Of a stretch of 64,000 nucleotides of DNA, positions 1 through 64,000 are shown piece by piece. Where the stretch lies: the NCBI RefSeq assembly GCF_024204665.1, contig NZ_CP100355.1, positions 3,391,451 through 3,455,450 on the forward strand, read 5' to 3'. Under the pieces are notes generated by a model. That model made no database searches. It had not been told where the DNA came from and saw nothing but the letters and a program-made list of their open reading frames with translations. Numbering within the stretch: the stretch's first letter is position 1; each line of letters opens with the position of its first letter. Made by a program: the position numbers and the translations under genes. This stretch comes from Natronosalvus rutilus. Lineage in GTDB: Archaea; Halobacteriota; Halobacteria; Halobacteriales; Natrialbaceae.

Positions 1-40
1 GGTGTTACTTACTGCCGAGTGGTGCCAGTTACCTCGCACC

Positions 41-139
41 ATGGCAGACGAACACGAATGCAACCTCTGTGGAGCAACGTTCGATAGCGAAGAACAGCTA
101 CAGGAACACAACCAGGAGGAACACCGGGACGAGATGTAG
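41..139 (+). CDS. 32-residue C2H2 zinc-finger microprotein
   Basis: A complete 32-codon frame encodes one zinc finger and almost nothing else. Cys7 and Cys10 form a CxxC knuckle and His23 and His28 close it (C-x2-C-x12-H-x4-H), with the usual hydrophobic positions Phe14 and Leu20 between. Such single-finger microproteins are common in haloarchaea and are thought to bind nucleic acid or protein, but this one has no assigned role. It ends 14 bp before the convergent stop of the next gene. The start is the only ATG in frame and the window edge lies 40 bp upstream, so the promoter is only partly visible. Confidence 0.75.
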   Translation: MADEHECNLCGATFDSEEQLQEHNQEEHRDEM

Positions 140-153
140 TCGTCCAGGCGCTT

Positions 154-990
154 TCAGGCACCCTCGAGGAACGAGTGAAGCCGATCGAGGTACGCCTCCG
201 GCTGGTCGACCATCACCCAGTGGTTCGCCCCGTCGAGGCCGACGAGTTCCGCGTCGGAAACGTCCGACTCGAGTCGCTCCGCGTACTCCATTGGCTGAAA
301 CTCGTCGTCGCCACCCCACAACAGCAGCGTCTGCGCGGTAACCTCGCCGGGATCGATCTCGGTCGTGTGGCTCGTGTTCGTCGCGATGGCGTTTCGCGAG
401 AGCGAGACGATCCCTTCCTCGGTGTTCCACGGCGCGAGCATTCCCTCCAGGAACGCCTCGTCCGGATCGCCAGCGAGGGTGCTGCGGAAGATCTTTTCGA
501 CCATCTCCTGCACGTCGTCGACGCTCATCTCGTCAATGGTCGACGGAATACCGAGATCGACGATCGTCTCGATCGGCCAGGAGTCGTAGCTGACCGCGTT
601 CGAGAGAACGAGTCGATCGACCGCCTCGGGTTCGTGGACGGCGTACCGGAGTCCGACGCCCCCACCGAGGTCGTGACCGACGAACGTAACGGGGTCGACG
701 CCCAGTTCGTCGAGCAATCCGTCGATCATCTCCTCTTGCGCCCTGATCGAGCGGTCGAACCCGTCGTGCATCGCCGAGTTCCCGTACCCCACCATGTCGG
801 GGACGATCACGCGGTAGTCGTCGGCGAGCGGCGGGGCGATTTCGCGCCAGAGGAACGAGGACGTTGGGATCCCGTGGCAGAATACTATCGGCTCGCCGTT
901 GCCCTCATCGTAGTAAGCGACCTCGAGGTCGTGTTCGTCGACGGAGACCGTTTCCGTCCGCTGCTCGCTCGTCCAGCGTTCGTACTCCAT
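154..990 (-). CDS. Alpha/beta hydrolase with Asp nucleophile (epoxide hydrolase / haloalkane dehalogenase-like)
   Basis: A 278-residue soluble alpha/beta-hydrolase. The oxyanion HG pair is at residues 39-40. The nucleophile elbow reads G-H-D-L-G-G with Asp107 as nucleophile, the acidic partner is in a GGDD motif near 228-229, and the catalytic His is His257 in GANHW. An Asp nucleophile places it with epoxide hydrolases and haloalkane/haloacetate dehalogenases rather than Ser esterases. The residue after Asp is Leu, not the Trp usual in proven haloalkane dehalogenases, so the substrate is uncertain. The frame is open upstream, but homology-like sequence begins at the ATG at 990. It lies 104 bp downstream of a HAD-type dehalogenase gene on the same strand. 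Confidence 0.85.
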   Translation of the reverse strand: MEYERWTSEQRTETVSVDEHDLEVAYYDEGNGEPIVFCHGIPTSSFLWREIAPPLADDYRVIVPDMVGYGNSAMHDGFDRSIRAQEEMIDGLLDELGVDPVTFVGHDLGGGVGLRYAVHEPEAVDRLVLSNAVSYDSWPIETIVDLGIPSTIDEMSVDDVQEMVEKIFRSTLAGDPDEAFLEGMLAPWNTEEGIVSLSRNAIATNTSHTTEIDPGEVTAQTLLLWGGDDEFQPMEYAERLESDVSDAELVGLDGANHWVMVDQPEAYLDRLHSFLEGA

Positions 991-1094
991 ACCGTGTCGC
1001 GCTGCCACACCACTGGCATTAGTGCTTGGCCTTGCTTCCGCACGGAGGACGGCCACGGACAGTGAGGGCGGGGGCAGACGCGAGTTCTCCGAAT

Positions 1095-1793
1095 TTACGC
1101 CTTCTCGAGTTCGGCCGCGAAGTCGTGGATCGTCTCGATCGTCAGATCGGGTTCGACGTCGTATGGCCCCCAGAGCGTGTCCTGTCGGTTGATCCAGACG
1201 CCCTGCATCCCGGCGTTCATCGCGCCCGGCACGTCCCACCAGCCCGCGCCGACGAACGCGATCGATCCCACCGGGGCACCGATTCGGTCAGCGGCGTGGC
1301 GATACAGTTCCGATTCCGGCTTGAACTGCTCGACCTCGTCCGCGCTGATCGTGTCGACGAGCAGGTTCTTCAGGTCCCCGTGGTCGACCAGTGACTCGAG
1401 CATCGCCTCGTTACCGTTCGAGACGACGTAACAGTCGTACCCGAGGTCGCGGACGCGCTCGATGCCGTCGCGAACGTCGTCGAACACCGGCAGTTCGTGG
1501 TACGTCGAGAGCACGGCCTCACGCTCGGCTTCCTCGAGGTCGACGCCGACCGTCTCGAGCGCGAATCGCAGGGCGTGACGGTTCATCGCGTAGAACGAGT
1601 CGTACTCGCCGATGGCGTTCCCGACCATCGCGTACGCCAGCGAGCGCTGCCGCCAGATCGTCGCGACGAGGGCCGGGTCGGCTTCCTCGAGGTGCGGCTC
1701 GAGGGCGTCGGCGATCCCCGAGACATCCACGAGCGTGCCGTACGAATCAAACGCGACCGCTTCGACCGCGTCGGGATCGAAGGACGAGGACAT
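1095..1793 (-). CDS. HAD-superfamily hydrolase, haloacid dehalogenase type II-like
   Basis: A 232-residue HAD hydrolase. Motif I is FDSYGTL with nucleophile Asp16, the arrangement typical of L-2-haloacid dehalogenases (D-x-Y-G-T-L). Motif II is VVSNGN, motif III carries the Lys of KPESELY, and motif IV is in a GWWDVPGA segment. In characterised haloacid dehalogenases the last region usually reads SSNxWD, so activity on haloacids is not assured; many family members act on phosphate esters. The gene starts at an ATG 131 bp downstream of a winged-helix regulator and lies 104 bp upstream of the Asp-nucleophile hydrolase, all on the minus strand. Confidence 0.85.
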   Translation of the reverse strand: MSSSFDPDAVEAVAFDSYGTLVDVSGIADALEPHLEEADPALVATIWRQRSLAYAMVGNAIGEYDSFYAMNRHALRFALETVGVDLEEAEREAVLSTYHELPVFDDVRDGIERVRDLGYDCYVVSNGNEAMLESLVDHGDLKNLLVDTISADEVEQFKPESELYRHAADRIGAPVGSIAFVGAGWWDVPGAMNAGMQGVWINRQDTLWGPYDVEPDLTIETIHDFAAELEKA

Positions 1794-1924
1794 ACCGTTT
1801 GATTCGCGGCCGACGTCGAAATAACTTGGGCGGCCCCCGTTCTCGCGCTCGGCTCAACTCGACCGCGTTCACCGGGCTAGAAGCTGATCCCCTCGAGTCA
1901 GCGCCACGAAAACGGTGTCGTTGA

Positions 1925-2362
1925 TTACGCGCCGTCCGCGTGTCGGTCGAGTTCCTCCGCCGCCCGGATCTCGGGCGGCTTCTCAAGCCGTTCGTCGACC
2001 GCCTTCCAGACCGGTTGCTCCTCGAGGAGGCCGTGGCGCTCGAGCAGGTCGTAGCCCTCGTCGGTCAACCCGTAAAACGTCGACGGGAGGTCCCGTTTGC
2101 GCTCGCCTGCCGGGAGCGTGATCTTCTCGACGACGCCGGCCTCGACCAGTTCCTGGAGGTGGTACTCGATGGTGCTCCGCTTGACGTCCGGATTGCGGTA
2201 GTCGAACTCGCGAACGCTGGGGGATTCCTTCGGGTGGCCGAGGATGTCGCTGAGCAGCGCCGCTCGAGTCGGCTGGGTGATGAGCCGCAGACGGTCCCAC
2301 TCCGTACTTTCGGCACTTGCGTCCGCTGTCGACGGATCGGGTGCGCGGGCGTCGTGGGACAT
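1925..2362 (-). CDS. Winged-helix (ArsR/MarR-like) transcriptional regulator
   Basis: A 145-residue DNA-binding protein. The first 25 residues are a polar haloarchaeal tail. A winged helix follows: TQPTRAALLSDILGH opens the domain, the recognition helix is in the segment KRSTIEYHLQELVEAGVVEK (about residues 61-80), and a basic wing follows. The C-terminal third is acidic and helical, possibly for dimerisation. No metal-binding cysteines are present, so it is not a classical ArsR metal sensor. It is first in a same-strand series with the HAD and alpha/beta-hydrolase genes and may control them. Its upstream gap holds a 15-bp repeat array. Confidence 0.8.
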   Translation of the reverse strand: MSHDARAPDPSTADASAESTEWDRLRLITQPTRAALLSDILGHPKESPSVREFDYRNPDVKRSTIEYHLQELVEAGVVEKITLPAGERKRDLPSTFYGLTDEGYDLLERHGLLEEQPVWKAVDERLEKPPEIRAAEELDRHADGA

Positions 2363-2421
2363 GGCTATCGATAACTACGTCGACCGTCGGTTTAATCGTT
2401 TGGGTCCAGACTGTGACAGTC

Positions 2422-2496
2422 GTAACTGAACTGGTTGCAACTATGCTGGTTACAACTGAATCGGTTATGACTGGGACGATTGTAACTGAATCGATC
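2422..2496. repeat. Five tandem 15-bp imperfect repeats between divergent genes
   Basis: Five consecutive 15-bp units with consensus close to GTAACTGAATCGGTT fill the gap between the winged-helix regulator (minus) and the hypothetical gene at 2565 (plus). Several units are bounded by GTTAC/GTAAC or GTTGCAAC half-palindromes. The array sits 60-134 bp upstream of the regulator start and 69 bp upstream of the gene at 2565, a position suited to an operator array, but it could also be neutral slippage DNA. Confidence 0.7.
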
Positions 2497-2564
2497 TCTG
2501 TAACGTCGACCGCCGAGCGAATCGACACCACTATTCCACGGCATTTCGTCCGATAAATACGACA

Positions 2565-3134
2565 ATGGACGGAGACGACCGACTCGAGGCCGTCGACGAC
2601 GTGCTCGAGACCCTCGAGACGACGGCCGACCGGTCGCTGACGCCGGAGGACGTGCAGGCCCTGAAGCGGGCCGTCTTCGAGGATCACGACGCGTTCACCC
2701 GCGTGCTCTACAGCGACCGATCCTACTTCGTCATCGGAAGCTACGGCGACGAGGAAGAGACGCGACTGGTCGCGGTCCGGGACGTTTTGGACGAGCGTCG
2801 GTCCAACGATCACGCGTTCCTGATGAAGGAGGTCCCCGAGTTCACGACGAACTTCGCGCTCAAGTTTCACGTACTCGTCCGTCGAGTCGACACCGTCGTC
2901 GGCGTCTTCGAACACAATCGCGGTGGTCACGAGTGGGAAGCTGGAGCGCTGTCACACCCGCCGCTGCGAAAGAAGACGTGGGCGCTGAAGCGCGCGTACG
3001 ATGATCGAGAGGCGGAGTACGCGGCGTTCGACGCGATGATCGCCCACTTCTTCGAGTTGCTGGGCGAGGAGGGGCGACTCCTCGAGTGGTCGAGCGAACC
3101 CGAACTCCGCGAGCGAACGGAGTCGATACCGTAG
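2565..3134 (+). CDS. Conserved haloarchaeal hypothetical protein
   Basis: A 189-residue soluble, acidic protein that I cannot assign to a named family. It has no signal peptide, membrane segment or cysteine cluster. The N-terminal 60 residues are probably helical. A central part (about 60-115) alternates strands and includes FVIGSYGDEEETRLVAV. The C-terminal part is charged and helical and ends in an acidic tail. Starts at the ATG after TA-rich DNA. It is divergent from the winged-helix regulator and 51 bp upstream of the bat-type regulator, with which it may be cotranscribed. Confidence 0.7.
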   Translation: MDGDDRLEAVDDVLETLETTADRSLTPEDVQALKRAVFEDHDAFTRVLYSDRSYFVIGSYGDEEETRLVAVRDVLDERRSNDHAFLMKEVPEFTTNFALKFHVLVRRVDTVVGVFEHNRGGHEWEAGALSHPPLRKKTWALKRAYDDREAEYAAFDAMIAHFFELLGEEGRLLEWSSEPELRERTESIP

Positions 3135-3185
3135 TCTCACAATCTCGCAGGAACCCTTTTTGACTGCCGTCCCCTACTCCCACCA

Positions 3186-3941
3186 ATGAGAGAGTTCGTC
3201 TTCGCCCTCGAGTACGACCCCGGGACCAACCCCGTGGCGGACGTACTCGCGGACCACCCCGACGCGCGGATTCGGTCGCTGTCGTGTCACGTCACCCCCG
3301 ACAGCCTCTGGCGGGTCGACCACGCGACCGGCCCGACCGAAGCCCTCGAGGCCCTCGAGGCCGCCTACCAGGACGCCGCCTACTTCGCGGACTGCCTCGT
3401 CAGGGACGACTGTGGCGCGTCCTGTGAGACTCAGGTGCTCGACCGCTCGAGCGATACGCGCATCGTCTACACGTTCTGGGAGCGGACGGACGAGTGCACC
3501 TCGGTTCCCCACCTGGCGCTCGAGCACTTCGGGCCCGGCCTGCTGTTCGAGACCGACCGCGAAGGCCGGCGCCACCGCTGGCGGATCGTCCTCGGCGACG
3601 AGGCGCCGATCCACGACTTCTTCGACGCGCTCGATGCCGAGGTCGGCGAGTGTACCGGGATCGAGATGTTGCGCCTGACCGACCTGGACCCCGACCGCTC
3701 ACTCGATGCCAGCCACGACGACGGGCTGGGACTGTCGAGTGACCAACTCGAGGCCCTCCGGGCGGCGGTCGAAGCGGGGTACTACGAGACGCCGCGCGCG
3801 GTTGAACTTTCGGAGCTGGCCGAGGCCCTCGAGATTCCTCGGTCGACGCTCTCCTATCGCCTCCGTCGGGCCGAGGCCGCCCTCGCGCAGTCGGTGGTCG
3901 CGAGCGACGACTCCCTCGAGGCCGTGTTGCCCGCTCGATAG
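3186..3941 (+). CDS. Bat-type HTH-10 regulator with N-terminal cysteines
   Basis: A 251-residue haloarchaeal regulator. The C-terminal domain (about 190-240) is the HTH_10 fold named after the bacterio-opsin activator, recognisable in LSELAEALEIPRSTLSYRL. The N-terminal domain carries Cys34, Cys70, Cys76 and Cys80, the last three in the spacing C-x5-C-x3-C, so thiol- or metal-dependent sensing is possible. It ends 117 bp upstream of the Zn/Cd P-type ATPase on the same strand. I infer that it controls that pump; the sequence alone does not prove this. Confidence 0.85.
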   Translation: MREFVFALEYDPGTNPVADVLADHPDARIRSLSCHVTPDSLWRVDHATGPTEALEALEAAYQDAAYFADCLVRDDCGASCETQVLDRSSDTRIVYTFWERTDECTSVPHLALEHFGPGLLFETDREGRRHRWRIVLGDEAPIHDFFDALDAEVGECTGIEMLRLTDLDPDRSLDASHDDGLGLSSDQLEALRAAVEAGYYETPRAVELSELAEALEIPRSTLSYRLRRAEAALAQSVVASDDSLEAVLPAR

Positions 3942-4058
3942 CCGTCCGTCGAGGAGCTGTCGCCCGCATTCGTATCGTGGGCGACCCGCATCGTGACGAA
4001 ACCAAAGTTGGCGTGCGCCAAATAAGCGGTATAGGTGCCGGGACCGTACTCGGCAGTA

Positions 4059-6728
4059 ATGAGTGATCGATCCGTCGATGGCACCCGAGTGGCCGAGCTC
4101 GAGGTTCGGGTGCCGGAGATGGACTGTTCGTCGTGTGCGACGAAAATCGAACGCAGCCTGGCGGGAGTTGACGGCATCGCCGAGATCGATCCAGCCGTCG
4201 CAAGCGGCCGCCTCCTCGTGCGCTACGACCCGGAGCGAACCGACGAGAGCGAGATTCGCGCACGGATCGAGGGCGTCGGCTACGACGTGGTGGCGTCGAC
4301 CCGTCGAGACGACGGCGGTCACCCCGACGGGACCGGCGAACGAGCCTACGCGGTCCCCGGCATGGACTGTGCCTCGTGTGCCAGCAAGGTCGAGCGAGCG
4401 CTCGCGGACCTCGAGGACCTGGAGTCGGTCGAGACACTCCCTGGATCGGGGCGCGTGACGGTGACGGTGACGGTGAAGAGGACCGACGCGAGTCACTCGA
4501 GGTCGGAAACCCAGTCGGCGTCCGACGCGGGCACCGCGGAATCGACCGCTCAGTCCGCGTCCGACGTCGACGAGACCGTCGTCGCCGCGATCGAAGGCGC
4601 CGGTTACGACGCTCGCCCGCTCTCAGATAGCGACGAGAACGCCGAGTACGAGGAATCGACGCCGATCTGGCGAACCCGGCGAGCCCTGACGACGGCGATC
4701 GGCGCCGTGTTCCTCGCGGTCGGGATGGCACTGGCGTTCGTCCTCACGAGTTCGAACCCGACCGTCGCCACCGTGCTGGGCCGGGAGTTCGCCGTCTCCC
4801 ATCTGCTGTTCATCGCGGGTGCAGCCGTCGCCGGGACGCCGGTGCTGCGAAGCGGCTACTACTCCCTGCGAGCGCGGAGCCTCGACATCGACTTCCTGAT
4901 GAGCGCCGGGATCCTGGCCAGCGTCGCGGCCCACCACCCCTTCGAGGGGGCGATGCTCGCCGTCCTGTTCAGCGTCGCGGAGTTGCTCGAGCGGTTCTCG
5001 ATGGACCGCGCCCGCGACTCCCTGCGGGAGCTGATGGAACTCTCGCCGGAGACGGCGACCGTCAAGCGCTCGGACGGCGAGGAAGAGACCGTTCCCGCGG
5101 ACGTCCTCAAGCCGGGCGACACCGTCGTCGTCCGGCCTGGCGAGAAGATTCCTGCCGACGGCGTCGTCCGCGCGGGCACCAGCGCGGTCGACCAGTCGCC
5201 GATCACCGGCGAGAGCGTCCCCGTCGACCGCTCGAGCGGCGACGAGGTCTACGCGGGGACCATCGCCGAGTCGGGCTACCTCGAGGTCGAGGTCACGAGC
5301 GAGGCCGGTGAGTCGACGCTCTCCCGGATCGTCGACCTCGTCGCCGACGCCGAGCGCGAGCGGACGAACCGCGAGCGGATGGTCGACCGGTTCGCATCCG
5401 TCTACACGCCGATCGTCGTCGTCTCGGCGGTCGCGCTGGCAGTTGGCCCGCCGCTGCTCGTCGGCGCCGACTGGAACACGTGGTTCCTCCGGGGACTCAC
5501 CCTGCTGGTGATCGCCTGCCCCTGCGCGTTCGTCATTTCGACGCCCGTCAGCGTCGTCTCGGGAATCACGAGCGCCGCGAAAAACGGCGTGCTGATCAAG
5601 GGCGGTCGGTACCTCGAGGCCGTAGGCGAGAGCGACGTCCTCGCCGTCGACAAGACGGGGACGCTGACCACAGGCGAGCTCTCGGTGACCGACGTGGTCG
5701 TCCTCGAGGGAGCCGACGAGGCCGACGTGCTGGCCAGGGCAGCGGCCCTCGAGCGGCGGAGCGAACACCCGGTCGGCGAGGCCATCGTCGGCTACGTAGA
5801 CGAGCAAGGAGTCGGCGCAAACGGCGACGGCGCGGCGGTGGCGAACTTCGAGGCACTCACCGGCCGCGGCGTCCGGGGCGACCTCGACGGCGAGCGCCAC
5901 TACGTCGGCAAGCCGGACCTGTTCGACGGCCTGGGGCTGGACCTCGAGCACACGCACGCGCGAACTGACGGCGGATCGGGTGTCGGCGTAGCGTCCCCCG
6001 AAGAGATCGATACCCAACCCCAGTGTAGCCGCGAAGACTGTCTCGACCTCCTGCAAACGGTGGTCCCCCGACTCGAGTCCGAGGGGAAGACGGTCGTGCT
6101 GGTCGGCACCGACGACCGCCTCCTGGGGCTGGTCGCCGTGGCCGACCGCGTTCGTCCGGAGGCCGCGTGGGCCGTTTCGAAACTCCAGGAGCAGGGCGTT
6201 CGCGTCGTCATGCTCACCGGCGACAACGAGGGGACCGCCCGCGCCATCGCCGAGGAGGTGGGCATCGACGAGTACCACGCCGAACTGCTCCCCGAGGAGA
6301 AACTCGAGGCGATCCGCGACCTCGAGGGAGGGGATTCGCCCGATTCCGAGCGGACCGTCGCGATGGTCGGCGACGGCATCAACGACGCCCCCGCCCTGGC
6401 CACCGCGAGCGTCGGCATCGCGATGGGGGCCGCCGGGACCGACACCGCCCTCGAGACCGCCGACGTGGCCCTGATGGGCGACGACCTCACCCGACTACCG
6501 TACCTCTACCGGCTCTCGGGAACGGCCAACGGCGTGATCCGCCAGAACATCGGCTCGAGTCTCGCCGTCAAGGCGGTGCTGGCCGCGGGGGCCCCGTTCG
6601 GACTGGTGACGATCATCCACGCCGTCGTGATCGGCGACATGGGGATGAGCCTCGCCGTGGCGGGCAACGCCCTGCGCCTCTCGCGAGTGGAACCGGAGAC
6701 GCCGGACGAGGACGTTTCGTCCGCCTGA
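4059..6728 (+). CDS. zntA: P1B-2 type Zn/Cd/Pb-translocating P-type ATPase
   Basis: An 889-residue heavy-metal efflux ATPase. Two N-terminal HMA domains carry CxxC pairs at Cys23/Cys26 and Cys104/Cys107. The actuator loop has TGES, the metal-binding membrane helix has Cys487-Pro-Cys489, the phosphorylation site is Asp531 in DKTGT, and the N and P domains show the HP dipeptide, TGDN and GDGIND. Lys838 and the Asp860-Met-Gly motif in the last two helices are the P1B-2 signature, so the substrate is Zn2+, Cd2+ or Pb2+ rather than Cu+. The nucleotide domain contains an insertion at about 628-662 with HTH and two extra Cys. An in-frame GTG lies 24 bp upstream; the ATG is preferred because the HMA domain starts just after it. 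Confidence 0.95.
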   Translation: MSDRSVDGTRVAELEVRVPEMDCSSCATKIERSLAGVDGIAEIDPAVASGRLLVRYDPERTDESEIRARIEGVGYDVVASTRRDDGGHPDGTGERAYAVPGMDCASCASKVERALADLEDLESVETLPGSGRVTVTVTVKRTDASHSRSETQSASDAGTAESTAQSASDVDETVVAAIEGAGYDARPLSDSDENAEYEESTPIWRTRRALTTAIGAVFLAVGMALAFVLTSSNPTVATVLGREFAVSHLLFIAGAAVAGTPVLRSGYYSLRARSLDIDFLMSAGILASVAAHHPFEGAMLAVLFSVAELLERFSMDRARDSLRELMELSPETATVKRSDGEEETVPADVLKPGDTVVVRPGEKIPADGVVRAGTSAVDQSPITGESVPVDRSSGDEVYAGTIAESGYLEVEVTSEAGESTLSRIVDLVADAERERTNRERMVDRFASVYTPIVVVSAVALAVGPPLLVGADWNTWFLRGLTLLVIACPCAFVISTPVSVVSGITSAAKNGVLIKGGRYLEAVGESDVLAVDKTGTLTTGELSVTDVVVLEGADEADVLARAAALERRSEHPVGEAIVGYVDEQGVGANGDGAAVANFEALTGRGVRGDLDGERHYVGKPDLFDGLGLDLEHTHARTDGGSGVGVASPEEIDTQPQCSREDCLDLLQTVVPRLESEGKTVVLVGTDDRLLGLVAVADRVRPEAAWAVSKLQEQGVRVVMLTGDNEGTARAIAEEVGIDEYHAELLPEEKLEAIRDLEGGDSPDSERTVAMVGDGINDAPALATASVGIAMGAAGTDTALETADVALMGDDLTRLPYLYRLSGTANGVIRQNIGSSLAVKAVLAAGAPFGLVTIIHAVVIGDMGMSLAVAGNALRLSRVEPETPDEDVSSA

Positions 6729-6737
6729 ACCAGCCGA

Positions 6738-7286
6738 TTATCCGCGCTCGAGTAGTCGGCCGGTAATGCTCCCGACGGCCCCGACGCCCGGCCGCCCGTC
6801 GATCCACCAGTGGACGATTCCCGCGACCAGGATGACCGCCTCGAGCCACAGCGTTGTCGCCTCGAAACCCGCGACGGTACCGAGACCGAAGGGTTTGACT
6901 CCCGTGTACGCCGGCATGTGGGTCACCGGCCACAGCAGGAACCCCAGTTCCGCGTAATCCCCGGACAGTACGTGCCAGGGGACGTCCGCGAGAACGTGTG
7001 AGCCGTACCCGATGGCGACGGCGACCCCGAGGTCCCGGCGGTTTGCTCGAGCGGCGGTGATCCAGGAAACGGCCACGACCGGAACGACGAACAGGAGGGA
7101 GTGACCGACCGTTCGGCCGACGTCAACGACACCCGCGGCGGCCAGCGGCTTGTCGATCAGGTCGGCGAGGCCTGCGGCCAGGACGGCGACGAGCGCCGGT
7201 CCGTCGTGCGGTGGCTCACCGCGGCGCCATCGGGCGTACGCCGCGTAACAGAGGTAGCCGACGACGGGGTGGACGATGGGCTGCAC
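6738..7286 (-). CDS. DUF457/YdjM-type membrane-bound metal-dependent hydrolase
   Basis: A 182-residue integral membrane protein of the DUF457 family. Conserved polar motifs lie at membrane edges: HP-x-x-GY near the N-terminus, an AD-x-x-DKP segment, GRTVGHS and GSHVLADVPWH. These supply the His/Asp set thought to bind metal. Four or five hydrophobic segments are visible. The start is a GTG at 7286 because the HP motif lies only five codons in. It converges with the ATPase gene, 9 bp between stops. No substrate is known for the haloarchaeal members. Confidence 0.8.
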   Translation of the reverse strand: MQPIVHPVVGYLCYAAYARWRRGEPPHDGPALVAVLAAGLADLIDKPLAAAGVVDVGRTVGHSLLFVVPVVAVSWITAARANRRDLGVAVAIGYGSHVLADVPWHVLSGDYAELGFLLWPVTHMPAYTGVKPFGLGTVAGFEATTLWLEAVILVAGIVHWWIDGRPGVGAVGSITGRLLERG

Positions 7287-7410
7287 GACGACTCACAATT
7301 TATCCCGCTCCTACAAAGGAAGTTGGCCATCCGCTCGCCGTGCTTCGGAGCCGGTGCTCGAGCAGTAGGGTAACTATATCTGGTGTATCAATATACTACA
7401 CAATATGCAT

Positions 7411-7428
7411 CAAAATACTTCAAAAAAT
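7411..7428 (-). terminator. T-rich transcription terminator behind the DNA glycosylase
   Basis: Read on the minus strand, two T-runs (TTTTTT and TTTT) occur 20-40 bp after the stop of the glycosylase gene at 7449. Archaeal RNA polymerase terminates at such T-tracts. The surrounding 70 bp is the AT-richest stretch in this part of the window and also holds a GTGTA/TACAC inverted repeat at about 7383-7401. Confidence 0.55.
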
Positions 7429-7448
7429 GGACCAGTTACTCAAGCGCG

Positions 7449-8048
7449 TCAGTCGTCCTCATAGTCCGCCCAGATGTACCGCGTCGCCAGGCTTCGATAG
7501 GGACGCCACGGTTCGGCGATCTCGCGCATTTTCGCTCGAGAGAGTTCCTCCCCGTCGTTGTACAGCGCTTCGATGCCCCGCCGGACAGCGAGGTCGCCGA
7601 GTGGGAGCACGTCGGGACGCTCGAGGACGAACAGGAGGTACATACGGGCCGTCCAGTCGCCGACGCCCCGAATTGCCGTCAGTTCCTCGCGCACCTCGTC
7701 GTTCGTGTGGTCGCTCAGCCCCTCCCTGGTGAGGTCGCGTTCGAGAAACGCCTCGGCGGCGTTTCGGGCGTACTCGACCTTTGACCGGCTCAACCCTGCC
7801 TGGAGCAGCGGTTCGTCCTCGACCTCGAGGACGCGCCTCGGCGTAATCTCCTGGTTCAGGACGTCGAATGTGCGCTCGCGGACGGCCATCGCGGAGGCCG
7901 TCGATAGCTGCTGGTTGATGATCGAGACGAGGAGCCGTTCGTACTCGCCCATTGAGGAGTCGATCGGCGCGAGGTCGTACCGTTCGACGAGGTCGGCCAT
8001 GATCGGATCGCGCCGAAGGACGGCTTCGGCCGCTGCGTACGTCGACAT
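7449..8048 (-). CDS. AlkA-like DNA-3-methyladenine glycosylase (HhH-GPD family)
   Basis: A 199-residue base-excision repair glycosylase. The helix-hairpin-helix is at about 123-140 (ELTAIRGVGDWTARMYLLF) and the catalytic Asp is Asp152 in PLGDLAVRRG. No Fe-S cysteine cluster follows, so it groups with AlkA-type enzymes that remove alkylated purines rather than with endonuclease III. The ATG at 8048 is chosen; nine further codons upstream are open but do not resemble the family. A T-rich terminator follows the stop. Confidence 0.9.
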   Translation of the reverse strand: MSTYAAAEAVLRRDPIMADLVERYDLAPIDSSMGEYERLLVSIINQQLSTASAMAVRERTFDVLNQEITPRRVLEVEDEPLLQAGLSRSKVEYARNAAEAFLERDLTREGLSDHTNDEVREELTAIRGVGDWTARMYLLFVLERPDVLPLGDLAVRRGIEALYNDGEELSRAKMREIAEPWRPYRSLATRYIWADYEDD

Positions 8049-8323
8049 TGACGACAAGAAGCACGGAACGGGCAAAAGGTCGTTGCTCGAGGCACACCGA
8101 CCAACCCGTCTCCGGTGCCCCAGGAAAGCTACGGTTACTCACTGCACCCCGCTCGTAATCGCACTATGTGCGCGGATCGCCCGACTGAACGGCCCTGTTT
8201 GCCGTCTGGAGACAAACCGAGACGGCGAGTTACAGATCGACGTGACGTCGAGTACAGGGCAATCGCCGCCTGTCGCCCGAAACGGTCCGGACGATTTGGG
8301 ATGGTGGGCGACGGCGGGTCCGT

Positions 8324-9115
8324 ATGGCTGACGACCACGCGACCGCCTGGGTGACGACCGACCCCGACCGCATCGAACGCTGGGCCGCCGACCGCCACGC
8401 CCGCCCCGTCGTCCTCGAGGAGGGCGGTGAGCGGACGTACACCTTCGTGCACCAGGAAGACGTTTCGCCGGACCACCGCAAACTCGAGTGGGGCGCGTTC
8501 GCGGACGTCCTGGATCGGTACGACCTGGCATTCGTCCACCTCCAGGACGATCCGAACTCGCAGGAAATCGGGTACTTCGCGCTCACGTCTCGAGCGCGCG
8601 TGGCTAGACGAACCGGCATCGATCGGCCGGCGCTCGAGCAGGCGCTCGCCGACGAGGAGGCGCTGAAGATCGAGATCGATCCCTCGGAACCCGCTCGCGA
8701 GGAGTATCCGGACGAAATCGTTCCGATGGGCGGCGGCGCCGAGTCGGCCGACCACGAGGAGGCGATGGGTGGTGGCGTCGTCGTTCGCGAAGAACAGGCA
8801 GCTATGGGTGGCGGCGCGCGCTCGACGCCGCGAGCGGGCCGGCGAACGGAACGTTCGGAGGGTGGCGACCGACTCGGCGCGACCGACGAGGGAAAGCCAG
8901 TCGTCGATACCGCCGGGGAACGACTCGGCACCGTCGCCGGCGTCACCGACGAGCACCTTCTCGTCGAATCCGAGGGCGGACTTACAGAACGGCTCAGGGC
9001 CCGACTCGGCTGGGGACACCAGGAACGGGGCTCGGTTTCGATCGACCGTTCGAAGGTTGTGGACGTGACCGACGAATCCGTGATCGTCGCCCCGACGGAG
9101 TCGACTCGAGAGTGA
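8324..9115 (+). CDS. Hypothetical protein with MGGG repeats and a C-terminal PRC-barrel-like domain
   Basis: A 263-residue soluble protein. The N-terminal 120 residues form an unassigned acidic domain. A linker at about 131-175 contains three MGGG blocks, spaced roughly 18 residues apart and separated by acidic and Arg-rich stretches. The C-terminal 70 residues resemble a PRC-barrel: GKPVVDTAGERLGTVAGV is the typical opening and IDRSKVVDVTDESVIV the closing strand. PRC-barrels usually mediate protein or RNA contacts. It converges with the ATP-grasp gene at 9200, with a two-copy 25-bp repeat between the stops. Confidence 0.7.
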   Translation: MADDHATAWVTTDPDRIERWAADRHARPVVLEEGGERTYTFVHQEDVSPDHRKLEWGAFADVLDRYDLAFVHLQDDPNSQEIGYFALTSRARVARRTGIDRPALEQALADEEALKIEIDPSEPAREEYPDEIVPMGGGAESADHEEAMGGGVVVREEQAAMGGGARSTPRAGRRTERSEGGDRLGATDEGKPVVDTAGERLGTVAGVTDEHLLVESEGGLTERLRARLGWGHQERGSVSIDRSKVVDVTDESVIVAPTESTRE

Positions 9116-9124
9116 GTTGTGGCG

Positions 9125-9174
9125 CTGCTCGAGGGTCCTTTTCCCGCGACTGCTGGAGGGTTCTTTTCCAGTGA
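9125..9174. repeat. Two 25-bp direct repeats between convergent stops
   Basis: Two adjacent 25-bp units differ at only four positions (21 of 25 identical). Each contains CTTTTCC, so either strand gives a pyrimidine or purine run at the 3-prime end of the convergent genes ending at 9115 and 9200. The repeat may help bidirectional termination. Confidence 0.7.
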
Positions 9175-9199
9175 CAACTCGAGATTCCCTTACTTTGAG

Positions 9200-10567
9200 C
9201 TACTCGAGGCTCTCTTCTTCCTCCTCCGGGCTATCGGGCACGTCGCCGTCGACACGCCGACTCACGTCGACCTGGTAGTTCCCGAGGATGTCGCGGCCGA
9301 GGATGACCGGGTAATCCATGTGACTGCGGTCCTCGACGCTCGCGGTGACGGTGTGCTGATTGCCGCCGACGCCGACAACCACGTCGACGACGGGCCGACT
9401 CTTCGAGGTCTTGCTGCTGCCCGACTTCACCCGCGTGATCGACTTGATCGGGCCGGCGCCGATGTCGGCGGCCAGGCGCGTATCGATGCTGGTCCGCGTC
9501 GCGCCCGTGTCGGACTTGGCGTAGACGGACTTCGAGCCGCTGGTACCGGAGAGGACGACCTCCTCGGTGTAGCCGATGATCGCGGCCTCGCCGTCTGTCG
9601 TGGTGAGCCTCTCAGGCATCGCAGAGGGCGTCGAGTCGTCAAGGCTCGCCGAGAGTTCCCAGACGCGCCCGTCGTCGACCTCGCCGCCCGCTCGCTCGAT
9701 GGCGAGTTTCGCGATGTAGGGGGCCGGGCTGACGTTGGTCGCCTGGTAGAGGCCCTTGAACCCAGCTGTCGGATTGACCTCGAGGACGAACCAGCCGTCG
9801 TCTCCCTCGACAATGTCGACGCCGGCGTAGTCGAGGCCGACGATCTGGGCCGAGTCGACGGCGATGTCGGTGACTTCCTCGGGGAGGGAGTCGGTCGCGT
9901 CCTCGACCGAGCCGCCGACGGCGACGTTCGTCCGCCAGTCGTTGTCGGGCGCGTAGCGGTACATCGCGCCGACGACCTCGTCGCCAACGACGTAGACGCG
10001 GATGTCGCGGTGGCGTTCGCCGTCGCGGTCGATCAGCTTCTGGAGGAAGGCGTAGCGGTTCCCGACCTTCGAGTTGACGGGGTCGTTTAGGCCGACCTTC
10101 CAGGTCCCGCCACCGTGAGTTCCGATTGCCGTCTTGTAGACCGCCTCCTCGCCGAATCGGTCCCGGTTCGCGTTCAGTCGCTCCGTGCTGAGCGAGAGAA
10201 AGACGTCGGGAACCTGGACGTCGGCCGACGCGAGCGCGGCCGCCGTAGCCAGCTTGTGCGACGCCGTCAACGTCGCCGACGGTTCGTTGAGCATCGGAAC
10301 CAGCCGACTGAGCGTGTCCGCCAGCCCGAGTTCCTCGCAGGGCTGTTCGGTGTTCGAGAGCAGCATGCGGTTCGCGATGACGTCGACGTCGGGCTCAAGG
10401 GTGACCGAGCCGTCGTCGACGCTGATCGCCGTGTTCTCCTCGCGAAGCCACGCCGTCTCGTGGCCCAGTTCCTCGACCGCGTTGAGAATCGCCTTCGACT
10501 CCTTGCTCGTGTGCAGACTCAGTACCCCCACCGTGACGGAATCGGCCGTTGTCATAGTCGACGACAC
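9200..10567 (-). CDS. RimK-like ATP-grasp ligase fused to RimB/aspartic protease-like domain
   Basis: A 455-residue two-domain protein. Residues about 95-290 are an ATP-grasp ligase of the RimK type, with FVLEVNPTAGFKGLYQATN providing the metal/ATP Asn-Pro motif. Residues about 318-435 match the putative ATP-dependent zinc protease/RimB-like fold: KSDTGATRTSID supplies the aspartic-protease-like D-T-G-A and MDYPVILGRDIL the second conserved strand. RimK enzymes add glutamate to a protein or small molecule, so fusion to a hydrolytic partner suggests one enzyme that adds and removes residues. The C-terminal tail is strongly acidic. The first of two nearby starts is used; MTTADS four codons in is the alternative. 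Confidence 0.85.
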   Translation of the reverse strand: MSSTMTTADSVTVGVLSLHTSKESKAILNAVEELGHETAWLREENTAISVDDGSVTLEPDVDVIANRMLLSNTEQPCEELGLADTLSRLVPMLNEPSATLTASHKLATAAALASADVQVPDVFLSLSTERLNANRDRFGEEAVYKTAIGTHGGGTWKVGLNDPVNSKVGNRYAFLQKLIDRDGERHRDIRVYVVGDEVVGAMYRYAPDNDWRTNVAVGGSVEDATDSLPEEVTDIAVDSAQIVGLDYAGVDIVEGDDGWFVLEVNPTAGFKGLYQATNVSPAPYIAKLAIERAGGEVDDGRVWELSASLDDSTPSAMPERLTTTDGEAAIIGYTEEVVLSGTSGSKSVYAKSDTGATRTSIDTRLAADIGAGPIKSITRVKSGSSKTSKSRPVVDVVVGVGGNQHTVTASVEDRSHMDYPVILGRDILGNYQVDVSRRVDGDVPDSPEEEEESLE

Positions 10568-10666
10568 TCTGGCTGCGCGGAAAAGCGTTATCAGTTCTCG
10601 CCGTCCGTGTGAACGGTTCAGCCCGTCGATCCCCTTGGAGAGAAGAACGGTTCGCAGGGCCGATGG

Positions 10667-11626
10667 TTACGCGCGCTCGAGACGACGGACCCAGCGTCCG
10701 GGATCATCGAGTTCCTCGCCGGTCGGTAGGTTGTCCGGATGGTCCCACACCCGACTTGCGAACGCGACGTCTCGAGCGCCGGTGACCCCCTCGAAGAACG
10801 ACTTGCCGCGCTCGTACTGGCGCTGTTTGAGACCCAGGCCCAGCAGGCGCCTGAACAGCCGCTGGATCGGCCCGCGTCCCTGTCGACGGGCGTCGAGTTT
10901 CCGCCGGAGGTCCGCGTACTCGTCGTCGAATGCGTGATCCATCAGCAACTCGGCGTAACCCTCGACGACCGTCATCGTGACGTCCAGTTCGCGGAACGCG
11001 TTCCGGTCGAACGAGCCCTCCGCGAGGGCGTCGATTCCCTCCTGCATGCGCGACTCGAGGTGCGTCGACAGCCAGGGTGCAGCGCCGAACTCGGCCGCGT
11101 GGGTCACCTCGTGGAAGGCGATCCAGCGGCGGAACCGGTCGGAATCGACGTCGAGGACCTCCGCGGCCTTGAGGATGTTCGGACGAACGAAGTACAGCGC
11201 GTGGTCCTCGTCGGGCGTCTCCGCGAGCAACAGCGGGTCGTACTGGCCGAGGACGTTCCGTCCGAGAAAGGCGAGTAGGACGGTCATCGTCCCGGTGTTG
11301 ATCGTCCGCGCGGCGCCCGGAAACGCACCCAGCTGGGATTCCATGGGCGCCATCACGCGCTCGAAGGTGGCGATGTTGGCGTCGATCCAGTGGTGCCGAT
11401 TCTGGATCTCGACGACGTCAGGGACGTCGAACTCGAGGCCCGCAGCCTCCTGGACGCCTGCCCGGGCGTCCCGGACGTCGCGAGCGTAGGCGGCTTCCTC
11501 GTCGGGATCGAGTTCGAGCGATCCGGGTTCGGTCGAGGCTTTCGCGGCCTCGGCCGCGGCACGCCAGTCGACCGCGTCGTCACCGGAGGCGCCGGCGACG
11601 GCGCGAACGCTGCGATAGAGATTCAC
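10667..11626 (-). CDS. Zincin-like zinc-dependent metalloprotease (DUF2342/F420-associated family)
   Basis: A 319-residue protein with a clear zincin helix at 172-180 (HEVTHAAEF; ligands His172 and His176, catalytic Glu173). It resembles the DUF2342 group, which includes proteins annotated as coenzyme F420 biosynthesis-associated. The third ligand is probably in the glutamate-rich helix after VVEGYAELLMDHAF. No signal peptide or membrane helix is present, so it acts in the cytoplasm. Its physiological substrate is unknown. It lies 99 bp upstream of the ATP-grasp gene on the same strand. Confidence 0.85.
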   Translation of the reverse strand: MNLYRSVRAVAGASGDDAVDWRAAAEAAKASTEPGSLELDPDEEAAYARDVRDARAGVQEAAGLEFDVPDVVEIQNRHHWIDANIATFERVMAPMESQLGAFPGAARTINTGTMTVLLAFLGRNVLGQYDPLLLAETPDEDHALYFVRPNILKAAEVLDVDSDRFRRWIAFHEVTHAAEFGAAPWLSTHLESRMQEGIDALAEGSFDRNAFRELDVTMTVVEGYAELLMDHAFDDEYADLRRKLDARRQGRGPIQRLFRRLLGLGLKQRQYERGKSFFEGVTGARDVAFASRVWDHPDNLPTGEELDDPGRWVRRLERA

Positions 11627-11775
11627 ACCTCGAGTAAGCGGACGGGAGCAAAAAGCGTTCTGTCGCGTGGCGTCTCGCGGTCAGTCGATTTCGCTCGAGT
11701 GATCACCATGGTCGGGGGCGACTGGCTCGAGTCCCGGGAACCCAACAATCGACCGAACCGACGAACGTCGTTCGT

Positions 11776-12102
11776 CTACGTGACGATGACGTCCGGCTCG
11801 TCTTCCGGCTCGACTGTCTCCTCCTCGTCGCCGCCGCGGAACTTCTTGACCGCGACGGCGATGCCGACCAGAACGACGAGCGCGACGACGACGCCGAGGG
11901 CGCTTCCCCTGCCGCCGTCGTCGGCCGCGGCCCCGTCCTCGTCCTGGTCGGTCGTGGATTCGGATTCGAGTTCCGATTCCGATTCCGACTCGGTCTCGAG
12001 GCCCCCCTCACCGAACGGGAGTTTCTCGCTGAGCGTCCTGGGTCCGAACTGTGTTTCTCCGTCGAGGTGCAACTCGAAGAGGGTGATGTTTTTATCGCCC
12101 AT
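11776..12102 (-). CDS. Small single-pass membrane protein with acidic SE-repeat linker
   Basis: A 108-residue protein starting MGDKN. A short N-terminal segment (1-30) is followed by a Ser/Glu-rich linker (ETESESESELESES), then one transmembrane helix at about 73-90 (GVVVALVVLVGIAVAV), a KKFRGG basic stop-transfer and an acidic tail. This is the pattern of haloarchaeal membrane-anchored small proteins; I cannot assign a function. Four more in-frame codons upstream would overlap the likely promoter. It is divergent from the M42 peptidase. Confidence 0.65.
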   Translation of the reverse strand: MGDKNITLFELHLDGETQFGPRTLSEKLPFGEGGLETESESESELESESTTDQDEDGAAADDGGRGSALGVVVALVVLVGIAVAVKKFRGGDEEETVEPEDEPDVIVT

Positions 12103-12213
12103 ACTGGGCCCCACAACGGGCGGTCATTTACCAGTTGTGCTGGTCGTCGCCGTGCGCAGGAAGAGTACGAGTCCGTCCTCGAGGTCGACGCGAAGAGTCA
12201 ACAGGTTCAAATC

Positions 12214-13293
12214 ATGGCCTTCCGACCACTTCCTATGGGCTCTCAGCCACGCGACGTTCTCGTTTCACTTCTCGAGACGCCTTCCCCGTCGGGGTACGAA
12301 ACCCGCGGCCAGCGCGTCTGGATCGACTACGTCTCGCAGTTCGCGGACGAGGTCCGTACCGACGCCTACGGTAACGCGATCGCCGTCCACGAAGGCGACT
12401 CCAACGGCCCCGAAATCGCCCTGACGGGCCACGCCGACGAGATCGGTTTCATCGTGCGCTCGATCGACGACGACGGCTTCCTCAACGTCGGCCGCATCGG
12501 CGGCAGCGATCCCTCCGTCGCCCGCGGCCAGCACGTGACGGTACACGCCGAGGACGGCCCCGTCGAGGGCGTGATCGGTCAGACCGCGATCCACCTCCGA
12601 GAGGACGACGACGAGCCCGAAATTTCGGACCTCTGGATCGACATCGGCGCCGAGGACGAAGAGGAAGCGGCCGAGCGCGTCGCCGTCGGCGACCCGATTA
12701 CCTTCTCCTCGAGCGTTGCCTGGCTCTCCGAGACCCGACTGGCCGCCCGCGGCATCGACAACCGCGTCGGCACCTGGATCGCCGCCGAAGCGTTCCGCCG
12801 GGCCGTCGAGAGCGGAACCGACGCCACGGTTTACGCCGTCTCGACCGTCCAGGAGGAGGTGGGCACGAAAGGGGCGAAGATGGTCGGTTTCGACCTCGAG
12901 CCAGACGCCGTGGTCGTCGTCGATGTCGGTCACGCAGTCGACTACCCCTCTGCACCCAGCGAGAAGACGAGCCAGATGGAACTGGGCGGCGGACCGGCAC
13001 TCGGTCGCGGCAGCACCAACCATCCAGTGCTCTTCGACGCCCTCCAAACGGTGGCCGACGACGAGGAAATCGACGTCCAGGTCGAAGCTCTCGGCCTCGG
13101 CACCGGCACGGACGCCGACAGTTTCTTCACCGCTGCGGGGGCGATTCCCTCCCAGGTCGTGAGCGTCCCTAACCGATACATGCACACCCCGGTGGAAGTG
13201 GTCGATACCGAGGATCTCGAGGACATCGCTGATCTGCTGGGATCGTTCGCGAGTTCGGCCCACGAGTTCACGCCGTTTTCGGTGAATCTCTGA
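12214..13293 (+). CDS. M42-family metallopeptidase (tetrahedral aminopeptidase/deblocking type)
   Basis: A 359-residue di-metal aminopeptidase of family M42. Metal ligands and catalytic residues appear in the family order: GHADEIG (His73, Asp75), ARGIDNRVG, QEEVGTKGA (catalytic Glu pair), VVDVGHA, and the C-terminal NRYMHTPVE His. A PA-like beta domain with GVIGQTAIHL splits the catalytic core as usual. These enzymes trim short peptides from the proteasome or Lon. An ATG at 12235 would give 352 residues and is nearly as likely. A second M42 paralogue lies at 18348-19412. Confidence 0.93.
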   Translation: MAFRPLPMGSQPRDVLVSLLETPSPSGYETRGQRVWIDYVSQFADEVRTDAYGNAIAVHEGDSNGPEIALTGHADEIGFIVRSIDDDGFLNVGRIGGSDPSVARGQHVTVHAEDGPVEGVIGQTAIHLREDDDEPEISDLWIDIGAEDEEEAAERVAVGDPITFSSSVAWLSETRLAARGIDNRVGTWIAAEAFRRAVESGTDATVYAVSTVQEEVGTKGAKMVGFDLEPDAVVVVDVGHAVDYPSAPSEKTSQMELGGGPALGRGSTNHPVLFDALQTVADDEEIDVQVEALGLGTGTDADSFFTAAGAIPSQVVSVPNRYMHTPVEVVDTEDLEDIADLLGSFASSAHEFTPFSVNL

Positions 13294-13364
13294 TCAGGAC
13301 TTGAGTATTGCCGTCGTCACAACGGATGCTCGAGGGAGAATCGAGAGATGAAGGCCGACCGCAG

Positions 13365-13372
13365 TATATAAG
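13365..13372 (+). promoter_or_regulatory. TATA box of the RNA candidate
   Basis: TATATAAG is the best match to an archaeal TATA box in the 405-bp gap. Its centre is about 27 bp upstream of 13395, where the long-range stem of the RNA candidate begins. It is over 320 bp upstream of gatB, so it is unlikely to serve only that gene. Confidence 0.55.
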
Positions 13373-13393
13373 CAGTGCCGTCGCCTAGATCGA

Positions 13394-13470
13394 GTGCGTA
13401 CCTTTAGTCCCCGACCGAGTAGACCCACTTCGGGTGCGATGACCGTTCGGCGAACCCGGGTACGCGACAG
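13394..13470 (+). ncRNA. Candidate H/ACA-type small guide RNA
   Basis: A lower stem of 7 bp pairs 13396-13402 (GCGTACC) with 13459-13465 (GGTACGC). Inside is an asymmetric internal loop (13403-13414 and 13451-13458), an upper stem (13415-13420 with 13445-13450, two G-U pairs) and an apical ACCC/GGGT hairpin (13423-13435). An ACA trinucleotide sits at 13467-13469, one base after the stem. It is separated from the base of the upper stem by 16 nt, within the 14-16 nt spacing known for H/ACA pockets. A TATA box lies about 27 bp upstream. I could not confirm a kink-turn or a target site, so this is an inference from base pairing seen by eye. Confidence 0.4.
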
Positions 13471-13698
13471 TCGTTCGACGGCTCGCGCCGTCCCAAAAGT
13501 CGCGATTCGTCGGAATCGTGCACACGCCCGGCACGAGGGTTAGCCAGCAGACGCGGCACGCCGCCACGGGATGATGCTGGACGTTAGTGTTCCGGGTGAT
13601 ATTCGGATTCGTGAGCCGCTCTTCCGTCTCGAGAAGTCCTCATTAGACACCAATCTGGCTCCGTTATCCTTTAGCGCCCGCGGGTCAAATCGCCTCCA

Positions 13699-15183
13699 AT
13701 GACCGCGCAAACCGTCCAGCAGGGGGACCTCGTCACCGTCATCGGCCTCGAGGTGCACGTCCAGCTAGAGACGAACACCAAGATCTTCTGTGGCTGTTCC
13801 ACCGACCCCGCCGACGGCCCCAACGAACACGTCTGCCCCGTTTGCCTGGGCCTCCCCGGCGCCCTGCCCGTCCTCAACGAGGCCGCCGTCGAGGCCGCCG
13901 TCAAGATCGGCAAGGCCATCGACGCCGATATCCCCGAGGAGACGCGCTTTCACCGGAAGAACTACTACTACCCCGACCTCCCGAAGAACTTTCAAATTAC
14001 GCAATACGACGAACCGATCTGCCAGGACGGTACGCTCGAGGTCGCCGTCGAGGGCGAACGCCGGGAAATCACGATCGAACGTGCCCACCTCGAGGAGGAC
14101 CCCGGGAGCCTCCAGCACGTCGGCGGCAGCATCGACACCGCGGACTACACGCTCGTCGACTACAACCGCGCCGGCACGCCGCTCATGGAGATCGTCACGG
14201 CCCCCGACTTCCGCAGCCCCCAGGAGGTTCGGGCCTTCCTCACGGAACTCGAGGAGGTCCTCGAGTACCTGGGCGTCTTCGACGCCGAGCGCGACGGCAG
14301 CCTGCGGATCGACGCCAACCTCTCGATCGTCGACGGCGAGGAGGTCGACGGCGACGGCTCGATCGGTCTCGACGCGCTCGAGGCGGCCAACCGGACCGAG
14401 GTGAAGAACATCTCGAGTCACAAGGGCGCCGAGAAGGCACTGGCCTACGAGGAGACCCGCCAGAAGAACGCGGTTCGACGCGGTCGCGAAGTCGAACAGG
14501 AGACCCGCCACTGGGACGAGAGCCGCGGGATCACGGTCTCGATGCGCTCGAAGGAAGCCGAGAAGGACTACCGGTACTTTCGCGAGGCCGACCTCCCGCC
14601 GCTGCGGGTCTCTCACTGGAAGGACGAGATTATGATTCCGGAGCTCCCCAAGGCCCGTCGCGAGCGCTTCGGCGAGGAGTACGGCCTGGGCGAGGAAGCG
14701 GCCTCGAAGCTCACGTCCACGAAGCAGGTCGCGGACTTCTACGAGGACGTCGCCAGCGCGTTCGACCCCGACCTGGCGGCGACCTGGGTCGCCGACGAAC
14801 TTCTCGGGGAACTCAATTACCGTGACATGGACGTCACCGACCTCGAGGGACGGCTCGACGAGGTTGCCCGGCTGGTCGAACTCGTCGCGACCGACGAGAT
14901 TACGGCGAAGAACGCGAAAGAGGTCGTCCTCCGCGGGATGCTCGACGATGGTGACGATCCGGACGCGATCGTCGAGCGCGAAGGGCTGGGCAAGACCGGC
15001 GAAGACGAGGTGCAGACCGCCGTCGTCGAGGCTATCGAGGAGAATCCGGACGCCGTCGCCGACTACGAGGCCGGCGAGGGCGGTGCGATCAACTTCCTCG
15101 TCGGGCAGGTCATGCAAAAGACCGGCGGAAGCGCCGACCCAGGCGACGTCAACGGACTCCTGCGGGCAGAACTCGAGGAGTGA
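13699..15183 (+). CDS. gatB: Asp-tRNA(Asn)/Glu-tRNA(Gln) amidotransferase subunit B
   Basis: A 494-residue GatB, the tRNA-binding kinase subunit of the amidotransferase that converts Asp-tRNA(Asn) and Glu-tRNA(Gln) to the amide forms. The N-terminus IGLEVHVQLET, the zinc-binding region FCGCS...CPVC (about 29-50), and HRKNYYYPDLPKNFQI are signature blocks. The C-terminal Yqey-like tRNA-recruiting domain spans about 340-490. Length is normal for the family. No gatA or gatC is adjacent, so the partners are encoded elsewhere. Confidence 0.95.
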   Translation: MTAQTVQQGDLVTVIGLEVHVQLETNTKIFCGCSTDPADGPNEHVCPVCLGLPGALPVLNEAAVEAAVKIGKAIDADIPEETRFHRKNYYYPDLPKNFQITQYDEPICQDGTLEVAVEGERREITIERAHLEEDPGSLQHVGGSIDTADYTLVDYNRAGTPLMEIVTAPDFRSPQEVRAFLTELEEVLEYLGVFDAERDGSLRIDANLSIVDGEEVDGDGSIGLDALEAANRTEVKNISSHKGAEKALAYEETRQKNAVRRGREVEQETRHWDESRGITVSMRSKEAEKDYRYFREADLPPLRVSHWKDEIMIPELPKARRERFGEEYGLGEEAASKLTSTKQVADFYEDVASAFDPDLAATWVADELLGELNYRDMDVTDLEGRLDEVARLVELVATDEITAKNAKEVVLRGMLDDGDDPDAIVEREGLGKTGEDEVQTAVVEAIEENPDAVADYEAGEGGAINFLVGQVMQKTGGSADPGDVNGLLRAELEE

Positions 15184-15312
15184 AACGCGGTTCGAGTCCG
15201 CTTCGGGGCTGTGGCGGGTCGGGTGGGAATCTGAGCCGGGTTCGTTCTCGATTGGTGCAATTCTTGTGTCCCTTCCAAACCTACACGATTGTCTATACGA
15301 AACGGGTGAGTA

Positions 15313-15420
15313 ATGGCCTGTTCAGAAGACCCCGTCGTCGTCCGCTGTACACACTGTGAATTCGTTCATCGGTCGGCACTGGAACCCGACTCGTGTCACA
15401 TCTGCGGCGGAGAGCTGTAA
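15313..15420 (+). CDS. 35-residue zinc-ribbon microprotein
   Basis: A complete 35-codon frame with two CxxC knuckles: Cys12/Cys15 (CTHC) and Cys28/Cys31 (CHIC). The short beta-ribbon spacing is typical of rubredoxin-like haloarchaeal zinc ribbons. Clusters of such microproteins have been linked to stress and biofilm phenotypes in haloarchaea, but this member has no assigned role. It sits alone between gatB and a histidine kinase, with a modest AT-rich leader. Confidence 0.7.
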   Translation: MACSEDPVVVRCTHCEFVHRSALEPDSCHICGGEL

Positions 15421-15556
15421 GGTACGCGTGGAACCGTCGTGACTCTACTCACCGGGCCAATCACGGCCGCTGACGGTCAGTGCTCGGCTCTCATCTTTGA
15501 GAAGGGAACCGACGCTCGCATTCGTTTTCCCGGCACTCTATCCTCGGCTGTCCCAC

Positions 15557-16531
15557 TCAATCGCTCGAGGATCGAAATTCGAAGCGCGCACCGCCTTCCT
15601 CGCTCTCCGCGAGCGTCACCTCGAGTCCGTGCTCGTCGGCGATTCGTGCGACGATAGTCAGGCCGATACCGGACCCGCTGTATCCCGTGGTAAATCCGTG
15701 TTCGAAGATTCGCTCTCGCGTCGACGCACCGATACCTGAGCCGGTATCCTCGACGTAAAACCCGTCCGCCAGCGGACCGACCCGAACCGTCACGTCCGCC
15801 CCGCCGTGGCCGATCGCGTTTCGAAACAGGTTCTCGAAGAGCGCCTGTAGCTGTCCCTTGTTTCCAGTCACGGTGCAGTCATCGACCTCGACCGTGGCAT
15901 CTTTCGTCTCGACCATCGTCCAGGAGTCCCGAGCGACCGTCTCGATCGAGACCGGACCGTGGTCAGTCGATTGCAAGCCGGGTCGAGCCAGTATCGTCAG
16001 GTCGAGGAGGAGATCGTCGATCCGTTCGAGCGCGTCCGAGATGCGATCCAGGCTGTCCTCGTCGCCCGTCTCGCGATACAACGCGAGTTCGCCGAACGCG
16101 ATCGACAGCGGATTTCGGAGGTCGTGAGAGACCATGCTCGCGAACTGGTCGAGTCGTTCGTTCTGTGCCTCGAGTTCAGCCGCCGTCTCGCGAGGTTCTG
16201 TGACCTCCTGGGTGAGCAAGACGCCGTAGGGCTCGTCCTCGATCGTGACCGGTTTCGTCTCGACGTGGTGAACGCGCCCGTCGTACTCGATATCGAAGGA
16301 GCGAGGCGTTCCCGCGAGCGTTTCGCGAAGTTCGGGTTCGAGCCGCGAGGCGGTTTCGTCGGGAAAGAGACCGTCGAGTGATTCGCCGACCATCTCGGCC
16401 GTCGGGTTTCCTGAAAACGGGAGGGTGTGTGGGCCCACAATGCGGTACCGGAGGGAGTCGTCGAATAGTACCAGGACGCCGTTGGGGACGTTTTCGATGA
16501 CGTGCCGATGGCCGTTCGATGGTGGCCGCAA
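15557..16531 (-). CDS. PAS-domain sensor histidine kinase
   Basis: A 324-residue soluble haloarchaeal histidine kinase. The N-terminal ~105 residues form a PAS-like sensor, the phospho-acceptor is His136 in MVSHDLRNPL, and the HATPase domain shows the N box (LFENLFRNAI), G1 (VEDTGSGI) and G2 (GSGIGLTIV) motifs. No transmembrane helices, so it senses a cytoplasmic signal. No response regulator is adjacent, which is usual for haloarchaea. A 12-bp inverted repeat lies 32 bp upstream of the start. Confidence 0.9.
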   Translation of the reverse strand: MRPPSNGHRHVIENVPNGVLVLFDDSLRYRIVGPHTLPFSGNPTAEMVGESLDGLFPDETASRLEPELRETLAGTPRSFDIEYDGRVHHVETKPVTIEDEPYGVLLTQEVTEPRETAAELEAQNERLDQFASMVSHDLRNPLSIAFGELALYRETGDEDSLDRISDALERIDDLLLDLTILARPGLQSTDHGPVSIETVARDSWTMVETKDATVEVDDCTVTGNKGQLQALFENLFRNAIGHGGADVTVRVGPLADGFYVEDTGSGIGASTRERIFEHGFTTGYSGSGIGLTIVARIADEHGLEVTLAESEEGGARFEFRSSSD

Positions 16532-16562
16532 CCGCTTCGTGTCGGGAGAGGATTCGGGGGTG

Positions 16563-16574
16563 ATATCACGATAT
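16563..16574. promoter_or_regulatory. ATATC-N2-GATAT inverted repeat upstream of the histidine kinase
   Basis: A perfect 5-bp inverted repeat with a 2-bp spacer lies 32-43 bp upstream of the kinase start on the minus strand. It is AT-rich and in the position of a TATA box/operator overlap. No binding protein is indicated. Confidence 0.35.
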
Positions 16575-16760
16575 TGGGAGGCATTCGCATAAAAATAGCG
16601 GCTGCGGAGTCGTACTCGTCGCGACCGCCGAGGTCCAAACCGTGGCGAACGATAGTCGTCTCCGGGGGGGGGTCCCAGGGGAGGGGGACGAAACGCGAAG
16701 GCTGTGCCCCATCCCGAAACGGTCCGTCACAGTTACGGTACCGTTCGTGATACTCGGGGT

Positions 16761-17282
16761 GTGGACCGAATCCTCGTTAGCACGGTCGTCTATCGCTCGC
16801 CCGGAGAGGTCTTTCCGTACCTGGCGGACTTCACACGGTACCCGCGCTACGCCGACCACCTCGAGTCGGTCACCGTCGACGGCGACGGCGGTCCCGGAAC
16901 CCGCTACGACCTCCGGCTGGCGTGGTGGAAGCTCAGCTACACGGCGCGATCGGAAGTCACCGACGTTTCGGTGCCGACGTCACTGCAGTGGCGACTGACG
17001 AAAGATCTCGATGCCGAGGGCGAGTGGCGCGTCGAGTCCGCACCCGACGCGGCACCGCCGGAAGAAGAGACGGCCAGCCGCCTCTACTTCGAGGCCGTCT
17101 ACGATCCGCACTCGGCCAGCGAGGACGCCGTCTCGCTCCCTCGATTCGTCTCGATGGGGTGGGTGATCGACAAAATACGTCCGCGACTGATGAACGAGGC
17201 CCGTCGCGTTCTCGAGCGTCTCGTCGCGGACGTCGAGGGGACGCACCGATCGATCGAGTTGACCGTTCACGAGGGGCTGTAG
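16761..17282 (+). CDS. SRPBCC-fold (RatA/polyketide-cyclase-like) protein
   Basis: A 173-residue START/SRPBCC-fold protein. VSTVVYRSPGEVFPYLADFTRYPRYADHLESVTV is the typical N-terminal strand-helix opening, and the long C-terminal amphipathic helix is at about 125-165. The family includes RatA/COQ10-like lipid or quinone binders and polyketide cyclases; substrate cannot be read from sequence. The GTG at 16761 is preferred, because upstream in-frame codons from 16704 look unlike the family. Confidence 0.75.
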   Translation: MDRILVSTVVYRSPGEVFPYLADFTRYPRYADHLESVTVDGDGGPGTRYDLRLAWWKLSYTARSEVTDVSVPTSLQWRLTKDLDAEGEWRVESAPDAAPPEEETASRLYFEAVYDPHSASEDAVSLPRFVSMGWVIDKIRPRLMNEARRVLERLVADVEGTHRSIELTVHEGL

Positions 17283-17363
17283 GAGACTCGAGTTCCGAGA
17301 GTCGAAGCACGTGGGTCTGTCGTTTCGAGGGACCCGAGCGAGAGTGCGTTCGTGGCCGTCGAG

Positions 17364-18062
17364 TTACTCGCCCGAGTCGCCGCCGTAGCGCATGAAGCCG
17401 TACACGAGCGAGAGCGTCGAGAGGACGCCGGCCAGTGTCGCGACGAGGAGCGTCCAGGCGGCGTCCGGAACTACCGAGATAGCGCCACCCTCGCCGCCAC
17501 TGCTCGCCCCTTCAGCGACTTCGATGCTGCCGGTCATCCCGACGCTAACGTGTGGGTCACAGACGTATTCGTACGTTCCCTCGACGTCGAACGTGTGTTC
17601 GTAGGTACCTTCGGACTGGAGGTCGGTCTGGCCCTCCCAGTTGGCCTCGTCCGGGGTTTCGCCCGGGGAGACGTTGTGTTGGCCGGAGCCGACCCACTCC
17701 CAGACGACGGTGGAGCCGGGTTCGATCGAGAGGCTGTCGGGCTTGAACTCGTTGTCGTCGATCTCGACGGTTTCGGTGGCGCCACCTCCGCCACCACCGC
17801 CTCCTTCGGACTCGTTGCCCTCTCCGCCACCGCCCTCGGATTCATTGCCGCCACTGCCGCCTTCGGACTCGTTGCCCGCTCCGCCGCCATCCTCGGCCGT
17901 TTCGTTGCCGCCGGAGTCGGTTTCGTTGCCGTCTCCGGTATCCGTCTCGTTGTCCTCCTGCGCGAGCGCGTTCGCACTCATGCCGGTGGCGACTGCCGTC
18001 CCCGCCGTGCCGGCGAGAAAGAGTCGCCGTGAGAGTCGTGTCTCGTCCTCGGATGGGCTCAT
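17364..18062 (-). CDS. Halocyanin-like blue copper protein, Tat-exported
   Basis: A 232-residue exported cupredoxin. The Tat signal is SRRLFLAG at 11-18. A linker (about 36-98) consists of repeated NESEGG/NETD units and a poly-Gly run. The cupredoxin domain (about 98-180) has the type-1 copper ligands His in GQHNVSP and Cys-x2-His-x4-Met in CDPHVSVGM. A C-terminal transmembrane helix (about 200-220) anchors it on the outer face of the membrane. It probably carries electrons to a respiratory oxidase. The next divergent start is over 1 kb away. Confidence 0.92.
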   Translation of the reverse strand: MSPSEDETRLSRRLFLAGTAGTAVATGMSANALAQEDNETDTGDGNETDSGGNETAEDGGGAGNESEGGSGGNESEGGGGEGNESEGGGGGGGGATETVEIDDNEFKPDSLSIEPGSTVVWEWVGSGQHNVSPGETPDEANWEGQTDLQSEGTYEHTFDVEGTYEYVCDPHVSVGMTGSIEVAEGASSGGEGGAISVVPDAAWTLLVATLAGVLSTLSLVYGFMRYGGDSGE

Positions 18063-18201
18063 ACCAGGGGGTTAGCAACGCCCGGTACTGAAATCTTCGA
18101 TTCCATCGTCTGTCACTCGCCACGATTGTTGCCACCAGTGTGCTCTCCTCGAGCGCGGTCCGGACTCAGATATAGAATATATAGTATTGGGTGCCCGTTT
18201 T

Positions 18202-18309
18202 CTCGAGGCGAGACTACGATTCGAGTCGGGAAGACAACTCGAGGCGAGAAGGCGACTTCAGGCGAGAAGACATCTCAGGCCCGGGAGACGACTCGAGACG
18301 AGAAGACGA
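18202..18309. repeat. Six tandem 18-bp repeats
   Basis: Six consecutive 18-bp units, consensus near CTCGAGGCGAGAAGACGA, occupy 108 bp exactly without gaps. The array starts about 140 bp upstream of the halocyanin start and ends 39 bp beyond the stop of the M42 gene at 18348. An AT-rich block (18171-18188) next to it could be a promoter. The open frame through the array would encode a GEKTTR-type repeat but looks non-coding. Confidence 0.8.
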
Positions 18310-18347
18310 CTGACAGATGAGGACGCGCGAATCGAACCGAAAACCGA

Positions 18348-19412
18348 TCAGTAGCGGTAGTCGTGCTCGCCGGTCTCGGACTCGAGGAACGCCGCGAGCA
18401 GGTCGATGGTCGCTGCGATGTCGTCGACGTGGGCCATCTCAGTCACGGTGTGGAGGTACCGCGTCGGGATGGAGAGCGCGCCGACCGGCTTTGCACCCCT
18501 CGTATTCTGGAAGCCGGCTGTGTCGGTGCCGCCCGCAGGCAGGATCTCGAGCTGGTGCTCAATGTCCTCGTCCTCGGCGACGCGCGTGAGTCGACGGTGG
18601 ACCTTCGGGCTGGTGATGACGCTCCCGTCCTTGAGCTTGATCGCGGCCCCGTCGCCGAGGCGGGTGACGTGTTCGGCGGCCTCGAAGCCCGGGACGTCGT
18701 TGGCGACGGTGACGTCCAGCGCGATGGCCAGGTCGGGGTCGACGTCGACGCCCAGTGCCTTCGCCCCGCGGAGGCCGACTTCCTCCTGGACCGTGGCACA
18801 GAAATGAATCGTCACGTCCGAATTCTCGATCCGGCGAGCGGCCTCGAGCATGGCGAACAGGCAGACGCGGTCGTCGAGCGCCTTGCCGGTGACGGTCTCG
18901 CCGACGCGCTCGGTCGACTGGTCCATCGTGACGAGGTCGCCGACCGAGACGCGCTCCTCAAGGTCGTCCTTCGGGAGGCCGGTGTCGACGTAGACGTCGT
19001 CGACCTCGGGGGTCTTCGAACGGTCCTCGTCGCTGAGGGTGTGTGGCGGTGGCGAGCCGATGACGGCGGGGAGGTCGCCGTCCTCGGTGTGGACCGTCAC
19101 GCGCTGGGCCTTGAGGACGCGGGCGTCCCAGCCGCCAAGGGCGTCGAGCTGGAGGAAGCCGAAGCCGTCGTCGTCGCCGGCGACGTGCTTGACCATGAAG
19201 CCGATTTCGTCCATGTGGGCGGCGACGGCGACGCTGTAGTCGCTGTCGCCCTCGATAGTGCCGACGACGTTGCCCATCGCGTCGATGCGTACGCGGTCGA
19301 CGCTGTCCTCGAACTCGCGCTCGACGAGGGCGCGAATCCGGTCTTCGTACCCCGGGACCCCGCTGGTCTCGGTGAGTTCGGTCAGGAGTTCGAGATCGAA
19401 CGATTGAGACAT
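18348..19412 (-). CDS. M42-family metallopeptidase paralogue
   Basis: A 354-residue M42 aminopeptidase distinct from the one at 12214. Ligand motifs are AAHMDEIGFMV, KALDDRVCLF, QEEVGLRGAK, ALDVTVAND and RYLHTVTEM. Reading from MSQSFDLELL is preferred; the open frame extends 50 codons further upstream but is Arg/Ser-rich non-coding-like. The N-terminal LTETSGVPGYE matches the family opening. These peptidases form dodecameric shells that degrade peptides. An 18-bp repeat array follows the stop. Confidence 0.92.
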   Translation of the reverse strand: MSQSFDLELLTELTETSGVPGYEDRIRALVEREFEDSVDRVRIDAMGNVVGTIEGDSDYSVAVAAHMDEIGFMVKHVAGDDDGFGFLQLDALGGWDARVLKAQRVTVHTEDGDLPAVIGSPPPHTLSDEDRSKTPEVDDVYVDTGLPKDDLEERVSVGDLVTMDQSTERVGETVTGKALDDRVCLFAMLEAARRIENSDVTIHFCATVQEEVGLRGAKALGVDVDPDLAIALDVTVANDVPGFEAAEHVTRLGDGAAIKLKDGSVITSPKVHRRLTRVAEDEDIEHQLEILPAGGTDTAGFQNTRGAKPVGALSIPTRYLHTVTEMAHVDDIAATIDLLAAFLESETGEHDYRY

Positions 19413-19561
19413 GTCCGAGTCTGTCGCCCGAATGCGCATAAGTGCGTGGGAACGGGTTCGGCGTGCCGGTTTCGTGCTCGAGGACTGCGACTCGATCACG
19501 ACAGTCCGGGACGAACGCGAAACCGACGCCCTCACGATACTCGAGACGCGAGTGGCGAACA

Positions 19562-19717
19562 ATGGCAGCCGATCGCCGAATCCTCGGGCTGAGCGTCTGT
19601 TTCGTCGTCACCCTCTGGCTGGTGTACGGGCTCGGGAACGCGGTGCTCTGGGTACTCTGGGGAGCGGTGATGATGGCGCTCTCCGGCGGGTTGCTGGTTC
19701 GGCTCAACCGGCGCTGA
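19562..19717 (+). CDS. 51-residue two-helix membrane protein
   Basis: A small protein with two hydrophobic helices (about 8-24 and 28-45) joined by a Gly-Asn turn and ending RLNRR. It is divergent from the M42 gene (149 bp) and ends 41 bp before the convergent stop at 19759. It looks like one of the many unnamed haloarchaeal small membrane proteins. Confidence 0.6.
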   Translation: MAADRRILGLSVCFVVTLWLVYGLGNAVLWVLWGAVMMALSGGLLVRLNRR

Positions 19718-19758
19718 AGCCGCCCCTGGTTTTGCTCGTCGCAGGTTCGGTCCCCGAG

Positions 19759-20580
19759 TCACTCGGGCCGCAACGAGTCGATCACACGGCAGGCGTTCTT
19801 CGAGAACGCGCTGCGCAGTTTGTCCGCCGACACGTCGAGGGTCAGAATCTCCATGATCGCCACGTTCGGGTGCCAGTCGGGTGCGCCGCTCCCGAAGAGG
19901 ACGCGGTCGGGGTGCTCGAGCAACGCCCGCTCGAGAACCTCCCGGTAGCGGACGCCGCTGGTCTCGAGGTAGCAGTCGTCGACGGCTTCGAGTAAATCGA
20001 GGAACGCGTGGGCGGACGGCCGACAGACCGAGGGGCCACCTCCGTGGGAAACGATTGCCGGAAACCCCCGGTCCAGGAGGGGGTCGACGAGGGCTGACGG
20101 TGGCGCGGCCTCGCTGCCACGGACGATTACCGGCAGGGACGCGGCCTCGAGTTCTGCAAGGACGGCCTCGTCGGGGACGCCGTCGACCGCCGGGTCGAGG
20201 ACGAACCCGTGGAACCGGTCGTCGTAAGCGTACTGCTCGACGTCTTCGGGAGTCGTGTGAAACGGCTGGCGGCGGCTCACGGCGTTTCGGAACCGCCCCG
20301 TTCGGTCGGTCTCGAGCGCGTTCACACCGTTGATGCGGGCGAAGCCGACGAACGGCCGCTCGACGCTTCGACGGGCGACGCCGTTGTTCGCGGCGACGTA
20401 GGACTCGTCGGGCCTGGTTCCGGGAAAGACGACCGCCTGGACAATTCCCGCCTGGTGCATCTCGCGCTCAATTCGGGCGGGCGTCGCCGGAGGGACTCGA
20501 GTCGACGGCTCGCCCCTGCCGTCCGGGGACAGCCGAGCGTGGACGTCGACGACGCGGAAGTCGTGTTCCAGCTCGAGCAT
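19759..20580 (-). CDS. Amidohydrolase-like metal-dependent hydrolase
   Basis: A 273-residue TIM-barrel protein of the amidohydrolase-2 type. It has FRVVDVHARL at the N-terminus, where HxH is often found, AIVSHGGGPSV for a later His ligand, and VLFGSGAPDWHPN close to the C-terminus, with the Asp/His pair expected near the last strand. The first ligand motif is reduced (VHARL), so metal binding may be partial. Two in-frame ATGs upstream (20607, 20727) exist; 20580 is chosen as it begins MLELEHDFRVVD, the family-like N-terminus. It is divergent from the thermosome gene. Confidence 0.75.
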   Translation of the reverse strand: MLELEHDFRVVDVHARLSPDGRGEPSTRVPPATPARIEREMHQAGIVQAVVFPGTRPDESYVAANNGVARRSVERPFVGFARINGVNALETDRTGRFRNAVSRRQPFHTTPEDVEQYAYDDRFHGFVLDPAVDGVPDEAVLAELEAASLPVIVRGSEAAPPSALVDPLLDRGFPAIVSHGGGPSVCRPSAHAFLDLLEAVDDCYLETSGVRYREVLERALLEHPDRVLFGSGAPDWHPNVAIMEILTLDVSADKLRSAFSKNACRVIDSLRPE

Positions 20581-20756
20581 TCGCTCGTGCGTTTGCTCGA
20601 CACACATGGGCGTACCGGCTTCCGCCGCCGGGCGGAGCAAGACCAACCGAACGTCGGGGGAGAGGAGAGCAATTCGACGTTGGGTGAGATGGGAACGATC
20701 CAGCGAGGTGGCGTGTGCATCCGTCACACAATCGCCAGAGGGAAGCGCGGTGGCAC

Positions 20757-20771
20757 CGAAATACTTTTATA
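20757..20771 (+). promoter_or_regulatory. Thermosome promoter (BRE and TATA)
   Basis: A purine-rich BRE-like CGAAA is followed by TACTTTTATA, with TTTATA centred about 38 bp before the thermosome ATG, giving a predicted leader of about 10-14 nt. This matches the general form of haloarchaeal cct promoters, which are heat-inducible. Confidence 0.75.
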
Positions 20772-20806
20772 GAAGTGCTGACGATACAAGTAGTGAGGTT
20801 TCACAC

Positions 20807-22384
20807 ATGGCACAACAGCGACGCATGGGCGGACAGCCTATGTTCATCTTGAGCGAGGACAGCAACCGAACGCAGGGCCGCGACGCACAGTCGTCGAACA
20901 TCATGGCCGGGAAGGCGGTCTCCGAGGCCGTACGCACGACACTCGGCCCGCGCGGCATGGACAAGATGCTCGTCGACTCGAGCGGGAACGTCGTCATCAC
21001 GAATGACGGCGCCACCATCCTCAACGAGATGGACATCGAGCACCCCGCCGCGCAGATGATCGTCGAGGTCGCCGAATCCCAGGAAGAGGAAGTCGGTGAC
21101 GGCACGACGACGGCGGCCGTTCTCGCCGGGAACCTGCTCGCCGAGGCCGAGGACCTCATCGAGCAGGACGTCCACGCGACGACCATCGTCGAAGGCTACC
21201 ACGAGGCCGCCCGCATCGCCCTCGAGGCCATCGAGGACCAGGTCCTGGACGTCGACGTCGACGACGAACTGCTCGAGCAGGTCGCCGTCTCGAGCATGAC
21301 CGGCAAGGGAACCGGCGGCCTCCAGACGGAGACGCTCGCCGAGACGGTCGTCGGCGCTATCCGCCAGATCAACTCCGACGAGGGCGTCCAGCGCGACAAC
21401 GTCGAGATCCACACCCAGGTCGGTTCGTCCTCGAACGCGACCGAACTGGTCAACGGGATCGTCATCGACGAGGAGCCGGCACACGACGAGATGCCCACGA
21501 GCGTCGAAGACGCCTCCGTCGCCATCCTGGACGTCGAACTCGGCATCCGGACGGGCGAGGTCGATGCGGAGTACGCGATCGACTCGATCGACCAGCTCAA
21601 CGCCGCCCTCGACGCCGAGGAGGACGAACTCCGCCGGTACGCCCAGGACGTCATCGACAGCGGCGTCGACGTGCTCTTCACGACCGACGACGTCGACGAC
21701 CGCGTCGCCTCGCTGCTCGCCAGCGAGGGCATCCTCACCTTCGAGGACATCACCAACAAGAAGGCTCGCAAGGTCGCCAACGCGACGGGCGCCCGCCGGG
21801 TCGGCGCCCTCGAGGACCTCTCGGAGGACGACTTCGGCCACGCCGACCGCGTTCGCACCGAAACCTACGGCGACGACGACCTTGCGTTCGTCGAGGGAGG
21901 CGCGGCCGCCGAGGCCGTCACCGTCTTCGTCCGCGGCGGCACCGACCACGTCGTCGACGAACTCGAGCGCGCCATCGAGGACGCCCTGGACGTCGTCACC
22001 GCGGCGCTGGACTCGGGCGAAGTCGTCCCCGGCGCCGGCGCGACCGAGATCGCCATCGCCGACGCAGTTCGCTCGGCCGCGGCCGGCATCGAGGGCCGCA
22101 AGCAACTCGCCGTGACGGCCTTCGCCGACGCGCTGGACATCGTTCCGCGGACGCTCGCGGGCAACACCGGACAGGACCCCATCGACGTGCTGGTCGACCT
22201 CCGCGCCGCCCACGAGGCCGAGGGCCGCGCTGGACTGGTGACCGACGGCGAGACCGTCACTATCGGTGACCCCGTCGAGCATGGCGTCGTCGACCCCGCC
22301 GACGTCAAGCGCGAGGCCGTCGAAAGTGCCACCGAAGCCGCGACGATGATCGTCCGCATCGACGACGTCATCGCCGCCGAATAA
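20807..22384 (+). CDS. thsA: Thermosome (group II chaperonin) subunit
   Basis: A 525-residue group II chaperonin subunit. [15 protein letters not shown] and NDGATIL are the equatorial ATP-binding blocks, [12 protein letters not shown] is the P-loop-like catalytic motif with Asp, and [13 protein letters not shown] is the C-terminal equatorial signature. The Gly-rich C-terminal GGM tail found in some haloarchaeal subunits is absent; it ends at IDDVIAAE. The gene sits alone behind a strong promoter, and subunits of the other type must be encoded elsewhere. Which paralogue (1, 2 or 3) it is cannot be fixed here. Confidence 0.95.
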
Positions 22385-22477
22385 CGCCCTCGCGTTCGTT
22401 TTACCGTTTTTCGCGACCGTTCGCGTCATCCGATGGCAGCCGATAGTGTTATGTTGTGACATACCATACGTAAATGT

Positions 22478-22834
22478 ATGTCCCATCGCTCACCGACAGA
22501 TCGGCTGGTTCGAGCCGGGGGCACGGCCGACCGACCGATCTACTACGACGACCGTCGGGGGACGTACCACACCTGGTACGATGGGGGGACGTACGAACCG
22601 GTTACGACCGCCGTCCTGATGGGCGTCTCGACAGCCCTCGAGGCCGACCTCGAGACGCTCGAGCCGCTGGCGACGGCGATCGATCCCGAAGCGCTCGACG
22701 ACCTCTTCACCCGCAGCGTGCGGTCCCGGTCTCGAGCTCGAGCCAGAACGAACGCGCTCGTGGTATCGTTCGAGTACGCCGAGTGCGGGATCCGGATTCA
22801 CGAAAGCGGTGAGATCGTCATCGATCCGCGCTAG
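22478..22834 (+). CDS. HalOD1 domain protein
   Basis: A 118-residue stand-alone HalOD1 (haloarchaeal output domain 1). RPIYYDDRRGTYHTWYD at 19-35, LEPLATAIDPEALDDLF in the middle and VSFEYAECGIRIHESGEIVI at the end follow the family consensus. HalOD1 occurs alone or on response regulators and is thought to act in signal output; its ligand is unknown. An out-of-frame ATG lies 4 bp upstream. It converges with the SAM hydrolase-like gene at 22882. Confidence 0.85.
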   Translation: MSHRSPTDRLVRAGGTADRPIYYDDRRGTYHTWYDGGTYEPVTTAVLMGVSTALEADLETLEPLATAIDPEALDDLFTRSVRSRSRARARTNALVVSFEYAECGIRIHESGEIVIDPR

Positions 22835-22881
22835 CAGGGATGACGAATCCGCACCAGCCAAGGTGACGAGGCCCACCGTCG

Positions 22882-23781
22882 CTATTCGCCGACGGGGGAC
22901 ACCCGCTCGAGGACGAACTCGTCACCGACCGCGAGGCCGAAGGCGTCGTCACCACGGCCGTCGTTGACGTCGAGTTCGACGTAGCCGTGGCTCCCGACGA
23001 GCGCGACCTGCTCGCCTGGAGCGACCTTCGCGAAGGTCTCGCCGACGGGGACGCGGTCGCCGTTCACGCGAACGCTCCCGGCTTCCTCGAGAACGTCGCC
23101 CGGAACGTTCGTGATGATGTTGCCGAAGTCGTCGACGGCGAGGACCTCGCCGGCCACCGCGTTCGGTTCGCTGACGTCCGCCACTGGGAGTCTGCATTCG
23201 ACGGGGTCCGTCAGTCGAGAGAGCCAGGGGAGGGCCTCGAGCGCCCCGTCCCGGGTCTCGACGGCTGCCGCGGCGGGGGCGAACACGTCCCGGCCGTGGA
23301 AGGTCGTGCTCCCGGGGGCCGCGTGGTGACCTGACGGGCTGGGCGCCTCGAGAGCCGATTCGTCGACGGCGAACGTCTCGATGCCAGCATCGTTACCCGT
23401 CGTCGTCTCCTCGAGGCTGGCGTCGCAGTTCGATGCCGTCTCCGCGAGGTTGCCGTCGTTACCCGTCGACGCCTCCTCGAGGCCGGTCAACCGACGGGCG
23501 GCCGGAAGGAGCACGCCGTTGTCCGGGCCGACGAGAACGTGGCCGCCAGAACGAACGACTATTGCGCGCCGATCGGTCCCGACGTCCGGGTCGACGACCA
23601 CGAGGTGCGTCGCCGGCGGGAAGTACGGCAGCGTCTCGCGCAACCAGAACGCACTTGTGCGAACGTCGCCCCTGGGGAGGTCGTGAGAGATGTCGGCCAG
23701 TCGAGCGTCGGTTCGCGAACAGAGGACGCCCTTCATCGCTGCGGGATAGGGCGAGCCGAAGTCCGAAGCGAGCGTGATCAT
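22882..23781 (-). CDS. SAM hydroxide adenosyltransferase (DUF62 family) with an insertion
   Basis: A 299-residue member of the S-adenosylmethionine hydroxide adenosyltransferase (duf62) family, which hydrolyses SAM to adenosine and methionine. MITLASDFGSPYPAAMKGV, HLVVVDPDVGTDRRAI and VGPDNGVL form the N-terminal active site (conserved Asp/Arg/His set), and the C-terminal beta-barrel contains DDFGNIITNV. At about 104-156 it carries a polar low-complexity insertion with two TGND-type repeats that normal family members lack. The ATG at 23781 is the family start. Confidence 0.88.
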   Translation of the reverse strand: MITLASDFGSPYPAAMKGVLCSRTDARLADISHDLPRGDVRTSAFWLRETLPYFPPATHLVVVDPDVGTDRRAIVVRSGGHVLVGPDNGVLLPAARRLTGLEEASTGNDGNLAETASNCDASLEETTTGNDAGIETFAVDESALEAPSPSGHHAAPGSTTFHGRDVFAPAAAAVETRDGALEALPWLSRLTDPVECRLPVADVSEPNAVAGEVLAVDDFGNIITNVPGDVLEEAGSVRVNGDRVPVGETFAKVAPGEQVALVGSHGYVELDVNDGRGDDAFGLAVGDEFVLERVSPVGE

Positions 23782-23848
23782 GGACGTCGGTACGGGTCGG
23801 TCCCTCAAAGCCGATACGACTTTTTCTTTCGCTGCAGGTGAGCTACAC

Positions 23849-24397
23849 ATGCCGTGGACACTCGACGGACCCGAACCGACTCGCTGCCCCTGGTGCGGCG
23901 AGCCTCTCGAGCGCCGGAACCGGGAGGGGGCTCGATCGGTCCACTGCGTGGCCTGCGATCGAACGCTCTACCGAAACCCCGTTCCGGTTGCCTGCATGGC
24001 CGTCGTCGAGGACGATTCCGTGCTGTTGATCGAACGCGGTTCCGGTCCCAACCTCGGCGAATGGGCGCTTCCAGGCGGCCACCTCGAGCACGACGAACCG
24101 CCCCACGTTGCGGCCGCTCGCGAACTCGAGGAAGAGACCGGGCTCTCGGTCGACCCGTCGGTTCTTTCGCTGCTCGGAACCGGATTCATCGCACTCGAGT
24201 ACGGGCACAGGCACGAAATGGTGTCGGTCAACTACGCCGTGTCGAGCGCGAGAACGACGGGAGTGCTCGAGGCCGGATCTGACGCGGCAGCCGCCCGGTA
24301 CTGGTCGCGAGACGAACTGTTCGCAGACGGGAGACGGCCGACCCTCAGGGCCTCCGGGCTCGAGCAAGTGCTGAGCGCAATCAGCGAGTTCGGGTGA
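23849..24397 (+). CDS. Nudix hydrolase with N-terminal zinc ribbon
   Basis: A 182-residue Nudix protein. Two CxxC pairs (CPWC at 13-16 and CVAC about 20 residues later) form a zinc ribbon as in NUDT/NudC-like enzymes. The Nudix box GGHLEHDEPPHVAAARELEE fits the consensus G-x5-E-x7-REUxEExGU. It probably cleaves a nucleoside diphosphate derivative such as an oxidised nucleotide or NADH. It starts 67 bp from the divergent SAM hydrolase gene and ends 24 bp before the convergent NMN adenylyltransferase, so NAD-related turnover is an attractive but unproved link. Confidence 0.9.
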   Translation: MPWTLDGPEPTRCPWCGEPLERRNREGARSVHCVACDRTLYRNPVPVACMAVVEDDSVLLIERGSGPNLGEWALPGGHLEHDEPPHVAAARELEEETGLSVDPSVLSLLGTGFIALEYGHRHEMVSVNYAVSSARTTGVLEAGSDAAAARYWSRDELFADGRRPTLRASGLEQVLSAISEFG

Positions 24398-24421
24398 TTG
24401 AGACGAGCAGTCGACCCGTCG

Positions 24422-24940
24422 TCACACGCCGTTCGAATCGTCTTCGGAGACCATCTGGATCCGTTCGATGCCCTCGATCTCCTCGACCACCTCGACGACG
24501 GCGTCGGGAACCAGCGACTCCCAGTCCTCGTCGTCGATCATCCGCTCGCGAACGGACGCCCCCTCGAGGACCTCGCGGTTGAACATCGGGGACTGGCGGA
24601 TGTCGACCCCTGACTCGCGGAACAACTGGACGACGAGCGGGTTGTTCGAGTACGCCACGTCGAAGTCCGGACTCATGCTCTGGACGTGGCTCACCCAGAC
24701 GGAGTTACGCTCCAGGTCCTCGATGGGGACCGCGTAGGTCGTCAGATCGAACTCCTGGACGGCCTTGGTGATCATCATGATCCGCTCGCCGGCGGTAAAC
24801 GGGTTGCGCGTCGAGTGCGAGTCGCCCGCGCTCCCGATCCCGAGAACCAGTTCGTCGACGTCCTCGGCGATGCGTTCGACCATGGTGTGGTGACCGTTGT
24901 GATAGGGCTGGAACCGGCCGATGTAGAACCCCCGCGTCAT
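24422..24940 (-). CDS. nadM: Nicotinamide-nucleotide adenylyltransferase
   Basis: A 172-residue archaeal-type NMN adenylyltransferase. GRFQPYHNGHHTMVE is the nucleotidyltransferase HxGH motif (HNGH), SAGDSHSTRNPFTAGERIMMI follows closely, and the C-terminal FNREVLEGASVRERMIDDEDWE contributes ISSTxIR-like contacts. It makes NAD+ from NMN and ATP. The ATG at 24940 is used; three codons upstream are open. The divergent spacing to LonB is 165 bp. Confidence 0.93.
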   Translation of the reverse strand: MTRGFYIGRFQPYHNGHHTMVERIAEDVDELVLGIGSAGDSHSTRNPFTAGERIMMITKAVQEFDLTTYAVPIEDLERNSVWVSHVQSMSPDFDVAYSNNPLVVQLFRESGVDIRQSPMFNREVLEGASVRERMIDDEDWESLVPDAVVEVVEEIEGIERIQMVSEDDSNGV

Positions 24941-25070
24941 ACCTGACACCTCGAGGGTCGGACTCTTAAGAGTGGCGAGGTTCCCCTGGGATCGAAACCG
25001 GCGAAATCGGCCGTCTCACGACTCATCCGTAGTGGCCACGAATCGGGAGAAGGGAGAAAGTATATCAGTC

Positions 25071-25076
25071 GCAATC
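25071..25076 (+). promoter_or_regulatory. TATA box of lonB
   Basis: TATATC, preceded by a purine-rich AGGGAGAAAG that fits a BRE, lies about 33 bp before the lonB ATG. This gives a predicted leader of 5-10 nt. Confidence 0.6.
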
Positions 25077-25105
25077 CCTTCGGTTCGGATACCGAATAGC
25101 CATTT

Positions 25106-27424
25106 ATGAGCAACGATACGAACGTTGACGGCCCGTCGCCGGACGACGATGGAACCCCTCCCGACGAGGAGGACTCGTCCACGGACGCGGTTCCCCCGGC
25201 CGACGACGGCGCGACCGCCGACTCCCCCAGTGGTGGGTCCGACGAGACGGACGCCGAGACCGACTCGGACGCCGTCGAATCGCCGGTCGATGCGGACGAC
25301 GCCGGCGGTGACTCCGGGTCAAGCCCCGACGCCGATCCCGAGGACCCCCTCGAGCGATCGCTCGAGAAACTCGAGGAACTCGAGGATGGGATCGAGGACG
25401 CCGACGCGGCGGCCGTCGACGCACACGATACAGACGAAGACGACGAAATCGAGACCGTCGAAGATCTCGGCAGTACCGTCGAGGTCGATCCAGGTGTCGA
25501 AATCGACGAGGAAATCGCCGAGGACGACCTGCTCGGCGGTCTCCAGATCGACTCGACCGCCGACATCGAGGTCCCCGACCGATTGGTCGACCAGGTCATC
25601 GGGCAGGACGAAGCCCGTGACATCATCATCAAGGCAGCCAAACAGCGCCGCCACGTGATGATGATCGGCTCGCCTGGGACCGGGAAGTCGATGCTCGCGA
25701 AGGCGATGAGCCAGCTCCTCCCGAAGGAGGACCTCCAGGACGTACTCGTCTATCACAACCCCGACGACGGCAACGAGCCGAAAGTTCGGACGGTGCCAGC
25801 GGGCAAGGGCGAACAGATCATCGAGGCCCACAAGGAGGAAGCCCGAAAGCGCAACCAGATGCGCTCGATCCTGATGTGGATCATTATCGCCATCGTCGTG
25901 GTCTACGCGCTCTTCGCCCAGCAGATCCTCCTCGGTATCCTCGCTGCGGGTATCATCTGGCTGATCTTCCGGTACACTTCCCGCGGCATGGACGCGATGG
26001 TGCCGAACATGATCGTCAACAACGGCGAGCAGCGCACGGCGCCCTTCGAGGACGCCACCGGCGCCCACGCCGGCGCACTGCTCGGCGACGTTCGCCACGA
26101 CCCGTTCCAGTCCGGCGGCATGGAGACCCCGAGTCACGACCGCGTCGAACCTGGCTCGATCCACAAGTCCAACAAGGGCGTGCTGTTCGTCGACGAGATC
26201 AACACCCTCGACGTCCGCACCCAGCAGAAGCTGATGACGGCGATCCAGGAGGGCGAGTTCGCCATCACGGGCCAGTCCGAGCGCTCCTCGGGCGCGATGG
26301 TCCAGACCGAACCCGTCCCCTGTGACTTCGTCATGATCGCCGCGGGGAACCTCGACGCGATGGAGAACATGCACCCCGCGCTCCGCAGCCGGATCAAGGG
26401 CTACGGGTACGAGGTCTACATGGACGACACCATCGAGGACACCCCCGAGATGCGCCGCAAGTACGCGCGCTTCGTCGCCCAGGAGGTCGAACGCGACGGC
26501 CGCCTGCCGCACTTCACCCACGAGGCCGTCGAGGAGGTCATCCTCGAGGCCAAGCGCCGGGCAGGCCGCAAAGAGCACCTCACCCTACTATTCCGGAACC
26601 TGGGCGGTCTCGTCCGGGTCGCCGGCGACATCGCGCGGGCCGAGGACGCCGAGTTCACGTCGCGCGACCACGTCCTGCAGGCGAAGAGCCGCTCGCGCTC
26701 GATCGAGCAGCAACTCGCCGACGACTACATCGAGCGCCGCAAGGACTACGAACTGCAGGTCAACGAGGGCGGCGTCGAAGGCCGCGTCAACGGGCTCGCC
26801 GTCATGGGCGAGGACTCCGGGATCATGCTTCCCGTCATGGCCGAGATTGCCCCGGCACAGGGCCAGGGCCAGGTCATCGCCACCGGGAAGCTCAAGGAGA
26901 TGGCCGAGGAGTCGGTCCAGAACGTCTCCGCGATCATCAAGAAGTTCTCGGACGTGAACCTCTCGGAGAAGGACGTCCACATCCAGTTCGTCCAGGCCGG
27001 CCAGCAGGGCGTCGACGGTGACTCCGCCTCCATCACGGTGGCAACCGCCGTCATCTCCGCCCTCGAGGATATCCCGGTCGATCAGTCGGTCGCGATGACC
27101 GGGTCGCTGTCCGTGCGCGGCGACGTCCTCCCGGTCGGCGGCGTCACCCACAAAATCGAGGCCGCCGCGAAAGCCGGCTGTACGAAGGTCATCATCCCGA
27201 AGACCAACGAGCAGGACGTCATGATCGAGGACGAGTACGAGGAGATGATCGAGATCATCCCGTGCTCGAACATCAGCGAAGTCCTCGACGTCGCCCTGAT
27301 GGGCGAACCGAAGAAGGACTCGCTGGTCGACCGGCTCAAGCAGATCACCGGCTCGGCGTTCGAGAGCCAGGTCAACACCGGGACCGGGACCGGAACTGGC
27401 GGCTCGAACCCGAGTCCGCAGTAA
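25106..27424 (+). CDS. lonB: Membrane-anchored ATP-dependent protease LonB
   Basis: A 772-residue archaeal LonB. The N-terminal 150 residues are very acidic and low in complexity. Walker A GSPGTGKS is at 188-195. Two hydrophobic helices (about 250-290, [16 protein letters not shown] and [15 protein letters not shown]) are inserted in the AAA+ domain and anchor the enzyme to the membrane. The C-terminal protease has the Ser-Lys dyad at Ser640 (in GDSAS) and Lys683 (in GGVTHK). In haloarchaea LonB is essential and controls carotenoid synthesis by degrading phytoene synthase. A CPBP membrane protease gene follows 4 bp downstream. Confidence 0.96.
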
Positions 27425-27428
27425 TCGA

Positions 27429-28409
27429 ATGACCCAGTGGGCGGCGTTCGCGGGACTTTCTGGCGTCGTCCTCGTCGCACTTCTCGTTCTCTCGGTACTC
27501 ACCCAGCGCGCGTTCGAGGAGCCGAACGGCTCGAGGGCCAGCCGTCAAAACCCGCTTGATGCCGAGTCCCAACGGCCGACCGATCGTCCCCTCGAGCGGA
27601 CCGACTCGAGGGATCAGGCGACCGACGCAGCGTCTCGAGAGGCGCCGCCGGAGGAAGCGTCTGCATCCGCAGTCGAGGAGTACGGGCCGGCGTCCGACGA
27701 CGTCGCACCCGTCTCGGAAGCGGGGACGCCCCGTCAGCCGACGAGAACTCGAGAGCCCACACGGTCGGAGACCGGAACCGATCCCCACGACATCTCGACT
27801 GGAGCCTTGCTCGCAAACGTCGCCCTCTCGCAGGGACTGTTCGCCGCGGTTCTGCTCGGGGCCGCCGTCTACACCTCGATCCCGCTCGAGGCCCTCGGAA
27901 TCGAGTTCGACTCGAACTACCTGCGAAGCGGCCTGCTCCTCGGCGCCGTCGCCGGTGTCGTCCTCTACGCGACAAACGAAGTCGGGGCCGCGCTGGCGAC
28001 TCGCCTGGGCGTCGACCACGACGAGGCGCTTCGTGGACTGCTAGCCCCCGACGACGTTCGCGGGTGGGTCGTCCTGCTCGTCGCCGTCTTGCCGGTCGTC
28101 GCGTTCTTCGAGGAGTTTCTCTTCCGCGCAGCCCTGATCGGCGCCCTCGCTGTCGGCTTCGACGTCCCGATCTGGCTGCTCGCCGTGGGTTCGTCGGTCG
28201 CGTTCGCGGTCGGCCACGGGATGCAGGGACCCGCTGGCATCGTCGTCACCGGCCTCCTGGGATTCGTCCTGGCAGCGCTGTTCATCGCCACGGGGAGCCT
28301 GCTCGCGGTCGTCGTCGCTCACTACCTCGTCAACGCCCTCGAGTTCGTCGTCCACGAGGGGCTGGGTCTCGAGCCCGTGGAGTCAGTGCTCGAGCGGGTC
28401 GGGAGCTAG
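27429..28409 (+). CDS. CPBP (Abi/CaaX-like) intramembrane metalloprotease
   Basis: A 326-residue membrane protein. After one N-terminal helix there is a long polar region (30-125), rich in Pro, Ser and Glu, followed by about six helices. The conserved EEFLFR motif (about 226-231) and later His residues (GHGMQG and the C-terminal VAHYLVNALEFV) supply the Glu/His metal ligands of CPBP proteases. It starts 4 bp after the lonB stop, so cotranscription and a joint role in membrane protein quality control are likely. Confidence 0.88.
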   Translation: MTQWAAFAGLSGVVLVALLVLSVLTQRAFEEPNGSRASRQNPLDAESQRPTDRPLERTDSRDQATDAASREAPPEEASASAVEEYGPASDDVAPVSEAGTPRQPTRTREPTRSETGTDPHDISTGALLANVALSQGLFAAVLLGAAVYTSIPLEALGIEFDSNYLRSGLLLGAVAGVVLYATNEVGAALATRLGVDHDEALRGLLAPDDVRGWVVLLVAVLPVVAFFEEFLFRAALIGALAVGFDVPIWLLAVGSSVAFAVGHGMQGPAGIVVTGLLGFVLAALFIATGSLLAVVVAHYLVNALEFVVHEGLGLEPVESVLERVGS

Positions 28410-28898
28410 CCTTTCAGAACATCACGCTGATACATGAATGGTGAGGAACTCGACTTCGAACGGAGCGAGGGGCAGTCACGAATCACCTCTCGGCCATGTT
28501 TAGTGTAGTCTGAAGGATGAGACGGGGTACTTTTCAGCTGGGGTATGACGAAATCGCCCGCCTCAGTGGTCGAAGCGACTGGATTGACGTCGATCCAATA
28601 ATCGCCTAAACGTGGTTCCAAGCCTTCGCCGTCTAGTGGAATTGGCGTAACTACACACGATGTAGTACCCAGACACGAAACCGATAAATGATCGCTCGAG
28701 TACGGTTACGTATATGCTCGATTCAGTCGTGGGCACGGCCAACGCGTTCGACGATCCGTTTAATGGAGTTGTCGTCGGAGCCCCGTAGCACCACATCGCC
28801 CGTTTCGACGAATATATTGCTGGCGACCAACACTCACCGAGCAACACCCGGTACGCAATGGACGAACTCACCTCTCGTACGACCGACCGGCGCCCAAC
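28410..28898. other. 489-bp gap before valS with possible gene remnant and leader
   Basis: No intact gene is supported in most of this stretch. On the plus strand a reading frame near 28714-28785 gives a protein-like segment that meets a TAG stop at 28786 and continues in frame, which would fit a decayed gene. A TATA-like AATATATT lies at 28811-28818, about 45 bp upstream of a short leader ORF (28858) that overlaps the valS start. Base composition is lower in GC than the flanking genes. Confidence 0.5.
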
Positions 28899-28902
28899 AT
28901 GA
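28858..28902 (+). CDS. 14-codon leader ORF overlapping valS
   Basis: A short frame of 14 residues (rich in Thr, Arg and Asp, no Val codon) starts about 40 bp after the TATA-like box and ends in an ATGA overlap with the valS start codon at 28899. Such overlap normally signals translational coupling. No conservation can be judged from one genome, so I treat the peptide as a hypothesis. Confidence 0.3.
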   Translation: MDELTSRTTDRRPT

Positions 28903-31598
28903 GCAAGAAGAGAAAGAAGATGGATACACCCGAACAGGAAGACAACACAATCGACGCTGAACCGTCTCTCGAGGGCGAGTACGACCCAGCCGAAGCCGAA
29001 CGGCGCTGGCAGCAGCGCTGGGTCGACGCAAAAACCTACGCCTACGAGGGTGAACCCGGCCAGGACCCGAACACCACCTACGCCATCGACACGCCGCCGC
29101 CGACGGTATCGGGGAGCCTGCACATGGGTCACCTCTACGGCTCGACGCTGCAGGACTTCGCGGCCCGCTTCCAGCGGATGGCCGACGGCGACGTCCTCTT
29201 TCCGTTCGGCTACGACGACAACGGCATCGCGAGCGAGCGCCTGACAGAGGAGGAACTGGACATTCGCCACCAGGACTACGAGCGCCGCGAGTTCCAGCAG
29301 CTCTGTCGCGAGGTCTGCGCAAAGTACGAGGAACAATTCACCGAGAAGATGCAGTCGCTGGGATCCTCGATCGACTGGGACCACACCTACAAGACCATCG
29401 AACCTCGCGTCCAGCGAATCTCCCAATTATCGTTCATCGACCTCTACGAGAAAGGACGCGAATATCGAAAGAAGGCGCCCGCAATCTGGTGTCCCGAGTG
29501 TGAGACAGCCATCTCCCAGGTCGAGACCGAGGACGATGAGCGGGATTCGTACTTCAACGACATCGCCTTCGAGATGCGTGGCGAGAATCCGCCGCGCGAG
29601 GAGTTCGTCATCTCGACGACCCGTCCCGAACTGCTGCCGGCGTGCGTCTCCGTGTTCGTCCACCCCGACGACGAGGAGAACCAGGATCTGGTTGGCGAAA
29701 CCGCACGGGTGCCCATCTTCGGCCACGAGGTGCCGATCATCGCCGACGACCGCGTCGACATGGAGAAGGGCAGCGGCGTCGTCATGTGCTGTACGTTCGG
29801 TGACCAGAACGACATCGAGTGGTACCAGGTCCACGACCTCCCACTGCGAGTCGCCATCGACGAGACTGCGACGATGACCGACCTTGCGGACGATTACGAG
29901 GGAATGAGTACCGAGGAAGCTCGAGAAGCCATCGTCGAGGACCTCGAAGACGCTGGCTTCCTCCGGGATCGCCGCGAAATCGTCCACGACGTCGGCGTCC
30001 ACGAACGCTGTGACACCCCCGTCGAGTACCGCGTCTCCAAACAGTGGTACGTCGAAATCCTCGATCACAAGGACGAGTACCTCGAGGCCGGCGAGGCCAT
30101 GGACTGGTACCCCGAGAAGATGTTTACCAGGTACCAACACTGGATCGAGGGCCTCGAGTGGGACTGGCTCATCTCGCGTCAGCGCGACTCGGGCATCCCG
30201 TTCCCCGTCTGGTACTGCGGCGAGTGCGATCACCCGATCATCGCCGAAAAGGAAGACCTGCCGGTCGACCCCCTGAGCGACGACCCGCCGCTCGAGCGCT
30301 GCCCCGAGTGCAGTAGTGAGGAATTCGAGGCCGAAGAGGACGTCTTCGACACGTGGGCGACCTCCTCGTTGACGCCGCTGATCAATGCCGGCTGGGACTG
30401 GGACGAGGAAGCCGAAGAGTTCACCATGGCGAACCCCGAGCTCTACCCGTTCGACCTGCGCCCACAGGGCCACGACATCATCTCGTTCTGGCTGTTCCAC
30501 ACTATCGTCAAGTGCTACGAGCACACCGGCGAGGTGCCCTTCGACGCGACGCTCATCAACGGCCACGTCCTCGACGAGAATCGCGAGAAAATGTCCAAAT
30601 CCCGCGGCAACGTCGTCGAACCTGCCGAAGTCCTCGACGAGTATCCCGTCGACGCCGTCCGGTTCTGGGCTGCCAGCGCCGCCGTCGGCGACGACTTCCC
30701 CTACCAGGACCAGGACATCGTCGCCGGCGAGAAACTCCTGCGCAAGCTCTGGAACGCCTCCAAACTGGTCGACCACCTCGCGCCCGCCGACCCCGAGGAG
30801 CCCGCCGACCTCGAGGCGATCGACCGCTGGCTGCTGGCGGAACTCGACGACACGGTCGAAACCCTCACCGAACACTTCGAGCACTACGAGTTCGCCAAAG
30901 CCCGCAACCACCTCCGGACGTTCTTCTGGAACACCTTCTGTGACGACTACCTCGAAATCGCCAAAACCCGCGCGGACAGCGCCTCGACGCAGTACACGTT
31001 GTGGGCGGCCCACCGAACCTTCCTCCTGCTCTGGGCGCCTATCCTCCCCCACGCCATCGAGGAAATTTGGCAGGCGAGGTATGCGGGGAGCGAGGACACC
31101 GGGGCCGCCGACTTCGACAGCATCCACACCGAAGCCTGGCCGGAGCCCCAGGGCCACGAGGCCGACCTCGAGGCTGGCGAGACCGCCATGGAGGTCATCT
31201 CCGCGCTCCGCCGCTACAAGAGTGAGAAACAGCTCCCGCTGAACGCCGAGCTCGGGTCCGTTTCGGTCTACGGCCCCCTCGAGGGCTTCGAGGATGCAGT
31301 CCAGAGCGTGATGCAGGTCCAGGAGTTAACTGTGCTCGAGGAGGAGCCCGAAATCGCGACCAAAATCGGGTCGATCGACCTCGACTATTCGACTCTCGGA
31401 CCGAAGTACGGGGCGAAAGTCGGTGAGATCGATTCGGAAATCGAGAGCGAGAATTACGAGGTCGACGACGAGGAAGGCGTTCTCCGCGTCGCCGGTGAAG
31501 AACTCGAGGCCGACCTCTTCGAGGTCGAGTACGAGCGAACCTACTCGGGCGACGGCGAGATGATCGAGACGGAGTCGGCGGTCGTGCTTCTCGAGTAG
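28899..31598 (+). CDS. valS: Valyl-tRNA synthetase
   Basis: An 899-residue class Ia enzyme. The HIGH motif is HMGHLYGS (about 75-78) and the KMSKS loop is KMSKSRGN (about 566). The editing domain (about 215-350), with TTRPELLPAC, hydrolyses Thr-tRNA(Val). A zinc-binding CPECETAIS and a CGECDHP...CPEC set lie in the connective and catalytic domains. Length is typical. The start at 28899 is supported by overlap with the leader ORF; an ATG 21 bp downstream is an alternative. Confidence 0.95.
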   Translation: MSKKRKKMDTPEQEDNTIDAEPSLEGEYDPAEAERRWQQRWVDAKTYAYEGEPGQDPNTTYAIDTPPPTVSGSLHMGHLYGSTLQDFAARFQRMADGDVLFPFGYDDNGIASERLTEEELDIRHQDYERREFQQLCREVCAKYEEQFTEKMQSLGSSIDWDHTYKTIEPRVQRISQLSFIDLYEKGREYRKKAPAIWCPECETAISQVETEDDERDSYFNDIAFEMRGENPPREEFVISTTRPELLPACVSVFVHPDDEENQDLVGETARVPIFGHEVPIIADDRVDMEKGSGVVMCCTFGDQNDIEWYQVHDLPLRVAIDETATMTDLADDYEGMSTEEAREAIVEDLEDAGFLRDRREIVHDVGVHERCDTPVEYRVSKQWYVEILDHKDEYLEAGEAMDWYPEKMFTRYQHWIEGLEWDWLISRQRDSGIPFPVWYCGECDHPIIAEKEDLPVDPLSDDPPLERCPECSSEEFEAEEDVFDTWATSSLTPLINAGWDWDEEAEEFTMANPELYPFDLRPQGHDIISFWLFHTIVKCYEHTGEVPFDATLINGHVLDENREKMSKSRGNVVEPAEVLDEYPVDAVRFWAASAAVGDDFPYQDQDIVAGEKLLRKLWNASKLVDHLAPADPEEPADLEAIDRWLLAELDDTVETLTEHFEHYEFAKARNHLRTFFWNTFCDDYLEIAKTRADSASTQYTLWAAHRTFLLLWAPILPHAIEEIWQARYAGSEDTGAADFDSIHTEAWPEPQGHEADLEAGETAMEVISALRRYKSEKQLPLNAELGSVSVYGPLEGFEDAVQSVMQVQELTVLEEEPEIATKIGSIDLDYSTLGPKYGAKVGEIDSEIESENYEVDDEEGVLRVAGEELEADLFEVEYERTYSGDGEMIETESAVVLLE

Positions 31599-31759
31599 CG
31601 CGCCGGCCCATCTGCTGGTTAGTGTCGTCGGTTTTCAGCGGTTCTCGCATGCTTCCGGGCGGCGCCAACGGCTGTCCGTGTTCAGTGCTCACCCTCGCGT
31701 CCCTCGCATTTCTTCGCGTCAATCGGACTATCTAAACACCTGGCCGTCCTCGGACGGGT

Positions 31760-32107
31760 ATGAAGCAACTCGAGTCCGTTTCGGACACCGTCCAGCGGGC
31801 CATCGTCGTTGGAATCGTGCTCTACTTCGCGCTGTTTTTCTACGCCGAGGTCACCGACGTCTTCGCCGTTCGACGCGCCGCGAACGCCGTATTCGGATTC
31901 GTGGCACTGGGCGTCGGTGCCGTGCTCCTCTCTAACGCCAGGGAGACGTTTTCCCCACTCGGGGGAGCCGGCATCTGTCTCGCCGTCGGCGGAATCGCCC
32001 AGCTCGTCGCGGTCGTCGTCGTGGATATCCTGATCGATTCTGTCGCGTCGATCGCCGTCTTCGTCGGGATCGGACTCTACGTCTACGCGGTCTTGACGGC
32101 CTCGTGA
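31760..32107 (+). CDS. Small polytopic membrane protein
   Basis: A 115-residue protein with about four hydrophobic helices (13-30, 38-58, 68-90 and 94-112) and few charged residues outside the first helix. I do not recognise the family. The upstream CTATCTAAACACC could hold the TATA box. It converges with a DUF2061 gene, 7 bp between stops. Confidence 0.6.
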   Translation: MKQLESVSDTVQRAIVVGIVLYFALFFYAEVTDVFAVRRAANAVFGFVALGVGAVLLSNARETFSPLGGAGICLAVGGIAQLVAVVVVDILIDSVASIAVFVGIGLYVYAVLTAS

Positions 32108-32114
32108 TCGGGGC

Positions 32115-32354
32115 CTACGTCGACGCCGAGACCCCCCAGCTGATGTGGTCCCACGTTCGCTCGTAGAGGTAGTAGGTCCCCGTTTTCACGACGTTCGTCG
32201 CGATCCCGATGTTGAGCGCCGCGCCGACCTCCCCAACGACGGCCCACGCGACCATCGTCGTGATGAGGATCATGAAGAGCCGATAGCAGAGGGTTTTCAC
32301 GAGGGCTCGCTTCCGAGCCTGGAGCGCCGACCGCGAGACGACGTCGTCGAGCAT
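32115..32354 (-). CDS. DUF2061 membrane protein
   Basis: A 79-residue two-helix protein of the DUF2061 family. RKRALVKTLCYRLFMILITT, followed by ALNIGIATNVVKTGTYYLYERTWDHISWG, matches the family closely. Members are sometimes fused to APS kinases, suggesting a link to sulfate assimilation, but the solo form has no proven role. The ATG at 32354 is favoured over a start 19 codons upstream. Confidence 0.82.
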   Translation of the reverse strand: MLDDVVSRSALQARKRALVKTLCYRLFMILITTMVAWAVVGEVGAALNIGIATNVVKTGTYYLYERTWDHISWGVSAST

Positions 32355-32533
32355 AGTCCGTTGCTCCACTCGAAGGGCAATAATAACCACGCATGGTGTC
32401 CTCGAGAGCATTTAGTAACCACATCCGATTACTCTCGCCCTGGGAGTCGTCGCGCCGAAACCGGGCCCGGTCACGAACGGTCACTTGTAAGTGCGCGTCG
32501 CCGGGCCGGGTTCGGGGAAATTGGTGCCAGCGA

Positions 32534-33010
32534 TTATAGTTCCTCGAGCGAGCGCAACTTCTGTTCGACCTGCGGTGGAGCGGCGCTCGGTCCGTCCCGG
32601 ACGCGGTGGTCGGGGAAGACGATGGGGATCGGATTCTCGTCGAGTGCCGTTCGAACGAGGATGGTGTCGTCCTCGTCGTCGGGATCGAGTCCCGCCATCC
32701 GGGCGACCGTGGCGACGTCGACGTTCTCTCCGTAGGGAATCCCGCGAACCTGTTCGAGCACTGATCGCTGGTCGGTCGGCACGGTCAAGGCGACCTCGAG
32801 GTCGGCGAAGTCGACCTCGGAGAGGCCCTCGAGGTACTCGGCGAAGCGATCCAGCACGGGGTGGTCCCCGACGACGGCGTTCTCGTCCGGCTGATCCGGG
32901 AACGAGACCGACATCACCCGGCCGCTGGCGATCCCGACCTGGACGAACCGCTCGAGGTAGGTCGACTCGAACGCGTAGATGCCTGCGTCCGCATCGGCGA
33001 GGTCGTTCAT
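32534..33010 (-). CDS. Alkyltransferase-like (MGMT fold) protein lacking the catalytic Cys
   Basis: A 158-residue homologue of O6-alkylguanine-DNA alkyltransferase. The C-terminal domain contains VRGIPYGEN (about 88-96) and the NPIPIVFPDHRV block. In true MGMTs the last motif reads PCHR with an alkyl-accepting Cys; here residue 134 is Asp (PDHR) and the whole protein has no Cys. This resembles ATL proteins, which bind alkylated guanine without repair and recruit nucleotide excision repair, but ATLs usually carry Trp or Ala there. Start chosen at the ATG 33010. It is divergent from the aspartoacylase-like gene. Confidence 0.85.
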   Translation of the reverse strand: MNDLADADAGIYAFESTYLERFVQVGIASGRVMSVSFPDQPDENAVVGDHPVLDRFAEYLEGLSEVDFADLEVALTVPTDQRSVLEQVRGIPYGENVDVATVARMAGLDPDDEDDTILVRTALDENPIPIVFPDHRVRDGPSAAPPQVEQKLRSLEEL

Positions 33011-33131
33011 AGGTGAGTGCAGGGACGGCCGTGTCTTGAATATTCGCCTGCTGTCGCCAGCGGCAACAGGTCGGTCTCGCGGACTGTCGTCGACCGAATC
33101 CCCTTTGGGGCCGACGAGCGTAGGACGGCCG

Positions 33132-33929
33132 ATGAGAGTCGTACAGCTCGGAACCGGGACGCCGGAACTCGCGGTCGTCGCCGCCATTCACGGCGACGAG
33201 CCCTGCGGCGTCCGCGCCGTGGAACGGCTGATCGAAGAGGAACCGTCGGTCAAACGCCCAGTGAAGCTCGTCGTCGCGAACGAGGAGGCCCTCGAGCGCA
33301 GCGTCAGGTACGTCGACGAGGACCTCAATCGGGCCTTTCCGGGCCATCCAGAGGCGGAGACCCACGAGGGGCGACTCGCCCACGAACTCGGGGCGGAACT
33401 CGAGGGCTGTCTCACGTTCTCGATGCACTCCACGCAGAGCCACGCCGACCCGTTCGCCATCGTCGACGAACTGAGCGAGACGACCAGGGACCTATGTCCG
33501 CAACTGCCGGTGACGGCGCTCGTCGAAACCGGCCCCTTCGCTGGCGGGCGGCTGTTCAGCGGGGCCGACGCGGTCGAGGTCGAGTGTGGACTGCAGGGAA
33601 GCGACGCTGCGGCCGAGAACGCAGACCGCCTGACGCGGGCGTTCCTGACCGCCGTCGGGGCACTTCCGGGCGATACGGTTCGCCGGGACCTCCCGGTCTA
33701 CCAGCTCGTCGACCGGATCGACAAGGCGGCCGCCGACACCTACGAGGTGTTCGTCGACAACTTCGAGCGCGTCGAGGAGGGCGCGGCGTTCGCGGCTGCC
33801 GACGGCGAGAAGCAGGTCGCCTCGGAGGGCTTTTACCCCGTCTTGCTGTCCCCCTACGGCTACCGCAACGTCTTCGGGTACACCGCGCGCAAACTCGAGA
33901 CGCTGACCGCGTCGACGGTCGCCGAGTGA
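33132..33929 (+). CDS. Succinylglutamate desuccinylase/aspartoacylase family protein
   Basis: A 265-residue M14-like zinc hydrolase. Zinc ligands are in AAIHGDEPCG (His and Glu) near residues 18-22 and in FSMHSTQSH (His) about 80 residues later. LNRAFPG is the substrate-binding Arg motif. The C-terminal beta domain (about 185-265) is family-typical. It likely removes an acyl group from an amino acid or peptide. Four 26-bp repeats follow 68 bp after the stop. Confidence 0.88.
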   Translation: MRVVQLGTGTPELAVVAAIHGDEPCGVRAVERLIEEEPSVKRPVKLVVANEEALERSVRYVDEDLNRAFPGHPEAETHEGRLAHELGAELEGCLTFSMHSTQSHADPFAIVDELSETTRDLCPQLPVTALVETGPFAGGRLFSGADAVEVECGLQGSDAAAENADRLTRAFLTAVGALPGDTVRRDLPVYQLVDRIDKAAADTYEVFVDNFERVEEGAAFAAADGEKQVASEGFYPVLLSPYGYRNVFGYTARKLETLTASTVAE

Positions 33930-33997
33930 GGACGATCCGTCCCTCCGGTCGGGCCACGGGCGAGTTTTCGGGACGAGTTCGGGTCGACGATGTCACG

Positions 33998-34091
33998 GCT
34001 GAACCAGTGAAATCGATGACGCGGCTGAGACAGTGAGACCGATGCCGTCGCTGAACCAGTGAAACTGATGCCGCGGCTGAAACATTGATCT
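33998..34091. repeat. Three and a half tandem 26-bp repeats
   Basis: Three full 26-bp units and one partial, consensus near GCTGAACCAGTGAAACCGATG then CCGCG, lie between the aspartoacylase-like gene and the YeeE/YedE pair. Each unit starts CTGA and contains GATG. The array ends 29 bp before the next start, so it borders the promoter of the transporter genes. Confidence 0.8.
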
Positions 34092-34120
34092 AGGGCCGCC
34101 CCCTTTCGAGGAGTACACCA

Positions 34121-34603
34121 ATGCCACTCGAGTCGCTCCTCCCGGTCGCACCGTTCCCCAATGGGATCGATCACTACGCCCTCGGCGGCGTCCTGGTCGG
34201 CCTCGGCGTCGTTACCATCTACCTCGCGACCGCCATCGCCCCCGGCGCGAGCACCTTCCTCGAGTCGACGCTCTCGTACGGCTCGTCGCTCTCGCGACTC
34301 GACCGCTATCGCGCCTCTCGAGACTGGCGGGTCGTCTTCACCCTCGGAATCGTATCCGGGGCGGCGCTCTACACGCTCGCGACCGGCGGCGGAGCCTGGG
34401 TGACGGCGGTCGCGCCCTGGCGACTCCTGGTGGGCGGCGTGCTCATCGGCGTCGGTACCCGTCTCGGGAAGGGGTGTACCTCCGGTCACGGCGTCTGCGG
34501 TGTCGGCTCTGCCTCGAGCACGTCGTTCGTCGGCGTGCTCTCGTTTCTCCTCGTTGCGATCGTGACCGCCCAGTTGGCGATGGCCGCGGGGGTGTCGCCG
34601 TGA
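34121..34603 (+). CDS. YeeE/YedE-type sulfur transporter, first half
   Basis: A 160-residue membrane protein with about four helices. The signature GKGCTSGHGVCGVG (about 126-139) holds the conserved cysteines that handle thiosulfate in YeeE. Full YeeE proteins contain two such repeats in one chain; here they are split over two genes. The second gene overlaps this stop by 4 bp (GTGA). Confidence 0.88.
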   Translation: MPLESLLPVAPFPNGIDHYALGGVLVGLGVVTIYLATAIAPGASTFLESTLSYGSSLSRLDRYRASRDWRVVFTLGIVSGAALYTLATGGGAWVTAVAPWRLLVGGVLIGVGTRLGKGCTSGHGVCGVGSASSTSFVGVLSFLLVAIVTAQLAMAAGVSP

Positions 34604-35091
34604 CCGCCGCCGATCCAGGCGAGGTCGTCCAGGACCACGACCAGCACCCGCTGTTCTTGCCCGTCGTCTTCCTCGGCGGCCTCGTCTTCGGTGTCGGCCT
34701 CGCGTTGAGCGAGATGGCGAAACCGGAGGTCGTCCTCTCGTTCCTCCAATTCGAGGACTTCGGGCTCCTGTTCGTCATGCTCGGCGGCGCCGCCGTCACC
34801 GGTCTCGCCTTCTTCGGCGCGCCGCTGGCCCTCGGACGGGCGCCACTGACTGGCGCTCGCTACGGGCGGCGGCTCAAGTCCCTCGACAGGAACGTCGTGC
34901 TGGGCGGCGGCATCTTCGGGGTCGGCTGGGGACTGTCCGGAATCTGTCCCGGCGCGGCCTACGCCAGCCTGGGTATCGGCAACTACGCGATCCTCTGGGG
35001 GATCGCTGGCATGTTCGTCGGTGCGTACGCCCAGGCCTACTGGCGGTCGTCGCCAGCGAGTGCAGGGACCGACGCGACGGCGGCCGATTGA
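34600..35091 (+). CDS. YeeE/YedE-type sulfur transporter, second half
   Basis: A 163-residue partner of the preceding gene. Its Cys motif is GWGLSGICPGAAYASLGIG (about 113-131). The GTG start at 34600 overlaps the previous stop by 4 bp, indicating translational coupling and 1:1 assembly. Together they probably import thiosulfate or a related sulfur compound; haloarchaea often carry this tandem next to sulfurtransferases, but none is adjacent here. Confidence 0.88.
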   Translation: MTAADPGEVVQDHDQHPLFLPVVFLGGLVFGVGLALSEMAKPEVVLSFLQFEDFGLLFVMLGGAAVTGLAFFGAPLALGRAPLTGARYGRRLKSLDRNVVLGGGIFGVGWGLSGICPGAAYASLGIGNYAILWGIAGMFVGAYAQAYWRSSPASAGTDATAAD

Positions 35092-35162
35092 CGGACCTCG
35101 TGCTGGTGGACGCTGCGTTTGCCGGCATCACCCCTACACGGCTGTCGCTCGAGTGTGCTGGT

Positions 35163-35297
35163 ATGGTTCGCCTCTCGACGGTGCTCATCCTGCTCGGTAT
35201 CGTGTTCGTGATCGCGCCGATCCCACCGGTCGGGATGATCCTAGCCGTGCTCTGTTTCGCGATCGGGTTGCCGCTTCGATTCGTGTTCGACAAGTGA
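35163..35297 (+). CDS. 44-residue two-helix membrane protein
   Basis: A very small hydrophobic protein with helices at about 5-20 and 22-40 around a Pro-Pro-x-Gly turn (IAPIPPVGMI), ending FVFDK. The motif pattern recurs in small unnamed haloarchaeal proteins. The ATG at 35163 gives the compact form; a TTG at 35088 overlapping the previous stop would add 25 residues that do not look membrane-like. Confidence 0.6.
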   Translation: MVRLSTVLILLGIVFVIAPIPPVGMILAVLCFAIGLPLRFVFDK

Positions 35298-35440
35298 GCA
35301 TATCGCTTCGTATTCGGCAAACGAGCACGCCAGGGTAAGTACTCGAGCCCCCGGATATTACTATAAAGAATGTAGCACGTCTCGAATCGCGTTCGCATCG
35401 TTCAAGAACGCATAAATCCCTGCTCCGGTACCGTCCACGT

Positions 35441-36424
35441 ATGGACACCTACGACCTGATTACGCGGAACGTCGACGAGGTCGTCACCGACGAGGAGGTA
35501 CGCGAACTCGCTACCGACCCGGCCGGCAAGCGCGTCTACGTCGGCTACGAACCCTCCGGCGTCTTGCACCTGGGGCACCTACTCACCGCGAACAAGCTCA
35601 TCGACCTCCAGGACGCCGGCATGGAAGTCGTCGTCTTGCTCGCGGACGTCCATGCCTACCTCAACGGGAAGGGAACCTTCGAGGAAATTCGCGAGACCGC
35701 CGAGCAGATGCGCGCGCAGTTCCTCGCTTACGGGCTCGACGAGTCCCAGACCGAGTTCGTCTACGGCTCGAGCTACCAGCTCGAGGACGACTACGTACTG
35801 GACCTCCACGAACTCGAGCTATCGACGACGCTGAATCGCGCCCAACGGGCGATGGCCGAGTTGCAGTCGGGCGAGACCGCCAAGGTCAGCCACGTCGTCT
35901 ACCCACTGATGCAGGCGCTGGACATCGAGTACCTCGACCTCGACCTCGCCGTCGGCGGGATGGACCAGCGCAAGGTCCATATGCTGATGCGCGAGGAGCT
36001 CCCCGAGCTAGGCTACGAGGCCCGTCCGTGCCTCCACACGCCCATCGTCGCCGACCTCACCACCGGCGAGGGCAAGATGTCCTCGAGCCAGGGCGTCACC
36101 ATCTCGATGGAGGACTCAGCCGACGACCTCGAAGACAAGGTGAACTCGGCGTTCTGTCCGCCAACCCGCGACCCGGAGGGCGACCTCGAGAACCCCGTCC
36201 TCGAACTGTTCGAGTACCACGTCTTCCCCCGGTTCGAAACGGTACTCGTCGAGCGACCCGAGAAGTACGGCGGGGATCTCGAGTACGGGAGCTACGAGGA
36301 CCTGGCGAGCGACCTCGAGTCGGGCGAACTCCACCCGGCGGACGCGAAGGGGACACTCGCGAGCTACCTCGACGAGTTGGTCGCGCCGGGTCGCGAGAAA
36401 CTGCGCGAACTACGCGAAGCCTGA
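35441..36424 (+). CDS. tyrS: Tyrosyl-tRNA synthetase (archaeal type)
   Basis: A 327-residue class Ic enzyme of the short archaeal type. HLGHLLTANKL is the HIGH motif (about 46-49) and KMSSSQG the KMSKS loop (about 212). Tyr recognition residues lie in DVHAYLNGKG and MQALDIEYLDLDLAVGG. No C-terminal anticodon-binding S4 domain follows, as expected for archaea. An upstream CATAAATC could be the TATA box, and a 30-bp direct repeat covers the stop codon region. Confidence 0.95.
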   Translation: MDTYDLITRNVDEVVTDEEVRELATDPAGKRVYVGYEPSGVLHLGHLLTANKLIDLQDAGMEVVVLLADVHAYLNGKGTFEEIRETAEQMRAQFLAYGLDESQTEFVYGSSYQLEDDYVLDLHELELSTTLNRAQRAMAELQSGETAKVSHVVYPLMQALDIEYLDLDLAVGGMDQRKVHMLMREELPELGYEARPCLHTPIVADLTTGEGKMSSSQGVTISMEDSADDLEDKVNSAFCPPTRDPEGDLENPVLELFEYHVFPRFETVLVERPEKYGGDLEYGSYEDLASDLESGELHPADAKGTLASYLDELVAPGREKLRELREA

Positions 36425-36480
36425 GGCGGGACGTCAGCGGTACTCGAAGTCTGAACCAGGTCGTCAGCGGTACTACGACG
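36421..36480. repeat. Two 30-bp direct repeats spanning the tyrS stop
   Basis: Two units of 30 bp share CTGA at their start and an identical GTCAGCGGTACT core. The first unit contains the tyrS stop codon, as if the last few bases of the gene and its 3-prime flank had been duplicated. Confidence 0.7.
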
Positions 36481-36649
36481 GCCTGCGGGTGAATCCCGGT
36501 TCACGGCCGAGAACCCGACTCATCCGTAGACGTAGAATTCCTGGGGATATTCGTGCGTCGAGCCTCGAGTCCCGAAGCTCACGGGAAGCGAAAAACGATG
36601 AGAAAGTGATCGTCGACGAGATCGTTCACCAAGTCGGCTCGCGACCGCC

Positions 36650-37195
36650 TCAGTGGGTCGCGTCCTCGAGCACGAGGGTCTCGTCCTCGAGGTAGTGTTC
36701 GAAGTGGTGGGCGTCGTCCTCGACGTCGACGAGAATCTCCCGGAGGATCTGGCCAGTCGCGTGATCCCCGAGGTTCGTCGCGAGTTCGATGCTATCGCGC
36801 ATCGACTCGATGATCTCCCCATAGATTTCGAGGTCGTTCTCCATCATCGTGCGGAGGTCGTAGACGTCCTCGCCCTCGAACTCGACGGTCGCTCGGTCCT
36901 CGAGGTTCGAGGGGCCCGAAACCGGGACGCCGCCCAGCGCCTGTGCGCGCTCGGCGATCAGGTCGGCGCCCACCTCGGCGTGCTCGTAGGCCTCCTCGAA
37001 GAAGAGGTGCAGGTCGCGGAACTCCGCGCCCTCGACGACCCAGTGGTGCTTCTTGAGCTGGTGGTACAGCACGTACGCGTTCGCGAGTTCCGTGTTCAGC
37101 GCGTCGACGACCTGCTCGGCCTTCTCCTGGTCGAGTCGCAGTGCGTTCTCCTCGACTTTGTCGGCCTGCTGGCGGACGGTCTTTTGAGTGCTCAT
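36650..37195 (-). CDS. dpsA: DNA-protecting ferritin-like protein DpsA
   Basis: A 181-residue Dps, closely similar along its length to the crystallised Halobacterium DpsA. LYHQLKKHHWVVEGAEFRDLH contains the ferroxidase His and Asp ligands, EEAYEHAEVGADLIAERAQALGG continues the helix bundle, and HFEHYLEDETLV ends it. It oxidises and stores iron in a 12-mer and protects DNA from peroxide. The promoter region (37196-37330) has two related AT-rich boxes. It is divergent from a PfkB kinase. Confidence 0.95.
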   Translation of the reverse strand: MSTQKTVRQQADKVEENALRLDQEKAEQVVDALNTELANAYVLYHQLKKHHWVVEGAEFRDLHLFFEEAYEHAEVGADLIAERAQALGGVPVSGPSNLEDRATVEFEGEDVYDLRTMMENDLEIYGEIIESMRDSIELATNLGDHATGQILREILVDVEDDAHHFEHYLEDETLVLEDATH

Positions 37196-37240
37196 CTCAC
37201 GTCCGACTACGTCGTCATCCCTCTTAAAGCCTTTCCATTA

Positions 37241-37301
37241 GAAAATAATTCTTCTCGAGTCAGAACCAGTTTTTACGACTTCGAGAAAATTATTACTCGA
37301 G
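37241..37301. promoter_or_regulatory. Two related AT-rich boxes between dpsA and the PfkB gene
   Basis: GAAAATAATTCTTCTCGAG (37241-37259) and GAAAATTATTACTCGAG (37285-37301) are near copies, 44 bp apart, in the divergent intergenic region. The first lies 46-64 bp upstream of dpsA and includes an AGAA-N5-TTCT inverted repeat. Iron- or redox-regulator operators are plausible for a dps promoter; the protein is unknown. Confidence 0.4.
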
Positions 37302-37397
37302 ATCGAATTTTTGGCCCCGGTTTCCCACTTGCCGCTAGAGTACCGAACAAACGCTCGAACCCGGAACACTATACTCGAGGACCACCGATCCGCCCGT

Positions 37398-38360
37398 ATG
37401 AACGCATCCGTCCTCGTCGCCGGCGAAACGCTGGTCGACTTCCTCCCCGACCGGCCAGGGCCGCTCTCGGCCGTCGGCCAGTTCGAACGCCGGCCGGGCG
37501 GCGCGCCGGCGAACGTCGCCGTCGCGCTCGCTCGTCTCGAGCACGACCCCGCCCTCTGGACGCGCGTGGGAAACGACCCCTTCGGGCGTTACCTGGTGGA
37601 CGTCCTCGCCGATCACGGCCTCCCCGACGACTACGTCGAGGTCGACCACGACGCACAGACGACGCTCGCGTTCGTCACTCACGACGAGTCCGGCGACCGA
37701 ACGTTCTCGTTCTACCGCGACGGGACTGCCGACACGCGCCTCGAGCCCGGAACCGTCGGCGACGACACCCTCGACTCGCTCGAGTGGGTCCACACCGGCG
37801 GCGTCACCCTCTCGAGTGGCCGCTCGCGGGAGGCAACCCTCGGGTTGCTCGAGCGCGCCCAGGTACTGGGTTGTACGACCTCCTTCGATCCCAACCACCG
37901 GCCCGAACTGTGGGCCGACCGGGAGACGTTCGAACGGATCGGTCGGCGAGCGCTCGCTCACACCGACGTCTGCAAGGCGACGGTCGAGGAACTCGAGTTG
38001 CTCGGCTGTGCAGGCGAGACGCCGGAAGCCGTCGCCCGCGACGCCCTCGACTGTGGCCCCCACACCGTCTTCCTCACGCGTGGGAGCGAGGGCGCGATGG
38101 TCGTCACGGACACGACAGCATCGATGCCCGAGGCCGTCTTCGAGCACCCCGGCTTCGAGGCCGACGTCGTCGACACCACCGGCGCGGGCGACGCGTTCGT
38201 CGCCGGGCTCGTTGCCTCACTTCGCGAGGGACGGGGACTCGAAGAGACCCTGGCCTTCGCCAGTGCGGTGGCTGCCCAAACGACGACCGAGCCAGGGGCG
38301 ATGACGGCACTCCCGACCCGAGACGACGTCCAGGAGTGGCTGGACGCCGCCGGTTCGTGA
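37398..38360 (+). CDS. PfkB-family sugar kinase (fructokinase-like)
   Basis: A 320-residue ribokinase-fold kinase. The N-terminal GGAPANVAVALARL is PfkB signature 1 and DTTGAGDAFVAGLVASL (about 257-273) is signature 2 with the catalytic Asp in GAGD. VSVAGE-like opening and substrate residues fit fructokinase or 2-keto-3-deoxygluconate kinase; I cannot choose. Start at the ATG 37398 in a leaderless-like position. The GTG of the next gene follows after 34 bp. Confidence 0.9.
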   Translation: MNASVLVAGETLVDFLPDRPGPLSAVGQFERRPGGAPANVAVALARLEHDPALWTRVGNDPFGRYLVDVLADHGLPDDYVEVDHDAQTTLAFVTHDESGDRTFSFYRDGTADTRLEPGTVGDDTLDSLEWVHTGGVTLSSGRSREATLGLLERAQVLGCTTSFDPNHRPELWADRETFERIGRRALAHTDVCKATVEELELLGCAGETPEAVARDALDCGPHTVFLTRGSEGAMVVTDTTASMPEAVFEHPGFEADVVDTTGAGDAFVAGLVASLREGRGLEETLAFASAVAAQTTTEPGAMTALPTRDDVQEWLDAAGS

Positions 38361-38394
38361 CGCCCCGACTCACAGCGACAGCGGGTGGTCGCCC

Positions 38395-38859
38395 GTGAGC
38401 CGTCGAGCCACGACGCGAGCGATCGAGAGACGGCTCCGCGACGAGCACGGAGGAATTCTGCGCCGTCTCGAGGCCTGTGCAGACGCCGTCTCCGAGGCGT
38501 GGCCAGCCGAGACCGTCACCGAACGAACGGCCGTCGTCGACCCCTTGCGAGCCGAAATCGAGGCGTCTGGACTCCTGCGAGCCTTCCCACCGCTCCTCGT
38601 CGACCTGGTCGAATCGGCGGGGTACGCCCTGCCCGCACGACCGGTTGCGGCTCCACCGTACGTCGCCGTGACGAGTCGCGGTCCGGTGCTCCGGGCGACC
38701 GTCGAACCGGGGCGACTCGTCGTTCGCCTCGACGTCTTCGGCCTCGAGCGCGAGCGTGAGCACGAGTACCAGTGCGAGTGCAAGTGCGAACCCGAACGGG
38801 ATTCAGGGCCGGCGTACCGTCGCCTCGAGTCCGTCTCCGTGTCTGCAGAACTGCGCTGA
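38395..38859 (+). CDS. Haloarchaeal hypothetical protein with charged Cys-containing tail
   Basis: A 154-residue protein starting at a GTG. The first 100 residues are helical and Ala/Leu/Arg-rich with YALPARPVAAPPYVAVTSRGPVL as a likely core. After residue 115 there is a low-complexity stretch alternating Glu and Arg, followed by C-E-C-K-C (about 127-131). I do not recognise the family. It follows the sugar kinase by 34 bp on the same strand. Confidence 0.6.
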   Translation: MSRRATTRAIERRLRDEHGGILRRLEACADAVSEAWPAETVTERTAVVDPLRAEIEASGLLRAFPPLLVDLVESAGYALPARPVAAPPYVAVTSRGPVLRATVEPGRLVVRLDVFGLEREREHEYQCECKCEPERDSGPAYRRLESVSVSAELR

Positions 38860-38945
38860 TCGCGGCGTCCCCTCAAGTCGCCGAGGTGCTTATCGAGGCC
38901 GAGTGGGCGATACCTATTAAACCCGTGCGTGTGAGTCTCAGGCCA

Positions 38946-39434
38946 ATGCATCCGCGTGCAGCGACCTTCGTCGCACAGGCTCGAGAGGAGTACGGCTTCG
39001 ATCCGGCCGTCGAGGAGTTTCCGGAGGGGACCAAAACCGCCGCCGACGCCGCCGAAGCCGTCGACTGTGACGTCGCCCAGATCGCGAGTTCGCTGGCGTT
39101 CGACGCCGGCGGCGACCTCGTGGTGGCGGTGACGAGCGGCGCGAATCGGGTCGACGAAGGCGCGCTGGCCAAGGCCGTCGACGTCGCACCCGGAACCGTC
39201 GAGATGGCCGATCCGGAGCGAATCAAGTCCCGGCTGGGCTGGTCGATCGGTGGCGTCCCGCCGTTCTGTCACGACCGGCCCGTCCCGACGTACCTCGATG
39301 AAATGCTGCTCGAGTTCGAGACGGTCTGGGCGGCGGCTGGAACGCCCTCGGCGGTGTTTCCGATCGATCCGACGGAACTCGAGGACCTGACGAACGCCCA
39401 GGTGGTCTCGGTAGTCGACGGATCGTCTCGATAA
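38946..39434 (+). CDS. YbaK/EbsC-type aminoacyl-tRNA deacylase
   Basis: A 162-residue YbaK/ProX-like editing domain. FPEGTKTAADAAEAVDCDVAQIASSLAF is the typical opening and the conserved Lys lies in the segment GTKTAADAA. Members hydrolyse mischarged tRNA such as Cys-tRNA(Pro). Free-standing in haloarchaea, it acts in trans. The ATG at 38946 is used because the upstream frame runs into the preceding gene. Confidence 0.88.
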   Translation: MHPRAATFVAQAREEYGFDPAVEEFPEGTKTAADAAEAVDCDVAQIASSLAFDAGGDLVVAVTSGANRVDEGALAKAVDVAPGTVEMADPERIKSRLGWSIGGVPPFCHDRPVPTYLDEMLLEFETVWAAAGTPSAVFPIDPTELEDLTNAQVVSVVDGSSR

Positions 39435-39459
39435 TAACTCGACCCCTCTATACTGGCTC

Positions 39460-39480
39460 GGGTTAATAATTATTGCACCC
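39460..39480. promoter_or_regulatory. AT-rich palindromic operator upstream of the zinc ABC operon
   Basis: A 21-bp near-palindrome runs from GGGT to ACCC around AATAATTATT. It lies about 15-30 bp upstream of the TATA box of the zinc uptake operon and has the size of a DtxR- or Fur-type metalloregulator site. No other AT-rich palindrome is nearby. Confidence 0.5.
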
Positions 39481-39492
39481 GGAATAATAACA

Positions 39493-39499
39493 CTTTTAT
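39493..39499 (+). promoter_or_regulatory. TATA box of the zinc ABC operon
   Basis: CTTTTAT is centred about 27 bp before the ATG at 39523, so the transcript is expected to be leaderless. This favours the ATG over the GTG at 39502, which would start upstream of the transcription start. Confidence 0.6.
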
Positions 39500-39522
39500 C
39501 GGTGACGCCGCTGGGGGAGCAT

Positions 39523-41022
39523 ATGAACCTGACACGGCGCCGCGTGCTCGGTCACGGGGCATCGGCTCTCGGCGTCGGCGCGCTCGCGGGGTGCCTGAGC
39601 GAACCTGGCGCCGACGGCGACGGTGGCGATGCCAGCGACCTCTCGGGATACGCCGCCTTCTTCCCGCTCTGGGACTGGACGAACCAGGTGGTCGGCGACG
39701 CGGGATCGATCGAGAACCCCGTCGACGCCGGCCAGCTTGGACACGGATGGAGCCCGGAGGGTGATCTGGTTCGAACCGTCGCCGAAACCGACGCGTTCGT
39801 CTACTTCGATAGTCCCGAATTCACCTGGGCCCAGGACATCGCTGGCCAGCTCGAGGCCGAGTCGAACTCGACCGACGTCGTCGTCATCGACGCACTCGAG
39901 GGGATTAGCGAGGACCACTTCCTCTCGTTTTCCGACGACGGACACGACGGTGACGACGGAGGTCACGACGACGAGGACGACCATAGTCACGGTGACGATC
40001 ACGAGGGTGAACACGACGACGGCGATGATCACGAGAGTGAACACGACGATGGCGACCACGTGGAGGAACACGACAACGACCCGGAGTCACTCTCCGTCGA
40101 CGAGTTCGAGCTACTGACCTCCTCGAGCGACGTAACCGCAACCTGGCACGACGACCACTGGGACGGCGGTGTTCCGCCAGTCCCCGCCGACGGATCGATC
40201 GAACTCGAGGCAGCCGTCCAGGTCGACGGCGAGGACCTCGCGTTCGGCGCGGATGAATCCCACCAACTCTGGGCTCGAGTCGCCGACGACGGATCGACAG
40301 ACGTCCTCGAGATCGAGTCCCACGGCGACGCCATCGAAATACGTGGCCGTGAGAGCGGGCAGACGCGCGTGATCTTCGAACTCCGGCGCGACGACGAACG
40401 CGTCTGGGACTCGAGCGCCGACCCGCTCCGCGTCGAGGTCGCCGCCGACGCCGGGTCCGGGATGACCGCGTTCCACGACCCCCACGTCTGGCTCGATCCC
40501 GTACTCGCCGCGGACGTCGTTCACGCCATCGCCGACGGGCTCGCCGACGTCGCGCCCGACGATGCGGACACCTTCGAGGCCAACGCCGAGGCGTACGCCG
40601 AGCGCCTCGCCGAGGTCGACGAGCAACTCCGGGCGCTCGTCGACGAGGCCGACCTCGAGGTCGCCGTCCTCGCCGGCCACGACTCGTTCCGGTACCTCGA
40701 GCGCCGCTACGGCTTCGAACTCCACTCCCCGGTCGGGGTCTCCCCCGACGAGTCGCCGAGCGCGGGCGAAATCGCCGAGACGATCGAACTCGTCGACGAA
40801 CGCGGTATCGACACGATCCTCTACGATCCGTTCGAGGTTCCCGAGGGCGATGTACCGCCGCTCGCCGAGACCATCGTCCATGACAGCCAGGCGACCGAGA
40901 CGGCGCCGCTGACGCCGGTGGGTGGCACGCTGACCGAGTGGAATGACCGCGACTGGGGCTGGGTCGAACAGATGACAGAAGTGAACCTGCCGTCGCTTCG
41001 GGCGGCCCTCGAGGTGTCGTGA
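39523..41022 (+). CDS. znuA: Zinc ABC transporter substrate-binding lipoprotein with inserted domain
   Basis: A 499-residue Tat lipoprotein. The signal TRRRVLGHGASALGVGALAGC ends at the lipobox Cys. The N-lobe is followed by a His/Asp-rich loop (about 145-190, HDDGDDHESEH-type repeats) that is typical of zinc carriers. Next comes an extra segment of about 115 residues (about 200-315, with WHDDHWDGG), absent from ordinary ZnuA proteins, before the C-lobe zinc ligand HDPHVWLDP. First gene of a three-gene operon: the ATPase start overlaps its stop by 1 bp. Confidence 0.92.
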   Translation: MNLTRRRVLGHGASALGVGALAGCLSEPGADGDGGDASDLSGYAAFFPLWDWTNQVVGDAGSIENPVDAGQLGHGWSPEGDLVRTVAETDAFVYFDSPEFTWAQDIAGQLEAESNSTDVVVIDALEGISEDHFLSFSDDGHDGDDGGHDDEDDHSHGDDHEGEHDDGDDHESEHDDGDHVEEHDNDPESLSVDEFELLTSSSDVTATWHDDHWDGGVPPVPADGSIELEAAVQVDGEDLAFGADESHQLWARVADDGSTDVLEIESHGDAIEIRGRESGQTRVIFELRRDDERVWDSSADPLRVEVAADAGSGMTAFHDPHVWLDPVLAADVVHAIADGLADVAPDDADTFEANAEAYAERLAEVDEQLRALVDEADLEVAVLAGHDSFRYLERRYGFELHSPVGVSPDESPSAGEIAETIELVDERGIDTILYDPFEVPEGDVPPLAETIVHDSQATETAPLTPVGGTLTEWNDRDWGWVEQMTEVNLPSLRAALEVS

Positions 41023-41831
41023 TGGGGCGCGTTCGTCGGAGCGAAAGTGCAAGTACTAACTCACCAGAGGGCGGAGGATCGACAGTGACACCCGCTCCCG
41101 CGGTCGACGTTCGCGACGTCTCGTTCGCCTACGGCGAGACGCCGGTCGTCAGCGACGTCTCGCTCACGATCGAGGCGGGCGAGTTCCTGGGGCTCATCGG
41201 GCCCAACGGCTCCGGCAAGACGACGCTCTTGCACCTCATGCTCGGCCTGCTTGAACCCGACAGCGGTTCGATCGACCTCTTCGGCGAACCGGTCGATCAG
41301 TTCGCCGACGGCGAGCGCATCGGTTACGTCTCCCAGCAGTCCACCGAGCAGGGCGGGTCGATGCCCGTCACGATCCGAGAGACGGTGACCATGGGGCGGT
41401 TCGCCCACGCGGGCCACGCGCGACTGACCGACGAGGACCGCGCCATCGTCGAAGATGCACTCGAGACGGTCGGCATCACCGACATCGCGGATCGGCGCGT
41501 CACCCAGCTGTCAGGCGGACAGCGCCAGCGGGCATTCATCGCCCGTGCGCTCGCGAGCGAGGCGGATTTGCTCGCCCTGGACGAGCCGACCGTCGGCGTC
41601 GACGCCGAGTCCCGGGACGCGTTCTACCAGTTGCTCGAGTCGCTCAACGAGTCGGGAATCACGATCATCCTCATCGAGCACGACATCGGCGTCGTTACCG
41701 ACCGCGCCTCGAGAATCGCCTGTATCAACACGGAACTGTACCACCACGGCGACACCGAGTCGTTCGTCGAGAGCGATGCCCTCGCCGAGGCCTACGGGGC
41801 GACGGGACAGATCGTCCACCACGATCACTGA
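41022..41831 (+). CDS. znuC: Zinc ABC transporter ATP-binding protein
   Basis: A 269-residue ABC ATPase. Walker A GPNGSGKTT (about 62-70), Q loop YVSQQSTEQ, signature LSGGQRQR and Walker B LLALDEPTVGVD are intact, and the H loop His is in LIEHD. The N-terminal 30 residues are a polar tail. The gene starts with ATG overlapping the znuA stop (TGATG) and ends 1 bp before the permease start, so the three genes form one transport unit. Confidence 0.93.
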   Translation: MGRVRRSESASTNSPEGGGSTVTPAPAVDVRDVSFAYGETPVVSDVSLTIEAGEFLGLIGPNGSGKTTLLHLMLGLLEPDSGSIDLFGEPVDQFADGERIGYVSQQSTEQGGSMPVTIRETVTMGRFAHAGHARLTDEDRAIVEDALETVGITDIADRRVTQLSGGQRQRAFIARALASEADLLALDEPTVGVDAESRDAFYQLLESLNESGITIILIEHDIGVVTDRASRIACINTELYHHGDTESFVESDALAEAYGATGQIVHHDH

Positions 41832-41832
41832 A

Positions 41833-42894
41833 ATGACCGAAGGGACAGACACTGCCACGGCGGCCGAACCGGCCTCGAGCCACGACGCCGGTCTTCGCCG
41901 GGGACTCGAGGCAGTTGGCCTCGCCGTCACTGGCCTCGTCGCCGCCGTCATGATCGGCTTCGTCGTCCTCTACTGGCTCCGGGAGTATCGGCTGGCGGCC
42001 GGCGCCTACGAGCAGTTCATGATCGCCAGCCAGTGGCTCGATTACTACCTCGGCACGAACGTCTTCAAGTGGTCGTTCATGTGGCAGTCGATGGCCACCG
42101 GCGTCCTGATAGGCGTCGTCGGCCCGCTCATCGGCAGCTTTCTCGTCCACCGCAAGATGGCGCTCATCGGCGAAACGCTCGCGCACACGGCCTTCGCCGG
42201 TGTCGCCATCGGCTTCGCCGCGGCCTCGCTGGTCGGCTGGGCCGGCTCGCCGATGTACGCCGCGCTCGTCGTCGCGATTCTAGGCGCGCTGGGCGTCCAG
42301 TGGCTCTCCGAGCGGACGAACGCCTACGGCGACGTCCCCGTCGCGATCATGCTCACGGGCAGTTTCGCCGTCGGAACGCTCGTCGTGAGCTGGGGTCGGG
42401 GCCGGCGCGGCATCAGCATCGAGGACTACCTCTTCGGCGACCTCTCGATCGTCACGGCCTCGAGCGCCCGGTTGATGGCCGTCCTCAGCGTCGCGGTCGT
42501 CGCGGTCGTCGCCTACACGTACAAACAACTCCTGTTCATCACGTTCGACGAGCAGGCCGCCCGCGTCGCGCGGTTGAACGTCACCGCGTACAACACGCTG
42601 TTGGTCGTGATGACCGCGGTCGTCGTCGTCGGCTCGATCCAGGTCCTGGGCGTCATCCTCGTCGCCGGAATGCTCGTCATCCCCGTGGCGGCCGCCTCCC
42701 AGATCGCCCGCGGGTTCCGGGAAACGGTGGTCCTCTCGGTCCTGTTCGGAGAGCTCTCGATCGCCGGCGGTTTCGGCCTGGCCATCTCGCAGGGGCTCCC
42801 CTCCGGGGGCTCGATCATCGTCGTCGCCATCGCCGTCTACCTGCTGGTGATCGCGCTCTCGAGTCGGTCGGTCGCGGCGATTTCGACCCACTAA
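41833..42894 (+). CDS. znuB: Zinc ABC transporter permease
   Basis: A 353-residue permease of the ZnuB/MntB type (ABC-3) with about nine helices. After a polar N-terminal tail the core contains LVHRKMALIGETLAHTAFAGVAIGF, the typical ABC-3 opening, and VIPVAAASQIARGF in the C-terminal half. The coding frame is open further upstream inside znuC, but the ATG at 41833 right after the znuC stop is the natural start. Confidence 0.93.
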   Translation: MTEGTDTATAAEPASSHDAGLRRGLEAVGLAVTGLVAAVMIGFVVLYWLREYRLAAGAYEQFMIASQWLDYYLGTNVFKWSFMWQSMATGVLIGVVGPLIGSFLVHRKMALIGETLAHTAFAGVAIGFAAASLVGWAGSPMYAALVVAILGALGVQWLSERTNAYGDVPVAIMLTGSFAVGTLVVSWGRGRRGISIEDYLFGDLSIVTASSARLMAVLSVAVVAVVAYTYKQLLFITFDEQAARVARLNVTAYNTLLVVMTAVVVVGSIQVLGVILVAGMLVIPVAAASQIARGFRETVVLSVLFGELSIAGGFGLAISQGLPSGGSIIVVAIAVYLLVIALSSRSVAAISTH

Positions 42895-42966
42895 CTCCTT
42901 CCGGCGAATCCCACCCGCAGGGAACGGCCCCACGTTTAACTCGTCTCCCGGTTAACAGTACACTTG

Positions 42967-45063
42967 ATGGGAAGGTTACGCGATCTATTCGCCCCCGAGA
43001 CCGTTGCCGTCGTCGGCGCGACCGACCGCGAGGGCGCCGTTGGACGGGCGATTCTCGAGAATCTGCACGCGGACTTTCGGGGCGACGTCGTCCCAGTTAA
43101 CCCCAACCGGGAGTCCGTGTTGGGCCTCGAGAGTTACCCGGACGTCGCGAGCGCACCGCCGGTCGACCTGTCGGTGATCGTCGTCCCACCGTCGATCGTC
43201 CTCGAAGCGATCGAGGAGAGCGCCGAGGTGGGCGTCGAGAACGTCGTCGTCATCACGGCCGGCTTCTCCGAGACCGGTGGCGAGGGCGCCGCCCGCGAGC
43301 GCGAGTTACGCGACCTCGCCGCGTCGTACGACCTGAATCTGGTTGGCCCCAACAGCCTCGGCATTATGAACACACAGACCGGGATGAACGCCACATTCGG
43401 CCCCGAGAACGCCATCGAGGGCTCGGTGTCGTTCATGAGCCAGTCGGGCGCGTTCATCACCGCCGTCCTGGACTGGGCGAACGAACAGGGGATCGGCTTC
43501 CGGGACGTCGTCTCGCTGGGCAACAAGTCGGTGCTCGACGAGACCGACTTCGTCCGCGAGTGGGGCGACGACCCCGAGACGGACGTCGTCATCGGCTACC
43601 TCGAGGGGATCGATCACGGCGACGAGTTCGTCGAGGTCGCCCGCGAGGTCAGCGACGACACGCCGATCGTGCTCGTGAAGTCGGGTCGGACTAGCGCAGG
43701 CGCACAGGCGGCCTCATCGCACACGGGCGCCATCGCCGGCAGTGAGGCCGCCTACGAGACCGGCCTCGAGCAGGCGGGCGTCCTCCGGGCACAGTCGGTC
43801 CAGGAACTGTTCGACTGGGCGCGAGCGCTCTCTGGGCTGCCGACGCCCGAGACCGACTGCGTCGCCGTCGTCACGAACGCCGGCGGACCTGGCGTGCTCA
43901 CCACCGACGCCGTCGGCGACTCGACGCTGTCGATGGCCGGCTTCACCGACGAGACGATCGACCTACTGGCCGAGACGATGCCCGAGGAGGCGAACGTCTA
44001 CAACCCGATCGACGTGATCGGCGACGCCGACGTCGAGCGGTTCGAGACGGCGCTCGACATCGCTCTCTCGGATCCGAACGTCGGCAGCGCCGTCGTCGTC
44101 AGTGCCCCGACGGCCGTGCTCGCGTACGACGACCTGAGCGAAGTCGTGATCGAGAAGCGAAACGAGCACGAGAAACCCATCGTCACGAGCCTGATGGGCG
44201 GCAGTCGCTCGCGCGACGCGGAGGCGGTCCTCCGGGAGGCCGGCATCCCCAACTACTTCGACCCCGCCCGGGCCGTCTCGGGACTCGACGCCCTCGAGCG
44301 CTATCGCTCGATTCGCGAGGCGACGACCGACGAGCCCACCAGATTCGACGTCGACCGCGAGCGCGCCCGCGAGATCCTCGAGACTGCCCGCGACCGGGCG
44401 GACAACCGCCTCGGCGTCGAGGCGATGGAACTGCTCGAGGCCTACGGCATTCCGACGCCGACGGGCGAGATCGTCGACGATCCGGCGGACGCGCGGTCGG
44501 TCGCGGAGTCGATCGACGGCGACGTCGTCCTCAAGATCGTCAGCCCGGACATCAGCCACAAGTCCGACATCGGCGGCGTCCGCGTGGGGGTGGCAGACGA
44601 CGAGGTCTACGACGCCTACGAGGACGTCGTCGCGAAGGCGCGAAACTACCAGCCAGGCGCGACGATCATCGGCGTCCAGGTCCAGGAGATGCTCGACCTC
44701 GAGGCCTCGACCGAGACCATCATCGGGATGAATCGGGACCCGCAGTTCGGTCCCCTGTTACTCTTCGGACTGGGCGGCATCTTCGTCGAAATCCTCGAGG
44801 ACACGTCGCTCCGGGTCGCACCGATCGGCGAGAGCGAGGCCCGCGAGATGGTCAACGAGATCAAGGCGGCGCCGCTCCTGCGCGGCGCTCGGGGGCGCGA
44901 CCCGGCCGACGTTGACGCCGTCGTAGAGTCGATCCAGCGGCTCTCGCAGCTGGTGACCGACTTTCCGGCAATCCTCGAACTCGACGTGAACCCCCTCGTC
45001 GCCGGATCCGACGGCGTACAGGCGATCGATCTCAGACTGACCGTTGACACGGAGGAGCTATGA
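42967..45063 (+). CDS. acd: ADP-forming acetyl-CoA synthetase, fused alpha-beta
   Basis: A 698-residue NDP-forming acyl-CoA synthetase. The alpha part has the CoA-binding domain (VAVVGATDREGAVGRAI) and the phospho-acceptor His in ASSHTGAIAGSE. The beta part at about 480-698 is an ATP-grasp domain with a second conserved His in DISHKSDIGGV. The enzyme makes acetate and ATP from acetyl-CoA plus ADP and Pi, the route haloarchaea use for acetate excretion. The in-frame TTG three bases upstream is less likely. The next gene overlaps its stop by 4 bp (ATGA). Confidence 0.94.
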   Translation: MGRLRDLFAPETVAVVGATDREGAVGRAILENLHADFRGDVVPVNPNRESVLGLESYPDVASAPPVDLSVIVVPPSIVLEAIEESAEVGVENVVVITAGFSETGGEGAARERELRDLAASYDLNLVGPNSLGIMNTQTGMNATFGPENAIEGSVSFMSQSGAFITAVLDWANEQGIGFRDVVSLGNKSVLDETDFVREWGDDPETDVVIGYLEGIDHGDEFVEVAREVSDDTPIVLVKSGRTSAGAQAASSHTGAIAGSEAAYETGLEQAGVLRAQSVQELFDWARALSGLPTPETDCVAVVTNAGGPGVLTTDAVGDSTLSMAGFTDETIDLLAETMPEEANVYNPIDVIGDADVERFETALDIALSDPNVGSAVVVSAPTAVLAYDDLSEVVIEKRNEHEKPIVTSLMGGSRSRDAEAVLREAGIPNYFDPARAVSGLDALERYRSIREATTDEPTRFDVDRERAREILETARDRADNRLGVEAMELLEAYGIPTPTGEIVDDPADARSVAESIDGDVVLKIVSPDISHKSDIGGVRVGVADDEVYDAYEDVVAKARNYQPGATIIGVQVQEMLDLEASTETIIGMNRDPQFGPLLLFGLGGIFVEILEDTSLRVAPIGESEAREMVNEIKAAPLLRGARGRDPADVDAVVESIQRLSQLVTDFPAILELDVNPLVAGSDGVQAIDLRLTVDTEEL

Positions 45064-46172
45064 CCGACTCAGACACGGAAACCGAAACCGACACCACGGC
45101 GAACGCGAAGACGAACGACACCCGACCGATCCTGGTCGCCTCCCTCGAGGAGAGCACGGGCAAGACGGCGATCACGCTCGCGCTGGCGAACCACGCCGCG
45201 GAAGCCGGCGACGACGTCGGCTACATGAAACCCAAGGGGACCCGACTCCAGAGCAACGTCGGCAAGACCCTCGACACCGATCCGATGCTCGCGCGCGAAA
45301 TCCTCGGCCTAGACGCCGAGATGCACGACCTCGAGCCGGTAGTCTACTCGCCAACGTTCATCGAGCAGGCGATTCGGGGACGAGAACACCCGGAGGAACT
45401 TCGCGAGCGTGTCTCGGAGGCATACGACGCCCTCGCGGCGGACCGCGACCGAATGTTCCTCGAGGGTGCCGGCCGACTCGAGCAGGGGGCCATCGTGGAC
45501 CTGACCGACGCGGACATTGCGTCGCTGGTCGACGCGCGCGTACTGGTGATCGCCCCCTATGAGACCCCGGGCGACGTCGACGACGTGCTGGCAGCGGCGG
45601 AGGCGTTCGGCGACCAGTTCGACGGCGTCCTCTTCAACGCCGTCGCCGACTCCGTCCGGGATCAGCTCGAGTCCGACGTTGCGCCCTTTCTCGAGGGACG
45701 CGGCGTACCGGTCCACGGCGTCCTGCCACGCGACCAGACGCTGGCCGGCGTCACCGTCCAGGACCTGGCCGACGAACTCGGCGGGCGCGTGCTCTCCGAG
45801 AACGGCCTCGACGAGTACGTCGAGCGCTTCTCCGTCGGGGCGATGGGTGCCGACAGCGCGCTCAGGCACTTCCGGCGAACGAAAAACGCCGCCGTCATCA
45901 CGGGTGGCGACCGCGCGGACATCCACTCCGCGGCGCTCGAGGCAAGAGGCGTGAAGTGTCTCATCCTGACCGGCGGCCACCGCCCGTCCGGGGCGATCCT
46001 CGGCCAGGCGGCCGAGAAGCACGTCCCCGTCCTGATGGTCCAGTCGGACACGCTCACGACCGTCGAGCGGGCCGAGGAGATCGTCCGCAGCGGTCGGACC
46101 CGCGACGAGACGACCGTCGAGCGCATGCAGGCGCTTCTCGCCGACCACGCCGACCTCGAGTCGCTTCGCTGA
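45060..46172 (+). CDS. BioD-like P-loop/DRTGG-domain protein (phosphotransacetylase N-terminal family)
   Basis: A 370-residue protein with two domains. The first (1-210) is a BioD/dethiobiotin synthetase-like P-loop NTPase (LEESTGKTAI as Walker A). The second (about 215-365) is a DRTGG domain with VGAMGADSALRHFRRTKNAAVITGGDRADIH. The same pair forms the N-terminal regulatory half of long phosphotransacetylases, but no PTA catalytic domain follows. ATGA overlap with the acetyl-CoA synthetase gene implies that it regulates or modifies acetate flux. Confidence 0.88.
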   Translation: MTDSDTETETDTTANAKTNDTRPILVASLEESTGKTAITLALANHAAEAGDDVGYMKPKGTRLQSNVGKTLDTDPMLAREILGLDAEMHDLEPVVYSPTFIEQAIRGREHPEELRERVSEAYDALAADRDRMFLEGAGRLEQGAIVDLTDADIASLVDARVLVIAPYETPGDVDDVLAAAEAFGDQFDGVLFNAVADSVRDQLESDVAPFLEGRGVPVHGVLPRDQTLAGVTVQDLADELGGRVLSENGLDEYVERFSVGAMGADSALRHFRRTKNAAVITGGDRADIHSAALEARGVKCLILTGGHRPSGAILGQAAEKHVPVLMVQSDTLTTVERAEEIVRSGRTRDETTVERMQALLADHADLESLR

Positions 46173-46528
46173 GCGGCCAGAAGCGAGGCTCGAGACCTTC
46201 GGGTACGAGTGAATCGAACGCGACCGCTCTGCCGCTGAGCGCGTCGGTCAAAAGGTAGCACCACGGCGCGTCCCCCGGGCACGGGGACCCGCCGCAATCG
46301 CCGGTTATCAGAGGCACTCCGGCACTGGTTATATTCAGAACCCAGCGGTAAACCCTCACTCGTCGCCCTGCCGCCCATACAGTGGTATGTGGTATTTAAT
46401 TATTTCTCTTACTTAAATAGCCACGTCGCTTCGACGGCGCTCGACTCGAGTCTGGTCGCCCGCGGAGACGTCTTTACTTGAGCCGCCGGACCGGTACGGT
46501 TAAGTGTCCAACAACTGCCTTCTCGTGT
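46173..46528. other. 356-bp gap: tRNA-like remnant and AT-rich promoter zone
   Basis: No protein gene is supported. The left third contains sequence resembling tRNA arms on the minus strand (listed separately). At 46385-46415 lies the AT-richest block, with TTAATTATTT and CTTAAATA, a likely promoter for the lsm-rpl37e pair, whose own start is about 110 bp further on. The remainder is GC-rich without clear structure. Confidence 0.5.
46209..46245 (-). other. tRNA-like remnant (D arm and T arm sequences)
   Basis: On the minus strand the sequence GCTCAGCGGCAGAGC matches a tRNA D arm (4-bp stem, 7-base loop), and GTTCGATTC, the T-loop consensus, follows after 6 bases. The anticodon arm that should separate them is absent and acceptor stems do not pair, so this cannot be a working tRNA. 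It may be a deletion remnant or chance. Confidence 0.35.
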
Positions 46529-46756
46529 ATGAGTGGACGACCGCTAGACGTCCTCGAAGCGTCACTCGGCGACCGGGTCAGCGTTCGACTCAAGAGCGGC
46601 GAGGAGTACGTCGGCGATCTCGCCGGCTACGACCAGCACATGAATCTCGTCCTCGAGGACGTCGCCGTCTCCCAGGAAACGGATCCGACCGACGAGCCCT
46701 CGGTCCAAGACACAACCATTATACGCGGCGATAACGTCGTTTCGATCACTCCATGA
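46529..46756 (+). CDS. lsm: Archaeal Sm-like (Lsm) RNA-binding protein
   Basis: A 75-residue Sm-fold protein. Sm1 is [29 protein letters not shown] and Sm2 is [10 protein letters not shown]. It forms a heptameric ring that binds U-rich RNA. The middle loop is extended and acidic ([13 protein letters not shown]). The gene overlaps rpl37e by 4 bp (ATGA), the arrangement conserved in haloarchaea. Confidence 0.95.
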
Positions 46757-46929
46757 CTGGCGCAGGAACCCCGAGCCAAGGAAAGAAGAACAAGACGACG
46801 CACGTCAAATGCCGGCGCTGCGGTGAGAAATCCTACCACGTCAAGAAGAGCGTCTGCTCGTCGTGTGGCTTCGGCAAATCGGCCAAACGCCGCTCGTACG
46901 CCTGGCAGGGCAAAACCGGCGACAACTGA
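46753..46929 (+). CDS. rpl37e: 50S ribosomal protein L37e
   Basis: A 58-residue ribosomal protein that fell below common length cut-offs. The zinc-binding pairs are Cys20/Cys23 (CRRC) and Cys35/Cys38 (CSSC), embedded in a highly basic chain ([20 protein letters not shown]). It binds 23S rRNA in the large subunit. Its ATG overlaps the lsm stop, so the two are translated from one message. Confidence 0.95.
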
Positions 46930-47047
46930 AAGGAGACGATCTGACGGTTCTTCGCGTATCGACTCGGTGATCGCGCCACTTCTCGTTTGTCGATCATCGG
47001 TTGCATTCCGCTCGTAACAGTGGTACGCCTCACCGGTAGACCCCTGA

Positions 47048-49939
47048 TCACTCCTCGAGCAACCGCTTTAGCCGGTCGAGTTCGGTGAGTGCTTCCACGG
47101 GGGTCAGGTGGGCCAGGTCGAGCGCCCGGAGTTCGCTCGCGACGTCGCTCGGGTCGTCGCCGCCGTCTGAACTCACGGGCGACGTGGAAGCTGGCGCGAC
47201 AGGGCTCGAAGCGGAATCTGAGGGGGCGTCGATCCGATCACCGGAACCACCGTTGCTGTCGCCGTCAACCAGCGCGCGAGCGCGCTCGACGACCGGGTCG
47301 GGAACGCCCGCCGCCGTCGCCACCTCGACGCCGTACGAGCCAGCGGCCGCGCCGGGAGCAATCTCGTGGTCGAAGGTGACGTCGCCGCTCTCCTGGGTCG
47401 TCTCGAAGTGGCGGGTGAACGCCCCCTCGAGTTCGTCGGCCAGTTCGGTCAGGGGGTGGTGGTGGGTCGCGAAGAGCGTCAGTGACCCGATTTCGTCGTG
47501 GAGGTGTTCGGTGATCGCGCGGGCGATGGTGAGGCCGTCACTCGTCGAGGTGCCACGGCCGACCTCGTCGAGGAGGACGAGCGACCGCTCGTCGGCCTCC
47601 CGGAGTATTGTCGCGAGTTCGTCCATCTCGACCATGAACGTCGAGCGCCCGCCCGCGATGTCGTCGCTGGCGCCGACTCGGGTGAAGATTCGCTCGGCCG
47701 GTGTGAGCGTCGCGCCTCGAGCGGGCACGAAGCTCCCTACCTGCGCCAGCAGGACGATCTGGGCGACCTGTCGCATGTACGTCGACTTTCCGGACATGTT
47801 GGGCCCTGTGATGATCGCCAGCCGATCCTCGGCGTCGAAGCGTGCGTCGTTCGGGACGAACGATTCCTGGGTTCGTTCGACGACGGGGTGACGGCCGGCC
47901 TCGATTTCGATGCGGGAGGCGTTGCCGTCGCTGTCGCTGTCGCCGCCGTCATCGTCGTCACCGCTCCCACGCTCGAGCACCTCGGGCCGACAGTAATCGT
48001 GCTCCGCAGCGACGGTCGCCAGGGAACACAGCGCGTCGAGTGCCCCGAGGGCGTCGGCGAGCGTCTGGACGCGCTCGACTTCCGCACCGACGTCGCGACG
48101 GACCCGACAGAACAGGTCGTACTCGCGCTGGTCGGCCCGGCTCTCCGCGCCAACGATCTCGTCCTCGCGTTCCTTCAACTCGGGCGTGACGAAGCGCTCG
48201 GAGCGCTTGAGCGTCTGACGGCGCTGGTAGTCCGCCGGGACGGCCTCGAGGTTCGGGTTCGTCACCTCGATGTAGTAGCCGTGGACCGAATTGTATCCCA
48301 CCTTGAGCGAGTCGACGCCCGTCCGCTCGCGCTCGCGGTCCTCGAGCGCGTCGATCCACTGCTTGCCGTCCCTGGCCGTCTCCCGGAGGGTATCGAGGCG
48401 CTCGTCGTAGCCGTCGGCGACGATACCGCCCTCGGTGACCTCGTGGGGCGGGTCGGTGACGATCGCCCGGTCGATCAGCCGACGGACGTCCTCGAGCGGG
48501 TCGAGCGCCTCGCGGATTCGGTTCAGTCGACCGGCCTCGGCGTCCGCCAGCGCCTCCCGGATTTCGGGGACCACTGCGAGAGTGTCACGCAACGAGCGCA
48601 GGTCGCGCGCGTTGGCTCGCTCCCTGGAGATGCGCCCGATGAGTCGCTCGAGGTCGTACACGCCCGTCAGCGCGTCTTGGATCGCCTCTCGGGTACGGGG
48701 GTCTCGAGAGAGTTCCTCGACGGCGTCGAGGCGGCCGTCGATGCGCTCGGTCTCGAGCAGCGGTCGCCGGAGCCAGTCCCTGAGTTTTCGGCCGCCGAGG
48801 GCGCTCGCCGTCTCGTCGAGCACGCCGACGAGGGTGGCCTCTTTGCGACCGTGGACGCCTCGCGGTTCGAAGAGTTCGAGGCTTCGGACGGCGACGGCGT
48901 CGAGTAGCAGGTACTCACGGGGGTCGTACCGACGGAGTCGTGAGAGGTACTCGAGGCGTGGGCGGTCTGGTTCGTCGCTTTCGTCTTCGTCTCCGTCTCT
49001 ACCTCCGTCTACGTTTTCGTCTTCCTGGCGCTCGTGCTCGATCGATTCACCGTCGTCCGTCTCGCTGTCGTCCGTCGCCTCGTGACCGCGACCGTCCTCG
49101 TCCACAGCCCCCTCGACGCCCCCACGAACGTACTCCGCGTAGGCGAGCACGGCGCCGCAGGCGCGAACCTCCGCGTCGTTCGCGACGAGCGCCTCCGCTC
49201 GAGCGACGTACGTCTCGAGGAGGTCCGTGGCGCGTTCGAGGGCGAACGCCCCGGGGTCGAACGGCGTGACCATACACCGCTCCGGGAGGATATCGTCGGG
49301 AGCGTTCGGGCCAAGGACGGCCTCGGCGGGCGCGAAGCGGCTGATCTCGTCGGCGATTCGCTCGGGGCTGCTGGCGCTGGTCGTCAGGAAGTCGCCGGTC
49401 GAGACGTCCAGGAGGGCGAGGGCGACGTCTGCGTCCGGGTTCGTGCTCGCGTTCGTGTCCGGGCTGGTGGTCGTGTCTGCGTTCGCGCCCTCGGAACCGT
49501 CGCCTACGGCCACCGCCGCCACGAAGTTGTTGTCGTCGCTCGAGAGCAGTTCGTCCTCGGTGAGCGTCCCGGGCGTAATCACCCGCGTCACCGCCCGTTC
49601 GACGACGCCCGCCGACTCACCCGGTTCCTCGACCTGGTCGGCGATGGCGACCCGGTAGCCGGCCTCTAGCAGGTCCTCGACGTAGGTCGCGACGTTGTCG
49701 ACGGGAATCCCGGTCATGGGATACTCGCCGGTCGAGTCCTCGCGGCTGGTGAGCGTGAGCTCGAGCAACCGCGCGGTCGTCTCGGCAGCGCCGCCGAAGG
49801 TCTCGTAGAAGTCGCCGACCTGGAAGAGGACGATGGCGTCGTCGTACCGGGCACAGAGGTCGTGGTACTGGGCCATCATCGGCGTGAGTTCCGCGCGCCG
49901 CTCGGACATCGATTCGGGGGGACCAAGCGCGGAGTCCAT
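47048..49939 (-). CDS. mutS: DNA mismatch-repair protein MutS
   Basis: A 963-residue MutS1-type protein. The mismatch-contact motif [11 protein letters not shown] is near residue 40 (Phe-x-Glu form GDFYE), and the ATPase Walker A is GPNMSGKST near 710, with [11 protein letters not shown] as Walker B and ATHHHPL later. It is long for MutS because of two acidic low-complexity insertions: about 283-325 in the core/lever part and about 655-672 before the ATPase. Start at MDSALG. No mutL lies within the window on the upstream side. Confidence 0.93.
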
Positions 49940-50125
49940 ACTCGATAGCGGCGTCCGAACGCAAAAATACCTGCTGGGTTGGCTTCTAATTGGTACCGGT
50001 CGCTAAAATGCAGATGAGAAGTATTGTCAGTCGATTTAATGACCCCAGAACTTGCTTCGAAAAGATGCGGTCTAATTACGAAGAGTAGTCAATAAGATTA
50101 AATGTAAATTCAAAGTATCGGTACT

Positions 50126-50536
50126 ATGAACAGTCGACGTTTTCTTACTGGTATCGCAGTATCCGGGTCGGCCTGCGGTGCATCGGGATGCCCCGAATTC
50201 ACCAAGTCTAAAATTCCTGTGGCGATTGGTGTGATTAATAACAGAGGGAGAATGAAAACCGTAGATATTGAAATAACACGAAGGGTCTCCACGGTTTTCG
50301 AACAGACCACAGAGGTCAATCCCTCGAGTGAAGATACTGACGATGGGGATTCATACTGGCCGGTTGCGATTATTCACGAGTTAATCAAAGAAGACGTCGA
50401 GTATCAACTATCGGTCGATACGAACAGAGGAGACTCGACGTCGACACATGTCGTGGCTGAGTGTACCAAAGACGGGAAAAACCCACGGATGGACGATTCG
50501 GCTTCAATCTGGGGGTGGGCTACTGGTTCACGATGA
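50126..50536 (+). CDS. Tat lipoprotein in an AT-richer patch, function unknown
   Basis: A 136-residue secreted protein. SRRFLTGIAVSGSACGASGC (from residue 3) reads as a Tat signal with lipobox Cys22. The mature part resembles a beta-sandwich of the kind found in haloarchaeal surface proteins (KTVDIEITRRVSTVFEQTT, ELIKEDVEYQLSVDT) but I cannot name the family. Base composition and codon choice (AAT, AAA, ATT) are visibly more AT-rich than all neighbours, suggesting recent acquisition. It converges with the CHY zinc-finger gene. Confidence 0.65.
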   Translation: MNSRRFLTGIAVSGSACGASGCPEFTKSKIPVAIGVINNRGRMKTVDIEITRRVSTVFEQTTEVNPSSEDTDDGDSYWPVAIIHELIKEDVEYQLSVDTNRGDSTSTHVVAECTKDGKNPRMDDSASIWGWATGSR

Positions 50537-50588
50537 TTGTATAGACGAAGATCTATTACCCATAAGATGATTTTTGCGTTTCGGACGG

Positions 50589-50930
50589 TTATGAGGATTC
50601 TTCGAAGTACAGATGGACGTGTCGTCGACAGCCCGGGTTGAACGACGTGCCACAGCGCGGGCAGGTGTGCTCGCACTCGAGGTACTCGGGGGCCGTCATG
50701 GTCGACCGACAGACGCCGCAGTAGACCGCAGGCTCGTCGAACCGGTCGCGCGGCCACGGGACCGCCTCGTGGTCCGCCACGGCCTCGTGACATCGGTAGC
50801 ACGCGAAGAAGTCTCCACAGCAGCCGAATCGGAGGGCAACGACATCGCGGTCACTCCGGTAGTGGGCACAACGCGTTTCGGTATCGAGGTCGACGCCCTG
50901 GACGGACACGTCGCGGTCGGAGTCGCTCAC
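50589..50930 (-). CDS. CHY zinc-finger protein
   Basis: A 113-residue protein with the CHY-type zinc finger pattern. CAHY opens the domain, followed by FGCCGDFFACYRCH and then YCGVC and CEHTCPRCGTSFNPGC. Together they form three zinc sites. In eukaryotes the domain occurs in ubiquitin ligases such as RCHY1; haloarchaeal solo versions have no proven role. It ends with HVHLYFEESS. Confidence 0.88.
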   Translation of the reverse strand: MSDSDRDVSVQGVDLDTETRCAHYRSDRDVVALRFGCCGDFFACYRCHEAVADHEAVPWPRDRFDEPAVYCGVCRSTMTAPEYLECEHTCPRCGTSFNPGCRRHVHLYFEESS

Positions 50931-51070
50931 GCTCGAGACGTTGGGCGCCGGGAAGGAGAGTGTTGCGTCGGCGGGGTTCGAAGGGATCGACAGTTGCCGG
51001 TCTCGAGGCTACTGGCCGGGTTGCAGCACTCAAGGCTACCGTCAGGACACCAGACTCGTGGGGCGTCCGC

Positions 51071-51637
51071 TCAGTCGAACGCGACCGTGTCGCCGCGCCG
51101 GAACCGGTCGAGGCGCTGGTAGCCCTGGATCGCGCCATCCGAATCGAGGGTGAGTTCGTACCGCCCCAGGATGTCCTGGGTGTCGGGCACCGCTCGCCGT
51201 TCGACCACGTCGACGACGGCCATCCAGCCCTCGTCGGTCGGCGAGATTTCGCTAATCGTATCGAGCGGGTGGCCGATGATCGAATCGGCGGCGCGCTCGA
51301 TTCGCCGTCTGATCGCGAGGAATCCCGCGAGCTGGTCGTCGTCCGTTTCGGCCTCGAGGTCGACGTCGTCGGTGTCGACCGCGTCCGGATCAGTGGTTTC
51401 CTGTTGGTTCATCTGTGAGTCCTCGCTGGTATCGTCGGCTTCGTCGGTGTCCTCCGCAGTCGATCCCTCTGCAGCCGATTCGTCGGCGTTCTCGCTCGCC
51501 TCCTCCTCGTCGACCGTCTCGTCGTCCGGCCCGTGCTGGTGGCAGAATCCATCCTCCTGGGCGGGCCGCGAGCACCGCTCTCCGGAGGACGTGATCGCCT
51601 TACACTGGTCGGTCGACGCGGATTCTGCTTCGGCCAT
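51071..51637 (-). CDS. gvpO: Gas-vesicle protein GvpO with N-terminal zinc knuckle
   Basis: A 188-residue GvpO. The conserved domain is at about 110-188 (EGWMAVVDVVERRAVPDTQ, ILGRYELTL). In front lies a long acidic linker (about 36-100). Unlike typical GvpO, the first 35 residues form a zinc-knuckle-like motif Cys12-x9-Cys22-x9-Cys32-x2-His35. Last gene of the gvpA-gvpN-gvpO set, 49 bp after gvpN. GvpO is required for gas-vesicle formation in haloarchaea. Confidence 0.9.
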   Translation of the reverse strand: MAEAESASTDQCKAITSSGERCSRPAQEDGFCHQHGPDDETVDEEEASENADESAAEGSTAEDTDEADDTSEDSQMNQQETTDPDAVDTDDVDLEAETDDDQLAGFLAIRRRIERAADSIIGHPLDTISEISPTDEGWMAVVDVVERRAVPDTQDILGRYELTLDSDGAIQGYQRLDRFRRGDTVAFD

Positions 51638-51686
51638 AGGTTTTCTTCGTCGTCGAGCGAGTTAGTGGTTGGTGTCAGTCTCGTCG

Positions 51687-52736
51687 TCAAATGACGTCTG
51701 CGACGCGGCCCTCGAGGGTGGCGACGTCGGACCCGTCCTCGCGACCGGCGAACTTCGGCGCAAGGACGTCGGTGAAGACCGTCACGAGTACCTCGTCGTC
51801 GATGGCGTCGTCGTTCCCGGAACCGAATACCGCGAGTCCCTTCGCCGCCGTGATAGCGACGCGGGTCCCGACGACGACGTCGAGTTCCTCGCGAAGCGCT
51901 CGCGTCGCGTCGACGACCTGCTCGATCTGGTCGTCCGGCAGGTCGACGTGCGCAGCGACGATCTCGCGCTCGGTCTCGGCGTCGTAGTAGTCGACGTGGA
52001 CGCCAACCATTCGATCCAGGAGGGCGTCCTGCGGTTCGTGGACGCCCGCGTACTCGGCCGTGTTCGAGGTGAGGATCGCCCGAAACTCCGGGTGGACGTC
52101 GATCTTCCGATCGTCGCCGCGTTTCTCGGGCCGCTCGAGGACGCCTTCCTCGAAGACCGATAGTAGGACGTTGTGGGCGAGCGGGTCGCTCCGGGAGAAC
52201 TCGTTGTAGACGAGCGTCGCGCCCTCGCGGGCGGCCACCGAGAGCGGGTTGTCGACCCACCGCTCACGCACGACCTCGGTTCGCTTGTGGACGCCGCTAA
52301 CGTACTGATCGTCCTCGACGTAGCTCTCGCCACCAGCGTGCTCGCCAACGAGGGTACCCGTGTCGACCGCCTGGTCGCCGTCGATCCAGACGACCGGACG
52401 ACCGCGTTCGGCCGCCGCCTCGAGCGCCAGCGCGGTCTTTCCGCAGCCGGTCGGCCCGACGACGTGGACTGGCTGGTCGGCCTCGAGCCAGCGCCCGATG
52501 CGGGTCGTCAGGGCCTCGACGGCATCGGTCGAGACGAACGGCTCCGGGGCCGCCGACTGGGGCGAGTGGAGGGCGTCGGTGCTGGCGTCGGTTGTGCTGG
52601 TGGCGCTACCGCTGTTGCCGTTTTCCTTCGCTGCCCGACGACGCTGTTTCTCTGCTTTCCGTCGCTCCTTGACGGATCGGTCGCTCCTGATCTTCCGTCC
52701 GCGAACCTTTCGTTTGCGTCCGGAGTCCGAGCCCAT
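51687..52736 (-). CDS. gvpN: Gas-vesicle ATPase GvpN
   Basis: A 349-residue MoxR-like AAA ATPase. Walker A GPTGCGKT is at 94-101, FRAILTSNTAEYAGVHEPQDALLDRMVGVHV carries the sensor-1 and arginine-finger region. The first 40 residues are very basic (RKRKVRGRKIRSDRSVKERR), longer than usual for GvpN. GvpN enhances gas-vesicle growth. The start is 9 bp after the gvpA stop, which leaves no room for gvpC. Confidence 0.92.
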   Translation of the reverse strand: MGSDSGRKRKVRGRKIRSDRSVKERRKAEKQRRRAAKENGNSGSATSTTDASTDALHSPQSAAPEPFVSTDAVEALTTRIGRWLEADQPVHVVGPTGCGKTALALEAAAERGRPVVWIDGDQAVDTGTLVGEHAGGESYVEDDQYVSGVHKRTEVVRERWVDNPLSVAAREGATLVYNEFSRSDPLAHNVLLSVFEEGVLERPEKRGDDRKIDVHPEFRAILTSNTAEYAGVHEPQDALLDRMVGVHVDYYDAETEREIVAAHVDLPDDQIEQVVDATRALREELDVVVGTRVAITAAKGLAVFGSGNDDAIDDEVLVTVFTDVLAPKFAGREDGSDVATLEGRVADVI

Positions 52737-52745
52737 TCGTGGTGA

Positions 52746-53033
52746 TCACTCGGCCGCCGATTGCGGCGACGATTCAGGTCGCTGCTCGATTTCGAGTTCC
52801 TCGAGGTCCTCGAGGTCGCCCTCGGAACTCGCCCGTTCTATCTTCGATATTTCCTCCGCATAATGGAGGAACGTGTCGACCGAGGCGACAACGACGCGGG
52901 CCTCGACGGTCAGGAGTTCGATCCCGACGACCGAGACGCGCGCCCAGATGTCGATAACGACGCCCTTGTCGAGGATTCGGTCGAGCACTTCGGCGAGACT
53001 CGATGAGTCAGGTCTGCGTTGTGGTGCTGCCAT
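52746..53033 (-). CDS. gvpA: Gas-vesicle structural protein GvpA
   Basis: A 95-residue GvpA, the ribbed wall protein of gas vesicles. [51 protein letters not shown] is almost the invariant haloarchaeal core. The C-terminal tail is acidic and somewhat longer than in Halobacterium. First gene of the mini-operon. A perfect 8-bp inverted repeat lies 33-55 bp upstream. I see no convincing TATA box at the expected place, so expression is uncertain. Confidence 0.95.
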
Positions 53034-53065
53034 ACAGCCAGACTAGGAACGGGAACGGGGTTCAC

Positions 53066-53088
53066 GGCTTGCACTGCAACTGCAAGCC
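53066..53088. promoter_or_regulatory. Perfect 8-bp inverted repeat upstream of gvpA
   Basis: GGCTTGCA and TGCAAGCC flank a 7-base spacer, 33-55 bp before the gvpA start. It could be an operator in the promoter region or a hairpin in a leader transcript. It also contains the direct repeat CTGCAA. GvpE activator sites in known gvp promoters do not look like this, as far as I can recall. Confidence 0.5.
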
Positions 53089-53194
53089 TATGCGTCGAAC
53101 TCGATACGCGTCTGCGCCCGCCGATTTGAGCCGAATCGTCGCGACCGATGACCGATGAATCGCCTGCATACCGAGTTCCGTTCGCTTACCGGGC

Positions 53195-56014
53195 TCACTG
53201 CGCCCACTCGAGCAACCGCGCGTAGACCGGGTCCGACTCGAGTGCAGCCGGGTCGCCGACCAGCACGAGCGCCCGCTTGGGTCGGGTGAGCGCGACGTTG
53301 ATCCGCCGATAGTCCTCGAAGATTGGCCCCTCGAGGTCGCCGGTCGCCGTAAAGGAGATGACGATCACCTCCTCGCTCGAGCCCTGGAACCGGTCGACGG
53401 TGTCGACCGTGACGTCGGCGGGGACCGCGTTCGAGATGGTCGCGACCTGCGCCCGGAAGGGGGCGATGACGCCGATCTGGCTCCGGTCGAGTCCCGCTCG
53501 CTCGTACGTCTCGATCAGCTCGACGATTCGTTCGGCCTCGACGGCGTCCGTGTATTGCTCGCCGTCGCCCTCGACCGGGACGAATGCGACGGGGTCGCGA
53601 AGGGCGTCAGGGAGGGCATCGCGGGAAACGCCCGCCAGGTCGTCGAGCGTCCGGCCGGCCACCTCGGCCGTCGCCGGGCGCAACGCGCCGTCGTAGAACT
53701 CCCGCGAGGCGAACGACTGGATGCGCTGGTTCATCCGGTACTGGCGATCGAGCATCACGCCGGCGTCGGGGTGGAGGTCGACGAGGCGTTCGAACAGCGA
53801 GGTCGAGAGGTCGTTCTCTGCGCGCACGACCGGCGGCAACTGCTCGTGATCGCCGACGAGCACGAACCGGTCGGCGAGTTCGATGGCAGCGTACGTCCCC
53901 GGTTCGGTGAGCTGGGCCGCCTCGTCGACTAGCGCCACGTCGAACGACTGCTCGGCCATCACTCGAGAACCGCACGAGGCCGTCGTCGCCGCGACGACCT
54001 GCGCGCCCTGGAGTTCCTCGAGTCGTTTCTCGGGGTCGCCCGATCGCTCGAGGCGATAGCTCTGCATGTCCTCACGGACGCCACTCTCGCTGCCGACCCG
54101 GACGACGGTGTTGGGGTCGATGTCTGCCTCGTCGAACGACTCGAGCACGGCCTCGAGCGCGTTGTCCACGGCGCGGTTGGTAAAGGCCGACAGCAGGACG
54201 CGCTCGCCGCGTTCGACCATCTCGGTGACTGCCCGGGCGATGGTGTACGTCTTCCCGGTCCCCGGCGGGCCGTGGATCAGCGCGCAGTCCCGGGCGCCGA
54301 CGGCCTTTCGCACCGCTTCGTCCTGGGCCGCGTTATTGTCGACGAACGTCTCCTCGAGGTCGTCGAACTCTGGATCGACGCGACCGAAGAGTACGTCCTT
54401 CCGTCGCTGGTCGCCCTTCAGCAGGGCGTCGTGCAGCGCCGTCAGCAGGCGGTCGGTCGTGAGTTCGGATGGGTAGATGTCCAGCCGAGTCACCGCGACG
54501 GGTTCGTCGGCGGTCAGGACGACCTCCTCGTCCAGCCGTTCGATGCGGGCGAGTTCGGCCTCTCCGCGAACGGGATGGCCGTCGCTCGCGAGCACCAGGT
54601 CGCCCTCGCGGATCTTCGAGGTCGCCGGCGTGCGCTGGCGTGCGCGCAACTCCCAGCGCCCGCCCTCGAGTTCGCGCATTTCTTCGAACTCGAGGTCGAT
54701 GATCGCCCGGTCGTCGTCGGCGCGCTCCTCGGCGGTCTGTTCCCAGAGTTTGGCGTACTCCCGATGGACCTCGCGGCGTTCCTCCTCGATGGCGCGATAG
54801 AAGCGATCGAAGTGCTCGAGTTCCTCGTCGGGGAGCGCCTGGCCGATGGACCCGGCCTTCGACTCCTGGTCCAGGCGCCCGGAGACGACCATGCAGGTGT
54901 CGCGCTCGAAGCAGTACTCGCACTTCGCGTCCGCTTCCTTTCCAGTCGGGATCGACCCCGACATCTCCATCGCTGCGATCTCGTTTCGCAGGCGGACGAC
55001 GTACTTCAGCAGACCTGCCCCCATCGAGAAGTCCTTCGCGGGCGTGAGGTCGCCGGTCTCCTCGTCTCGCTCGAGCGCGGAGTTCTTGGTGTAGAGCAGA
55101 GTTCCGGTATCGACGGGGTCGCCGTGTTCCTCGAGCAGGAGGGCGTAGCAGGCCGCCTGCACCTTGTCCTTGAACCGGGGTTCCTTCCGGAGGTTCTTTC
55201 CGGTCTTGAGTTCGACGGGAGCCCCGCGGCGGATGGCGTCGGCCCGCCCACGGATGCCGAAGGTTTCGCTGATGAGCAACTGCTCGGAGCGCCACTCGTT
55301 TGCTTCGGGGGCGAACGATTGAGACGAGTTGTCGGCAGTGGTCGCCCCATCTTCGGCGGCAGCAGCCGCCCCATCACCACCCGTAAGCCGACCCTGCTCG
55401 AGCCATCCCTCGATGGCCGCGGCGTTCTTCCGGACGTCCTCCTCGACTGTTGCGGGCGACTCGCCGAGCAGGCCCAATTCGAGGCCGCGGTCGTCGATCC
55501 GTTCGTCGATCGCGGCCTCGAGGTCACGACCCCGGAGCAGATCGCCGAACACCTCGTGGACGATGGTCCCCTTGACCACCGGGTAGTTGAGCGGGACGCC
55601 CGAGAGCTTGTTCAGGTAGTACAGTCGAGGACACTCGACCCAGTTGCGAATAGCCGTCACGTTCACGAGGAAGCTCGGTTCAACGACGACGTAGGACTCT
55701 TTCGTCGTCGAGTACTGTGTCTCCCCCTGGTACTCACCCTCCTCGGCGTTCGTGACCAGCAGTTCCATCCCCGGCTCGAGGCGCTCGGCGGATTCGGTCC
55801 ACTTGCCCCAGCAGGTGACCGTGACCGTGGCCGAAGCGTCGTCCGCTTCATCTGCATCGGCCGCTACACCCGTGTTGGCTACTGCCTCGGAACCCGTCTC
55901 CTCGCTCTCGAGCGACTCCACGCGAACGGGCACCTCCGCGAGTTCGCTCTCGCCGTAACTCGTCGACACCGTTCGGATCGACACCTCGCCGGCGACGGTT
56001 CCGCGTACGTTCAC
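53195..56014 (-). CDS. Dna2-like nuclease-helicase (Cas4-like nuclease plus SF1B helicase)
   Basis: A 939-residue fusion. An N-terminal OB-like part precedes a PD-(D/E)xK nuclease of the Cas4/RecB type (ECPRLYYLNKL, HEVFGDLL, PVELKTGKN) with four cysteines for an Fe-S cluster (CPR and CEYCFERDTC). The helicase part has Walker A GPPGTGKTYT near 580, DEAAQ and DRFQGSSEEVIVISF, the UvrD/Dna2/Upf1 SF1B pattern. It probably processes flaps or double-strand break ends. An Ala/Asp-rich insert lies between nuclease parts at about 215-240. It stands just upstream of the gvp genes on the same strand. Confidence 0.9.
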   Translation of the reverse strand: MNVRGTVAGEVSIRTVSTSYGESELAEVPVRVESLESEETGSEAVANTGVAADADEADDASATVTVTCWGKWTESAERLEPGMELLVTNAEEGEYQGETQYSTTKESYVVVEPSFLVNVTAIRNWVECPRLYYLNKLSGVPLNYPVVKGTIVHEVFGDLLRGRDLEAAIDERIDDRGLELGLLGESPATVEEDVRKNAAAIEGWLEQGRLTGGDGAAAAAEDGATTADNSSQSFAPEANEWRSEQLLISETFGIRGRADAIRRGAPVELKTGKNLRKEPRFKDKVQAACYALLLEEHGDPVDTGTLLYTKNSALERDEETGDLTPAKDFSMGAGLLKYVVRLRNEIAAMEMSGSIPTGKEADAKCEYCFERDTCMVVSGRLDQESKAGSIGQALPDEELEHFDRFYRAIEEERREVHREYAKLWEQTAEERADDDRAIIDLEFEEMRELEGGRWELRARQRTPATSKIREGDLVLASDGHPVRGEAELARIERLDEEVVLTADEPVAVTRLDIYPSELTTDRLLTALHDALLKGDQRRKDVLFGRVDPEFDDLEETFVDNNAAQDEAVRKAVGARDCALIHGPPGTGKTYTIARAVTEMVERGERVLLSAFTNRAVDNALEAVLESFDEADIDPNTVVRVGSESGVREDMQSYRLERSGDPEKRLEELQGAQVVAATTASCGSRVMAEQSFDVALVDEAAQLTEPGTYAAIELADRFVLVGDHEQLPPVVRAENDLSTSLFERLVDLHPDAGVMLDRQYRMNQRIQSFASREFYDGALRPATAEVAGRTLDDLAGVSRDALPDALRDPVAFVPVEGDGEQYTDAVEAERIVELIETYERAGLDRSQIGVIAPFRAQVATISNAVPADVTVDTVDRFQGSSEEVIVISFTATGDLEGPIFEDYRRINVALTRPKRALVLVGDPAALESDPVYARLLEWAQ

Positions 56015-56217
56015 GGCTATTCTGACGGACCCGGGAGGGAAAAACGCTATCGGTCGCTCTCGCGTCGTCCCACGATCGTTTCCGGTCCGGAAACACCGTA
56101 TTACCGGAGTAGTTGCCCACAGAAGGCCGTAACGGTAGAACGGGCTTTTGTCGATCCTCGCCGACCGACGAGACCGTGAGACAGTCGAATCGACGAGCGC
56201 CCACCCCGCTCGAGATC

Positions 56218-56688
56218 ATGGCCGATCGCCACGCCGAATCGACCGGGAGCCATCGAACCATGGAGCGTGACCCACGCGACGAGTCGACCCAGATCGCGAA
56301 CGAAGAGCGACGGAAACAGACGCCGGTTCTGAGCGCGATCATCGCCGGACTGGGGCTCTGGGTCGCGCTCTCGGGACTCCTCCTCGACGCGGGAGCGACG
56401 ACGACTGCGGTCACGAACAACCTCCTCGTCGGCCTCGTCATCGCACTCGCCGCCGGATACAACTACTATCGCGTCCGAAACGACGTCCCGCTAAGCCCGG
56501 TCGTCGCCTCTCTGGTCGCCATCCTCGGCCTCTGGCTGATCGTCACGGCTCCCGCCCTCGGAATGGTCGGCGCGCTATTCTGGAGTACGTTCGCCGGTGG
56601 CATCCTCGTCGTCGGTCTCTCGGGCTGGACCGTCTACTCGGCTCGAGATGCACGAACCGTAACCGGGGATGTTCGGTCGCGGTTCTGA
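56218..56688 (+). CDS. SPW-repeat membrane protein
   Basis: A 156-residue four-helix membrane protein. Two SPW-type repeats are visible as GLGLWVALSGLLLDAG and ILGLWLIVTAPAL, each the start of a helix pair. A polar N-terminal tail of about 45 residues precedes them. The role of the family is unknown. Start chosen at ATG 56218; MERDPRDES 14 codons later is possible. It converges with a small membrane protein gene. Confidence 0.72.
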   Translation: MADRHAESTGSHRTMERDPRDESTQIANEERRKQTPVLSAIIAGLGLWVALSGLLLDAGATTTAVTNNLLVGLVIALAAGYNYYRVRNDVPLSPVVASLVAILGLWLIVTAPALGMVGALFWSTFAGGILVVGLSGWTVYSARDARTVTGDVRSRF

Positions 56689-56697
56689 GCCCGAGAC

Positions 56698-56761
56698 ACG
56701 GCTCGAGGAACATTCGTTCGATCCGAGTTACGGTTCGAGGGAGGCTCGTTCGACTTCGACT
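56698..56761. repeat. Two degenerate 32-bp direct repeats between convergent stops
   Basis: Two 32-bp units beginning ACGG(C/T)TCGAGG match well over the first 24 positions (19 of 24) and diverge after. They cover the stop codon of the minus-strand gene at 56728. Confidence 0.5.
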
Positions 56762-56988
56762 TCGAGTCGCCGCCGTCGATGGGTCGCCTCGAGAAAGCCG
56801 GCGGCGACGGCGGCGAACGCGCCCATGACGATCGCGAAGCCGATAGCGGGGAGGAGCGGTCCGTCGGTGATCACCCCGATCGCGAGCTGGGCGACCGCGA
56901 GGACCACCGGTGTGACGACGACGAGCGCGGTTTCGACGGGTGCGGTTCGAAACAGTTCCGTCAACGCGAATGTATCGATTGCGGGCAT
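56728..56988 (-). CDS. 86-residue two-helix membrane protein
   Basis: Starts MPAIDTFALTELFRTAP, followed by two hydrophobic helices (about 18-40 and 44-68) and a basic, charged C-terminus (ATHRRRRLEVEVERASLEP). I do not recognise the family. An upstream extension of 21 codons is open but unlike the core. It is divergent from the gene at 57178 with 189 bp between. Confidence 0.6.
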   Translation of the reverse strand: MPAIDTFALTELFRTAPVETALVVVTPVVLAVAQLAIGVITDGPLLPAIGFAIVMGAFAAVAAGFLEATHRRRRLEVEVERASLEP

Positions 56989-57177
56989 ACGAAATCCGTT
57001 CTTACCGGAGTCCGGAACGGGGGTTTCGTAGCTCTTGTGGTTCTCGAGCAATCCCGAAACCGATCACGAGACGGCGGTTCAATCCCGCGTTTGTCTGGAA
57101 ACGTCGTCTTACGCGGCAGACGGGGCGCGGGTCGCCCCGACCGATACGTATTTTCTTCCTGGCGCGAATCCTCGAGT

Positions 57178-57729
57178 ATGCGGATCCGTGACTGGCAGGA
57201 CGTACTCGAGGACGTCGTCGAACGGAACGTCGACCCCGAGGGCTGGCGCGCGGTCGCCGGCGACCGGGCCCGCGGGGTTGGGGAAGATATGTACCTCGCT
57301 CACCCCCGTGTCGGACTGTTCGTCCTGAAGACGTACGCGAAAAATCCCTACGAGGTCAGGGGCGTCGGGAGCCGAGTCGCCCGCCGCCTGGACGACGAGA
57401 TCGGCTCGTACCTCCCCGACGAGGAGACGCCCAGCCGGTTCGCCGTCCAGTCCCCACCGGAGGACGAGGACCACGCCCAGTCGGTCGCCAGACGCCTCGA
57501 GACCGTCGTCCAAACGCACGCCGACGCGCCCACGCGGCCACAGGACTTCTTCGACGACGTGATGGGCGCCCTCGAGAGCCCCGCGTTCGGGCCGATGGCC
57601 TACGATCAGTACGACCGCCCCGACGAACTCGAGGGACTGTCCGACGAGTTCGAGGACGCCGAGAAGTTGCTGGACGCGGAACTCGAGGATCTGATCGAGG
57701 AGGACGCGGTCGATCGCGGGTTCATGTAG
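57178..57729 (+). CDS. Conserved haloarchaeal hypothetical protein
   Basis: A 183-residue soluble acidic protein. MRIRDWQDVLEDVVERNVDPEGWRAVAGDRARGVGEDMYLAHPRVGLFVLKTYAKNP-like opening suggests a compact alpha/beta fold with a Gly-Glu-Asp turn, and the C-terminal 50 residues are acidic helices. No motif points to a reaction. The ATG at 57178 follows a TACGTATTTTC promoter-like stretch; the long open frame upstream is not coding. Confidence 0.68.
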   Translation: MRIRDWQDVLEDVVERNVDPEGWRAVAGDRARGVGEDMYLAHPRVGLFVLKTYAKNPYEVRGVGSRVARRLDDEIGSYLPDEETPSRFAVQSPPEDEDHAQSVARRLETVVQTHADAPTRPQDFFDDVMGALESPAFGPMAYDQYDRPDELEGLSDEFEDAEKLLDAELEDLIEEDAVDRGFM

Positions 57730-57753
57730 CGAGCGTCGTCGTCGTTCCACGTG

Positions 57754-57828
57754 ACGCTTGGCGAGTACGCTCGAGGAGACGTCTAGCAAGAACGCTCGAG
57801 GAGAACGCCTGACGAGCATAATCGACGA
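57754..57828. repeat. Three degenerate 25-bp repeats between convergent stops
   Basis: Units at 57754-57778 and 57779-57803 share 20 of 25 bases including ACGCTCGAGGAG; a third, 57804-57828, is more divergent. They fill most of the 127-bp gap between the convergent genes ending at 57729 and 57857. Confidence 0.65.
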
Positions 57829-57856
57829 ATACACTCGACGATATCGAGCCCGTCCG

Positions 57857-59182
57857 TCAATCGGTCGTCACGGTCTCCTCCGGCCCGCCGTCTGCAGGCG
57901 CGTCGGCCCACGCCCCGTCCGCGAGGTCGATCGCGCCAGTCCACTTGGCGACGACCGACGAGACCGCGAGGTCGCCGGTGACGTTATTCGTCGTCGCGAT
58001 CCGACCGAGGATCGGATCGACGCCCGCGACGAAGCCGACGATCTCGAGTGGCAAGCCGAGCGCGTTCAGGATGACGGTGAGCATAATGAGCCCAGCCCCG
58101 GGGACGCCAGCCGTCCCGATGCTGATCAGGATCACCGTGAAGAGGACGAGCACCTGCTCGCCCAGTCCCAGCGAGATGCCGACCATGTTAGCGGCAAAGA
58201 CGGCCGTCACCGCCTGCCGGATCGCCGCGCCGTCCATATTGATCGTCGCCCCGAGGGGCAACCCGAAGCCGTACACCGACTCGTCGATTCGCAGGTTCTC
58301 TTCGGCGTCCGTGATCGAGACGGGCAAGGTGGCGGTCGAAGAACGGGTCGTGAACGCCATCAACATGGCATCTTTCGCCCCATTAAGGAAGTCAAGCGGC
58401 GACTGTCCGAGAATCCCGATCGTCATCACGCCGAGATAGGTGACGGTCATGTGGATCACGATCCCCACCGCGATGACGCCCACAAGCGCGCCGAGTTGCA
58501 CGATCGCACCGAGTCCCTCGGTCCCGATCGACGCAGCCATCAGCGCGAAGACGCCGACGACGCCGTACTCCAGGACGCCCCAGATGATCTTGAACAGCGC
58601 CTGCGTTCCGGCCTCGATGAACGCGAAGAAGCCGCCGATCGCCCCCTCGACGGACTCGTCGCTTGTGGCCTCGCGGACCGACGTCAGCGCAAGCCCGAAG
58701 ACGATCACGAAGAAGATCGTCGCGAGGATGTCGCCCTCCACCATCGCCCCGAGCGGGTTCTCCGGGACGATCCCCAGCAGGACCTCCGTGACCGTCGGTG
58801 GCTCGGCCTCTCGAGCCTCGCCACCGGTCAACTCCACGCCGGTGCCGGGGTTGAACAGGTTCGCGACCGCGAGGCCGATGACGGCCGCGACGGTTGTCGT
58901 TGCGATGTAGAGCCCGACCGTGAGTCCACCGACCTTGCCCAGCCGAGACGGCGTCAGCTTGCGGATCCCGCCGAGCAGCGTGAAGACGATGATGGGGATG
59001 ATGAGCATCTCGAGGAGACGCAAGAAGAGATCCCCCAGCGGGCTGAGAACGCCTGCTCGCTCCCCGGCGACCGCGCCGAGAGCGGTGCCGAGGACGAACG
59101 CGACGGCGATGCGGTAGATGAGTGGGACGGATCGATACGTGCTCCACAGGCGCCGGTGGAGCGGCGCGCGGGTCTGGCTCAT
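57857..59182 (-). CDS. Dicarboxylate/amino-acid:cation symporter (DAACS family)
   Basis: A 441-residue glutamate-transporter homologue with about eight helices and two re-entrant loops. The HP1 tip reads TRSSTATLP (the SSS-like motif), TM7 has the NMDG sodium motif (GATINMDGAAI), and HP2 contains GTAGVPGAGLIM. The Asp/Arg residues that select Asp/Glu versus dicarboxylates cannot be settled from family memory alone. The C-terminal tail is acidic. It is convergent with the hypothetical gene at 57178. Confidence 0.92.
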   Translation of the reverse strand: MSQTRAPLHRRLWSTYRSVPLIYRIAVAFVLGTALGAVAGERAGVLSPLGDLFLRLLEMLIIPIIVFTLLGGIRKLTPSRLGKVGGLTVGLYIATTTVAAVIGLAVANLFNPGTGVELTGGEAREAEPPTVTEVLLGIVPENPLGAMVEGDILATIFFVIVFGLALTSVREATSDESVEGAIGGFFAFIEAGTQALFKIIWGVLEYGVVGVFALMAASIGTEGLGAIVQLGALVGVIAVGIVIHMTVTYLGVMTIGILGQSPLDFLNGAKDAMLMAFTTRSSTATLPVSITDAEENLRIDESVYGFGLPLGATINMDGAAIRQAVTAVFAANMVGISLGLGEQVLVLFTVILISIGTAGVPGAGLIMLTVILNALGLPLEIVGFVAGVDPILGRIATTNNVTGDLAVSSVVAKWTGAIDLADGAWADAPADGGPEETVTTD

Positions 59183-59403
59183 TGGCTTCGTTTCTAGCTG
59201 AGGCTATCAATCGGTGTCGCTGTCGGTGAGATTCTCCGCCACCTGTGACGGTGAACGCCACGGGAGCCTACTACCGCGGTTCACTCCGCTGCACAAAGAG
59301 TCACTCACTACTACGCGTAAAAAGCCCTTGAGCGTTACGGTGGTTTTGAACGGTACCGTCACACCTTGTACCCCTCGGATTCAACGGATACACGGATAAC
59401 ACG

Positions 59404-60063
59404 ATGCATACGCTGTTTCCCACGTGCCTCGAGACGGACCGACTGATTTTCGAACGAATCAGCCACGAAACTGTCGACCCGTTCGAATTGTACGCGTTCG
59501 TGAGCCGAGACGACTGGCAGACCGATGCGACCGAACACATGCCGTGGTTCCGGCTCCAGCGACTCGATCAGGTCGCCGAGTTCATCGACCGGGCCGAACA
59601 GCAGTGGGCCGACCGCGAGCGGGCGCGATACCTCCTTAGATCGAACGACGAAGGTGGCGAAATCGTCGGGACCACGGCCTACAAACCCGAGTGGGACGCC
59701 CGCCGTGCCGGATCGGATATCGTCCTCGCACCGGCGTACTGGGGCCGCAAGTACGGCCTCGAGCGGGCATCCGCGTTCGTCGAACTGACATTCGAGCGGT
59801 ACGACCTCGAGGCGTTTTACACGACCTGCGCCGCCGACAACGAACCGTCCCGACGGATGATCGAGAAGTACGTAGAGAAGTACGGTGGCCGCCACGAGGG
59901 ACTACTGCGCCAGCACTCGCCGCGGCCAGACGGGACGGTGACCGATCAGCATCGATTCACCATCGTGCGAGCAGAGTACGAGGATGTGACAACGGAACTC
60001 GAGACGCTCGATTTCGACGTCGAATGGGAGATGCCACCGCCTCGAGGCAGTTCCAGCGAATAA
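59404..60063 (+). CDS. GNAT acetyltransferase (RimJ/RimL type)
   Basis: A 219-residue GNAT protein. LETDRLIFERI is the typical N-terminal strand, APAYWGRKYGLERASAFVEL contains the acetyl-CoA binding (Q/R-x-x-G-x-G/A-like) loop, and TCAADNEPSRRMIEKYV is the RimJ/L C-terminal motif. A C-terminal extension of about 30 residues is acidic. It probably acetylates N-termini or small molecules; the target is unknown. The promoter may be the modest AT-rich stretch near 59380. Confidence 0.88.
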   Translation: MHTLFPTCLETDRLIFERISHETVDPFELYAFVSRDDWQTDATEHMPWFRLQRLDQVAEFIDRAEQQWADRERARYLLRSNDEGGEIVGTTAYKPEWDARRAGSDIVLAPAYWGRKYGLERASAFVELTFERYDLEAFYTTCAADNEPSRRMIEKYVEKYGGRHEGLLRQHSPRPDGTVTDQHRFTIVRAEYEDVTTELETLDFDVEWEMPPPRGSSSE

Positions 60064-60223
60064 TTCAATAATTATAGTATAACATTACAGGAGATATATT
60101 AATAGGTTACCTGCGTTCGAACGACGTTCCGTCTGACCGTGGGGCTGGGAGGCAGTGAGGCGGTGGCGGTTGCAAGCCCAACGACCTTTTGGGCGAACCG
60201 TCAACCACGAACTGGTGAAGCCT

Positions 60224-60448
60224 ATGTCCGAAGAGACAGATCACGGCCGAGACGTCGAGCTGGCCAAAGAGGATCCCGAGGCGGACGAGGACGAAGAACT
60301 CACCGAGGAGGAAAAAGAGGCCCGTCGTCGACGAGCCGAAGAGGAGCGAAAAGACGACATCGAGCACGGCTCGACCGAGCGCGAGAACGAGGCGCTCGAG
60401 CAGGAGAACCCGGACAATCACCGGGACGAACCGCCACACAACAGCTAA
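60224..60448 (+). CDS. Small highly charged haloarchaeal protein
   Basis: A 74-residue protein composed almost entirely of Glu, Asp, Arg, Lys and Asn, with no hydrophobic core. It probably forms one long charged helix (LTEEEKEARRRRAEEERKDDI). Such proteins are conserved in haloarchaea, but I know no function. The start at MSEETDH is chosen; the frame upstream is Arg-rich and unlike coding sequence. Confidence 0.6.
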   Translation: MSEETDHGRDVELAKEDPEADEDEELTEEEKEARRRRAEEERKDDIEHGSTERENEALEQENPDNHRDEPPHNS

Positions 60449-60637
60449 CGGCTACCAGCCACCGACGAACAGCGACGTACCACTCCGCCACCACCAACCA
60501 GGCCCGCCGCTCGAGAGAGCCAACAGCCATTTCGACGCCGCACCGTTCGGTTACGCGTTGCGAATCGCTCGAGCCATCTGCTCGCTAAAACTCGCAGATA
60601 ACGGTACCTCTTTTACTCGCCCACGCTACGCTCGAGT

Positions 60638-61060
60638 ATGACCACGCTCGGGCTGGTGATCGCCCAGTTCAATCGCCCGATCACCGAACGGATGGAGGAC
60701 GCCGCACTCGAGGCCGCCGAGGCCGCCGAAGCCGACGTGTACGACGTGGTGTCGGTCCCCGGTGTCTACGACGCGCCGCTGGCCGCCGATCGACTCGCCC
60801 GCCTCGAGGCCGTCGACGCCGTCGTCGTGATCGGGACGGTCATCACCGGCGACACCGACCACGACCAGGTGATCACCGACGCCGCCGCTGGCCGTCTGGC
60901 CGACGTCAGTCTCGAGCGTGACACCCCAGTTACCCTCGGCGTCACGGGCCCCGGCATGTCCGCCGCGGAGGCCCGCGAGCGCGTCGAAAATGCCGCGAAG
61001 GCCGTCGATGGAGCGCTCGCCCTCGTCGAGGAACTGCCAGCAGACGAACCAGCCGACTGA
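60638..61060 (+). CDS. ribH: 6,7-dimethyl-8-ribityllumazine synthase
   Basis: A 140-residue lumazine synthase. AQFNRPITERM forms the N-terminal substrate loop, VPGVYDAPLAADRL is the conserved P-G-(A/V)-(F/Y)-(E/D) motif, and GTVITGDTDHDQVI contains the catalytic His. It catalyses the penultimate step to riboflavin. Length is normal for archaeal members. The aminotransferase follows after 36 bp, and ribL (FAD synthase) is about 1.6 kb downstream on the opposite strand. Confidence 0.95.
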   Translation: MTTLGLVIAQFNRPITERMEDAALEAAEAAEADVYDVVSVPGVYDAPLAADRLARLEAVDAVVVIGTVITGDTDHDQVITDAAAGRLADVSLERDTPVTLGVTGPGMSAAEARERVENAAKAVDGALALVEELPADEPAD

Positions 61061-61096
61061 CGGACAGCGAAACCCACCACAGCCAAACCCACAGCC

Positions 61097-62245
61097 ATGA
61101 CCATGGAATTCACCGACCGCGTCTCCCGAGTCGAACCGTCCGCAACCCTCACCATCTCCGCGCTCGCCACCGAACTCGAGGCCGACGGCGTCGACGTCGT
61201 CGACCTGAGCGTCGGCGAACCGGACTTCCCGACGCCCGAAAACGTCGTCCAGGCCGGCAAGGACGCGATGGACGCCGGCCACACCGGCTACACCACGCCC
61301 GCGGGTCACCTCGAGCTTCGCGAGGCCATCTCGGAGAAATTCGCCGCGGACGGCCTCGATCACGGCCCGGACGAGATTATCGTCACGCCCGGCGCGAAAC
61401 AGTCCCTCTACGAGATTATCCAGACCCTCGTTCAGAGCGGAGACGAGGTCGTCCTCCTCGACCCCGCCTGGGTCTCCTACGAGGCGATGGTCGAGATGGC
61501 CGGCGGCTCGCTCTCGCGAGTCGACCTCTCACCGTACGACTTCCAGCTCGAGCCAGCCCTCGACGACCTCGCCGAGACCGTTTCGGACGACACCGACCTG
61601 CTGATCGTCAACTCGCCGTCGAACCCCACGGGCGCGGTCTACTCCGACGCCGCCCTCGAGGGCGTTCGCGACCTGGCTGTCGAGCACGACGTCACGGTCA
61701 TCTCCGACGAAATCTACAAGGAGATCACCTACGGCGTCGACCCCACGAGCCTGGGGACGCTCGAGGGGATGGCCGATCGCACCATTACGGTCAACGGCTT
61801 CTCGAAGGCCTACTCGATGACCGGCTGGCGGCTGGGCTACTTCGCCGGACCGACGGACCTGATCGACCAGGCCAGCAAACTCCACAGCCACTCGGTGTCC
61901 TCGGCGACGAACTTCGTCCAGTACGCCGGGATCGAAGCCCTCGAGAACACCGACGACGCGGTCACCGAGATGGTCGAAGCGTTCGAGGACCGGCGCGACC
62001 TCGTCCTCGACTTGCTCGAGGACCACGGCGTCGACGTGGCCGTTCCGGACGGCGCGTTCTACATGATGCTCCCCGTCGACGACGACGACCAGGCCTGGTG
62101 TGAGGGCGCCATCGAGGACGCCCACGTCGCGACCGTCCCCGGCAGCGCCTTCGGAACGCCAGGGTACGCCCGCATCTCCTACGCGGCGAGCGAGGAGCGA
62201 CTCGAGGAGGGAATCGAGCGGCTGGCGGCCGAAGGCTACCTCTGA
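61097..62245 (+). CDS. Pyridoxal-phosphate aminotransferase (aspartate aminotransferase-like)
   Basis: A 382-residue class I/II aminotransferase. VNSPSNPTGA is the PLP-phosphate/Asn motif, ISDEIYKEITYG supplies the Asp/Tyr pair and Lys237 in GFSKAYSMTGWRLGY is the PLP-binding lysine. It resembles the aspartate/aromatic aminotransferases of subgroup I-gamma. It probably makes aspartate or serves amino-acid turnover. Start ATG 61097; a second ATG two codons later is equivalent. Confidence 0.93.
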   Translation: MTMEFTDRVSRVEPSATLTISALATELEADGVDVVDLSVGEPDFPTPENVVQAGKDAMDAGHTGYTTPAGHLELREAISEKFAADGLDHGPDEIIVTPGAKQSLYEIIQTLVQSGDEVVLLDPAWVSYEAMVEMAGGSLSRVDLSPYDFQLEPALDDLAETVSDDTDLLIVNSPSNPTGAVYSDAALEGVRDLAVEHDVTVISDEIYKEITYGVDPTSLGTLEGMADRTITVNGFSKAYSMTGWRLGYFAGPTDLIDQASKLHSHSVSSATNFVQYAGIEALENTDDAVTEMVEAFEDRRDLVLDLLEDHGVDVAVPDGAFYMMLPVDDDDQAWCEGAIEDAHVATVPGSAFGTPGYARISYAASEERLEEGIERLAAEGYL

Positions 62246-62292
62246 TCGGCCTCGAGACGGCGCAGTCGCCACGTTTTTCAGCCACACACATA

Positions 62293-62299
62293 GTTTTAT
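62293..62299 (+). promoter_or_regulatory. TATA box of the 98-residue membrane protein
   Basis: GTTTTAT is centred about 28 bp before the ATG at 62324, with AT-rich DNA (GATATTATC) following. The transcript would be leaderless, the normal haloarchaeal mode. Confidence 0.55.
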
Positions 62300-62323
62300 T
62301 GATATTATCCCCGTAGCGGGAAT

Positions 62324-62620
62324 ATGGTTCTCGAGAATCGTCGATCGCTGACAGCCGCACAGATCGCCGGCATCTACGCGGTCGTGAGCGGGCTGTGGGT
62401 CGTCCTCACCGATCGGATCCTCGAGACGCTGTTTCCAACGATCGCGGCCATGGCCGTCGCACAGACGGCGAAAGGGCTCGTCTTCATCCTCCCTTCGACG
62501 GCCATCATCTACGCCCTCGTCGCCCGGAGTCGGCGCGAACTCGAGGCTCGAGGCCCAGACTCGAGCGCTTCGGGACCTGACTCGAGCCGTTGCCCGAATC
62601 CTGTAACCCGAACCCTGTAA
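62324..62620 (+). CDS. Two-helix membrane module like those preceding PAS sensor kinases
   Basis: A 98-residue protein. QIAGIYAVVSGLWVVLTDRIL and AQTAKGLVFILPSTAIIYALV form two helices that match the N-terminal membrane unit of many PAS-containing histidine kinases and GGDEF proteins. Here nothing follows but a short polar tail with two DSS repeats, so it is either a truncated sensor or a free-standing module. The stop lies inside a 14-bp repeat. Confidence 0.65.
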   Translation: MVLENRRSLTAAQIAGIYAVVSGLWVVLTDRILETLFPTIAAMAVAQTAKGLVFILPSTAIIYALVARSRRELEARGPDSSASGPDSSRCPNPVTRTL

Positions 62621-62634
62621 CCTGAATCCCGCTA
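62558..62634. repeat. 21-bp doublet and three 14-bp repeats between convergent stops
   Basis: A 21-bp doublet (units start at 62558 and 62579, GACTCGAGC) is followed by three 14-bp units, CCCGAA(T/C)CCTGTAA-like, at 62593-62634. The middle unit includes the stop of the membrane protein and the last reaches the ribL stop. Confidence 0.65.
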
Positions 62635-63123
62635 CCCGCGGCGTCGAAGAATCCGCTCGACGATCAATCTTGTCGACAGCAGTTCGTCGTTGTACTTCGG
62701 CTCTCGCCCCGACGCACGCTCGACCGTGCAGTCGATGCCGCGGGACTCGAGTTCGGCTTCGATCGCCCCGGGGTCGTGGTGCTGGTCGTGACCCAGCGCG
62801 ATCACGTCGGGGTCGAGTTCCTCGATTGGCCGGAAGATGTCCTCGCGATCACCGAGGATGGCCTCGTCGACCACCTCAAGGGCAGCGACCAGCTCCCGGC
62901 GTTGCCGGGCAGCACAGATCGGCGCCTCCTTGTGGTCGACGTTCGTCGGCCGGGCGACGATGACGACGAGTTCGTCGCCCATCGCCCTGGCCTGCTCGAG
63001 GTAGTGGACGTGGCCGGGGTGAAGCAGGTCGAAGGTTCCCTGGGCGACGACGAGCGTCTCGTCGGATCGGCCCTCTCGTCCCCGGATTCGTGCCGTTCGG
63101 TCGGTGTCTCGCGTATCCGTCAT
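62632..63123 (-). CDS. ribL: FAD synthase (archaeal cytidylyltransferase-like)
   Basis: A 163-residue nucleotidyltransferase of the archaeal RibL type. [17 protein letters not shown] contains the HxGH (HPGH) motif, and the C-terminal part has TRLIVERI-like contacts. It adenylates FMN to FAD; archaeal members prefer ATP. The first 25 residues are a polar Arg/Asp-rich tail. Its ATG is overlapped by the stop of a 42-residue upstream ORF. Confidence 0.9.
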
Positions 63124-63248
63124 GGTAGTCTCTTACCGTCAGTCGTGTTACTGCCGTCACTTCTCGTCGCGTCCGCCGCGCTTGCGTCGCTCGCCGTGCT
63201 TGCCGTGCTCCCCGCGCTCGTATCGCTTACGTCGTTCGCATCGCTCAT
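63120..63248 (-). CDS. 42-residue Ser/Thr/Asp-rich microprotein between the JAMM gene and ribL
   Basis: A complete 43-codon frame whose ATG overlaps the JAMM gene stop (ATGA) and whose TGA overlaps the ribL start (ATGA). The peptide is low in complexity (Ser, Thr, Asp, Ala, Gly) and ends GKRLP. Exact two-sided ATGA overlap is the hallmark of translationally coupled haloarchaeal operons. It is too short and simple for a family match, so its reality rests on context. Confidence 0.5.
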
Positions 63249-63742
63249 CCGCGTAACTCCTCGTCGATGTCCGCCTGCGTGAAATCGAAGAACGACTCGC
63301 TGTCGGGCAAGTCGACGTCGATGACCTCGAGGTTCGTTCGCCGTCCCTGCGAGTCGAACGCCTTCCAGTCGTTCCGGCGGTAGGGCGCGCCGATGATGAC
63401 GTGTACGCTGCCCCGGCCGAACGTCTCGAGGTCGGCCTGGCTCGGCCGGATCACGCCGTTGGGGTGGGAGTGGACGCTGCCGAGGGCCTTCACGTCGTTC
63501 GGAATCGAACTGGTCTGAACGGTCGCGCTCACGCTGTTGGACTCGGTTCCGGGGATGATCAGCACGTCGGTGATGACCAGTCCCTCCCGGTCGAGACCCA
63601 GTTCCGTGGCCTCGGTCCCCCGGAGAAACCCCATGTACTCGTCGGGGTGGGCGGCCTCGGAGGACTCGAGGGCGAACTCGAGGGTCTCCTCGGCGATGCC
63701 GAGAATGTCGCTCGAGCGAAAGAGCGCGTCCAGCAGACCCAT
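63245..63742 (-). CDS. JAMM/MPN+ metalloprotease (desampylase-like)
   Basis: A 165-residue Mov34/MPN/PAD-1 protein. The JAMM motif is complete: a Glu upstream near EYMGFL (about 31-36) and HSHPNGVIRPSQAD (H-x-H-x7-S-x2-D). Haloarchaeal JAMM enzymes can remove SAMP modifiers from proteins; whether this one does is not shown by sequence. The ATG at 63742 begins MGLLDALFRSS; 39 open codons upstream are Arg/Gly-rich and not coding-like. It leads a coupled operon with the 42-residue ORF and ribL. Confidence 0.9.
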   Translation of the reverse strand: MGLLDALFRSSDILGIAEETLEFALESSEAAHPDEYMGFLRGTEATELGLDREGLVITDVLIIPGTESNSVSATVQTSSIPNDVKALGSVHSHPNGVIRPSQADLETFGRGSVHVIIGAPYRRNDWKAFDSQGRRTNLEVIDVDLPDSESFFDFTQADIDEELRG

Positions 63743-63922
63743 GCCCCTACGTCCGGCCCTGACGTTGCTAAACGTTCCGGAAGCCGACGCCCGGGGTCGG
63801 GGTCGGTGTTCCCGGCGGTCCGGACCGGGACCGGCCGTGGGTTCTGCGCCCGTACCCATCGAAAGCGCCCACAGATCGCCTTGGCAAGCGTTATACGCGG
63901 CGAAACCAAACTACCGTCACCG

Positions 63923-64000
63923 ATGACACGTGACTCCGCCGGAGGTTCCGGCGATAGTAAAGACGGAAATGTTTCCGTCGTCTACGATCTCGCTCCCGAT
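63923..64000 (+). CDS. 5-prime end of a gene cut by the window edge
   Basis: An ATG at 63923 opens a frame that runs to the window end (26 codons). The visible part is a polar Gly/Ser/Asp-rich N-terminus followed by NVSVVYDLAPD. It is divergent from the JAMM gene by 180 bp. Too little is present to name the protein. Confidence 0.45.
   Translation, partial: MTRDSAGGSGDSKDGNVSVVYDLAPD

Follow-up and report, generated by a model that had tools for sequence, protein, structure and literature searches.

Between an M42-family peptidase gene that ends at position 13293 and gatB, which starts at 13699, both on the + strand, the window (the whole stretch of 64,000 nucleotides of Natronosalvus rutilus DNA analysed here) contains an intergenic segment with the appearance of an RNA gene. 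The earlier note had read positions 13394-13470 as one candidate H/ACA guide hairpin of 77 nt upstream of gatB. The locus raises the question of whether a guide RNA is encoded there and, if so, how far its gene extends, which uridines it would serve and to which known RNA it corresponds.

Anatomy of the locus

In the alignment of the genus, two conserved blocks (13393-13469 and 13524-13602) flank a spacer that is variable in sequence and length. From this arrangement we infer a two-hairpin H/ACA gene that would span about 13395-13602/13604 of the + strand, composed of a first hairpin (HP1), the spacer and a second hairpin (HP2). Its features are the following.

13365-13371, +: TATA box (TATATAA); in 78 loci A+T is 85-100% at -25 to -22, counted from 13393
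13386-13387, +: conserved TA dinucleotide; A+T 94% and 86% in 78 loci
13395-13604, +: probable span of the guide RNA with both H/ACA hairpins and the spacer between them; 5' end from the TATA spacing, 3' end from conservation that stops just past the HP2 box
13393-13469, +: HP1, H/ACA hairpin 1, predicted guide for 23S U2616 (E. coli U2586), from covariation, target scan and model matches in 193/194 Halobacteria genomes
13396-13402, +: HP1 lower stem, 5' strand, pairing with 13459-13465; 99.7% paired in 56 sequences, changes on both sides in 4/7 pairs
13403-13410, +: 5' guide strand of the HP1 pocket; G-T-C-C unchanged in all 56 sequences, GUC (13407-13409) pairing with GAC past the target U-A
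13412-13450, +: HP1 upper stem and loop with a putative kink-turn (CGAG .. GCGAUGA); no change in GAG or GCGATGA among 56 sequences, upper stem covarying
13453-13457, +: HP1 3' guide AACCC, pairing with GGGUU 5' of U2616; invariant in 56 sequences, 14 nt before ACA
13467-13469, +: HP1 box ACA; ACA in 70/78 and AUA in 8/78 sequences
13470-13523, +: unconserved spacer, including small hairpins 13477-13492 and 13501-13520; congeners already differ in its sequence and length
13524-13602, +: HP2, H/ACA hairpin 2, predicted guide for 23S U1951 and U1953 (E. coli 1915 and 1917), from covariation, target scan and model matches in 192/194 Halobacteria genomes
13532-13543, +: 5' guide strand of the HP2 pocket, CACGAGGGUUAG; no variation among 56 sequences, can pair with the helix 69 region over 8 bp or 6 bp
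13581-13591, +: 3' guide strand of the HP2 pocket, ACGUUAGUGUU; no variation in GTTAGTGT among 56 sequences
13599-13601, +: HP2 box AUA (ANA variant of ACA); relatives have ACA (direct or one position away), AUA or, in rare cases, CCA

HP1 has the parts that had been described for it: the 7-bp lower stem (13396-13402/13459-13465), the internal pocket and the upper stem, which the alignment places at 13412-13415/13447-13450, and the 16-nt spacing from the upper stem to ACA (13451-13466). The ACA follows the lower stem after a single nucleotide (G13466). The 77-nt extent did not hold, since it covers only the 5' half of the gene and overlooks HP2. The two small hairpins just downstream (13477-13492 and 13501-13520), which had been offered as further hairpins, lie in the spacer and were rejected as guide hairpins because their conservation fails even among congeners; the true second hairpin is 13524-13602. 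The distance from HP1 to the HP2 pattern varies widely between genomes, from 22 to 155 nt in 77 loci, and gaps between the hairpins reach about 260 nt in compared genomes, e.g. G216 and G229. A second function of the variable spacer, or of alternative HP1 pairings, in addition to the guiding of the three known pseudouridines, such as a lineage-specific extra guide or a regulatory role, is improbable.

A TATA box had been placed about 27 bp upstream of the 5' stem, and a TATA-like box is indeed located at 13365-13371, about 25-30 nt before the stem. In the alignment of 78 loci an A+T-rich TTAA core lies 22-25 nt, and a TA pair 6-7 nt, before 13393. Haloarchaeal promoters usually carry the TATA box near -27 and a WW element near -10, and the TA at 13386-13387 is presumably this 'WW' -10 element. 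Applied to both positions, the usual spacing predicts a start at about 13395-13397, at the foot of HP1.

Both hairpins contain a conserved motif in the upper part, GAG/GCGAUGA in HP1 and its counterpart, a kink-turn-like GA/GATGA (GA/GAUGA), in HP2. These motifs are taken, from motif knowledge and by their sequence signature alone, to be kink-turns of the L7Ae type. The AUA box of HP2 is non-consensus, most relatives having ACA; across loci, ACA (direct or shifted by one) is dominant and AUA occurs in ten, including this species. In three Natronosalvus congeners (L007, L008 and L014, that is, genomes G001, G004 and G003) HP2 is followed by CCA rather than by ACA or AUA. Such a box may still work, because the PUA domain of Cbf5 is known to bind the CCA of tRNA (PMC7991803).

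Covariation and distribution in Halobacteria

The conservation of the stems in relatives, on which the earlier note had made its reading depend, was analysed in 56 haloarchaeal sequences, across which the HP1 stems are kept and covary. Pairs are maintained in 96.5% of the HP1 stem cells, double changes occur in 9 of its 18 pairs, and double-change cells amount to 76 versus 17.4 in shuffles. In HP2, 96.9% of the stem cells remain paired and 36 cells show double changes versus 12.1 in shuffles; double changes occur in 4 HP2 pairs, in itself an ordinary count that 92 of 500 shuffles reach. When the proposed pairings were slid as a control, paired cells dropped to 18-48%. The pocket strands, GUCC and GAACCC in HP1 and CACGAGGGUUAG and GUUAGUGU in HP2, are invariant or nearly so, HP2 being the more strongly conserved block.

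The folding energy of 13388-13546 is unexceptional for its base composition (z = -0.73), as would be expected of a chance hairpin in GC-rich intergenic DNA. In such DNA energy alone cannot separate HP1 from chance, whereas conservation and compensatory changes can: the compensatory changes, the invariant pockets and the class-wide conservation seen in the alignments refute a chance origin, the probability of which is negligible.

DNA resembling the locus was found in all 8 genomes of the genus and in 118 of the 121 family genomes. An exact pattern derived from HP2 yielded 80 loci in Natrialbaceae and other haloarchaea, among them Haloplanus, Halolamina, Natronomonas, Halovenus, Salinibaculum and Salinarchaeum, and HP1 was recognised upstream of the pattern in 77 of the 80; the Haloplanus and Halolamina relatives align with this RNA. 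Covariance models matched HP1 (model R1) in 193 and HP2 (model R2) in 192 of 194 Halobacteria genomes, with 65/65 genera represented. Each hairpin is nearly always in single copy per genome, and HP1 lies 5' of HP2 on the same strand in the genomes whose two matches were compared. One genome of the family carries two complete copies of the RNA gene (G109:C1:1714656-1714853 and 3469976-3470173). In a fragmented assembly of 120 contigs (G082) neither hairpin was found by the covariance models, reflecting either an assembly gap or a true loss. Outside the order, 14 genomes of the phylum gave weak matches to the HP2 model (E 1e-7 to 1e-3), which is consistent with the published link to stem III of Pyrococcus Pf7.

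This distribution bears on the possibility that the gatB mRNA carries the structure as a leader or as a cis-regulatory element. The start codon of gatB, whose GatB identity was confirmed, lies about 100 nt downstream of the RNA on the same strand, which speaks for such an element. However, gatB was detected near the guide-RNA gene in only 2 of the 80 haloarchaeal loci, both from Natronosalvus, yet the RNA is conserved class-wide; moreover, the RNA has its own TATA box and pockets that complement rRNA. Since no gatB neighbour of the gene was found in other genera, a gatB leader was rejected and is considered very improbable. The position upstream of gatB is thus correct for this genome but not a general trait, and the adjacency is a local accident.

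Targets in ribosomal RNA

The 776 uridines of the genome's own 23S and 16S rRNA were all scored against the pocket strands defined by covariation, the 23S rRNA gene (L042) having been located in the same assembly with RF02540. An E. coli-type helix 69 pattern has no match in this genome, because the archaeal sequence is GUAACUAUGAC. The target U2586 had been anticipated from the literature before the scan, although the scan itself covered every uridine. Bipartite complementarity around an unpaired U-N was found, the best rRNA sites being known pseudouridine positions and the HP1 5' duplex being weak.

For HP1, the best of the 776 uridines is 23S U2616 (E. coli U2586), in the context GAGCUGGGUU-UA-GACCG. 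For HP2, the best is 23S U1951, and U1953 is second within 23S rRNA, in the context GGGGGUAAC-U-A-U-GACCCUC; these correspond to E. coli 1915 and 1917. With 16S rRNA included, U784 of 16S falls between U1951 and U1953, and U1271 of 16S ties with U1953 as third. Shuffled pockets placed a known site on top in 0/300 cases for HP1 and 3/300 for HP2, and never two known sites. The 3' guide base is 14 nt from the box for HP1 and for HP2/U1953, and 16 nt for HP2/U1951, distances that fit the published archaeal H/ACA rule of 14-16 nt (PMC3608112).

Pairing of HP1 with U2616 is the weakest of the three. Its score of 25 is followed by sites with 24, and the 5' guide forms only about 3 contiguous bp (GUC/GAC), so that U2616 is assigned largely on the strength of the invariant AACCC and of published work. 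HP1 might guide another rRNA, tRNA or mRNA site instead of or besides U2616, as the small margin over other rRNA sites would allow and as has been proposed for some H/ACA(-like) motifs (PMC4652768). Against this, the 3' guide AACCC is invariant class-wide and fits U2616 at the correct distance of 14 nt, and U2616 is the equivalent of a mapped pseudouridine, H. marismortui 2621 (PMC2584109). Another target of HP1 is therefore improbable, and U2616 is retained. The target that had been deduced from the pocket in the earlier note, GUUCG-UN-UCGGGG, has at least 3 mismatches anywhere in 23S or 16S rRNA; it is wrong because the bases used belong to the covariation-supported upper stem, which would need to melt.

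Assignment of the locus to the H/ACA class is upheld on several counts: the stems covary, the kink-turn and pocket strands are invariant or nearly so, the box is at the proper distance, promoter elements precede the gene, the RNA is conserved across the class and the pockets match target sites. The architecture of lower stem, pocket and upper stem, the ANA box, the kink-turn signature, the complementarity and the core-protein genes of the class are all present.

Relation to the H. volcanii guide RNA and proposed function

The H. volcanii RNA that contains HP1 and HP2 is presumably the one called sR-h45, a name taken from the earlier note. In Haloarcula marismortui, 23S rRNA carries pseudouridines at 1956, 1958 and 2621, equivalent to E. 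coli 1915, 1917 and 2586, and Grosjean 2008 put forward a pair of hairpins conserved in haloarchaea with a long spacer between them, of which HP1 would serve 2621 and HP2, by means of alternative structures, both 1956 and 1958 (PMC2584109). The hairpins were later named Hvo1/Hvo2, and the same source counts H. volcanii among the experimentally validated cases, citing Blaby 2011 (PMC4652768). A single H. volcanii transcript with both hairpins was detected by RNA-Seq (PMC6490895). The N. rutilus RNA shares with it the two H/ACA hairpins in one transcript with a long spacer between them, HP1 directed to the equivalent of H. marismortui 2621, and HP2 directed to 1956 and 1958 by alternative pairings. 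It differs in species, in genomic neighbourhood and in the AUA box of HP2.

The locus was filed as an orthologue of the published H. volcanii RNA because it agrees with that RNA in hairpin order, in spacing and in each of the three targets. The kinship with sR-h45 thus goes beyond the similarity that had been suggested earlier, the anatomy and the three targets being those of sR-h45 as described in the literature. With a probability of about 0.96, this is the orthologue of the H. volcanii HP1/HP2 RNA (sR-h45) and would assemble with the core proteins to have U2616, U1951 and U1953 isomerised. Orthology appears from the architecture, the targets and the class-wide, near-single copy, the RNA being likened to sR-h45 by the published description. 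Hence, the guide RNA is of an already known kind and not a new one.

Genes for Cbf5, L7Ae and Nop10 are present in the genome with matches above the cut-off, and a Gar1-like match falls below the Pfam cut-off (E = 1.8e-4). The Cbf5 open reading frame is intact, with 307 amino acids, and a TAG inside the Cbf5 match appears to be the gene's own stop codon. While anatomy, conservation, covariation, complementarity and core-protein genes were observed in this analysis, transcription, RNP assembly and catalysis in N. rutilus are what the orthologue suggests. By analogy, the RNA at 13395-13602 would assemble with Cbf5, Nop10, Gar1 and L7Ae. HP1 would pair with GGGUU-U-A-GAC in the peptidyl-transferase centre, allowing Cbf5 to isomerise 23S U2616, and HP2 would pair with the helix 69 loop in two registers 2 nt apart, so that U1951 and U1953 could both be isomerised.

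Related systems are Pyrococcus Pf7/Pab40 (HgcG, RF00064), compared here through its stems II and III, and Archaeoglobus Af4.3. According to Grosjean 2008, HP2 is the homologue of Pf7 stem III and HP1 likely that of stem II (PMC2584109). Pf7 differs in having three hairpins, and in Thermococcales the equivalents of HP1 and HP2 lie next to each other with no long spacer between them; the HgcG model (RF00064) fails to recognise the N. rutilus RNA. The eukaryotic snoRNAs U19 and snR191 have the two-hairpin H-ACA architecture of eukaryotes, without the archaeal kink-turn. They resemble HP2 in that they guide the equivalents of the helix 69 pseudouridines 1915 and 1917 (PMC2584109).

One two-hairpin RNA, present in practically all Halobacteria, can account for the three mapped haloarchaeal 23S pseudouridines. 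Its biological significance is expected rather than surprising, and the new facts are modest: nearly all Halobacteria carry it, almost always in one copy, Rfam 15 lacks it, and in Natronosalvus it happens to be located before gatB. The Rfam search that the earlier note had advised returned no family for this RNA: Rfam 15 had no family match across the 64-kb window, the surroundings of the locus yielded nothing even at E values up to 10, and there was no family above the gathering threshold at five related haloarchaeal loci (L055, L067, L083, L097 and L121). Without a family in Rfam 15 the RNA is likely to be overlooked by Rfam-based annotation, and the alignments and models of this analysis could seed one. 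Elsewhere in the window, ARAGORN called a 90-nt tRNA-Ala(ggc) at 48806-48895, where Rfam has no tRNA; the sequence looks protein-coding and the call is probably a false positive.
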